Shown here: positions 1 through 37,895 of the stretch, piece by piece
Layout of the letters: each line of letters opens with the position of its first letter
How positions within the stretch are numbered: the first letter of the stretch is position 1
NCBI GenBank assembly: GCA_902785325.1
Contig: CACZXZ010000015.1
Span: forward strand, 1-37,895
Direction: 5' to 3'
Length of the DNA stretch: 37,895 nucleotides
From: an uncultured Succinivibrio sp.
GTDB taxonomy: Bacteria; Pseudomonadota; Gammaproteobacteria; Enterobacterales; Succinivibrionaceae
Program-made: the position numbers and the translations under genes
Notes under the pieces: generated by a model
What the model was told of the DNA's origin: nothing
Database searches by the model: none
Seen by the model: the letters and a program-made list of their open reading frames with translations, nothing else

Positions 1-199
1 ATTAAAGCAGAATTCCTTTGATTTAACCATGAAAGATTTAGATACCCTTGAATGCATTAAGGATGGTGACAATATTATTCCAACCACCAACCTGCTACAA
101 CGCCACGACAATCTATTTAAAGCAATGGGAATTGATCCTATCGATTTAAGAAACTCTAAGTTAAAGCAGGGTTGCCTTGAAGATGGCTTTGGTGACTAG
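1..199 (+). CDS. 3' end of an unrecognised gene (5' end outside window)
   Basis: An open frame runs from the window edge (codons in phase with position 2) to a TAG at 197-199, giving about 65 residues with no internal stop. The piece is hydrophilic and mixed-charge, with a segment reading TTNLLQRHDNLFKAMGIDPI and an acidic end (CLEDGFGD). No signal peptide, membrane segment or motif is visible in what remains, and I do not recognise the family. There is no obvious terminator directly after the stop. It could be the C-terminus of a real protein or chance open sequence; a 65-codon stop-free stretch in AT-rich DNA and its protein-like composition favour a real gene. Confidence 0.5.
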   Translation, partial: LKQNSFDLTMKDLDTLECIKDGDNIIPTTNLLQRHDNLFKAMGIDPIDLRNSKLKQGCLEDGFGD

Positions 200-332
200 C
201 TATAACGATGCAACTGTATTGGGTAGTGTAAGATTAAAACCGAGATCTTAGGGAGGTAAAACAGACAACGCACACTTGGTAGCAGAGTAGGGAAGTTTTT
301 TGTGATTGCAAAAATTGGAGGCTATAAAAACG

Positions 333-361
333 AAAAAACCACAAAATCCTGCGATTTGTGG
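333..361 (-). terminator. Rho-independent terminator of the Met-Gln-Gln tRNA unit
   Basis: On the minus strand, directly after the 3' end of the tRNA-Met gene, CCACAAA (355-361) pairs with TTTGTGG (339-345) across a short loop and is followed by a run of six T (333-338). It ends the three-gene tRNA transcript. Confidence 0.8.
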
Positions 362-364
362 TCA

Positions 365-441
365 TGGTAGCTATGACTGGAATCGAACCAGTGACCTCAG
401 CATTATGAGTGCCGCGCTCTAACCAACTGAGCTACATAGCC
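365..441 (-). tRNA. tRNA-Met (elongator, anticodon CAT)
   Basis: This is a 77-nt cloverleaf with encoded CCA. The acceptor stem begins GGCTATG and pairs with CATAGCT through a G-U first pair. The D-arm reads AGCTCAGTTGGTTAGAGC, the anticodon loop CTCATAA, and the T-arm loop GGTTCGATTCC. The G-U/G-C acceptor end and D-loop match elongator tRNA-Met rather than the initiator or the isoleucine CAT tRNA, although lysidine modification cannot be excluded from sequence alone. It is the last gene of a Gln-Gln-Met transcript. Confidence 0.93.
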
Positions 442-449
442 ACTATAAA

Positions 450-525
450 TGGCTGGGGTACTAGGATTCGAACCTAGGTAATGGCGGAATCAGAATCCGC
501 TGCCGTACCACTTGGCGATACCCCA
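450..525 (-). tRNA. tRNA-Gln (anticodon CTG)
   Basis: A 76-nt cloverleaf begins TGGGGTATCGCC and ends CCAGCCA, with anticodon loop TTCTGAT. It has the U1-A72 end typical of bacterial tRNA-Gln and resembles the E. coli CTG gene almost throughout. It is the middle gene of the tRNA cluster, 8 bases upstream of tRNA-Met. Confidence 0.93.
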
Positions 526-550
526 ATATTATCAAACTCACTTTATGGTA

Positions 551-626
551 TGGCAGGGGTACCTGGACTCGAACCAGGGAAATGGCGGGATCAAAACCCG
601 CTGCCTTACCACTTGGCTATACCCCT
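551..626 (-). tRNA. tRNA-Gln (anticodon TTG)
   Basis: A 76-nt cloverleaf has anticodon loop TTTTGAT and encoded CCA. It is close in sequence to the neighbouring Gln(CTG) gene and probably a duplicate of it. The first acceptor pair is A1-U72 rather than the U1-A72 of the CTG copy. It is the first gene behind the promoter at 661-688. Confidence 0.93.
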
Positions 627-660
627 ATTTAGTGTCTTTAATGTTTGACAACGTGGACAC

Positions 661-688
661 ATTATAAGGAAGTTTTTTTTATTGTCAA
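661..688 (-). promoter_or_regulatory. Consensus sigma-70 promoter for the tRNA cluster
   Basis: On the minus strand a perfect TTGACA (683-688) and a perfect TATAAT (661-666) are separated by 16 bp, about 35 bp upstream of tRNA-Gln(TTG). Both hexamers match consensus in full, as expected for a strongly expressed stable RNA unit. The rest of 690-900 is AT-rich with no gene; an 8-bp inverted repeat, AAGTTAAC/GTTAACTT at 856-863 and 878-885, has no clear role. Confidence 0.88.
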
Positions 689-902
689 CAAAATTCTCAC
701 TATTTTTTTTAACAAAAGATTTAAAAACTTCTAAAATCGCTTATAAATGCTTTGTTTTCTCAAACCTTTTTTTGAGTTTAAATGAGGCATTTGATCTGGT
801 TTTAAGGTTGATCTTGAAAATACTGTGAATAGTTTTAAAAAGAGATGGTAGTTTTAAGTTAACTTTCGCAAGGTTCTGTTAACTTGATTAGATCTTTTGA
901 GC

Positions 903-928
903 AAAAAAAAAGTTCGCATTGCGAACTT
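903..928 (-). terminator. Rho-independent terminator of tRNA-fMet
   Basis: Minus-strand hairpin AAGTTCGC/GCGAACTT (arms 921-928 and 910-917) with a 3-nt loop is followed by eight T. It lies 5 bases past the tRNA 3' end. Confidence 0.85.
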
Positions 929-933
929 CCGAT

Positions 934-1010
<77 letters not shown>

Positions 1011-1025
1011 TCAAATTGTGTGCAT

Positions 1026-1054
1026 ATGATATAGTTTGAACTTTACTATGTCAA
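1026..1054 (-). promoter_or_regulatory. Sigma-70 promoter for tRNA-fMet
   Basis: Minus-strand TTGACA (1049-1054) and TATCAT (1026-1031) are separated by 17 bp, with the tRNA starting 15 bp downstream of the -10 box. Confidence 0.8.
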
Positions 1055-1081
1055 GCAAAATTGTGATTAAAATTAAAGTTT

Positions 1082-1121
1082 TTTAAAATCGCCTTTAATA
1101 TCAATAAGATATAAAGGCGAT
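1082..1121 (-). terminator. Terminator of the map-glnD-dapD operon
   Basis: On the minus strand, 27 bases past the dapD stop, a long stem (arms 1108-1121 and 1088-1102, one bulged base, loop of five) is followed by a T/A-rich stretch TTTTAAAAAA. The stem is strong; the T-tract is imperfect. Confidence 0.7.
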
Positions 1122-1147
1122 GGCTATATCATAAGAAGCTTAAACTA

Positions 1148-1999
1148 CTATTGATTGATGTGAGCTTCTTCTTGAGCGACACGTAATAACTCGTTTAGAC
1201 CAACCTTTGATCTAGTCTTTTCGTCAACACGCTTTACGATAATAGCGGTATATAAAGAGTACTTGCCATCCTTTGAAGGTAAGTTACCAGCAACTACAAC
1301 AGAGTAAGGTGGGATACGACCGTAAGAGATTTCACCTGTGGTTCTATCATAAATTCTTGTAGATTTACCTAAGAATACACCCATTGAAATAACAGAGCCT
1401 TCACCAACGATAACGCCTTCAACAACTTCAGAACGGGCACCAATGAAGCAGTTATCTTCAATGATGGTAGGACCTGCTTGAACTGGCTCTAGCACACCAC
1501 CGATACCAGCACCACCTGCGATATGAACATTCTTACCAACTTGAGCACAAGAACCAACTGTTGCCCAAGTATCTACCATGGTACCTGAACCTACGTGAGC
1601 ACCGATATTAACAAAAGAAGGTAAGCAAATAGTATTAGGCTCTAAGAAAGCACCTTTACGAACAACGCAACCTGGGCAAGCACGGATGCCAGCTTTAGCA
1701 AATTTCTCTGCATCCCAGCCATCAAACTTTAGTGGAACCTTATCATAGAAAGCACCACCTGGAACCTCTGTTAGGAAATTGTCTTGGATACGGAAAGATA
1801 GCAATACAGCCTTCTTGATCCACTGATTTGTTACCCAATCACCATCTTTTTTCTCAGCAACTCTAACTACACCAGCATCAAGAGCTTCAATAACTTCATT
1901 GATAGCTGATTTTACTTGTGGGGTTACAGTCTGTGAGTTGATATTAGCGCGATTTTCAAAAGCATCCTCAATGATTGGTTGCAAATCTAAAACTGACAT
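1148..1999 (-). CDS. dapD: 2,3,4,5-tetrahydropyridine-2,6-dicarboxylate N-succinyltransferase
   Basis: DapD transfers succinyl from succinyl-CoA to tetrahydrodipicolinate in the succinylase branch of lysine and meso-diaminopimelate synthesis, in the cytoplasm. The 283-residue protein is slightly longer than the usual 274. After an alpha-helical N-terminal domain, residues from about 105 to 220 form a left-handed beta helix of hexapeptide repeats ([42 protein letters not shown]). The start follows a good AGGAGA ribosome site. It is the last gene of map-glnD-dapD, 25 bp after glnD, and precedes the terminator at 1082-1121. The identification is secure. Confidence 0.96.
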
Positions 2000-2024
2000 T
2001 TAAATCTCCTATTGCACAAATATG

Positions 2025-4673
2025 CTAGCCATCTAAAGCAGCTTTAAGTGCTGCACTAAGTTCCTCTTTTTTAGATGGAGCTAAAGGTAAACCGTTCACA
2101 TCGGTAATTGCAAAGAAGTCATCAGCTCTTTCACCTGTGGTGGTAATTCTTGCTGCTCTAATTAAACAATCTAAGCTACCGAGTGTTATGCCGATTTTAG
2201 CTAATAGACCTTGCCTGTCAAGCGTAGAGATTTCAAGGTTAGTTTGCTTTTTGGACATATTTTCGAGGAAAGAAATCTTAGTTGGGATCTCAAAAATCTG
2301 TCGTGTGGAAGCTGATATATCAAGGGTTTGTGAGTGATCGTCTAGACCTGCGATAATTGCCTTTCTAAGGTTGTTTAGACGGTCATGATCAAGTGGCATG
2401 CCTTTTTTGTTTTGGAACATAATTGTGCACAATGCATGAAAATTGTGCGTGATAAATACCTGTGCACTAAAAACGTTCAACTGCTTAATAGCCATGGTTC
2501 TAGCGATGTTTCCAAACACCATTGGAGTGTTACTCTTGTAGTAAACCATAAGCTCTGTACCTACATTTGGCTTTTGTGAAAATAGGATTAGAGGAGCTTC
2601 GCTATTAGTAAATCTTAAGATGTTACGAGCATGCCAGCTGATGTCTTCTGCTTGATAGTGATTTAGGTACTCAATAGGGAATTGACGTAAGTATTTTAAG
2701 ACTTTGTCTTTAGATAGATCATGAGTTAATTCAAGCACCTTCTCTTGTCTTGATAGAGCTTGTACCTGCATGCTCTTAGCAATATCAGTACCTTCATTGC
2801 TCAAGGCATATTTGGTAGCTTGATAAAGCTGCCTGAAGATATTGTCGGTCCAAGAATTCCAAACATTGTCATTTGTCGCACTGATATCAGCTACAGTTAA
2901 GCAATATAAAAGATTTAAATGTTCTTCATCTTTTACATAGTCTGCAAAGTTATTGATAACCTCTAAATCGGTGATATCACGTCTTGTTGCAGTGGTATTA
3001 AACTGTAAGTGAGAAGCTACAAGCCAGGAGATAGTTTTAGTTTGGTATTCGTTGTAATTGTGTAATCTGCAAAAGGATTCAGCTTCTTTAGCTCCTTTGC
3101 TAGCGTGATTACCACCACGGCCTTTGGCTATATCGTGTAAAAAGGCTGCGGTAATAAGTAGTTCTGGCTCTGAAATCTTTTTGAAGACTACTTTAAATAA
3201 TTGGTAGATAGGCTCTTTGTTATGTGCAAGATTATAGATGTTCTTAATTACACGTACCGAGTGCTCATCTACACTGAATAAGTGGAATCTATCAAATTGA
3301 GCTAGACCTTCAATTTTAGCCCATTGAGGGAAGTAGCTTGAGAGTACACGAGTTTCGTGTAAGAGTGAGAATACTATTGGTGAGCGGTCAATATTCTGCA
3401 GTAACGCTCTAAACTTCTTACGACAAGTTTCATTAGTAATTAGATAGTCGCTAAGCTCACGTCTACCTTCACGCAAAGCGCGCAAGCAATTAACGTGGAT
3501 CTTTTTGATATCAGAGTGAGAGCCGATAGTTAAAAACAAGTCTAGAATTTTGTGAGGATCGTTTTTAAACAACTCATGATCGATGACATCGATGTACTCA
3601 CCCTTTTGTACAAAGGAGTTAGTTAAAAAGATCGGCTCCTCATAATTAGGACCAACATAGCCTTTGATATTTAAGGCAACTTGTTGCAATAAGATGTTGT
3701 TAAGCTCGCGTACACGATTGAAGATCCTAAAAAGATCACGCATCATGCTTTCAACAGGCTCATTACCTTCATCGCCATAGCCTAAAAGTGAGGCTACATT
3801 TTTTTGGAAATCTAGTCTTAGGATATTAGAGTTAGAGTTGCAGTGCACCGCAAATCTTACATCCCATAAAAAGTCTCTGCAGGCTAAATATTCCTCATAT
3901 TCAGATTTGGTAAGTAAACCTACTTCACATAGATCAGCATTACAGTGAGCATGATAAATCTTTATAGCAAGCCACTGCATGATATGCAGATCACGAAGAC
4001 CACCTGGGGAATTTTTAACATCAGGCTCTAGGGAATATACCGTATCTCTAAAGGAGTGGTAACGCTTGTTTTGCTCATCAATCTTAGCTTCAAAAAACTT
4101 CTCATCGTCCCAAAAATCGTCATTTTCAAGTACGGTGGTAAGCTCCTCATAGGTGTCTTTTGCACCTGCAATAAAGTGAGTTTCTAAAAGATTGGTGATG
4201 ATGGTTAGATCTTCACGTGAGGCTAAAACGGTTTCTTTGATGGTTCTTACAGAAGTTCCTAAATCAATTTTTAAGTCCCACAAAAAAGAAACAAATTGCT
4301 CAATTTTAGAGGTTTCTTCAGGGGAAATCGCTTCTTCATTTGAAACAATAAGTAAATCAATATCTGATTCTACAAATTGCTCATTTCTACCAAAACCGCC
4401 TACAGCCACTAAAGCTAAATTAGGAAAAGTATCTAACTCAAAATGAGACCAAATGTTACTTAAAAAAGCATCAAAACTTTTGGTTTCATCTTGTAATAAG
4501 TTTGAGACTTTAAAGCCTTTTAAAAAGCAATTTTTACGATACTCTTTATAGGTTTGTATAAGTTGTCTGCCTTGTTTGACATCATACAAGTCTAAATGAG
4601 GATCTTTAAAAGGATAACTTTTTGCAACGTCACTGGTGATTACTTTTCTTGGAGTTACAATCGTCTCAAACAT
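2025..4673 (-). CDS. glnD: Bifunctional uridylyltransferase/uridylyl-removing enzyme (PII regulator)
   Basis: GlnD adds UMP to PII proteins when glutamine is low and removes it when glutamine is high, setting nitrogen assimilation. The 882-residue length matches the family (E. coli 890). The order is a nucleotidyltransferase domain with GGFGR (92-96) and the metal pair D104/D106, a helical linker, an HD phosphohydrolase domain with FLHDIAKGRGGNH near 515, and two C-terminal ACT domains (about 700-770 and 810-880) that sense glutamine. All catalytic motifs are intact. It lies 18 bp after map and is probably cotranscribed with it, as in E. coli, where dapD also follows. Confidence 0.96.
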   Translation of the reverse strand: MFETIVTPRKVITSDVAKSYPFKDPHLDLYDVKQGRQLIQTYKEYRKNCFLKGFKVSNLLQDETKSFDAFLSNIWSHFELDTFPNLALVAVGGFGRNEQFVESDIDLLIVSNEEAISPEETSKIEQFVSFLWDLKIDLGTSVRTIKETVLASREDLTIITNLLETHFIAGAKDTYEELTTVLENDDFWDDEKFFEAKIDEQNKRYHSFRDTVYSLEPDVKNSPGGLRDLHIMQWLAIKIYHAHCNADLCEVGLLTKSEYEEYLACRDFLWDVRFAVHCNSNSNILRLDFQKNVASLLGYGDEGNEPVESMMRDLFRIFNRVRELNNILLQQVALNIKGYVGPNYEEPIFLTNSFVQKGEYIDVIDHELFKNDPHKILDLFLTIGSHSDIKKIHVNCLRALREGRRELSDYLITNETCRKKFRALLQNIDRSPIVFSLLHETRVLSSYFPQWAKIEGLAQFDRFHLFSVDEHSVRVIKNIYNLAHNKEPIYQLFKVVFKKISEPELLITAAFLHDIAKGRGGNHASKGAKEAESFCRLHNYNEYQTKTISWLVASHLQFNTTATRRDITDLEVINNFADYVKDEEHLNLLYCLTVADISATNDNVWNSWTDNIFRQLYQATKYALSNEGTDIAKSMQVQALSRQEKVLELTHDLSKDKVLKYLRQFPIEYLNHYQAEDISWHARNILRFTNSEAPLILFSQKPNVGTELMVYYKSNTPMVFGNIARTMAIKQLNVFSAQVFITHNFHALCTIMFQNKKGMPLDHDRLNNLRKAIIAGLDDHSQTLDISASTRQIFEIPTKISFLENMSKKQTNLEISTLDRQGLLAKIGITLGSLDCLIRAARITTTGERADDFFAITDVNGLPLAPSKKEELSAALKAALDG

Positions 4674-4691
4674 ATGTGGATCCTAAAACAG

Positions 4692-5477
4692 CTAGTTGCT
4701 AATAATGCGAGGGAAGTCCTCATCCTTTCTTAAAGTTAATACTTCAACACCATCTTTAGTAACTAAAAGAGTGTGCTCGTATTGAGCTGAAGGTTGCTTA
4801 TCAGCTGTAGTTACAGTCCAACCATCTTTTCTGTTAACTTTAACCTTGTAGGTACCAGCGTTAATCATAGGCTCGATAGTAAAGCACATGCCTTCTTGAA
4901 TGATGAGGTTGTAGTTATTCTTGTAGTGTAATACTTGAGGATCTTCATGGAAGCCTGAACCAATACCATGACCACAGTAATCACGCACAATAGAAAAGCC
5001 TGCTTTATCAGCAATCTTTTGAATAGCAGCACCAATGTCTGCTAAGTTAGAGCCAGGTCTTACAGTTCTAATAGCTGCATACATAGCTTCTTGAGCACAT
5101 TTACATAATTGCTCATTACGAGGTGAGGTTCTACCTACAATATACATGCGGGAGCTATCACCATAGTATTTGTCTTTAAGTACAGTTACATCGATGTTTA
5201 CAATGTCACCTTCACGTAGTTTGTGGGGACCTGGAATACCGTGGCAAACCACTTCGTTAACACTGATGCAAGTAGCTTTAGGGTAACCTTGATAACCAAG
5301 ATCTGCACTTACAGCGTTTTCTTTAGTCTGAATGTACTCATTCATGATGTTATCAAGCTCTTCTGTAGTAACACCTGGTACTACATAAGGTTCAATCATT
5401 TCAAGTACACGAGCTGTAGCGGCACCAACAATTCTTAATTTCTCAATTTCACTTGGGGATTTTAATGTAATATCCAT
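4692..5477 (-). CDS. map: Type I methionine aminopeptidase
   Basis: This enzyme removes the initiator methionine from nascent proteins with small second residues. The 261-residue protein has the pita-bread fold ligands in order: D96, D107, H170, E202 and E234, with the second histidine H177 (GSGFHEDP). The length equals typical bacterial type Ia enzymes, with no N-terminal extension. The ATG follows AAGGAAG. It is first in the map-glnD-dapD operon and divergent from rpsB, the standard gammaproteobacterial arrangement. Confidence 0.96.
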   Translation of the reverse strand: MDITLKSPSEIEKLRIVGAATARVLEMIEPYVVPGVTTEELDNIMNEYIQTKENAVSADLGYQGYPKATCISVNEVVCHGIPGPHKLREGDIVNIDVTVLKDKYYGDSSRMYIVGRTSPRNEQLCKCAQEAMYAAIRTVRPGSNLADIGAAIQKIADKAGFSIVRDYCGHGIGSGFHEDPQVLHYKNNYNLIIQEGMCFTIEPMINAGTYKVKVNRKDGWTVTTADKQPSAQYEHTLLVTKDGVEVLTLRKDEDFPRIISN

Positions 5478-5503
5478 AATTTACTTCCTTGTTTAATAAG
5501 CTA

Positions 5504-5532
5504 ATTATATATGTTTTTTTAGCTTTGTTCAG
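5504..5532 (-). promoter_or_regulatory. Promoter for map-glnD-dapD
   Basis: On the minus strand a perfect TATAAT (5504-5509) lies 17 bp from CTGAAC (5527-5532), a partial -35 match, about 27 bp upstream of the map ATG. The -10 box is strong and the -35 weaker. Confidence 0.6.
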
Positions 5533-5591
5533 ACTTAAAACATGTATGTAAAAATTTTTCTTTAAGGAGCCGTAAAATTTTGGCGTTTTCA

Positions 5592-5600
5592 TGATAAAAT
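5592..5600 (+). promoter_or_regulatory. Extended -10 promoter for rpsB-tsf
   Basis: TG at 5592-5593 is followed by one base and TAAAAT (5595-5600), an extended -10 element with no good -35. Transcription from here would give a leader of about 165 nt ahead of rpsB, long enough to hold the structure at 5677-5738. Confidence 0.5.
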
Positions 5601-5676
5601 AGCGTGCCTTTTGTGTGGGTACACAAAGGTGTGAAATCAACTTATTGATTCCACTTAAATTATTGTTGAAAACACA

Positions 5677-5738
5677 CACTGTTTTGACAACGTCCTAACT
5701 TGGGTGCTACTTAAAGTAGTTGGTTAGACGGAACAGTG
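5677..5738 (+). promoter_or_regulatory. Structured rpsB mRNA leader, probable S2 autoregulatory element
   Basis: The leader folds as nested stems: an outer CACTGTT/AACAGTG (5677-5683, 5732-5738), a middle CGTC(C)TAAC/GTTAGACG (5691-5699, 5723-5730) and an inner CTACT/AGTAG (5707-5711, 5715-5719). Leaders of rpsB in gammaproteobacteria are known to carry a conserved structure through which S2 represses rpsB-tsf translation; position and nested architecture fit that. The match to the known element is by recollection of its architecture, not an alignment. Confidence 0.6.
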
Positions 5739-5771
5739 GAGGCATAACCCATTAAATAGAGGATTAAATCT

Positions 5772-6524
5772 ATGTCAACCATCACTATGCGCGATATGCT
5801 ACAAGCTGGCGTTCACTTCGGTCACCAAACTCGTTACTGGAACCCTAAGATGAAGCAATACATCTTCGGTGAGCGTAATGGTATTCATATCATCAACCTA
5901 GAGAAGACTGTTGAGTGCTATGAGTCAGCTTTAAACTTCCTAAGCAGCACTGTTGCTCACAAGGGTAAAGTTTTATTCGTAGGTACAAAGCGCGCAGCTA
6001 GCGAGAAAGTAGGCCAAGCAGCTACCGAGTGTGGTCAGTTCTATGTTGATCACCGTTGGTTAGGTGGTATGTTAACTAACTGGAAGACCGTTCGTCAGTC
6101 AATCAAGCGTCTAAAGGATCTTGAGACTCAATCACAAGACGGTACTTTTGACAAGTTAACTAAGAAAGAAGCTTTATTACGTACTCGTGAACTTGAGAAG
6201 TTAAACCGTTCATTAGGCGGTATCAAGGACATGGGCGGTCTACCAGATGCATTATTCGTTATCGATGCTGATCTTGAGCACATTGCTGTTAAGGAAGCTA
6301 ACAACTTAGGTATTCCTGTAGTAGCAGTTGTTGATACTAACTCAAATCCAGACGGCGTTGATTATGTAATTCCTGGTAACGACGACGCTATCCGTGCTGT
6401 TGAGCTATATTTAAAGGGCGCTGTTGAGTCAATCAACGCTGCTCGTGCTGATGCAGTTCAAAAAGAGAAAGATGCTAAGGCTCAAGCTGAAGCAACTGCA
6501 CAAGAAGCTCAAAAGGCTGAATAA
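5772..6524 (+). CDS. rpsB: 30S ribosomal protein S2
   Basis: S2 is a late-assembling small-subunit protein that also helps recruit S1. The 250-residue sequence opens with the family signature [20 protein letters not shown] and contains [13 protein letters not shown] and the [20 protein letters not shown] segment near the end. The C-terminal tail after about residue 225 is Ala/Lys/Glu-rich and variable. The gene is first in rpsB-tsf behind a long structured leader. Codon use is strongly biased (few codons per residue), as expected for high expression. Confidence 0.97.
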
Positions 6525-6581
6525 GTTTTCGGTCAATTATAAAAATGCAATTTTGTTAAAAGTTGCATAAGAGAAAATTTT

Positions 6582-6604
6582 AAGGCCGGTTTTACCGGCC
6601 TTTA
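6582..6604 (+). terminator. Attenuating hairpin between rpsB and tsf
   Basis: AAGGCCGGT (6582-6590) pairs with ACCGGCCTT (6594-6602) around a 3-nt loop, followed by only a short T run. It probably works as a partial terminator or processing site that adjusts tsf relative to rpsB rather than as a full stop. Confidence 0.6.
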
Positions 6605-6625
6605 ACAGATTAAGAGGAATAAAAC

Positions 6626-7513
6626 ATGGCTACAATTACTGCTGCTATGGTTAAAGAGTTACGTGACGCTACTGGCGCAGGTATGATGGATTGTAAGAAG
6701 GCTTTAGTTGCTGCTGACGGTAACATGCAAGCTGCAATCGATGCAATGCGTAAGAGCGGTGCTGCTAAGGCTGCTAAGAAGGCTGGTCGTACAGCTGCTG
6801 AAGGTATCATCACTGTTGCTCAAGCTGGTAAGAAAGTTGTTCTAGTTGAAGTTAACTCAGAGACTGACTTCTGCGCTAAGAACGCTGAGTTCGTAACTTT
6901 TGCACAAAAAGTTGCTGACACCGCTTTAGCAAACAACATCAGCGATGTTGAAGTATTAAAGAACACTCAATTAGATGGTCAAACCGTTGCTGAAGGCTTA
7001 ACCGCTTTAGTTGCAAAGATTGGTGAGAACCTACAATTACGTCGTGTTGCTTTAGTTGAAGCAAAAGACGACGAGACCATCGGTCTATACGTTCACTCAA
7101 ACAAGAGAATCGGCGTTGCTGTAGTTCTAAAGGGTGGCGACGAGACTATTGCTAAGCACGTTGCTATGCACGTATGTGCTTCTAAGCCAGATTTCGTACA
7201 TCCTGAGGATGTATCAGCTGAGGTTGTTGAGCACGAGCGTCAAGTTCAAATCGAAATCGCTATGAAGTCAGGCAAGCCACAAGCTATCGCTGAGAAGATG
7301 GTTGAAGGCCGTATGAAGAAGTTCACTGGCGAAGTTTCTTTAACTGGTCAGCCATTCGTTATGAACCCAGAAATCACTGTAGGTCAAATGCTTAAGGAAG
7401 CTAAGGCTGATGCAGTTTCATTCGTTCGCTACGAAGTAGGCGAGGGTATTGAGAAGCAAACAGTTGATTTTGCTGCTGAAGTTCAAGCTCAAGTAGCTGC
7501 CGCTCAAAAATAA
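6626..7513 (+). CDS. tsf: Elongation factor Ts
   Basis: EF-Ts exchanges GDP for GTP on EF-Tu. The 295-residue protein starts with a UBA-like domain ([19 protein letters not shown]) and carries the EF-Tu contact motif TDFCAKN near residue 80, a variant of the usual TDFVA(K/R)N, followed by the core repeats. Codon bias is as strong as in rpsB. It is separated from rpsB by about 100 bp containing a hairpin, and is followed 15 bp later by pyrH. Confidence 0.97.
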
Positions 7514-7528
7514 TTAGCGGAGTTTTAA

Positions 7529-8254
7529 ATGTCTTCAGAGCAAATGAATAAAGCACGTAGAATTCTACTTAAGATCTCTGGTGAGGCTTTAAGTGGAGAA
7601 GGTGGTTTCGGTATTGATCCACAAGTACTTTCTAATACTGCTAAGGCTATTAGAAATGTACAAAACCAAGGTGTACAAACCGTTTTAGTTATTGGCGGTG
7701 GTAACATCTTCCGTGGTGCAGCATTACAAAAGGCAGGTTTTGATAGAGTAGCAGGTGACCAAATGGGTATGCTTGCAACTATCATGAACGGTCTTGCAAT
7801 GCGTGAGGAATTAAAAGCTCAAGGTGGTCATTGTGTACTTATGAGTGCTTATGGCATTCCATCTATGACTACTCAATACAGTGCAACTCTAGGTAGAGAA
7901 CTTTTAGATCAAGGTCATTCTCTAATCGTAGCAGGTGGTACTGGTGCTCCATTCTTTACAACTGATACTGCTGCTGTATTACGTGCAATTGAACTTCAGT
8001 GCTCTGAAGTATTAAAAGCTACTAAAGTTGATGGCATATACACAGCTGATCCTGTAAAAGATCCTAGTGCAACTAAGTTTGATAAATTAACCTTTGATGA
8101 GGTTATTCAAAAGCAGTTAGAAGTAATGGATCTTACTGCCTTTGCACTAGCACGTGAACACCATATGCCAATTAGAGTATTCTCTATGAATAAAGAAGGT
8201 GCCTTTGATAAAGCCGCATTAGGCCACAATGAAGGTACTGTAGTAAGCGATTAG
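7529..8254 (+). CDS. pyrH: UMP kinase
   Basis: PyrH phosphorylates UMP to UDP with ATP in de novo pyrimidine synthesis; it is an amino-acid-kinase-fold enzyme unrelated to eukaryotic UMP/CMP kinases. The 241 residues match the family length. The motifs are [11 protein letters not shown] near the N-terminus, the GGGN(I)FRG loop, [23 protein letters not shown], and [10 protein letters not shown]. It starts 15 bp after tsf with AGCGGAG as ribosome site, and is followed 10 bp later by frr. Confidence 0.96.
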
Positions 8255-8264
8255 GAGTCGATTT

Positions 8265-8822
8265 ATGTTAAAAGACGTTCAAAACAATGCAGATACACGT
8301 ATGGCTAAAGCTTTAGAAGCTTTAGACGGTCGCCTATGCAAGATCCGTACAGGTCGTGCACAACCTGCTTTGCTTGATGGCATCATGGTTGATTACTATG
8401 GTTCTCCAACTCCATTGCGTCAAGTTGCACAAGTAAACGTAGAAGATGCTCGTACCTTAAAGTTAAGCGTTTTTGATAGAAATGCTATCAAAGCAGTTGA
8501 AAAGGCTATTCAACAATCAGATTTAGGTTTAAACCCTGTAGTTGCAGGTGTTGAAATCCGTGTTCCACTACCACCTTTAACCGAAGAGCGTCGTAAAGAT
8601 CTTGTTAAGGTTGTAAAGGGCGAAGTAGAGCAAGCTAAAGTTGAAATCAGAAATATCCGTCGTGATGCTAACGATAAGATCAAGGCTTTACAAAAGGATA
8701 AGCAAATTTCTGAAGATGAGCAGCGTTCAGGTGAGGAGAAGATCCAAAAAGCTACTGATGCTGCAATTAAGAAAGCAGATGAGTTATTAGATGCAAAGCA
8801 AAAAGAGTTAATGGAAATTTAA
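8265..8822 (+). CDS. frr: Ribosome recycling factor
   Basis: With EF-G, RRF splits post-termination ribosomes. The 185-residue length is exactly typical. The three-helix bundle domain is represented by the N-terminal [28 protein letters not shown] and the C-terminal [17 protein letters not shown] and [11 protein letters not shown] helices, with the intervening beta domain beginning [10 protein letters not shown]. It sits in the conserved tsf-pyrH-frr-uppS order. Confidence 0.97.
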
Positions 8823-8831
8823 TTAACCCTT

Positions 8832-9593
8832 ATGCAAGATCTAGCTATTAAATCGGGGAGCCTTGTCGCTCCTCGACATCTGGCCATCATTATGGATGGA
8901 AATGGTCGTTGGGCACAAATGCGTGGCAAGCAAAGAGTATTTGGCCACAAAGAAGGTGCTAACGCCGTTAGAAGAGTCATAACCGCAAGTGCGAAAATGG
9001 GAGTTAAGGAATTAACTCTTTTTGCGTTTTCTAGTGAGAATTGGAAAAGACCAAAGCTTGAAGTCAGTGCTTTGATGACTTTATTCTCTGAATATATTAA
9101 AAAAGAAGCAAATGCTTTAAAAGAGAATGGCATTCGTACTAGAATCGTGGGTGACAAAACCAAGTTCTCTAAATCTCTCCAAGAGCAAATTTCCAAAGTC
9201 GAAGAATTAACCAAAGATTGCAATGTGATGCAATTAAATATTGCTGCGAACTACGGTGGCAGATGGGATATTCTCGATGCATTTAAACAAATCATTACTA
9301 AAAATTCACAGGGATTGCTAAATTTAAATGAACTAAATGAAGATTTAGTCAGTCAAAATCTTTGTGTGCCATCAGATGTAGATTTAATGATTAGAACTGG
9401 TGGTGAAAAACGTATTAGTAACTTTTTATTATGGCAGGCAGCTTATGCTGAATTGTATTTTTCTAATACTTTATGGCCTGACTATGATGAAGATGATCTA
9501 AAAGAAGCTTTCCAATTCTTCTCAACCCGTGAGCGTAGATTTGGCATGACTTCAGCTCAAGTTCAAAATAAGGATCCTAACAATGCTAACTAG
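8832..9593 (+). CDS. uppS: Undecaprenyl diphosphate synthase
   Basis: This cis-prenyltransferase condenses eight isopentenyl diphosphates onto farnesyl diphosphate, making the C55 carrier for peptidoglycan and O-antigen. The 253-residue protein has the signature AIIMDGNGRWAQ with catalytic D22, the FSSENW segment, and the pyrophosphate-binding IRTGGEKRISNFLLWQ. The ATG lies 9 bp after frr and has no clear Shine-Dalgarno sequence, suggesting translational coupling. Its last codons overlap cdsA by 11 bp. Confidence 0.96.
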   Translation: MQDLAIKSGSLVAPRHLAIIMDGNGRWAQMRGKQRVFGHKEGANAVRRVITASAKMGVKELTLFAFSSENWKRPKLEVSALMTLFSEYIKKEANALKENGIRTRIVGDKTKFSKSLQEQISKVEELTKDCNVMQLNIAANYGGRWDILDAFKQIITKNSQGLLNLNELNEDLVSQNLCVPSDVDLMIRTGGEKRISNFLLWQAAYAELYFSNTLWPDYDEDDLKEAFQFFSTRERRFGMTSAQVQNKDPNNAN

Positions 9594-10440
9594 AATTTTA
9601 ACTGCTATTGTTTTAATAGCAGCTGTATTAGCATGGCTATTTATTGCTGATTACCCAATTTATGCTATTGGTACATTATTTATGTTCGCAGTAGGCGCCT
9701 ATGAAATGGGACCACTGATTGGCTTTAAAAGCAAATTAACCTTTTTAGCTATTGCAACAATAGTAATTACACTATTGTTTGTTGTTCTAGAGCCAAGTAA
9801 CTTTGTGCTAAATATTCCAGAAAGTGCTAAGTTTATTGTAGCTTCAGGCCTTATTGTATGGTTAGGCTCAATTCCTTTATTACTTAAATTCCCACATGAT
9901 ACTAAATGGCATGATTACAAAGCATTTAGCACAGTGATTGCATTATTGATGCTAGTGCCATTTGCTATTGGCTTATTGATTTTACGTGCTAATCAATATC
10001 CTTTAGATAAAAACTCAGGTGCTTATCTAGTATTGAGCGTGATGGCTTTAGTGTGGTGTGCTGATTCTGGTGCTTATTTTTGTGGCAGATTCTTTGGTAA
10101 ACACAAGATGCTACCTAATGTAAGCCCTAAAAAGACTCTAGAAGGTCTAGCAGGCGGTATTATCATTGCTCTAGTTGGCATGTTCATCTTTATGAAACTA
10201 GATTTCTTTGGTACCTATGCAAATAATCCTACAGCTTTAACTATTGCCTCAGTTGCAACTATCATCTTCTCTGTAATTGGTGATTTAGTTGAGAGTATGT
10301 TCAAGAGAATTGCAGGCATTAAAGATTCAGGCAAAATCTTCCCAGGTCACGGTGGCATGCTAGACAGAATTGATTCACAGCTTGCTGCTATTCCTGTATT
10401 TTTAACTGTGTACTTTATTGCTAATGGAGAGTTATTTTAG
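9583..10440 (+). CDS. cdsA: Phosphatidate cytidylyltransferase
   Basis: CdsA makes CDP-diacylglycerol from phosphatidate and CTP, the branch point to all major phospholipids. The 285-residue protein is an integral membrane protein with about eight hydrophobic segments. The CDP-alcohol signature GDLVESMFKRIAGIKDSGKI, followed by PGHGGMLDRIDS, is complete near the C-terminus, with SPKKTLEGLAGG upstream. It starts inside the uppS 3' end, with AAGGAT as ribosome site. Confidence 0.96.
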   Translation: MLTRILTAIVLIAAVLAWLFIADYPIYAIGTLFMFAVGAYEMGPLIGFKSKLTFLAIATIVITLLFVVLEPSNFVLNIPESAKFIVASGLIVWLGSIPLLLKFPHDTKWHDYKAFSTVIALLMLVPFAIGLLILRANQYPLDKNSGAYLVLSVMALVWCADSGAYFCGRFFGKHKMLPNVSPKKTLEGLAGGIIIALVGMFIFMKLDFFGTYANNPTALTIASVATIIFSVIGDLVESMFKRIAGIKDSGKIFPGHGGMLDRIDSQLAAIPVFLTVYFIANGELF

Positions 10441-10442
10441 TT

Positions 10443-11633
10443 ATGCGTAGTGTATCCTTACTAGGTGCTACTGGTTCAATTGGTAGCTCAACTTTAGATG
10501 TAATCAGAAGACACAAAGATGAGTTTAAGTTACATGCTATTGCAGCTTGTAAGTCAGTAGACAAGACCGTAGGGATCATCAAAGAGTTTAAGCCACAACG
10601 AGTAGCTTTATTTGATGAAGAAAGCGCTGTAAAACTAAAAGAAATTCTAAAAGAGAAAAACCTCTATACTGAGGTGTTAGCAGGTGCAGAAGGTGTTGAA
10701 GAAATTGCAGGAGATGGTGCCTCAGACATCGTAGTAGATGCTATTGTAGGTGCAGCAGGTTTAAAACCAGTACTTGCCGCGGTAAAAACAGGCTGTGTGA
10801 TTGCACTTGCAAATAAAGAAGCCCTGGTAATGTCAGGTAAAATCTTTTTTGAGCAAGTAAAAAAATACGATGCTAAGGTATTGCCCGTAGACAGTGAGCA
10901 TAGTGCTATCTTCCAATGCTTACCTTATGAAGCTCAAGAGAATTTAGGTTACTGCAATCTAAAAGCTGCTAACGTGAATAAGATTTTATTAACAGGCTCA
11001 GGTGGTCCTTTTAGAGAGCTTCCACTTGATAAATTAAAAGACGTTACTGCAGCTCAAGCTATAGCTCATCCTGTTTGGTCTATGGGACCTAAGATCTCTG
11101 TAGATTCAGCTACCATGATGAATAAAGGCTTAGAATTTATTGAAGCAAGATATTTATTTAATGCCACCGATGAGGATGTACAGGTAGTAATTCACCCTCA
11201 ATCAGTAATTCATTCTATGGTGTCTTATAAAGACGGTGCTGTATTAGCACAACTTGGTAATCCTGATATGAGAACTCCTATTGCAGTAGCTTTAGGCTTC
11301 CCAGAGAGAATTGCATCAGGCGTTGAGCCTATCGATTTTACAAAAGTTGGCACTTTAACCTTTACAAGTCCTGATTTTAATCGTTATCCTTGTTTAAAAC
11401 TTGCAATGCAGGCAAGTAAATCAGGACAAGCTGCCACCACTGCTTTAAATGCTGCTAATGAAGTTGCTGTAGCAGCTTTTTTAAAGGAGCAAATAGCATA
11501 TCTTGATATTGCTAAAGTAGTAGATGGCGTATTACAAAAGATTGAAACAGCAGAATTAACTGAGATTGAGCAAGTATTAGAGCTTGATAGCAAAGCAAGA
11601 ACAATCGCACAAAAGATTATTGGAGAGCTTTAA
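10443..11633 (+). CDS. dxr: 1-deoxy-D-xylulose-5-phosphate reductoisomerase
   Basis: Dxr (IspC) converts DXP to 2-C-methyl-D-erythritol 4-phosphate with NADPH, the committed step of the MEP isoprenoid pathway, which feeds uppS just upstream. The 396-residue protein has the NADPH-binding LLGATGSIGSSTLDV at its start, the ANKEALV motif, the metal-binding PVDSEHSAIFQCL, and the fosmidomycin-site loop HPVWSMGPKISVDSATMMNK. It overlaps rseP by one base (TAATG). Confidence 0.97.
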   Translation: MRSVSLLGATGSIGSSTLDVIRRHKDEFKLHAIAACKSVDKTVGIIKEFKPQRVALFDEESAVKLKEILKEKNLYTEVLAGAEGVEEIAGDGASDIVVDAIVGAAGLKPVLAAVKTGCVIALANKEALVMSGKIFFEQVKKYDAKVLPVDSEHSAIFQCLPYEAQENLGYCNLKAANVNKILLTGSGGPFRELPLDKLKDVTAAQAIAHPVWSMGPKISVDSATMMNKGLEFIEARYLFNATDEDVQVVIHPQSVIHSMVSYKDGAVLAQLGNPDMRTPIAVALGFPERIASGVEPIDFTKVGTLTFTSPDFNRYPCLKLAMQASKSGQAATTALNAANEVAVAAFLKEQIAYLDIAKVVDGVLQKIETAELTEIEQVLELDSKARTIAQKIIGEL

Positions 11634-13000
11634 TGATTGATGCTTTAGGTGGCCTTTTTTATTTTCTAATTGCTTTAGGCATCTTAGTTACCATCCACGA
11701 GTTTGGTCATTTTATTGTGGCAAGAGCTTGTGGCGTTAAAGTATTACGTTTCTCAATTGGCTTTGGTCCAATTCTATTTAAGCGTACTGCTAAAAATGGC
11801 TGTGAGTATGCTGTAAGTGCCATTCCACTTGGCGGTTACGTTAAGATGGAAGGTGAAAATGAAATCTTAGAGAAAAACGCACCACTTTCAAAAGACTCTT
11901 TTAAAGCTCAAAGCGTATGGAAGCGTGCTTTAATTATCTTTGCAGGCCCCTTCTTTAATATTGTCTTAGCAGTTATTCTACTTACTATTATCAATGTTAA
12001 TGGTGTGCAAGAGCGCAAAACTATTGTAGGTCCTATTGCTCCAAATTCTGTTGCTTACAACGCAGGCTTTAAAGCTTATGATGAAATTATTGCCATTGAT
12101 TCACAAGCTGTTTCAAAGTGGAATGATATCTTTTATGAGCTTTTTGATGGTTTTGGAAAAGACAAAGCTCTTTTAATTGATGTAAAGGGCGATTTTGGTA
12201 AAGCACAGACTCGTACCTTAGAGTTAAATTTAAAAAATTTAACTATTGAGCGCAATGAAGATCCTATCAATAAAATTGGTTTAACTGTATGTTTTGGTAA
12301 AGTAACCAATCAAATTGGACTGATTTTAGAAAATTCACCTGCATCAAAAACTTCATTAGCAGTTGGTGATGAGGTTGTTTCCATCAATGGAATGCAAATT
12401 GAATCTTGGTATGACATTCGTGCAGCTATTGAGCAGTCAAATGGAAATGAGCTTTCATTTGTCATTAAAAGAAATGGCAATTTATATTCTCAAAAGGTTA
12501 CTCCTAAGCTTGAGTATGATAAGAGAACTCATAAATCCCTTCCATTTGTTGGAATCGGTGCAAAGGTAGAAAAGGTTGAAGGTTTATCTTATAAAGTAGA
12601 ATATGGTCTACTTGATGGCTTTTTTAAAGCTTGTAAAGATAGCGTTGCTATGTCAAAGCTTATTGTTACCTCAGTAACCAAGCTTATTGATGGTACCATC
12701 GCAGCAAGTAATATTTCAGGACCTATAGCAATTGCTAAAGGTGCTCAAGAAAGTGCAAGTTTTGGCATAATTGTATTTTTAGGTTTTTTAGCTGCTATTA
12801 GTGTAAACTTAGGTATTCTTAATTTATTACCAATACCTGTGTTAGATGGTGGTCAATTATTATTTTTATTGTATGAAGCTATTGCTAGAAAAGAGCCTAC
12901 TAAAAAGGTTCAGTTAGCTTTAACTTCAATAGGTGCAGGTTTGTTATTTACCCTAATGTTTTTTGCGGTGTTTAACGATATTCTAGGTTTAATGAACTAA
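11633..13000 (+). CDS. rseP: Site-2 zinc metalloprotease RseP
   Basis: RseP is an inner-membrane intramembrane protease that cleaves the anti-sigma factor RseA in the sigma-E envelope stress response and clears signal peptides. The 455-residue protein has the zinc site HEFGH (H22, E23, H26) in the first membrane helix, two central PDZ domains (roughly 115-190 and 205-290), and the third ligand motif LNLLPIPVLDGG near 400. Its position before bamA-skp-lpxD is standard. No rseA or rpoE is in this window. Confidence 0.96.
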   Translation: MIDALGGLFYFLIALGILVTIHEFGHFIVARACGVKVLRFSIGFGPILFKRTAKNGCEYAVSAIPLGGYVKMEGENEILEKNAPLSKDSFKAQSVWKRALIIFAGPFFNIVLAVILLTIINVNGVQERKTIVGPIAPNSVAYNAGFKAYDEIIAIDSQAVSKWNDIFYELFDGFGKDKALLIDVKGDFGKAQTRTLELNLKNLTIERNEDPINKIGLTVCFGKVTNQIGLILENSPASKTSLAVGDEVVSINGMQIESWYDIRAAIEQSNGNELSFVIKRNGNLYSQKVTPKLEYDKRTHKSLPFVGIGAKVEKVEGLSYKVEYGLLDGFFKACKDSVAMSKLIVTSVTKLIDGTIAASNISGPIAIAKGAQESASFGIIVFLGFLAAISVNLGILNLLPIPVLDGGQLLFLLYEAIARKEPTKKVQLALTSIGAGLLFTLMFFAVFNDILGLMN

Positions 13001-13061
13001 ATTTACTATTCTATATTAGAATGGCAGTAGATTTTTACTGAATATATACGGTTTAATAAAA

Positions 13062-15464
13062 ATGAATAAATTAAAAACTTTGAGATTAGCTAGTTTAAGC
13101 TTAGCTGTAAGCATGGCTTTAGCGCTACCAGCACAGACTTTAGCTCAAAGCTCTGATGTTACCATTTCTGAAATCCAAATTCGTGGATTAAACAGAGTTT
13201 CTAAGGGCGCTGTTTTATTAGCTTTACCTGTAAAAGAAGGCGATTTATTAACCAAAGAGAATGTAGCTTTGTCTATGAGACAACTATATGCTACAGGTGA
13301 TTTTGATGAGGTTAAGCTTTCTCGAGATGGTCAAAAGTTTATTGTTACTGTAAAAGAGAAACCAACTATTGGTAATATTGAGTTCTCTGGTAACACCAAC
13401 ATCAAAGAAGAAGATTTAAAGAAGATCTTAGATCAACAAGGTGTTAGTGCAGGTGATCCTCTAAATCCTCAAAAGTTAAATCAAATAGAAAAATCCTTAG
13501 AGGATTTTTACCACTCCTCAGGTATGTATCAAGCTAAAGTAAAAGCTGTAATTACCAATTTACCAAGAAACCGCGCCGACGTTAAGATTGAAATTATCGA
13601 AGGTAAGGCTGCTGAAATTGCCCAAATTAACATTGTGGGTAATAAGTCTTTTGATGAGGACGTGTTATTAGCTCACATGGAGCTTCGTGATGATCTTCCA
13701 TGGTGGAACTTCTTAGGAAGCACTAGATACAACGGTCAAAAATTCCGTGCTGATCTAGAATCTTTAAAGAGCTTCTACATGAACAGAGGTTATGTAAACT
13801 TTAAAGTTGATTCTACCTCTGTTGAAGTTACTCCTGATAAAAAGTCAATTTACTTAACCATTGCTATTTCAGAAGGTGAACAGTACACCATTAAGGGAAC
13901 TTCTTTACGTGGTGATACCTTAAAGTATGGTGCTGAGTTAAAGCAAGCTATCAGTTTAGAAGATGGTGAAATCTATAATCAGCGTCGTATTACTGAAAAT
14001 GAAAAGATTTTAGCTAGCGTTTTAGGTAAATACGGTTATGCAAACTCTGAGGTTAGAGCATTCCCAACCTATGATGATGCTAACAAGACTGTAACTATTA
14101 ACTTCAACGTAATTCCAGGTAAACGTATCCACGTTTCACAAGTATTCATTGACGGTAATGATACTACTGATGATACTGTAATTCGTCGTGAACTACGCCA
14201 GATGGATGGTTCATGGTTATCCTCAGAAGCTATTGAAGTTTCTAAGGCAAGATTAAACCGTACAGGTTACTTTGAGACTGTAGATGTAACCACAGAAAAT
14301 GCAGGTTCCACAGACGATACTGTTAACGTAAGAACCAAAGTTAAAGAGCGTCCTACAGGCTCTATTACTGGTGGTATCGGCTTTGGTACAGATTCTGGTT
14401 TAACTATTCAAGCTGGTATTTCACAAAACAACCTATTTGGTTGGGGTAAGAGAGCAAATATTTCCTCTTACGAAAATGATTATCGTAAGCACATGGAATT
14501 AGGTTTGACTGATCCTTACTTTACCGTTGATAGAGTAAGCTTAGGTGGTCGTATTTATTTAGATAAGTATGACGGTGACGATGATGAGGATGTAGTAGAT
14601 TACTCAAATGACTCTTACGGTTTATCCTTATCTTTAGGTTATCCATTGAGTGAATCTTGGTTTGTAAGTTACTCTCTAGGTTATGAGAAGAATAAGATTA
14701 AGAATAATGGTACTCGCTTCCAGCAAGCGGACTACTTCTTCTCAATGTATGGTGATGTAAACACTCGTACTGTAAATTTAACCGAGTACAAAGTTGGTGT
14801 AGATTTATCTCACAACACTTTAGATAAAGGTGTGTTCCCAACTGAAGGTAGCAAGCAGAACTTTGGTATTACCGCAACTACCCCAAATTCAGATGCTCAC
14901 TACTATAAGGCAATTGCAGAAACCTTCCACTACTTCCCTATTGATACTTATCACGAGTATGTGTTTGCAGTGCGTGGTCGTATCGGTTATGGTGATGGTT
15001 ATAAAAAGAAGAATGGCATTGAAGAAGTATTACCATTCTTTGATAACTTCTCACTAGGTGGTTCTGAGTGGCTACGTGGCTTTAAGAGAAATTCTATCGG
15101 CCCTCGTGCTTTATATCTAACTGCTGATGGTAAATCTTACTATGAATCAGGCAACTCAGTAGGTGGTAACGCTTTCTGGACAGCAACTGCTGAATTTATC
15201 GTACCAACTCCACTATTACCAGAAGCCTATAAAAATAGTGTGAGAACCTCCGTATTCTTTGATGCTGGTGCGTTATGGGATACAAATTCTGATAAATATG
15301 CAGTTGATTATTCAAGTCCTAGTGAGTATCGTACTTCAGTTGGTATTGCCGTTACTTGGATGTCCCCAATGGGTCCTATTTCCTTTAACGTAGCAAAAGC
15401 CGTCAAGAAGTATGACAAAGACGATACAGAACAGTTTAATTTCAATTTAGGAAGTTCATTCTAA
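13062..15464 (+). CDS. bamA: Outer-membrane protein assembly factor BamA
   Basis: BamA is the central Omp85 component that folds beta-barrels into the outer membrane. The 800-residue precursor has a signal peptide ending near ALPAQTLAQ (about residue 29), five POTRA domains (about 30-420) beginning with VTISEIQIRGLNRV, and a C-terminal 16-strand barrel that ends in phenylalanine (NFNLGSSF) with the conserved GGSEWLRGF near 670, a variant of the VRGF lid-lock motif. The start lacks a strong Shine-Dalgarno sequence. The 61-bp gap after rseP holds a small palindrome (ATTCTA/TAGAAT) and may contain a promoter. Confidence 0.96.
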   Translation: MNKLKTLRLASLSLAVSMALALPAQTLAQSSDVTISEIQIRGLNRVSKGAVLLALPVKEGDLLTKENVALSMRQLYATGDFDEVKLSRDGQKFIVTVKEKPTIGNIEFSGNTNIKEEDLKKILDQQGVSAGDPLNPQKLNQIEKSLEDFYHSSGMYQAKVKAVITNLPRNRADVKIEIIEGKAAEIAQINIVGNKSFDEDVLLAHMELRDDLPWWNFLGSTRYNGQKFRADLESLKSFYMNRGYVNFKVDSTSVEVTPDKKSIYLTIAISEGEQYTIKGTSLRGDTLKYGAELKQAISLEDGEIYNQRRITENEKILASVLGKYGYANSEVRAFPTYDDANKTVTINFNVIPGKRIHVSQVFIDGNDTTDDTVIRRELRQMDGSWLSSEAIEVSKARLNRTGYFETVDVTTENAGSTDDTVNVRTKVKERPTGSITGGIGFGTDSGLTIQAGISQNNLFGWGKRANISSYENDYRKHMELGLTDPYFTVDRVSLGGRIYLDKYDGDDDEDVVDYSNDSYGLSLSLGYPLSESWFVSYSLGYEKNKIKNNGTRFQQADYFFSMYGDVNTRTVNLTEYKVGVDLSHNTLDKGVFPTEGSKQNFGITATTPNSDAHYYKAIAETFHYFPIDTYHEYVFAVRGRIGYGDGYKKKNGIEEVLPFFDNFSLGGSEWLRGFKRNSIGPRALYLTADGKSYYESGNSVGGNAFWTATAEFIVPTPLLPEAYKNSVRTSVFFDAGALWDTNSDKYAVDYSSPSEYRTSVGIAVTWMSPMGPISFNVAKAVKKYDKDDTEQFNFNLGSSF

Positions 15465-15482
15465 TTATTGAGGAGTATAAGA

Positions 15483-16067
15483 ATGTTTAAAAAGTTAGCT
15501 CTAGCAACCGCATTATCAATGACATTGGTTTCATATCAAGCTCTAGCAGATGATGCTAAGGTAGATGCTCCTAAAACAGCTGCAACTGCACCTAAAGCAG
15601 GTGTTAGCATTGCAGTTATCAATTTAAGATACATCATGTCTGAACTTCCTCAAGCTAAAGCAGCTGCAGAGGAGATGAAAAGTCAATTTGGTCCTCGTTC
15701 TCAAGAGCTAAAGAGCATTCAAGAGAAAGGTCAAAAGTTAGAGTCTCAACTACAAACTGCTAAGGGTGAAGAAGTTACTAAAATCCAACGTCAGTTAGCA
15801 GCTTTAAAGTCAGACTTTGATCTAAAGGCACAAGCTTTACAAGAAGATCAACAAAAGAAAGAGCGTGAGTTTGAAGTTACTTTAGGTAAGTTAGTTCAAA
15901 CTGCAATTGATAGAATCGCAAAAGAGCGTGGTATTGATGTAGTTCTACGTGGTGAGTCAGTTGTATTTGCAACTGATGCTGTTGATATTTCTAAGGAAGT
16001 AATTGAAAGAGCTTCAAAACTTAAGGCTGTAAAGAAAGACGCTAAAAAAGAAGCTAAAGCTAAATAA
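15483..16067 (+). CDS. skp: Periplasmic chaperone Skp/OmpH
   Basis: Skp is a trimeric jellyfish-shaped chaperone that carries unfolded outer-membrane proteins to BAM. From the ATG at 15483, with GAGGAG 8 bases upstream, the protein is 194 residues. It has a signal peptide MFKKLALATALSMTLVSYQALA, a short linker rich in Ala/Pro/Lys, the conserved IAVINLRYIMSELPQAKAAAEEM strand-helix, and a long charged coiled-coil arm (about 70-130). A TTG 15 bases upstream is in frame, but it contains the ribosome site itself, so the ATG is preferred. It lies 18 bp after bamA. Confidence 0.93.
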   Translation: MFKKLALATALSMTLVSYQALADDAKVDAPKTAATAPKAGVSIAVINLRYIMSELPQAKAAAEEMKSQFGPRSQELKSIQEKGQKLESQLQTAKGEEVTKIQRQLAALKSDFDLKAQALQEDQQKKEREFEVTLGKLVQTAIDRIAKERGIDVVLRGESVVFATDAVDISKEVIERASKLKAVKKDAKKEAKAK

Positions 16068-16082
16068 TCCTTAGGTGCATTT

Positions 16083-17117
16083 ATGTTATTAAAAGATATT
16101 GCAGCAGCTCTTGAGGCAAAATTAGTAGGCAACGGTGATGTTGAAATTACCCATGTTGCTAATTTAAAAACTGCTAGCGCCAATGAAATTAGCTTTTTGT
16201 CAGATCCTAAGTACAGAAGTGTATTAAGTGAGTCAAAAGCTGGCGCTGTTATCGTAAAGGAAGAAGACGTTGAGCATGCTAAATGTCCATGCTTAGTCTT
16301 AAAAGATCCTTACGTAGGTTTTGCAAAAGTAGCTCAATTATTAGATACCACACCAGCTATTGCAACAGGCGTTCACAAAACTGCCATTGTTGAAGAAGGT
16401 GCTGTTGTAGGTAAGAACGTTGCCTTAGGTCCTAATGTTTATATTCAAACTGGTGCCGTAATTGGTGACAACGTTCAGCTTGGTGCTAATGTTGTTATTG
16501 GCAAGAATGCTAAAGTTGGTAACAACACTAAGCTATATCCAAATGTAAGTTTATACCACGATTGCCAAATTGGCAGTGACTGTCTAGTTCAATCTGGCAC
16601 CGTAATTGGTGGTGATGGCTTTGGTTATGCAAACGAGCGCGGTCAGTGGATTAAAATTCCACAAACTGGTCGAGTAATCATTGGCGATCATGTTGAGATT
16701 GGTGCTTGCACCTGTATTGATAGAGGTGCTATTGACGATACTGTTATTGAGAGCAATGTAATTATCGATAACTTATGTCAAATTGCGCACAATGTTCACA
16801 TTGGCTACGGTACAGCAGTTGCTGGTGGTACTACCTTTGCAGGTTCTGTAACAATCGGAAAATATTGTATAATAGGTGGTACTTCCGTATTTAATGGACA
16901 CATTACAATTTGTGATGGTGTAACTATCAGTGGTATGTGCATGGTGATGAGATCTATTGATAAACCTGGTATTTATTCCTCAGGTATCCCTGCACAAACT
17001 AATAAAGAATGGCGCATTACTGCCGCTAGAACTTTACATATTAACGAAATGTATCATCGTTTATCTTCACTTGAGGATAAAGTTGAGGCATTAGTAAAGA
17101 ACGACAATAATCAATAA
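16083..17117 (+). CDS. lpxD: UDP-3-O-(3-hydroxyacyl)glucosamine N-acyltransferase
   Basis: LpxD adds the second hydroxyacyl chain, from acyl-ACP, to UDP-3-acyl-glucosamine, the third step of lipid A synthesis. The 344-residue protein has an N-terminal uridine-binding domain (to about 100), a left-handed beta helix of hexapeptide repeats (about 105-300) including the GGDGFGYA loop and the catalytic histidine region [13 protein letters not shown], and a C-terminal helix. It starts 15 bp after skp, in the canonical skp-lpxD-fabZ-lpxA-lpxB run. Confidence 0.97.
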
Positions 17118-17128
17118 AGGTGAATGAC

Positions 17129-17593
17129 GTGACTGATATTGTAGAAAATCCTCGTACCTTAGATGTTGAAAAGATCATGGATCTGTTACCACACAGATAT
17201 CCATTTTTAATGGTTGATAGAGTATTAGACTATTCTATTACTGAAGAGCACAAGACCTTAAAGGCTCTAAAGAACATTACCTTTAATGAGCCATTCTTCC
17301 AAGGTCACTTCCCAGGCAAGCCAATTTTACCTGGTGTGTTAATTCTTGAGGCTATGGCACAGGCAACTGGTATCTTAGCTTTTACCATGGTTGGTAAGCC
17401 AAATGATGGTGAGCTATATTATTTTGCAGCTATTGATAATGCAAGATTTAAGCGTCCTGTAGTGCCTGGTGATCAACTAATTTTAGATGTTGAGTACTTT
17501 AAGGAGAAGCGTGGTATTGCTTCTTTCCGTGGCGTTGCAAGCGTTGATGGTAAAGTAGTTTGCCAAGCAGATTTAATGTGTGCTAAGCACTAA
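17129..17593 (+). CDS. fabZ: 3-hydroxyacyl-[ACP] dehydratase FabZ
   Basis: FabZ dehydrates 3-hydroxyacyl-ACPs of all chain lengths in fatty acid elongation, balancing the pool used by LpxA and LpxD. It has a hot-dog fold with catalytic H60 in [16 protein letters not shown] and E74 in LILEAMAQ. Two in-frame GTG starts exist. The one at 17129 (154 residues, close to E. coli 151) has AAGGTGA five bases upstream; the one at 17120 overlaps that site, so I chose 17129. No ATG is available. Confidence 0.94.
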
Positions 17594-17616
17594 TCCAAAC
17601 TTAGGTGGAATAAAAC

Positions 17617-18405
17617 TTGACTTTGAATACAGGTATTATTGATCCAAGTGCCAAAATTGGACCAGAGGTGGTTCTAGGTAAGAATGTAACCATTCGTGAA
17701 AATGTAATCATCGAAGGTAAAGTTACCATTGGTGATGATTGCATTATTGAACCATTTTGCGTGATCCGCGGACCTACCACCATTGGTAAGGGTAATCACT
17801 TTTACCAATTCTGCTCTATAGGTGAAGGTTGTCAGGATCTTAAGTACGCAGGTGAGCCTACTACCTTAACCATTGGTGACAACAATGTAATCAGAGAACA
17901 TTGCACCATGCACCGTGGTACAGTTCAAGGTTTAGGTACCACAACTGTGGGCTCAAACAATCTATTTATGGTTAACACCCACGTAGCTCACGATTGTGTA
18001 GTTGGAGATCATTGTATTTTCTCTAACAATGCTACTTTAGCAGGACACGTAAGAATCGATGACTATGTTGTATTTGGTGGTTTAGCTGCTATCCATCAGT
18101 TTGGCCGTGTAGGTTGCCATGCGATGGTAGGTGGTATGGCTGCTTTAAATATGGATGTACCTCCATATGTAATGGCCGCAGGTCACTATGCAAAACCATT
18201 TGGTATTAACAAAGTAGGTCTTCAGCGTCGTGGCTTCAGTAAAGAAGCTATCTCAGCTATTGTTCAAGCATATTTCTTCTTATACAAGAAACACCTAACT
18301 TTAGAAGAATCAATTGAAGAAATTGAAAAGTTAGCCAATGAACATGTTGAAGTAAAACCTCTTCTAGATTTCCTAAAAGAAAATGGTAGAGGAATTGTTC
18401 GCTAA
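17617..18405 (+). CDS. lpxA: UDP-N-acetylglucosamine acyltransferase LpxA
   Basis: LpxA starts lipid A synthesis by moving a 3-hydroxyacyl chain from ACP to the 3-OH of UDP-GlcNAc. At 262 residues it equals E. coli LpxA. The beta helix of hexapeptides fills residues 1-190, with the catalytic histidine in [15 protein letters not shown], followed by a helical C-terminal domain. The start is TTG at 17617, supported by AGGTGG eight bases upstream and by the protein length. The stop overlaps the lpxB ATG by one base (TAATG). Confidence 0.96.
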
Positions 18406-19724
18406 TGGCTGAGTGCGTAAACCCTCATCTATATGCTTTAATAGCCGGAGAGCCTTCAGGTGATACTTTAGGCTCTGGCTTAATGATGGCTATTAAAAGG
18501 CAAGATCCTTTAGCTCAATTTATCGGCATTGGTGGTCCAAAAATGATCCACCAAGGTTTGCATTCATCTGTAAAGATGGAAGATCTAGCGGTAATGGGCA
18601 TTACTGAGGTTTTATTAAAGCTATTTAAGATCTTAAAAATCCGCAAAAGAGCAGTTGCTGATTTAATCGAAGCTAAACCTTGTGTATTTATTGGTATAGA
18701 TTTACCTGATTTTAATCTTTATGTAGAAGCTAAAGTTAAAAAGGCAGGTATTCCAACTGTACACTATGTAAGTCCTTCAGTATGGGCATGGCGTGAAAAC
18801 CGCGTTAAAAAGATTAAAGAAGCTTGTGATGAGATCTTAGCTTTATTACCTTTTGAGCCTGAGTGGTATCAAAAGCGTAATCTCCCTTGTACCTATGTAG
18901 GTCATACTTTAGCTAACACCATTCCAGTACATATTGATCATACTCAAGCAAAAGAGCGTATTAACTTAGCTAAAAACTGTGTAGAAACCCCACAAGGTAA
19001 AGTAATGGGTATTCTGCCAGGCTCTAGAAAGGGAGTTATCACTAAGATGCTCCCAATTTACGCATATACTGCAAGATTAGTAAAAAGAGCATTGCCTGAT
19101 ACCGTGTTTGTATGTACTGTAGGTACCTATGAATTAGCTTCTTTAGTAAAAGATTTATGGCTTGAAGTAGCCCCTGATTTATCCTTAACTGTATTTGTGG
19201 GTAATACTCAGGATGTAATTGCTTCTTCTGATGCTGTGTTACTTACTTGTGGCACCATTGCTTTAGAGACCATGCTTTTAAAGACACCATTTGCTGTTGC
19301 CTATAAAGTAAGTGCACTCTCTGCCTTTATTGCTCGCCGCATGCTTAAGGTAAACGTCTATTCATTACCTAATTTAATTGCGGGTAGAAAGATTGTAAAA
19401 GAGTTCATTCAAGAAGAATGCACCCCAAGTTTACTTGCTGAGGAAATGCAGAAGTTACTTATTTATGACAATATTGTCATGAAAAAGGAATTTGAGAATA
19501 TCCACACCTCCATGCAGTGCAATTCTGATGAGTTAGCTTGCAAGGCGGTATTTAAAGTGATTGCTAATCACTTTAAAGATGACGATATCATTCAGCAAAT
19601 AGCTAATGCTAAAGGTGAAGGAATAGTAGTAGACTCTAGCGAACCATTACCTAAAGCAAATGTTGAAGATGTGAAGGTTTTAGCTGAAGAATCCACAGAG
19701 CCTTTGAAACCTTCAGAAGAATAA
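18405..19724 (+). CDS. lpxB: Lipid-A-disaccharide synthase LpxB, with acidic C-terminal extension
   Basis: LpxB is a GT19 glycosyltransferase that joins UDP-2,3-diacylglucosamine and lipid X into the lipid A disaccharide at the inner membrane. The motifs are [13 protein letters not shown] at the start, [18 protein letters not shown] near 125, and LPGSRKGVI and [15 protein letters not shown] in the C-terminal half. At 439 residues it is about 55 longer than E. coli LpxB. The extra is a C-terminal tail after about residue 390, rich in Asp/Glu and low in structure-forming residues, probably disordered and of unknown use. Confidence 0.95.
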
Positions 19725-19738
19725 TATCCTTTCTTAAT

Positions 19739-20392
19739 ATGACTAAAATTGTATTAGAGCCTTATATTTGTCCTATCGATGAGACTATCTACAGAGTCTG
19801 CGGCGCCGATGAGGCAGGTCGCGGACCTTTGATGGGCAATGTAGTGGCAGCCTGCGTGTTACTTGACCCTAATAATCCAATTGAAGGCTTAAATGACTCT
19901 AAACAATTGTCAGAGAAGAAACGTGATGCTCTAGAGCCTTTGATTAAAGAGAAAGCTCTAGCCTATGGCATAGGTCAATGCACCCCACAAGAAATTGATA
20001 CTATGAATATCTTAAACGCCTCCCTAGAGGCTATGAGACGTGCCTATATCAATATGGCTTGTGAATGTAATTTAATGCTCGTAGATGGCAATAAAGTAGT
20101 TAAAAATTTGTCTATAGCTTGTGAAGCGGTTGTCAAAGGCGATGCTAGAGTTGCTCAAATTGCTGCAGCTTCCATTCTTGCAAAAGTAGAAAGAGATAGG
20201 CAAATGTATGAGCTTGATAAGCAATATCCAGAGTATCAATTTGCCAAACATAAAGGTTATCCAACTAAAGCGCATCTAGAATTATTACAAAAGCTACCAA
20301 TCCTAGATTGCTACAGAAAGAGCTATGGTCCTATTAAAAAGATCTTAGCTGCAAAAGATATAGTCGTAGATGATCAGCAACTGTGGTTCTGA
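19739..20392 (+). CDS. rnhB: Ribonuclease HII
   Basis: RNase HII removes ribonucleotides misincorporated in DNA. The 217-residue protein has the type 2 RNase H acidic residues in [12 protein letters not shown], the aspartate of the LMLVDGNK strand, and [12 protein letters not shown], plus the [12 protein letters not shown] motif. It follows lpxB by 14 bp without a clear ribosome site. In E. coli dnaE lies between rnhB and accA; here it is absent from this spot. Confidence 0.95.
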
Positions 20393-20414
20393 TTTCTTTA
20401 ATAAAAGCATATTT

Positions 20415-20455
20415 TGTAGTAAAATCACTACACTTAATTTGGAATACCAAGAGGT
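20415..20455 (+). promoter_or_regulatory. Possible accA promoter and ribosome site
   Basis: Between rnhB and accA a TAAAAT (20420-20425) with a weak TTTAAT 17 bp upstream could be a promoter. The -10 box lies in a short inverted repeat, GTAGT/ACTAC (20416-20420, 20427-20431). GAGGT at 20451-20455 is the ribosome site. The inverted repeat may be chance. Confidence 0.3.
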
Positions 20456-20468
20456 AAGATCCTAAGTG

Positions 20469-21425
20469 ATGAACATAAATTATTTAGACTTTGAGCAACC
20501 AATTGCAGATTTACTTGCTCATATTGAAGAGTTAAAGCGTATTAGCCACGATTCTAATTCTAGTGTAGATTTAACTACAGAGCTAAATCAGTTAGAAAAG
20601 AAGAATCTTGAGCTTACTAAGAAGATTTTCTCATCACTAAGTGACTGGCAGATTTCTCAATTGTCACGTCACCCAATGCGTCCATATACCTTAGATTATG
20701 TTGAGCGTATTTTTACAGATTTCCATGAGTTAGCAGGTGATCGTGCCTTTGCTGACGATAAAGCTATTGTAGGTGGTTTAGCCCGTTTAAATGGTCGTCC
20801 TGTAATGATTATTGGTCACCAAAAGGGTAGAGATATTCGTGAGAGAACCTTACGTAATTTCGGTATGCCACGTCCTGAAGGCTATCGTAAAGCTATGCGC
20901 TTAATGAAATTAGCCGAGAGATTTAATATTCCTGTACTAACCTTTATTGATACCCCAGGTGCATACCCAGGTGTTGGTGCTGAGGAGAGATCACAGGCAG
21001 GTGCAATTGCTGAAAGCTTAAAGTTAATGTCTGATTTGAATGTACCTATTATCTGTACTGTAATCGGCGAAGGTGGCTCAGGTGGCGCTTTAGCTATTGG
21101 TGTAGGTGATAGAGTAAACATGTTGCAGTACTCAACCTATTCTGTAATTTCACCAGAAGGTTGTGCTTCTATTCTATGGAAGTCAGCTGAAAAAGCTCCA
21201 CTAGCTGCTGAAGCTATGAATATTACTGCTCACCGTATTAAAGATCTTGGTTTAATTGACAACGTAGTGCAGGAGCCATTAGGTGGTGCACATCGTAATT
21301 ATGATGCTATGGCAGAGAATTTAAAGCAACGTCTAGAGCAAGATCTTGCTGAATTGTCAGACATGCCATCAGATAGGATCATTGAGCAGAGATTCTCTCG
21401 CTTAATGAAGTACGGATATTGTTAA
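20469..21425 (+). CDS. accA: Acetyl-CoA carboxylase carboxyltransferase subunit alpha
   Basis: AccA pairs with AccD to transfer the carboxyl from biotin to acetyl-CoA, giving malonyl-CoA. From the ATG at 20469 it has 318 residues and its N-terminus lines up with E. coli AccA ([10 protein letters not shown] at the same place); a GTG one codon upstream is also possible. The signatures are [33 protein letters not shown], the oxyanion-loop [16 protein letters not shown], and [15 protein letters not shown]. It runs 7 bp into tilS. Confidence 0.97.
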
Positions 21426-22744
21426 AAGAAAAAGCTTTGCAAGTTCTTGATGAACTTGCAAATAAAATCCTTTCTACAATCAGCCCTACCAAACTCGTTG
21501 TGGGTTTATCTGGTGGGGCTGATTCCACTCTAGTGCTCCTTGTAGCTCATCGTATCAGAGAGCTTAACCCAAACTTTGAGGTGCTTGCAGTCCACTGTAT
21601 TCACGGTTTAGATGCAGACGATCCGATTTGGTTTAATCACTGTACTAAGCTTTGTCAAAGACTTGAGATTAAGCTTGTTACCCCAAAATTAAATATTATT
21701 TACGGTAATGGTAAATCCCCAGAGGATGTCTCAAGACAAGAGCGTTACAGAGCTTTACTTAAAAATACTCAAGGTGGAGTGCTAATGCTTGGTCATCAAG
21801 CAGACGATCAAGTTGAGAGTATGTTTTTAGCTCTAAAACGTGGCTCTGGTCCTTATGGCTTATCAGGCATGCGCTTTATGATTAAAGATGAGCGCGGGAC
21901 TATCCTAAGACCGTTATTAGAGCTACATAAAAGAGAGATTATTGAGATTATTGAAGCTTTAGGTTTCAATCATGTTTTTGATATCTCAAATACTTACTTA
22001 AAATTTGAGCGTAATTTTATCCGTCTTAAAGTCTTACCTTTATTAAAAGAAAGATTTGTAGGTATCGAAAAATCAATATTGAGAAGCTCTAAATTGTGCG
22101 CCTATGAGCACGATTTAGCTATGCGCTATGCTAAAGAGCAATTAGACAAAGCTTATATTGAAGATGAGCAAAAGCTAGATATCAATAAACTTGATTTAAC
22201 GGATTTACCACTTATTACCTCAGTGTTACGTCTGTTTGTATTGAAGGTAGCTTCAATGCCTGCAGAGCTTAACACCATAGAGCAAATAATAAACTTAGCT
22301 TCAATCTCTGCTGATCAACACACAGTAATTGCAATTGACGATAACTACTCAGTACGTCGTTTTAAAAACTTTTTATATCTTGTAAGGCAAAGAGAGTTAC
22401 CTCAAAAAGGTAAATATAATCTTGAATATGGACAGACTCTAACCTTAGGCGATTTTACTTATAGCTTAGAGCCTTGCACAGATCCTAAAGAGTCTTTTTC
22501 ATGCAAGAGCGTAGTATTAGATTTCAATTTAGTAGGTAGTACTAAATTTAAGCCTTTAAAGAGATGTCATAGTAGGGAGCTTAAAAAGCTCTTTATGGAA
22601 TTTAATATTCCTGTGTGGCAAAGAGCCTCAAAACCTATCGTTACCGATGCTTCAACTAATCAAGCTATTGCCCTTGCTGATTTGTGTGTCTTTAACTTAA
22701 ATACCCAAGCTAATGGCTATAAGCTAGTAATTAAAGCGCTATAA
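21419..22744 (+). CDS. tilS: tRNA(Ile)-lysidine synthase
   Basis: TilS attaches lysine to C34 of the CAT-anticodon isoleucine tRNA so that it reads AUA. The 441-residue protein has the N-type ATP pyrophosphatase loop LSGGADSTL (about 30-38), [27 protein letters not shown] near 130, the [14 protein letters not shown] linker, and a C-terminal domain. The TTG start at 21419 overlaps accA; a second TTG at 21437 is possible. The stop codon at 22742-22744 lies inside the A-run that is the T-tract of the minus-strand terminator of repeat copy 1, so the transcript of this gene and the small RNA converge with no space between. Confidence 0.93.
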
Positions 22745-22774
22745 AAAAACAAAGCCCGACTCAACTGGCCGGGC
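22743..22774 (-). terminator. Terminator of putative small RNA copy 1
   Basis: A 7-bp stem (22754-22760 with 22768-22774, loop of seven) is followed on the minus strand by TTTGTTTTTTT. On the plus strand there is no T-tract after the stem, so it does not serve tilS well. Confidence 0.8.
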
Positions 22775-22824
22775 ATAGAAATCATTATGAAAAAAGTCAT
22801 CAGTTAGCACTCTCTTAACCGATA
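22744..22824 (-). ncRNA. Putative small RNA, repeat copy 1
   Basis: On the minus strand a promoter-like TTGAAC (22854-22859) and ACTCTAAG (22830-22837) precede a predicted start near 22823. The RNA would contain hairpin 1, CGGTTA/TAACTG (22816-22821 with 22801-22806, one G-U pair). A conserved unpaired stretch follows, GATGACTTTTTTCATAATG. It ends with a terminator hairpin GCCCGGC/GTCGGGC (22768-22774 with 22754-22760, one G-U pair) and a T-tract overlapping the tilS stop. Both G-U pairs would be A-C mismatches if the plus strand were the RNA, which supports the minus orientation. Length about 80 nt; family not recognised; start approximate. Confidence 0.6.
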
Positions 22825-22829
22825 TACTT

Positions 22830-22871
22830 CTTAGAGTCCTTCCTTTTAAAAAAGTTCAAAAAATTTTTAAC
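22830..22871 (-). promoter_or_regulatory. Putative promoter of small RNA copy 1
   Basis: TTGAAC (minus, 22854-22859) and the conserved ACTCTAAG (22830-22837, containing TCTAAG as a 4/6 match to TATAAT at 18 bp spacing) flank a 16-bp spacer. Directly upstream, 22860-22870 matches the UP-element pattern AAAWWTWTTTT. Confidence 0.5.
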
Positions 22872-22879
22872 TTTTTTTC

Positions 22880-22907
22880 AAAAAATAAACCCGACCATGT
22901 GGTCGGG
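22880..22907 (-). terminator. Terminator of putative small RNA copy 2
   Basis: A perfect 7-bp stem (22890-22896 with 22901-22907, 4-nt loop) is followed on the minus strand by TTTATTTTTT. Confidence 0.82.
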
Positions 22908-22963
22908 CAATTTTTGGAAATAATATGAAAAAAGTCATCGATTAGCTACTTAATCTGTGCAAT
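22880..22963 (-). ncRNA. Putative small RNA, repeat copy 2
   Basis: This copy has the same architecture as copy 1, about 84 nt on the minus strand. Hairpin 1 is a perfect GATTA/TAATC (22951-22955 with 22940-22944). Compared with copy 1 the second pair has changed from G-C to A-T and the first from G-U to G-C, so both sides changed together and pairing is kept. The U-rich stretch GATGACTTTTTTCATATT is conserved. The terminator is CCCGACC/GGTCGGG (22890-22896, 22901-22907) with TTTATTTTTT after it on the minus strand. The 5' part (AGTATCAGATTGCACAG) differs from the other copies, so target range may differ. Confidence 0.6.
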
Positions 22964-22969
22964 CTGATA

Positions 22970-23011
22970 CTTAGAGTCTGTAAATTAAAAAAAGTTCAAA
23001 AAAAATTTAAC
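22970..23011 (-). promoter_or_regulatory. Putative promoter of small RNA copy 2
   Basis: Minus-strand TTGAAC (22994-22999), a 16-bp spacer different in sequence from copies 1 and 3, and ACTCTAAG (22970-22977), with an AAATTTTTTTT UP-like element directly upstream. Confidence 0.5.
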
Positions 23012-23018
23012 TTTTTTC

Positions 23019-23050
23019 AAAAAAAACAAAACCCGACTTTTTAGGTCGGG
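23019..23050 (-). terminator. Terminator of putative small RNA copy 3
   Basis: A 6-bp GC-rich stem (23032-23037 with 23045-23050, 7-nt loop) is followed on the minus strand by TTTTGTTTTTTTT. Confidence 0.8.
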
Positions 23051-23103
23051 CCGGAGGAAATCATTATGAAGAAAGTCATCAGTAAGCATCATCTTAACCG
23101 ATA
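23019..23103 (-). ncRNA. Putative small RNA, repeat copy 3
   Basis: On the minus strand this is about 85 nt, with a 5' part almost identical to copy 1 (AAGTATATCGGTTAAG). Hairpin 1 can form as TAAG/CTTA (23093-23096, 23083-23086) inside the longer imperfect CGGTTA/TTACTG. The conserved GATGACTTTCTTCATAATG follows, with one T-to-C change in the U-run. The terminator is CCCGAC/GTCGGG (23032-23037, 23045-23050) with TTTTGTTTTTTTT. The plus strand of this copy also holds a 15-codon reading frame with a Shine-Dalgarno sequence (annotated separately), so a coding role on the other strand is not excluded. Confidence 0.6.
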
Positions 23104-23112
23104 TACTTCTTA
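23065..23112 (+). other. Possible 15-codon peptide ORF in repeat copy 3
   Basis: ATG at 23066 follows GGAGG by eight bases and opens a frame of 15 codons (MKKVISKHHLNRYTS) ending in TAG at 23111-23113. The same frame stops after six codons in copy 1 (MKKVIS) and copy 2 (MKKVID), and neither of those has a GGAGG. The peptide is basic, not hydrophobic, and unlike known type I toxins or attenuator leaders. It is probably incidental to the repeat. Confidence 0.2.
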
Positions 23113-23132
23113 GAGTGGGTTTGTTTAAAAAA

Positions 23133-23150
23133 GTTCAAAATATTTTTAAG
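23133..23150 (-). promoter_or_regulatory. -35 box and UP-like element of small RNA copy 3
   Basis: Minus-strand TTGAAC (23133-23138) is 16 bp from ACTCTAAG (23109-23116) and is directly preceded by AAAAATATTTT (23139-23149), a full match to the UP-element pattern AAAWWTWTTTT. Confidence 0.5.
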
Positions 23151-23241
23151 ATTTTTCAAAAAAATTTTTTTCTATTTTTTTATTTATTTTTGCAATCTCA
23201 AAGCAGATCTAACTTTTAACTAAGATCTTTTAATTATCGTG

Positions 23242-23270
23242 TTGTAAAATCGTTAAATTATAACGATATT
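23242..23270 (+). promoter_or_regulatory. Inverted repeat (possible operator) and promoter of the sugar-binding protein gene
   Basis: A perfect 7-bp inverted repeat ATCGTTA-N5-TAACGAT (23249-23267) lies just upstream of the start codon. A weak promoter, TTGTAA (23242-23247), 17 bp, GATATT (23265-23270), would have the repeat filling its spacer, a classic repressor position. An ACGATA half-site recurs at 23275-23280. No regulator gene is adjacent. Between 23160 and 23240 I see only AT-rich sequence. Confidence 0.4.
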
Positions 23271-23282
23271 TAGAACGATAAC

Positions 23283-24356
23283 ATGCGATTAAAATTACCC
23301 ATTGTAGCTATGCTAACAGGCCTAGCTATGTTTAGCAGCGCTTTTGCTAAAACACAAGTGAGCGCTTATTACTATGACTGCCAAGATCCTTTCATACAGA
23401 TCTTTGATAAAGCATTAAAACTGATTGCTAAAAATTACGATTGTAAGGCTGAGTCTTTTGATGCTAGCAGTAGTGTGCTCTTGCAAAAAGATCAGTTAAA
23501 CAAAGCTTTTGAAAACGAGTCTGCGCTAATAGTTAATCTTATTGATCCAGCCATGGCAGATGAGGTTGTTGCAAACGCGCAAGCTACTAACTCACGTCTT
23601 ATTTTTTTTAATCGTAAGCCTTCAGATTCTGCTTTAGCATCTTATGACAATGCTTGGTATGTGGGTACAAGCTCAACACTTGCTGGAAAGTATCAAGCTC
23701 AAATAGTGTTTGATTTTTTAAGTGAAACTAAGCAGTTTGATAAAAATCAAAACGGCTATTTAGATGTGATCTTTTTAAAAGGCAAAGAATTTGATGAGGA
23801 GTCAGATCAAAGAACTATCTCTTTTGTTGAGGAGTTAGTTAATGACGGTATTCGCATAAATCCTTTATCTTTAATCATTGCAGATTTTAAAACAGAGCCT
23901 GCTTATTTGAAGATGAAGAGTTTACTAGCGCACATAAGCATACACGATATTGAGGTCATTGTAGCTAACAATGATGCTATGGCTTTAGGTGCTTTAAAGG
24001 CATTACAAGAGTGTGGCTATAACCTAAATGGAGATGCTAAAAGCTTTATTCCTATTGTAGGTACTGACGGCATACCTAAAGCTTTTGAAGCCATTGAGAA
24101 AAAACAAATGCTAGGTACTGTATTTACTGATTTTACAGCTTTAGCGTTAGTGTCTTTGAGAATTGCTAAATCTGTAGGCGGTTATTATGACGAGACTTTA
24201 CCAGACAGTATTTGGTTTAGCTATGAAGGTCGTAAGATAATCTTACCTTTTACAAAAGTAGCTTTTTTCAAAAACTACTTTCATACCACCAAGCCTTACG
24301 CCATCAAAAAGTTAGATGACAATATTGATAACGTAAGGCAGTACTACATTCACTAG
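23283..24356 (+). CDS. Periplasmic galactose/glucose-binding-protein-like sugar receptor
   Basis: A periplasmic binding protein of the MglB (galactose/glucose) type, 357 residues with a signal peptide ending at about AFA (22). E. coli MglB features that can be placed are ligand residues D35 and F37 (DPF), N110 (FFN), R177, N230 (ANND) and D262 (GTD), and the calcium loop DKNQNGYLD (153-161) with E224. Three pocket positions differ: H152 to D171, W183 to F202 and N256 to T282, with D154 becoming E173. The sugar may therefore not be glucose or galactose. No permease or ATPase gene is nearby; it may serve a distant transporter or a chemoreceptor. There is no clear ribosome site. A weak hairpin (24358-24374) lies between it and rsmC. 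Confidence 0.8.
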   Translation: MRLKLPIVAMLTGLAMFSSAFAKTQVSAYYYDCQDPFIQIFDKALKLIAKNYDCKAESFDASSSVLLQKDQLNKAFENESALIVNLIDPAMADEVVANAQATNSRLIFFNRKPSDSALASYDNAWYVGTSSTLAGKYQAQIVFDFLSETKQFDKNQNGYLDVIFLKGKEFDEESDQRTISFVEELVNDGIRINPLSLIIADFKTEPAYLKMKSLLAHISIHDIEVIVANNDAMALGALKALQECGYNLNGDAKSFIPIVGTDGIPKAFEAIEKKQMLGTVFTDFTALALVSLRIAKSVGGYYDETLPDSIWFSYEGRKIILPFTKVAFFKNYFHTTKPYAIKKLDDNIDNVRQYYIH

Positions 24357-24365
24357 AGCAAGTGG

Positions 24366-25433
24366 TTAGCTTGCCTTGTAAACGATAAAGGTTGTGGTTT
24401 TATTTACAATCTCAACCTTATCAAAATACTCAGTTAAGTATTTCTCATAGTGTAGGTGAGCATTAGCTACCATATACATGCAACCACCTTCTGTTAGATG
24501 CTCACGTGCTTGCATGATCATGCTAATAGTAGGAGCTGTAGTAGTTTGCAAGCCTACATGGAATGGTGGGTTAACTGCGATAAGGTCGTACTTATCTAAG
24601 GAAGAAAGCATATCTGAGGCGACTACAGTAATGTCGTCTAAGTTATAGGCTTTAGCGTTATCAGAGGTTAATTTTAAAGCAGTAGCACTTACATCTGATG
24701 CTGTGACATCTTTAAAGCCAAGCTTTGATAATACAATGCTGATAACACCACAACCACAACCTAAATCTAAAGCTTTACCTTGTGGCACGATATCTTTAAG
24801 GCTTTCAAGTAATAGCTTAGTACCATTATCAAGTTTACCTTGGGAGAAAACTTGTACATCCTGAGCTAAAGTTAACTCAAAATCTAATACCTTACAATTA
24901 AGTGGCTTTGGCTCTTGAAAAGAGTTTAGCTTTTGCTCAAAAAATGCTTTAAAGAGTGTACATTTTCTGGCTAAATCTTGTTTTTTAGTGTGACCAATAG
25001 CTTTTAGAATGGTATCAGCACTCTTACCACCACCGTCATTAGCACCTGCTGTATAGATAAATGAGTTCTCATCAAGCTTGTCTTGCAAAGCGGTAATAAG
25101 TTTAAGAGTTTGCTGTTTGTTCTTTGATAGGAGAACTACTAAGCTATCAATATGGGATACTTGATCTTTAACACTATCAATAGGTGCAAACACAAGTTTT
25201 ACGTGTTTGTAGCTTATAGTTTGGTTAATACCATGATCCATACTCTGACCAATCATAGCAGCCATCTTTTGGCAAACTACAAAGTTATCTACAACAATGG
25301 TGGCACTCTTTGCAGTTTTAACTAAAGCTAAGAGCATAGGATCGTAAATATCACCTACGATAACTACATCTTTATTGTCAAAGATCTCAAGATTACGATT
25401 TAACAGTTCATAAATAGGGCTAGATGCTGACAT
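24366..25433 (-). CDS. rsmC: 16S rRNA (guanine-1207-N2)-methyltransferase
   Basis: RsmC methylates G1207 of 16S rRNA in the small subunit using S-adenosylmethionine. The 355-residue protein has two domains: a degenerate methyltransferase-like N-terminal half, and a catalytic C-terminal half with the SAM loop ALDLGCGCGVISI (near 215) and the base-flipping motif NPPFH (near 285). The closeness of E. coli RsmC in the segment FSQGKLDNGTKLLLESL and in NPPFH-GLQT favours RsmC over RlmG. Its ATG overlaps the rsmA stop by one base, making it the last gene of the coaE-to-rsmC run. Confidence 0.9.
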   Translation of the reverse strand: MSASSPIYELLNRNLEIFDNKDVVIVGDIYDPMLLALVKTAKSATIVVDNFVVCQKMAAMIGQSMDHGINQTISYKHVKLVFAPIDSVKDQVSHIDSLVVLLSKNKQQTLKLITALQDKLDENSFIYTAGANDGGGKSADTILKAIGHTKKQDLARKCTLFKAFFEQKLNSFQEPKPLNCKVLDFELTLAQDVQVFSQGKLDNGTKLLLESLKDIVPQGKALDLGCGCGVISIVLSKLGFKDVTASDVSATALKLTSDNAKAYNLDDITVVASDMLSSLDKYDLIAVNPPFHVGLQTTTAPTISMIMQAREHLTEGGCMYMVANAHLHYEKYLTEYFDKVEIVNKTTTFIVYKAS

Positions 25434-26230
25434 TAGACTTTATCTCTATATTTGATGTCTTTGGCTAATTCTACGTATTTCTCAACACTGATATTCTCAG
25501 CTCTTAGAATAGGATCTAGTCCATGATCTTCAAGCTGTTGCTCTGTAAAGAACTTAGACAAAGAGTTTCTAATAGTTTTACGTCTTGCTGAGAAAGCTGT
25601 AGTAGTTACATTGTTAAGATATGGAACTAAAGCTCTATCCTCATCTGAAAGCTCTTTAGGCTGTAGTCTTACTACAGCAGACATAACTTTAGGAGCTGGT
25701 CTAAAAGCTGATGGAGGCACAATTAGCATTGGAATTACTTTGGCGTGATATTGAGTCATCACAGTAAGTCTGCCAAAATCTTTATCATTTGGAGCTGCAG
25801 CTAATCTCTCTACTACTTCCTTTTGTAACATAAAGTGCATATCTAAAATGCCTTTTTGACCTAACAAATGGAAGATAATAGGGGAGGTAATGTTATAAGG
25901 TAGATTACCAAATACACGTAATTTGCCTGCACCTTCTAAGCTTTGGAAATCTACTTTTAGAGCATCCGCTTCAATAATAGTTAAGCCTTTTAAGAAAGGA
26001 TCGTGTCTTAGAATTTCAACTAAGTCGCGGTCTAACTCAATAGCAGTTAACTTTTTAGCTCTTTCAAGTACAGGTCTTGTAATTGCAGCGTGACCTGGTC
26101 CAATTTCCACAAGATGCTCACCTTCTTTAGGATTGATAGCATCTACAATCTGAGAAATGATGTGATCATTTACCAAAAAGTTTTGACCAAAGCGCTTTCT
26201 TGCTTTCATGTGAAGTGGTGGTAGTGCCAT
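25433..26230 (-). CDS. rsmA: 16S rRNA dimethyladenosine transferase (KsgA)
   Basis: RsmA dimethylates A1518 and A1519 of 16S rRNA as a checkpoint in 30S maturation. The 265-residue protein has KRFGQNFLVN at the N-terminus, the SAM loop VEIGPGHAAIT, and the catalytic NLPYNI motif near 115, then the C-terminal helical domain that touches the 30S. It follows pdxA by 3 bp, the standard surA-pdxA-rsmA order. In E. coli apaG-apaH follow; here rsmC does. Confidence 0.96.
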   Translation of the reverse strand: MALPPLHMKARKRFGQNFLVNDHIISQIVDAINPKEGEHLVEIGPGHAAITRPVLERAKKLTAIELDRDLVEILRHDPFLKGLTIIEADALKVDFQSLEGAGKLRVFGNLPYNITSPIIFHLLGQKGILDMHFMLQKEVVERLAAAPNDKDFGRLTVMTQYHAKVIPMLIVPPSAFRPAPKVMSAVVRLQPKELSDEDRALVPYLNNVTTTAFSARRKTIRNSLSKFFTEQQLEDHGLDPILRAENISVEKYVELAKDIKYRDKV

Positions 26231-26233
26231 AGA

Positions 26234-27217
26234 TTATCTCCGACTTGCTAGCATGCGACAAGCAAGATTAATTGCTGAATAGAGGGAACCAGGATCTGCT
26301 TTTTTAGTACCAGCTAAATCAATTGCGGTACCATGATCTACAGAGGTTCTAATATAAGGTAAACCTAAGGTGGTGTTGTAGCCTGAATCAAAGCCTACAT
26401 GTTTAAGTACAGGTAAACCTTGATCGTGATACATAGTTAAAAAAGCATCAGCTTTTGTAAGATACTTTTCTTGGAACATAGTATCAGCAGGAAGTGGTCC
26501 TATGATGTTTATACCTTGAGCGCGTAACTTATTAAAGGTTGGAATAATAGTATCAAGCTCCTCAGTACCTAAATGACCATCTTCACCTGCGTGAGGATTT
26601 AAACCAGCGCTTATGATACATGGTTTTTCAATACCAAATTTAGTTTTTAAATCGTGGTTTAAGATAGTTACAACTTCTGTAAGTAATTCCGCAGTTATAT
26701 GACTACTTACCTCTTTAAGGGGTAGATGAGTGGTAGCTAGAGCTACATTTAGCTTATCACAACCTAGCATCATGACTACACGCTTAGTGTGGGTGCGCTC
26801 TTGGAAATATTCAGTGTGACCTGTAAATTCAAGACCAATATCAGCAATCACAGCTTTACTAATTGGACCTGTTACTATGCCTTGAAACTCACCACTTTCA
26901 GATTTATCTGAGGCAATATCTAAACAATTTAGAACATATTTGGCATTACGAGTATCTAATTTGCCAGGAATAGAATCACAACCTAAAGGTACATCTAATA
27001 TGGTTAAACTACCTTTTTGCTGTGGTTCAAAGTTATTTACATCGTAGTCTTTGAATTGAACGTTTGTATCAAATAGGCTTACTCTTTGTTTAATTAACTC
27101 TTTTGAAGCAACTAGTACTAATTGGGTATCCTCAAGGGAGAGCTTTGATACATAGTACATTAACTCAGGACCTACTCCTGAAGGCTCTCCAGGAGTAATA
27201 GCTAATCTTTTTTTCAT
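26234..27217 (-). CDS. pdxA: 4-hydroxythreonine-4-phosphate dehydrogenase
   Basis: PdxA oxidises 4-phosphohydroxythreonine with NAD in the DXP-dependent pyridoxal phosphate pathway. The 327-residue protein starts AITPGEPSGVGPEL, and has the three metal-binding histidines in TGHTEYF, NPHAGEDGHLG and MYHDQGLPVLKH. The start region reads ATGAAAAAAAG, which happens to pair with the conserved UUUUUUCAUA stretch of the putative small RNAs. It lies 9 bp after surA. Confidence 0.96.
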   Translation of the reverse strand: MKKRLAITPGEPSGVGPELMYYVSKLSLEDTQLVLVASKELIKQRVSLFDTNVQFKDYDVNNFEPQQKGSLTILDVPLGCDSIPGKLDTRNAKYVLNCLDIASDKSESGEFQGIVTGPISKAVIADIGLEFTGHTEYFQERTHTKRVVMMLGCDKLNVALATTHLPLKEVSSHITAELLTEVVTILNHDLKTKFGIEKPCIISAGLNPHAGEDGHLGTEELDTIIPTFNKLRAQGINIIGPLPADTMFQEKYLTKADAFLTMYHDQGLPVLKHVGFDSGYNTTLGLPYIRTSVDHGTAIDLAGTKKADPGSLYSAINLACRMLASRR

Positions 27218-27226
27218 ATGCTGTAA

Positions 27227-28630
27227 CTAATCAATATAAACGCTGTCTTTAGATTTTTCTTGGCTATTGAAATCGTCAGCTTGAATAAATGGTTTATTCT
27301 CCTGCTTTGGAGCCTGATCGATATTTACACCAGCATTGAGTAAAACAGGATCTAATACATGGATATAAGCCATTTCTCTAAGTTCACGCTCCCAGGCAAT
27401 TACAGCTTCTGTAAATTCTCTTTCAAAGATAATTTCATTAGCTTTTTCTTTGTAAGCATCCATAGAATCAGTATCAACTTTAACATCGTTAAGCTTGATT
27501 AAGTGCCAGCCAAAAGAGGATTTTATAGGTGCACTGATTTGACCAATCTTTAAAGCTTCAACACCACGAGCAAAGGCAGGATCATAAACTTGTAGTGGAG
27601 CGTAACCTAAATCACCACCATTTACAGCAGAGCCAGGATCTTCTGAATATTTTTTAGCAGCCTGAGCAAAGGTTAATACACCTGATTTGATTTGATCAGC
27701 AATGCTTACAATCTTAGCTCTTGCAGCTTCATCAGAGAAGATAATGGAGGTCTTAATTAGGATATGAGATGCATCATAAGTTTTAATAGGGGAAATAGCG
27801 TTGGTAGTTACATCGATAACTTTAATTACGTGCATACCGATATTAGATCTAAAAGGACCAACTACGTCACCTGGATGAGCATTTACAATTGCAGGTAAGA
27901 AAGGTAGTGGAATTGCAGTTTCTTGCACATAACCTAAATCAGCAGATTGCTCGTTGGTAGCATATTTTGCCGCAATCTCCTCGATATTAGCACCGTTTCT
28001 AATTTTAGTAACCACACTTCTTGCTACATTTTGAATTCTAAAGTATTCATTATCAGATGGGTGAGAGGAGAATGGAATAATCACCTGTGCAATATGGTAC
28101 ATAGGCTCTACACCACCACGCTCTTTTAAGGCATTAGCTAAGGTAGTAATTTCAGAATCTGAAATTCTAACGCGTTGTCTTACTGAAGATCTACGAACTT
28201 CATTGATGATGTATTCTTCTTTAAACTTTTCGCGAGCGTAAGCTTGGCCTTTATCACTACCGTATCTTTTTAAGACATTCTCGGTGGAAGTGTTATTACG
28301 CAAAGCCATCTGATCTAAAGAGGAGTCTAATTGCATATCGGTCATTTCAAAACCGTTATTAGCAGCTAGCTGTAAGATTAGAGAGCGGGTAATTAAAGTC
28401 TGCAAAACCTGCTTTCTTGCTGTTACCTCATCCACATTAGCACCGTGGGACTTGTAACGAGAAAGTAACTGTGCGGTTTGATCGTTTAAGCTACTTTCTA
28501 AAATAATATTGTCGTTTACAACTGCTGCAGTGTTATCAAGTTGCTCTTCAGCAGCCATAGTAGTTTGCATAGTGCACAGTGGAATTAAGCCTACAAGTGC
28601 GTATTTTTTTAAAAGATTTGCTAATTTCAT
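27227..28630 (-). CDS. surA: Periplasmic peptidyl-prolyl isomerase/chaperone SurA
   Basis: SurA is the main periplasmic chaperone for beta-barrel proteins on the way to BAM. The 467-residue precursor has a signal peptide ending at MAA (about 27), the N-terminal chaperone domain with AAVVNDNIILESSL, and two parvulin domains, one at about 180-280 (AQVIIPF...GMHVIKV) and one at about 290-390 (ASHILIK...GGDLGYAP...GWHLIKL), then a C-terminal helix and a polar tail somewhat longer than E. coli (428). It is downstream of lptD, whose product is a SurA client. Confidence 0.96.
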   Translation of the reverse strand: MKLANLLKKYALVGLIPLCTMQTTMAAEEQLDNTAAVVNDNIILESSLNDQTAQLLSRYKSHGANVDEVTARKQVLQTLITRSLILQLAANNGFEMTDMQLDSSLDQMALRNNTSTENVLKRYGSDKGQAYAREKFKEEYIINEVRRSSVRQRVRISDSEITTLANALKERGGVEPMYHIAQVIIPFSSHPSDNEYFRIQNVARSVVTKIRNGANIEEIAAKYATNEQSADLGYVQETAIPLPFLPAIVNAHPGDVVGPFRSNIGMHVIKVIDVTTNAISPIKTYDASHILIKTSIIFSDEAARAKIVSIADQIKSGVLTFAQAAKKYSEDPGSAVNGGDLGYAPLQVYDPAFARGVEALKIGQISAPIKSSFGWHLIKLNDVKVDTDSMDAYKEKANEIIFEREFTEAVIAWERELREMAYIHVLDPVLLNAGVNIDQAPKQENKPFIQADDFNSQEKSKDSVYID

Positions 28631-28656
28631 TTGTTATACCTTATGCAATAAATCTG

Positions 28657-31314
28657 TTATCTATTTAAATTAGTTAAATCGGTTGATGGAATATAGTGGG
28701 TACTTGTACTATTAGGATTTGAAATACCCTTAGCTTCCATAGTGTATAAGCCTTTTAATTCAAATCTTATACCAGTAAATTTCTTATCTTTATGGGTCAT
28801 GTTACCCCAATCCATTTCCATGTAGTTTTCGTGTACAAAGGCAATGGAGTAACAGCAGTCCTCATATTTTAGACCAAACTTGGTGTCAATATTGTAAGAC
28901 TGTTTTAAATCCATGTATTTTGCAGCAATAATAGACCAACTATTTGATAATGGAATAGTTGCTTCTAAACCTAATTGTTGCAAATCAATATCAGGATCGT
29001 CACTCTTTCTATTTACAATATAGTTACCGTTTCTATAGTAACGATAAGAAATACCAAAATTGTATTGATTTGGATTATTGTAGTGTAAGGAAGTATTAAA
29101 ACAATAGAATTCACCTTTGTAATGATCATAGCGAGTGTCAGCATGGAAGGTAATTTCGTCAAATGGCACTGCATCAATCATTAGCTCTAAAGGAGATCTT
29201 CTTTGTCTTTCTTCTTCAGTTGGTCTTAATTTTACTCGCTGAGTACGAATGTCGTAACGCTGAGCTACGCTTGCTTTAATTACTTCACGATCATGTAAAT
29301 CTAGCAATTTACTAGTTAGACCTAGAGTAAAGGAGTTCTGATCGGCGATTCTATCGATACCTGCATAGCGATGACTTGAGAATAAAGTGTAGTAATCGTC
29401 GTATCTTTCAGTGGTGTCATAAAGACCAATATTACTCTGATCTCTGTATGGTATATATTGATACTTAATTTCAGGCTCTAAAGTTTGAGTATGGTTCATG
29501 TCTAAGACTTTACGCTCTAAAGTAGTTTTACCACTAGCTTCAAACAAGAATAAAGCTCTAGTTACATTATTATCATACTTATCATAGCCTAAGCGATCAT
29601 AGTAACTGCCTGGCATGTACTTTAGGTCACTTTGAGTATAGTGAGTTAAAAAGCCTGTCAAACCTACACTAGCAGATGAGCCGTAAGCATCATAAGCTAA
29701 ATACTTTACAGCTGGCTCAAGATGGAGTCTATTGATGTTTACATCTTTATTCTCCACCATCTTATCTAAGTTAAATCTAGTAATTTCACTATCAACACTG
29801 TAAGTTAAACTGTTGTAAGTATCCGTATAGTTAAATTTTAACTGCGGCATCATCGCAAACGGTCTGAAGGTAGAGAAGTTAGTTTTAGAAAACATGTTGT
29901 GATATTTTCTAACTTCAAAGGTTGCACGATATAACTTCTGATCGTAGATGGCTTTTACAGTTTGTAATAAGCTTGAGTCAGTAACGGCAGCATCTTTTTG
30001 ACTGATATCGGTAAGATAGGTGTAGTCATTGTTTCTAACTTTTGAGAAATCTACCATGACATTTAAGTCGTTATCAAGGAAGAAAGCTCTTTGTTTGATA
30101 TTAAAGAACCAACGCTTTTTCTCGTCAGAATCATTTACCCACTCAGGATCGTCTGGAAGATAAGTTACATTTAAGGTGCCGTTGTAATTCTTAAATGGCA
30201 TATATCTAAATTCAGCGTTATAGATGTTCTTATGATCAGCATCATATTCAGGAGTTAAGGTCAGATCATAATTAGGCGCTAAATTTAAATAAATTGGCAA
30301 TGCACCTTCAAAACCACCGTCAGTGGTATAACCTACAGCTGGATGTAAGATACCAGAGCGACGTTCATTAGTAATAGGGAATACGGCATATGGAGTGTAG
30401 AATACAGGTACATCACCAATAAAGAGTACATCGTTCCAACTATCACCAAAAGAGTCTCCCTCTTGCATTTCTACAGTTGAAGACCAAAGATGCCAGGAGC
30501 GTCTTTCAATAGGACAAGTAGAGATAGTAGCCTTTTTAAAGATCTTATGTTTTTTCTTGTCGTCGTTAACTAAGCTTTTGGCAGTTCCGTTTAAAAGAGA
30601 GCCGTTAAACTGATAGTTAGACTCACCTAAAGAAATAACTTTAGTTTCAACATTAGTTACTACATCCTCTTCTGTAGTAACTGTGTACTCACCGCTACTT
30701 AAACGAGAGTTTTTACCTTTGGTGGTAATAGTCTTAGTTTTAGCTGAATACACTGCTGTATCTGAGGTGATTTTTTTATCACCTTGTTCAATAGCTACAT
30801 TTCCTGTGTAGGTTAGTTTCTGACTCTTTTTGTCGGTTAAAGAGCCGTGTACAGCATCGGCAGTAACAGTAATTGGCTCTTTATTCGCATCATAAATCTT
30901 TGGAGCTCTGTAGGATGGAGTTCCATAAAAACACTCATTTTTAGCTAAAAATGGTAAATTTGGGGCTTTTTGCCAAGGATCTTGACTTAACTTTGTCACG
31001 AGACGCATAGGAAAGGTAGATACGTCAGCAACCTTAGAGTTTTTAAGGTACTTTTTACTAGTATCCGACTGCATTCTAAGTACGGTTTTAGCCGCAAAGA
31101 TACTAAGCTCTTCAGGATCTATTTTGTCATCGTCTTCGACAATAGTTGTAGATACTTTTAGACCGTCAGTATTGGTAGTGGTATTGTCTTGAGCTTTATT
31201 ATTTTTGTTGTCTTCGGCTACAGTATTATCTGCAAAAGCATTATTGCCAATAGCAATAGCTAAAGCTACTGCTAAAGACATTTTTGAAATTGAGAGCATC
31301 CTTGCTTTTTTCAA
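28657..31314 (-). CDS. lptD: LPS-assembly protein LptD
   Basis: LptD, with LptE, inserts lipopolysaccharide into the outer leaflet. The 885-residue precursor has a signal peptide ending about AFA (28), an extra polar N-terminal segment of about 100 residues compared with E. coli, the OstA/jellyroll domain (about 150-270: VTADAVHGSLTD, YTGNVAIEQGDKKIT), and a 26-strand barrel. Cysteines near 128 and 267 and the adjacent pair in YEDCCYS match the interdomain disulfides. The start is TTG at 31314 with AGGA eight bases upstream; the ATG five codons later has its purines too close to act as a ribosome site. Confidence 0.94.
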   Translation of the reverse strand: MKKARMLSISKMSLAVALAIAIGNNAFADNTVAEDNKNNKAQDNTTTNTDGLKVSTTIVEDDDKIDPEELSIFAAKTVLRMQSDTSKKYLKNSKVADVSTFPMRLVTKLSQDPWQKAPNLPFLAKNECFYGTPSYRAPKIYDANKEPITVTADAVHGSLTDKKSQKLTYTGNVAIEQGDKKITSDTAVYSAKTKTITTKGKNSRLSSGEYTVTTEEDVVTNVETKVISLGESNYQFNGSLLNGTAKSLVNDDKKKHKIFKKATISTCPIERRSWHLWSSTVEMQEGDSFGDSWNDVLFIGDVPVFYTPYAVFPITNERRSGILHPAVGYTTDGGFEGALPIYLNLAPNYDLTLTPEYDADHKNIYNAEFRYMPFKNYNGTLNVTYLPDDPEWVNDSDEKKRWFFNIKQRAFFLDNDLNVMVDFSKVRNNDYTYLTDISQKDAAVTDSSLLQTVKAIYDQKLYRATFEVRKYHNMFSKTNFSTFRPFAMMPQLKFNYTDTYNSLTYSVDSEITRFNLDKMVENKDVNINRLHLEPAVKYLAYDAYGSSASVGLTGFLTHYTQSDLKYMPGSYYDRLGYDKYDNNVTRALFLFEASGKTTLERKVLDMNHTQTLEPEIKYQYIPYRDQSNIGLYDTTERYDDYYTLFSSHRYAGIDRIADQNSFTLGLTSKLLDLHDREVIKASVAQRYDIRTQRVKLRPTEEERQRRSPLELMIDAVPFDEITFHADTRYDHYKGEFYCFNTSLHYNNPNQYNFGISYRYYRNGNYIVNRKSDDPDIDLQQLGLEATIPLSNSWSIIAAKYMDLKQSYNIDTKFGLKYEDCCYSIAFVHENYMEMDWGNMTHKDKKFTGIRFELKGLYTMEAKGISNPNSTSTHYIPSTDLTNLNR

Positions 31315-31328
31315 GGTTGTATTCCTAT

Positions 31329-31643
31329 TTATTCTTCATCTGGGATGTTGTACTTTACAAGATCTTTTGAATCTAGAAGTTCAGCATCGTCATCTTCTGT
31401 AATGGATTTGCCTTTAAGTGCTCTTTGATTACTTGCCCAAGCACCTAAATCAATTAGTTTGCATCTTTGAGAGCAAAAGGGTCTAAAAGGATTATCGCTA
31501 CTATAAACTACCGTTTTATGGCAGATAGGACAAGCTACTGTAATTTGCCCATTTGAATCTTTATTAGGCGCTATCCCATCATCGTGAGCTTCCTTTGAGA
31601 TTTCCTCATATAGCTCATCGGTTAGCAAATCTTTTAAACTCAT
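31329..31643 (-). CDS. yacG: DNA gyrase inhibitor YacG-type zinc protein
   Basis: YacG is a small zinc-finger protein; the E. coli form binds GyrB and inhibits gyrase. The core is CPIC...FRPFCSQRCKLIDLGAW with the four cysteines. At 104 residues it is longer than the usual 65: about 37 extra residues precede the zinc core, predicted helical and acidic (KDLLTDELYEEISKEA), with an acidic C-terminal tail as in relatives. It overlaps zapD by 4 bp and precedes lptD by 14 bp. Confidence 0.9.
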   Translation of the reverse strand: MSLKDLLTDELYEEISKEAHDDGIAPNKDSNGQITVACPICHKTVVYSSDNPFRPFCSQRCKLIDLGAWASNQRALKGKSITEDDDAELLDSKDLVKYNIPDEE

Positions 31644-32389
31644 TGTTCTAAGCTACTTTTAATGTATGCAATTTTAAAAGGAATATCTCCAACAGGAGCT
31701 CCTTTTTCAAATGGCAAAAATCTAATATTTACTCTAGATTGGAAACCGCTTACTACAGGGTAGCCACGAACACTCTTATCGTATTGAATGTCGATTAAAT
31801 CGCATGTATCAGCACTTTCTTGCATAAAACCTGATTTTGCTACTCTATCAGAGAAATTAGCACATAGTCTCCACAGGTATAACACGGTATAGACAGGAAC
31901 TCTAATGCAATCTAGTTCGTGTAGCCATTTGTTTACACTAACTTGTTTTTCCTTTGCACTTAGTGAAAACCAAAAATCAAATAAAGGAGTATCAAAGCAG
32001 TTAATGCCACTTGGGGTTAAAAAACGTGGTTTGATAAGCTCGATGATAGGATCATCTTTAAGCACAGTTCTTTGTCTTGTAAAAGAATCTAGCTTAATTT
32101 TGGCTTCCTCAATGTTTTTTCTAAGTGAGTTTACATATTCTTTATCACATTCAATGTCATCTAACCAAAATTTTAATTTTGAATCGCATTTTTCAAGATC
32201 TTTTAGCAATTCAATTTTGATAGATGAAGAACCATCAACGAGATCAATGTAGTCCACAATTGCACGAAGTAGGAACATCACATGCTGCATAGAGTCAAGA
32301 TCAGTACTATCTTCGGCATTTTTAAAAACTTTTTCTAATTTTAGGTATGTTCTAGCCTTTGGACTTAATGGAAATTCGAAATTAAACAT
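31640..32389 (-). CDS. zapD: Cell division protein ZapD
   Basis: ZapD cross-links FtsZ filaments at the division ring. The 249-residue protein is the expected size, with the N-terminal FEFPLSPKARTYLKLE typical of the family, a helical domain, and the beta-rich segment ending RVNIRFLPF. It lies between coaE and yacG, the usual neighbourhood. It overlaps yacG by 4 bp, indicating translational coupling. Confidence 0.93.
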   Translation of the reverse strand: MFNFEFPLSPKARTYLKLEKVFKNAEDSTDLDSMQHVMFLLRAIVDYIDLVDGSSSIKIELLKDLEKCDSKLKFWLDDIECDKEYVNSLRKNIEEAKIKLDSFTRQRTVLKDDPIIELIKPRFLTPSGINCFDTPLFDFWFSLSAKEKQVSVNKWLHELDCIRVPVYTVLYLWRLCANFSDRVAKSGFMQESADTCDLIDIQYDKSVRGYPVVSGFQSRVNIRFLPFEKGAPVGDIPFKIAYIKSSLEQ

Positions 32390-32404
32390 AACCTGCTACT
32401 CGTT

Positions 32405-33046
32405 TTATAATTTGTTTTTGCCTGATGCTAATTTTAAATATAGATTGTGTAATTTTAGCACGAGATTGACCTTTTTATCTAAAGGAGAGTTATCAGATTT
32501 AATTAAATCATCAGCTTTTTTGATCCTTGTCGGTCTATCTACTTGTTTGGCAATAATATTCAAGGCTAAATTTTTATCAATATGATCTCGATTTACTAGT
32601 CTTTCAAGCTGTAAATCTTCTTCAATATCAACAACTAAGACTCTATCAACTAAATACTCTAAGTGATGTTCAAACAACAGTGGGATCATAGCAATCACAT
32701 AAGGCCCTTGTGCCTTTTGAAGTTCTTCAATCATCGCTTTTCTAATGGCAGGTTGTATGATGCTATTTAGTTTATCTAATTTTTCAGGATGCTCTTTATC
32801 AAACACAATTTGACGCATGAGTTTGCGATTTAAGGTCTTGTCCTCATTTAGGATATTGTCACCAAAGGCTTGTTGTAATTCTAAAAGAATAGGGGAGCCT
32901 TTTTCTACTACAGCTCTTGCAATTAAATCAGCATCCACAACTGTGATACCTAATTTTTCAAACAAAGAAGCAATAGAGGATTTTCCGCAGGCAATACCAC
33001 CTGTTAATCCCACCACAAACTTATTTTTATGCAATTTATTATCCAT
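32405..33046 (-). CDS. coaE: Dephospho-CoA kinase
   Basis: CoaE phosphorylates dephospho-CoA at the 3'-OH with ATP, the last step of coenzyme A synthesis. The 213-residue protein begins with the P-loop GLTGGIACGKSS, then VVDADLIARAV, the CoA-binding IPLLFEHHLE and the LID-region VVDIEEDLQLERLVNRD. It is the first gene of an eight-gene minus-strand run reaching rsmC with gaps of at most 26 bp. In many relatives pilD lies upstream; it is not here. Confidence 0.95.
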   Translation of the reverse strand: MDNKLHKNKFVVGLTGGIACGKSSIASLFEKLGITVVDADLIARAVVEKGSPILLELQQAFGDNILNEDKTLNRKLMRQIVFDKEHPEKLDKLNSIIQPAIRKAMIEELQKAQGPYVIAMIPLLFEHHLEYLVDRVLVVDIEEDLQLERLVNRDHIDKNLALNIIAKQVDRPTRIKKADDLIKSDNSPLDKKVNLVLKLHNLYLKLASGKNKL

Positions 33047-33173
33047 TTTTTATGCTTTTTGTGACCAAGGGCGATGATATTTAGTATCTTCGCATATAAT
33101 AAGGATCTATACGGAATTTTTTGTGTAAAATATTCACTATTATTTCATATTAATTTAAAAAATAGAGTGTATT

Positions 33174-33680
33174 GTGAAATTTTCAAAGATTATTGTTAGC
33201 GCAATTGCGCTAAGTGGCTTTTTAAGCGCTTGTTCTTCAAAAATTCCAGAGCAAGTAGCAGAGCTTCTACCAAATGGTTATTCTATTGACGGTAAAGCCA
33301 TTTATTTACGTGGCGAAATGAATGATTATGAAGTATCAGAAACTTATCGTTTACGTAAAGCAAATGAAGGTTATTGTACTTTAGCTACCCTAAGAGCAGA
33401 TTGGGCTCCTTATAAATTCAAGTTTGCCGATGAGAATTGGTCTAATGGAACTAATTTTGGATATTTAAATCCACCTGGAGTATTAAAGGAAGGTTCAAGA
33501 ACTATTCCTTTAAATCCAAACTCAAAATTTGAGGAAATTAGTTTTTATCCAAAAGCTGATGGTGTTTATAAATTCTGTTTAATTCCTCAGAATGACAAAT
33601 ACTATGTATTAGTTTTAAAGAGCTCTAAAAAAGAGTTGCCTACAATGGCACAACTAATCAAGATGTCTAAGAGCAATTAA
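33174..33680 (+). CDS. Putative lipoprotein with a starch-binding-like domain
   Basis: A 168-residue lipoprotein from a GTG start with no strong ribosome site. The signal peptide ends in a lipobox LSAC with the lipidated cysteine at 20; the next residues (SSKI) carry no inner-membrane retention aspartate, so outer-membrane sorting is likely. The mature part has IYLRGEMNDYE near 42 and YKFKFADENWSNGTNFGYL near 77. In pullulanase and other glycoside hydrolase N-terminal modules this LRG-N and FKFA-W-N-G pattern marks a carbohydrate-binding Ig-like fold. That similarity is from memory of the pattern. It stands alone between coaE (divergent) and xerD and is probably not an enzyme. Confidence 0.6.
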   Translation: MKFSKIIVSAIALSGFLSACSSKIPEQVAELLPNGYSIDGKAIYLRGEMNDYEVSETYRLRKANEGYCTLATLRADWAPYKFKFADENWSNGTNFGYLNPPGVLKEGSRTIPLNPNSKFEEISFYPKADGVYKFCLIPQNDKYYVLVLKSSKKELPTMAQLIKMSKSN

Positions 33681-33703
33681 ACTTTTAACTTTAGATATGA
33701 GTT

Positions 33704-34636
33704 ATGGCATCAGACAATGAATTTGCAAAGGTAAGTGGTAGTCTGTGTGAGGCACAACAGCAACTTTTAGCTCACTTTAAAGATTACTTATTACTTGAAA
33801 GAGCTCTTTCTAGTAATTCCATTACATCATATTTGTCTGATGTTAAATTTTTTCTTTTATTTCTAAATAGTAAAACTGTAAGTTTATCCACTCTTAATAA
33901 AGAGCATATCCGCGAATATTTAGCCTTCAAAAAAGCTCGTAAAAGCTCCTCAAACGCAAGATTACTAGTATCTTTAAGAAATTTTTGTACCTTTTTAAAA
34001 TATGAAGGGATTTTAACTTTTAATCCTTGCGATGCTATTGATAACCCAAAGATTGAAAAAGCTCTACCAAAGATCATGTCAGAGCAACAGGTAATGGCGT
34101 TTTTACAGGCTCCTAATCTTGAAGATCCTGTAGGTCTTCGTGATAAAGCCATGCTTGAGCTTTTGTATGCTACAGGTCTTAGAATAGGTGAGCTTGTAAA
34201 TCTCACCTTTAATAACCTAAACTTGATTGACAATTACTTAATTGTCAGAGGTAAAGGGGATAAGGAGCGCCTCATTCCGCTTTGTAATGAAGCTAAAGTA
34301 TGGTTAATAAAATATATAGCAGAAGCTAGATCTATTATCGATCCTAAAAAGAAAATTCCCTATATATTTTTATCTCACAAGCAAGCATCTAAGCTTTCAA
34401 GAACTGCTTTTTGGTATCGCATTCAGGTATATAGTGAAAAAATAGGAATAGAGACTCACATTAGTCCACATACTTTTAGACATGCTTTTGCTACTCACTT
34501 ATTAAATCACGATGCGGATTTAAGATCAGTGCAAGTCTTACTTGGACACTCAAGTTTGACTACCACACAGATTTATACTCATGTAGCTAATACTAGAATG
34601 CATAGTTTGTATGAAAAGGTTCATCCAAGAGGCTAG
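33704..34636 (+). CDS. xerD: Tyrosine recombinase XerD
   Basis: XerD, with XerC and FtsK, resolves chromosome dimers at dif. The 310-residue protein has the SAM-like N-terminal domain (about 20-105) and a catalytic domain with R160, K184, H256, R259, H282 and nucleophile Y291. I call XerD rather than XerC because of the segments FWYRIQVYSEKIGI, ATHLLNHDADLR and LGHSSLTTTQIYTHV, which follow the E. coli XerD pattern, and an ending close to HHPRA (VHPRG). It is preceded by the lipoprotein and followed 8 bp later by the kinase-like gene, so all three may be one transcript. Housekeeping function is more likely than an integrase. Confidence 0.88.
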   Translation: MASDNEFAKVSGSLCEAQQQLLAHFKDYLLLERALSSNSITSYLSDVKFFLLFLNSKTVSLSTLNKEHIREYLAFKKARKSSSNARLLVSLRNFCTFLKYEGILTFNPCDAIDNPKIEKALPKIMSEQQVMAFLQAPNLEDPVGLRDKAMLELLYATGLRIGELVNLTFNNLNLIDNYLIVRGKGDKERLIPLCNEAKVWLIKYIAEARSIIDPKKKIPYIFLSHKQASKLSRTAFWYRIQVYSEKIGIETHISPHTFRHAFATHLLNHDADLRSVQVLLGHSSLTTTQIYTHVANTRMHSLYEKVHPRG

Positions 34637-34644
34637 CCATACAA

Positions 34645-35559
34645 ATGAAAGTGACTTATCGTAATTTATTTACTGATGTTAACAACATTGATTTTGCTGT
34701 CTTAAAAAGCAGTGATACTAATTGCTTGTGCCTGCAAAGTAGTATCGAGAAAACCTCTCGGATTAAAAAAGCTTATCTAAGCTCTCAATATTTTCAAAAG
34801 CAAATCCCTGACAATTGCTTTAAATCAATCTCCTTAAACCAAGATGTCAAAGGAAATTTAGTCACCGCTCTTTTTGAATATCAAGACTGTGGACAACTGA
34901 CAAAATTTTTAGCTACAGTACCTAAGTCTTGGCAATATGCTACAGGTAAAAAGTTAGGTTTAATTTTAAGGCAATTACACTCTTACCCTTTAACAGAGAA
35001 ACAAAAAACTAAAGCCGTTAAAAGACATGATAGCTACATGGAGCATTTAGCAACCTATATAGCTGATTTACCTCACTTTAAAAATGATCGCTTTGCCCTT
35101 GATGCATTATCATCCCGCTATGATCATTTTAGAATTTATAAAGCAGTGTTACGTTATGGATCTTTAAAGCATCAAAAGCTGATGCTAACTAAAGACTCAA
35201 GTCTAATTCTGTTGCCAAGTTATGCCTTTGGACCTGGCGACATGTGTGAGGATTTTGCAAGCTTAGAATGTGAATGCGCAGGTTTATATCCTGTGCTTTG
35301 CGCAGGTGTCATTGACGGTTATTTTAACGAGCAAGTACCAGTTAAATTCTGGATCCAATTTGCTTTATATAGTGCTTTATATTCGCTTTGGAAATGTGGA
35401 GTTTACGCTAAACAAAGCACCGACATGATGGTTAAAATGCAGCTTAATTGTGACCGCATCAGAGAGGATTTTAATGATTTTAAAAATCCTATTCCTAGTT
35501 GGTACTCCGATCCTTTAATCAAAGACTTGCGAAAAGAGGCACTAAAATTAGCTTTTTAA
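34645..35559 (+). CDS. Aminoglycoside-phosphotransferase-fold protein with degenerate catalytic site
   Basis: A 304-residue protein resembling the APH/choline-kinase family. The recognisable region is GPGDMCEDFASL (196-207) followed by the VIDGYF and FWIQFALYSALYSL segments (222-248), as in a subgroup of small-molecule kinases. The catalytic loop that should read HGDLH--N is YGSLKHQK (171-178), lacking the catalytic aspartate (S173) and the metal asparagine (K178). The metal aspartate expected eight residues before D199 is proline (P191). It therefore looks like a pseudokinase or binding protein. The start ATG lies 8 bp after xerD, so cotranscription is likely. Fold assignment is by pattern and moderate. 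Confidence 0.6.
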   Translation: MKVTYRNLFTDVNNIDFAVLKSSDTNCLCLQSSIEKTSRIKKAYLSSQYFQKQIPDNCFKSISLNQDVKGNLVTALFEYQDCGQLTKFLATVPKSWQYATGKKLGLILRQLHSYPLTEKQKTKAVKRHDSYMEHLATYIADLPHFKNDRFALDALSSRYDHFRIYKAVLRYGSLKHQKLMLTKDSSLILLPSYAFGPGDMCEDFASLECECAGLYPVLCAGVIDGYFNEQVPVKFWIQFALYSALYSLWKCGVYAKQSTDMMVKMQLNCDRIREDFNDFKNPIPSWYSDPLIKDLRKEALKLAF

Positions 35560-35617
35560 AGCCAAAATACTTTTTGTAAACTTACCTATACTTTGTATTA
35601 AATTAAACCTAAATCTT

Positions 35618-35646
35618 TTGTCAAAATTTGCCATTGATGTTATATT
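35618..35646 (+). promoter_or_regulatory. Sigma-70 promoter for the RHH-like gene pair
   Basis: TTGTCA (35618-35623) and TATATT (35641-35646) are separated by 17 bp, about 34 bp before the start codon at 35680. Confidence 0.65.
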
Positions 35647-35679
35647 AGTTATAAAGCAAAATAAGCATAAGTGGTAACT

Positions 35680-36246
35680 ATGACAAGTAAAAACACTCTT
35701 TGGACAGACGATCCTTTAAAAATCAAATTAGACTCTTTTGCCGACAAAAAGATTAGCGTAAATAACGGTGTTGATAAGAAATACAACGTTAAATTCGCAA
35801 ATGAAGATCTTGAGCTTTTAAATGAGTTACAAAGTTTCTATGGCATTAAGAACAAGTCTGATCTGATTCAACTTATTCTATGTAATTATTTAAAGCAGTC
35901 TTTGCATGCAGAAGGTGTAGCACGAGATGTAGCTTTAAGTATTGCACTTATTGCAGATGCTTATTGTAATAAAGACGATGTCAATTCTGATGTAAGCTCC
36001 TGGCAAGCAGAGGTTGTCTCCCATACTGACTATAAAGACAACCTTTTAAACTATGGCCCTGCTGCTAAGAAAATTAAATTGTCAAAACACAATGGAGTAG
36101 AGCACTCAGAGAGTTTCTTACAAGTAGGTATTAAGCTATTACAGTTTTGTGAAAAAGAGAATTTAATTACCACTAAAGAGTACAAGAAATTATTTAAGAG
36201 CTTAGAGCAGTGGAATACACTCACTAAGAATGAGCAGGAGGCTTAA
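35680..36246 (+). CDS. Uncharacterised protein with ribbon-helix-helix-like segment
   Basis: From the ATG at 35680 (188 residues; a GTG three codons upstream is in frame, but it overlaps the likely AAGTGG ribosome site) I do not recognise this protein. Residues about 36-75 look like a ribbon-helix-helix unit: a short strand (YNVKF), a helix (NEDLELLNELQSFYG), a turn (IKNKSD) and a second helix (LIQLILCNYLKQSL). The rest is polar and helical with no motif. The stop is immediately followed by the ATG of the next gene, and the pair has its own promoter. A DNA-binding role such as repressor, partition or antitoxin is inference from the fold-like pattern. Confidence 0.6.
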   Translation: MTSKNTLWTDDPLKIKLDSFADKKISVNNGVDKKYNVKFANEDLELLNELQSFYGIKNKSDLIQLILCNYLKQSLHAEGVARDVALSIALIADAYCNKDDVNSDVSSWQAEVVSHTDYKDNLLNYGPAAKKIKLSKHNGVEHSESFLQVGIKLLQFCEKENLITTKEYKKLFKSLEQWNTLTKNEQEA

Positions 36247-36657
36247 ATGAGTATTATCAATGAGATTCAGAATAAAGCCTTGAACGAAGGGATCTTAAAA
36301 GCAAAAACTAAAGATAGTTATAAGTTTATAACTGTAAGACCTTCAAGCTCACTTACCGCTTTAATTGAAGTGTTAGCTTTTTTAGATGGTAAAACCCCAA
36401 CCGATTTTATCTATTCAAATTTTGGAAAAGCACTAGAGGCTTTTACTTTATCCTCAAAAGAGCACGTCATACCTTTGAAAAAGGCGGTTTTAAATTGCTA
36501 TAAGAAATCAGGTGGTAGAGTATTTAAAAAGGACAGTGCTATTGGTAGATTGCAAGACGAGAAGATTATCGATTGCTCCTTTTTACAGAATCTAGATCCT
36601 AATAAAAAATCCTCTCGCCTGTTAAAGCATGGCTTTAACAAAGGAGTTAAAGACTAA
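36247..36657 (+). CDS. Uncharacterised protein with second ribbon-helix-helix-like segment
   Basis: A 136-residue basic protein begins directly after the stop of the upstream gene with no gap, and GAGCAGGAGG inside that gene's end serves as ribosome site. Residues about 25-65 again give strand (YKFITVRP), helix (SSLTALIEVLAFLDG), turn (KTPTD) and helix (FIYSNFGKALEAF), suggesting a paralogous or partner RHH-like unit. The C-terminal half is rich in Lys and Ser with no motif seen. The two could form a mixed DNA-binding complex; I do not recognise the family. Confidence 0.55.
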   Translation: MSIINEIQNKALNEGILKAKTKDSYKFITVRPSSSLTALIEVLAFLDGKTPTDFIYSNFGKALEAFTLSSKEHVIPLKKAVLNCYKKSGGRVFKKDSAIGRLQDEKIIDCSFLQNLDPNKKSSRLLKHGFNKGVKD

Positions 36658-36661
36658 TAAA

Positions 36662-36683
36662 GAAGCTACCGTAAGGTAGCTTC
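36662..36683. terminator. Bidirectional terminator between the RHH-like pair and ydfG
   Basis: A perfect 9-bp stem GAAGCTACC/GGTAGCTTC (36662-36670, 36675-36683) with loop GTAA lies between two converging genes. The minus-strand side has TTTATTAG after it; the plus side has only an A/T-rich stretch. Confidence 0.7.
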
Positions 36684-36689
36684 AAATTA

Positions 36690-37466
36690 TTATCTCTTAT
36701 TAAAATCCAGCTTTCTTGTAACAGACAAACCACCATAGGTTTGACATACCGGCATAAGCTCCATTTCGTTTACATTTACGTGAGCAGGAGTATTCACAAG
36801 ATACAACACTGTGTCAGCAATATCTTTAGGAGTAATTGCTTTAGTATCTTGGTAGACTGCTTTTACCTTGTCTAAATCCCCATGCAATCTTACGTTTGAA
36901 AACTCAGTGTCAGAGCAAAGACCTGGTTTAATTACGGTAACTTTAACTGCAGTACCTTGAGTGTCACAGCGTAAATTACGGCTAAATTGCTCTACAAAAG
37001 CTTTGGTAGCACCATAAACATTAGATCCTGTATAAGGCCAAGCACCTGCAGTTGATCCTAAATTTATAACATACCCAAAGTTGCGTTTAATCATGGATGG
37101 TAATACTTTGTAGGTAACATTTAATAGACCTTTGATATTAGTGTCTACCATGACATTCCACTCGTTAAGGTTGCAGTTTTGAGCTCTATCTACACCTAAA
37201 GCTAAACCAGCGTTGTTGATTAAAACATCAATGTCCTTAAACTCAAAAGGAAGTGAATCTAAAGCCTTTTCAACGGCAGCATTGTCAGTGACATCAAGCT
37301 CTAAAGGTAAAATCAAACTAGGATATAGATCCTTTAAAGCCTCAAGCTTATCTAATCTTCTAGCAGCAGCTATTACTTTAAAGCCATTTGAGGCTAACAC
37401 CTTAGCAATCTCAAGACCAAAACCTGCTGAGGCACCTGTTACTAAAGCTATCTTGTAATCTGACAT
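36690..37466 (-). CDS. ydfG: NADP-dependent 3-hydroxy acid dehydrogenase YdfG
   Basis: A short-chain dehydrogenase that oxidises L-allo-threonine, serine and 3-hydroxy acids and reduces malonic semialdehyde in E. coli. The 258-residue protein has the cofactor loop TGASAGFGLEIA, an arginine pair (ARR) that prefers NADP, NNAGLALG, the catalytic serine in GSTAGAWPYTGSN, and YGATK with Y and K of the catalytic triad. NVYGATKAFV, EFSNVR and PAHVN follow E. coli YdfG closely. The start has GGAG upstream. It is a monocistronic gene ending at the bidirectional terminator. Confidence 0.93.
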   Translation of the reverse strand: MSDYKIALVTGASAGFGLEIAKVLASNGFKVIAAARRLDKLEALKDLYPSLILPLELDVTDNAAVEKALDSLPFEFKDIDVLINNAGLALGVDRAQNCNLNEWNVMVDTNIKGLLNVTYKVLPSMIKRNFGYVINLGSTAGAWPYTGSNVYGATKAFVEQFSRNLRCDTQGTAVKVTVIKPGLCSDTEFSNVRLHGDLDKVKAVYQDTKAITPKDIADTVLYLVNTPAHVNVNEMELMPVCQTYGGLSVTRKLDFNKR

Positions 37467-37648
37467 ATCAACTCCAATACAAACATAAGAATATGTAATA
37501 GATAATATACAGCGATTATGAAGAGATAATTCGTAAGATTAAAAATAAAATGTAAATCGCAAAATAAGCAAACAGCTCATGCAGTCTATATTAAGAATAA
37601 ATTCTTCTAGAGCATTGATCTGCAAAGCTTAAAATTGCGCCTTGTAAA

Positions 37649-37895
37649 TTACACTTGCTCAAAATGCACGCAGTTAATTGATTCAAAGATAGCGATGTAG
37701 CTATACAAAGTCTTACCTTCAAATTCCAAAGCTTTCTTATAGCAGTTAATCTGCTCTGTAGCTTCAGCAATTTTCTCTTGTAGGATACTTGGTTGCTGCT
37801 GTGCTTTAGCTTTGCTAAAGTATTTAAACTCAAATAGGTAATAGGTACCTTTTTGATTATCAACAACTAAATCTGCAAACTTTTCACCTACCATT
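37649..37895 (-). CDS. 3' part of a PD-(D/E)XK nuclease-like protein (5' end outside window)
   Basis: The frame is open to the right edge, so the visible 82 residues are the C-terminal part. They contain D8 in the strand FADLVV, E22-F-K24 in the strand YLFEFKY and, after a short linker, AEATEQINCYK with Q48 and Y52. This D...ExK...QxxxY order is the PD-(D/E)XK nuclease core as found at the C-terminus of AAA-ATPase-like proteins (PDDEXK_9/DUF1703 type), common accessory genes in gut bacteria. The ATP-binding part would be beyond the edge. An overlapping frame at 37591-37866 is a shadow. Family assignment is by pattern. Confidence 0.65.
   Translation of the reverse strand, partial: MVGEKFADLVVDNQKGTYYLFEFKYFSKAKAQQQPSILQEKIAEATEQINCYKKALEFEGKTLYSYIAIFESINCVHFEQV

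What the first reader, a model, noticed from the sequence alone, without database searches (positions are those of the whole stretch)
22743..23160. Three tandem paralogous small RNA genes on the minus strand, downstream of tilS
Seen: three repeats at 139-140 bp pitch. In each, minus-strand TTGAAC is exactly 16 bp from ACTCTAAG although the spacer sequences differ (AAAAGGAAGG, AATTTACAG, AAACAAACCC), the pattern of selection on spacing alone. UP-like AAAWWTWTTTT elements sit directly upstream of TTGAAC, and a GC hairpin plus long T-tract closes each unit. Hairpin 1 shows a compensatory G-C to A-T change between copies 1 and 2. In two places a G-U pair on the minus strand would be an A-C mismatch on the plus strand. 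Known: tandem sRNA duplicates exist (OmrA/B, PrrF1/F2), but I cannot match this one. Inference: a family of about 80-nt regulatory RNAs.
Basis: partly seen in the sequence, partly recalled or inferred. Interest (0 to 1): 0.82.

Follow-up and report, generated by a model that had tools for sequence, protein, structure and literature searches.

The report
Tandem envelope-stress RNAs against porins
Three side-by-side small RNA genes in a Succinivibrio-type bacterium look like an alarm system: membrane stress would switch them on, and each RNA would cover the translation start of a major outer-membrane pore gene so that less pore protein is made.

Summary
In detail: three minus-strand units at 139-140 bp pitch, each with an exact GAACTT-N16-TCTAAG promoter, 5' hairpin, open linker and terminator. 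The promoter reads best as RpoE (sigma-E), not sigma-70: GAACTT-N16-TCTAA lies upstream of rpoE in this genome, and GAACTT-N15-17-TC[TA]AA upstream of 20 of 30 rpoE loci (shuffle mean 0.06). Relatives in the genus carry 1-5 units, mostly beside tilS. The linkers' reverse complements resemble a ribosome-binding site plus start codon and pair (21-25 base pairs) with the SD-AUG region of a Porin_1 gene of the same genome. For all three RNAs this porin beats 413 sampled genes, and 0 of 1000 shuffled linkers each does as well. Similar pairing recurs in relatives. No Rfam family reaches its cut-off. Best reading: a new family of sigma-E-dependent, porin-repressing sRNAs that would work like RybB, MicA, VrrA or FoxI, without detected kinship to the first three, in a tandem array. 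Transcription, sigma-E control and repression are inferred, not measured.

The parts
23109..23136 (-). Unit 1 promoter, GAACTT-N16-TCTAAG (sigma-E type)
   Evidence: same motif upstream of rpoE in this genome (L027/L081)
23021..23109 (-). Unit 1 sRNA, from the last base of TCTAAG to the T-tract; the start site is not mapped (expected a few nt inside)
   Evidence: fold z -2.38; model R1 hit 23022-23103, a training sequence of that model
23053..23080 (-). Unit 1 porin-pairing linker (anti-SD, anti-AUG); its first ~9 nt are the 3' arm of hairpin 1
   Evidence: pairs with porin C8 start at -29.2 kcal/mol, 0 of 413 sampled genes as good, 0 of 1000 shuffles
23030..23052 (-). Unit 1 terminator hairpin (T-tract follows to 23021)
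22970..22997 (-). Unit 2 promoter, GAACTT-N16-TCTAAG (sigma-E type)
22880..22970 (-). Unit 2 sRNA (start site not mapped)
   Evidence: fold z -3.18; model R1 hit 22880-22969, a training sequence
22909..22939 (-). Unit 2 porin-pairing linker
   Evidence: porin C8 -20.7 kcal/mol, 0 of 413 as good, 0 of 1000 shuffles
22889..22908 (-). Unit 2 terminator hairpin
22830..22857 (-). Unit 3 promoter, GAACTT-N16-TCTAAG (sigma-E type)
22743..22830 (-). Unit 3 sRNA (start site not mapped); its T-tract overlaps the last two bases of tilS, convergent
   Evidence: fold z -2.55; model R1 hit 22745-22824, a training sequence
22775..22801 (-). Unit 3 porin-pairing linker (anti-AUG; no SD-like word by the test)
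   Evidence: porin C8 -26.2 kcal/mol, 0 of 413 as good, 0 of 1000 shuffles
22754..22774 (-). Unit 3 terminator hairpin
21419..22744 (+). tilS, the convergent neighbour used to find orthologous loci
   Evidence: Pfam ATP_bind_3 and TilS_C
23283..24356 (+). Periplasmic-binding-protein gene, divergent neighbour
   Evidence: Pfam Peripla_BP_4, 7e-30

Best explanation
The region holds three tandem, independently promoted and terminated genes for ~80-90 nt trans-acting sRNAs. Envelope stress frees RpoE (sigma-E), which transcribes them from GAACTT-N16-TCTAAG promoters. In each RNA the stretch between the 5' hairpin and the terminator is antisense to the Shine-Dalgarno and AUG region (to codon 4-5) of a trimeric-porin mRNA. 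Pairing blocks ribosome binding, probably with Hfq and followed by mRNA decay, so porin synthesis falls while the envelope is repaired. Shown by sequence: units, promoters, conservation, complementarity, presence of rpoE-rseA, hfq and porin genes. Inferred: transcription, sigma-E dependence, Hfq use, repression.
For: Promoter: three exact motifs in the window, 0.04 expected. GAACTT-N16-TCTAA lies upstream of the rpoE ORF in this genome, which is followed by an RseA_N gene; 20 of 30 rpoE loci (14 of 16 in the genus, 6 of 14 outside) carry GAACTT-N15-17-TC[TA]AA, 0 on the opposite strand, shuffle mean 0.06, largest 1. Published sigma-E boxes are GGAACTTTT and GTCAAA (PMC1804206, passages); the S. 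oneidensis rpoE promoter in PMC4336711 is GAACTT...TCTAC (passages). Conservation: TTTTGAACTTTTN{9,15}CTCTAAG gives 14 sites (3 of them the window's) in 10 of 56 family genomes, reversed-pattern control 0, every spacing N16. A covariance model of the RNA part, promoter excluded, gives 14 hits in 10 of 56 genomes, all in the genus; 6 are its training sequences and 8 are new, and all 8 new ones have the promoter motif in front. Linker: SD-like word plus ATGARR in the reverse complement of 12 of 19 units, shuffle mean 0.28, largest 3 in 1000. Target: a start-region pattern searched in 10 genomes hit porin starts 7 times among 38 sites. In this genome porin C8:26556-27671 (Porin_1) beats all 413 sampled genes for all three RNAs at -29.2, -20.7 and -26.2 kcal/mol; 0 of 1000 shuffled linkers match for each. 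Hfq is in 19 of 19 genus genomes.
Against: No expression data. The first target searches in this genome (20-mers, up to 3 mismatches) did not find the porin, since bulges and spacer length break the pattern (5 hits, 3 of them the units, reversed control 9; 4 hits, 1 a unit, control 0). The pattern also gave no porin in this genome (0 of 3 hits) and 11 control hits against 38. Signal-peptide genes as a class do not pair better (p 0.55, 0.09, 0.17). Unit 1 also pairs at -27.7, close to the porin's -29.2, with a 244-aa gene without a predicted signal peptide (L128). The porin was chosen as best of five porin matches. Background is 400 kb of 2.28 Mb plus the window with crude gene calling. The loose promoter pattern (N14-18) is not enriched genome-wide (27 hits, 24 reversed). 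10 of 30 rpoE loci lack the motif. The first ~9 nt of unit 1's pairing stretch lie in the hairpin arm. 8 of 18 tilS loci in the genus show no exact motif in the DNA held. Unit 3 lacks an SD-like word. Unit G040 pairs poorly with its one porin (-11.7, start uncertain), and G044a, G044b, G043a, G036a and the second-type units were not put to the pairing test. Shuffles do not correct for common descent.
Confidence: 0.85

Rival explanations
1. Tandem sRNAs from ordinary sigma-70 promoters (TTGAAC as -35, with UP elements), acting on some other target.
For: TTGAAC shares 4 of 6 bases with TTGACA (recalled); AT-rich upstream blocks.
Against: The -10 side is TCTAAG, 18 bp from TTGAAC; the invariant core is GAACTT-N16-TCTAA in all 14 sites, matching the rpoE promoter of this genome. 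The best-pairing target is a porin, the expected sigma-E class.
Confidence: 0.07
2. Generic anti-start-codon RNAs that repress many AUG-AAA-AAA mRNAs rather than a few porins. This overlaps with the best explanation (same promoter and pairing mode, wider target set), so the odds are not exclusive.
For: The linkers pair better at start regions (-9.83, -8.86, -8.60) than in upstream or coding stretches (-6.37 to -7.07) of 413 genes.
Against: Shuffled linkers do nearly as well at start regions (means -8.87, -7.87, -8.16; for unit 3 at least one of 12 shuffles is better), so most of this is composition; signal-peptide genes are not favoured as a class, while one porin is the best partner of all three.
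Confidence: 0.2
3. Plus-strand short coding genes, or a repeat with cis function (the start-site-like sequence is real on the plus strand).
For: The plus strand reads ATG-AAR-AAA-GTC in all three window units, with SD-like words in two.
Against: In 10 units examined the frames share only the first codons, shift frame between relatives, and 8 of 10 stop after 6-16 codons; promoter motifs and T-tracts are on the minus strand.
Confidence: 0.02
4. Non-functional repeat or mobile-element debris.
For: Tandem copies, variable copy number.
Against: Promoter, hairpin, linker and terminator are conserved while spacers and loops change; a search with the whole array finds one place in this genome.
Confidence: 0.02

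Closest known systems
RybB and MicA (E. coli, Salmonella)
   Same: sigma-E promoter, ~80 and ~70 nt, lower omp mRNAs (PMC1804206, abstract start and passages)
   Different: No Rfam match here; other genomic place; tandem copies; pairing by an internal linker that spans SD and AUG
VrrA (Vibrio cholerae)
   Same: sigma-E dependent, pairs with the ompA start region and blocks 30S binding (PMC2628432, passages)
   Different: 140 nt, target OmpA; only 19.2 bits against a cut-off of 50 here
FoxI and FoxJ (Fusobacterium nucleatum)
   Same: sigma-E dependent sRNAs that repress the abundant porin FomA (PMC11005410, passages)
   Different: C-rich seeds, other phylum; no sequence comparison was made here
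OmrA/OmrB, PrrF1/F2 (tandem sibling sRNAs)
   Same: Tandem paralogous sRNAs (PMC4211561, passages)
   Different: Iron acquisition, curli and motility (OmrA/B) or iron homeostasis (PrrF) as regulated processes

Membership tests
sigma-E-dependent OMP-repressing sRNAs (functional class) | sigma-E type promoter | tested here: met
   by sequence only
sigma-E-dependent OMP-repressing sRNAs (functional class) | Base pairing with an outer-membrane protein mRNA near its start | tested here: met
   computed pairing only
sigma-E-dependent OMP-repressing sRNAs (functional class) | Expression depends on RpoE and lowers OMP synthesis | not testable with these tools
   Needs RNA and protein measurements
sigma-E-dependent OMP-repressing sRNAs (functional class) | Hfq present in the organism | tested here: met
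   19 of 19 genus genomes, two matches in this one; binding not tested
MicA / RybB / VrrA RNA families (Rfam) | Covariance-model score above the gathering cut-off | tested here: not met
   VrrA 19.2 bits against 50; MicA and RybB absent from the 33 matches up to E 10
MicA | Conserved place between luxS and gshA (PMC1804206) | tested here: not met
   The units lie between tilS and a periplasmic-binding-protein gene
OmrA/OmrB | Rfam OmrA-B model match | tested here: not met
   No match or 30
FoxI / FoxJ | Sequence or structure homology | not tested
   No FoxI or FoxJ sequence was compared

The most novel reading that the evidence does not exclude
The array is a duplicating set of sigma-E anti-start RNAs whose linkers drift to fit different porin paralogues or other envelope mRNAs. 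In one relative (G044, RUG190) five tandem units have clearly different linkers; four of the five show an SD-like word before an ATG in the reverse complement, and two of the five show the stricter SD plus ATGARR. A second type of sigma-E-like unit near tilS in S. dextrinosolvens has its own anti-start linker. If so, each linker records its target, and targets could be read from sequence. Against it: the G044 linkers tested pair only moderately with the porins they fit best (c -18.9, d -19.2; e -25.6), and no target was found for the second type.
Probability: 0.3. Interest if true: 0.7.

Novelty: new member of a known kind. Interest (0 to 1): 0.55.

Why it matters
It would give a genus that includes rumen bacteria a complete, testable envelope-stress circuit (rpoE, sRNA array, porins); the two literature searches made on this group listed none. 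It would add a further case of the sigma-E-to-sRNA-to-porin logic carried by an RNA with no detected kinship to the Rfam families of that class. The 1-5 copy arrays are a natural series for watching sRNA duplication and retargeting.

Tried and rejected
Rfam at gathering score and at E up to 10: no family above its cut-off in this region; the 33 weak matches mix both strands. Loose promoter pattern over the own genome: 27 hits, 24 for its reversed control; useful only for finding the rpoE copy; C35:188 (L030) lies in what I read as ribosomal-protein genes (sequence seen, not searched). First target patterns missed the porin. Energy ranking in 413 sampled genes without porins: no signal-peptide class effect. 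First alignments (A2-A4) misplace the stems by a base or two; A3 was used for model R1 all the same, so 3-6 of 14 cells stand unpaired in five of the six terminator pairs. Target of the second unit type: the units themselves in four genomes plus one 10-codon frame. Copy number of units against number of porin matches: no visible relation (1 unit at tilS and 5 matches in G030, 5 and 6 in G044).

Rows dropped: 24 units were read; 22 entered (G032 and G045 tilS units, near-copies of G030, left out); 19 were counted (G031, G045x, G042b dropped as near-duplicates). 14 linkers went into and 13 into (G040 left out). Porin starts were fetched for 60 of the 80 matches; start codons were picked by a script and some are doubtful. 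My automatic terminator finder reported 10 units; the rest were read by hand.

Full report
What is there. Read on the minus strand, 23160-22743 holds three units of 139-140 bp pitch. Each has TTGAACTT, sixteen bases from GAACTT to TCTAAG, a 5' hairpin, a U- and A-rich open stretch, a GC-rich hairpin and a T-tract. GAACTT-N16-TCTAAG occurs three times in the window and nowhere else in it; shuffles give 0.04 on average. Allowing two mismatches the window holds 7 against 6.65 expected, so only the exact copies stand out. A search with the whole array finds one place in its genome. Neighbours are tilS (convergent) and a periplasmic-binding-protein gene (divergent).

Where it comes from. The window lies in a 2.28 Mb genome whose same-genus relatives include Succinivibrio dextrinosolvens DSM 3072, S. 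faecicola and the genomes RUG190 and RUG260 (names linked through equal contig lengths).

Promoter class. The invariant part, however, is GAACTT-N16-TCTAA. In this genome the same arrangement ends 23 nt before the ATG of an ORF with sigma-70 region 2 and 4 domains, followed by an RseA_N protein, that is rpoE-rseA. RpoE matches were found in 53 of 56 family genomes, and DNA was returned for 30 loci. Of these 30, 20 have GAACTT-N15-17-TC[TA]AA within 420 nt upstream (19 with N16, one with N17): 14 of 16 in the genus and 6 of 14 outside it. One of the ten without had only 59 nt of upstream DNA. Opposite strand 0, reversed 0, shuffle mean 0.06, largest 1 of 30. Published sigma-E boxes are GGAACTTTT and GTCAAA in Salmonella (PMC1804206, passages); the S. 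oneidensis rpoE promoter is listed as GAACTT...GTCTAC (PMC4336711, passages). The looser pattern with N14-18 is not enriched in the genome as a whole (27 against 24), so the claim rests on exact spacing, the rpoE copy and conservation.

Relatives. TTTTGAACTTTTN{9,15}CTCTAAG finds 14 sites in 10 of 56 family genomes (3 of them the window's), reversed control none, all with N16. A covariance model built from six units, RNA part only (R1), finds 14 hits in 10 of 56 genomes at E 0.001 with the stricter filters, all in the genus; six are its training sequences, and the eight new ones all have the promoter motif in front. Next to tilS, 10 of 18 genus loci carry units: 3 here, 5 in RUG190 (two with TCAAA instead of TCTAA, as at several relatives' rpoE), 3 in G042, 2 in G043, 1 each in six others. 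Eight loci show no exact motif in the DNA held (up to 1.5 kb; one ends at a contig edge). Two of those genomes have units elsewhere: G036 two, beside a gene 45% identical to the window's divergent neighbour, and G033 one.

Structure. On 14 model-fitted sequences hairpin 1 pairs in 98% of cells but has no two-sided change; the terminator stem has two-sided changes in 4 of 6 pairs. For the whole structure, cells paired, cells with two-sided change and covariation score exceed all 500 shuffles; pair types are reached by 4 of 500; the number of pairs with two-sided change is reached by 67 of 500 and equalled by the structure slid by +1. Relatedness is not removed and the alignment was fitted to the structure. 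So hairpin 1 is conserved, but covariation gives it no support.

The linker reads as an anti-start site. The reverse complement of the stretch in unit 1 is GGAGGAAATCATT-ATG-AAG-AAA-GTC; other units give similar strings. Of 24 units read, 19 were counted after leaving out near-copies. 16 of 19 contain ATGARR in the reverse complement (shuffle mean 3.0, largest 8), and 12 of 19 have an SD-like word 3-9 nt before it (shuffle mean 0.28, largest 3 in 1000; same-strand control 1 of 19). Units 1 and 2 of the window pass the second test, unit 3 does not. The units are related, so the counts are not independent; the RUG190 and second-type units are the most independent cases. The plus strand does not look coding: in 10 units examined the frames from that ATG share the first codons (MKKV or MKKS), then diverge or shift frame.

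Target. A linker-like start pattern searched in ten genomes gave 38 sites (reversed controls 11). Seven are units and seven lie at porin starts, all seven translated; none of the seven is in this genome. Of the 38, 21 were translated; recurrent others look like queC, fabD and a GTG-started membrane protein (names by eye). In S. dextrinosolvens the porin contains TATATTATGAAAAAGTCAT, a 19-nt perfect complement of its sRNA; in RUG190 porin L204 and unit e both read GTCAC at that end. A protein search then found five porin matches in this genome. The one at C8:26556-27671 (Porin_1, 7e-13; PDB relatives are Porin 1, phosphoporin and OmpK36) starts AAAGGAAATTATT-ATG-AAA-AAG-TCA-TTA. Computed pairing is -29.2 (unit 1, 25 pairs, one bulge), -20.7 (unit 2, 21 pairs with an internal loop) and -26.2 (unit 3, 24 pairs, one bulge) kcal/mol; none of 413 genes called in 400 kb plus the window does as well, the nearest for unit 1 being -27.7. 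A second porin match (C1:39070) is equalled or beaten by 1, 9 and 0 of 413; the other three by 66, 89, 97; 70, 9, 10; and 241, 227, 104. Shuffled linkers reach the observed value in 0 of 1000 for each unit, and in 0-5 of 1000 for ten linkers of relatives, each with a porin of its own genome chosen after the fact. The G040 linker pairs poorly (-11.7) and was not shuffled. Signal-peptide genes in general are not favoured.

How it most likely works. Misfolded porins release sigma-E from RseA; sigma-E transcribes the RNAs; the linker occupies SD and AUG of the porin mRNA; translation stops and the mRNA probably decays. Hfq is encoded (19 of 19 genus genomes) and a U-rich linker and tail would suit it (recalled), but binding is inferred. 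The same logic is shown experimentally for RybB and MicA (PMC1804206), for VrrA at the ompA start region (PMC2628432, passages) and for FoxI/FoxJ at fomA (PMC11005410, passages).

Is it known? No Rfam match above cut-off. Searches of the paper library for Succinivibrio with 'small RNA' (6 papers) and Succinivibrionaceae with 'sRNA' (1 paper) listed nothing on this by title and start of abstract. Tandem sibling sRNAs are well known (PMC4211561, passages). I therefore call it a new member of a known functional kind: it would work like RybB, MicA and VrrA but is not shown to belong to those RNA families.

Noticed in passing
G000:C13:2953-3138 and G000:C1:76995-77180 (outside the window): Two Hfq-family matches in the own genome, one typical (103 bits), one divergent (67 bits, open frame 185 aa); 17 of 19 genus genomes have two or more.
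   Followed up: no
L003 10246 and L004 10246, minus strand: A second type of sigma-E-like sRNA unit about 3.8 kb past tilS in S. dextrinosolvens and RUG260, with a different body but again an anti-start linker; its 22-mer is also in G031 and G032; no target found within 3 mismatches in these four genomes.
   Followed up: partly
window 5655-5748 (+): Rfam t44 RNA, 52.7 bits.
   Followed up: no
G000:C16:16589-16615 (+), L023: Another GAACTT-N16-TCTAA site shortly before an ATG that seems to begin a membrane-like protein; a possible sigma-E regulon gene (read by eye).
   Followed up: no
G000:C16, L116 547-1362 (-): A 271-aa protein with signal-peptide-like start, outer-membrane-like by eye, no Pfam match; start region GGAAATAAAATGAAAAAATTAG, -16.7 kcal/mol with unit 2.
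   Followed up: partly
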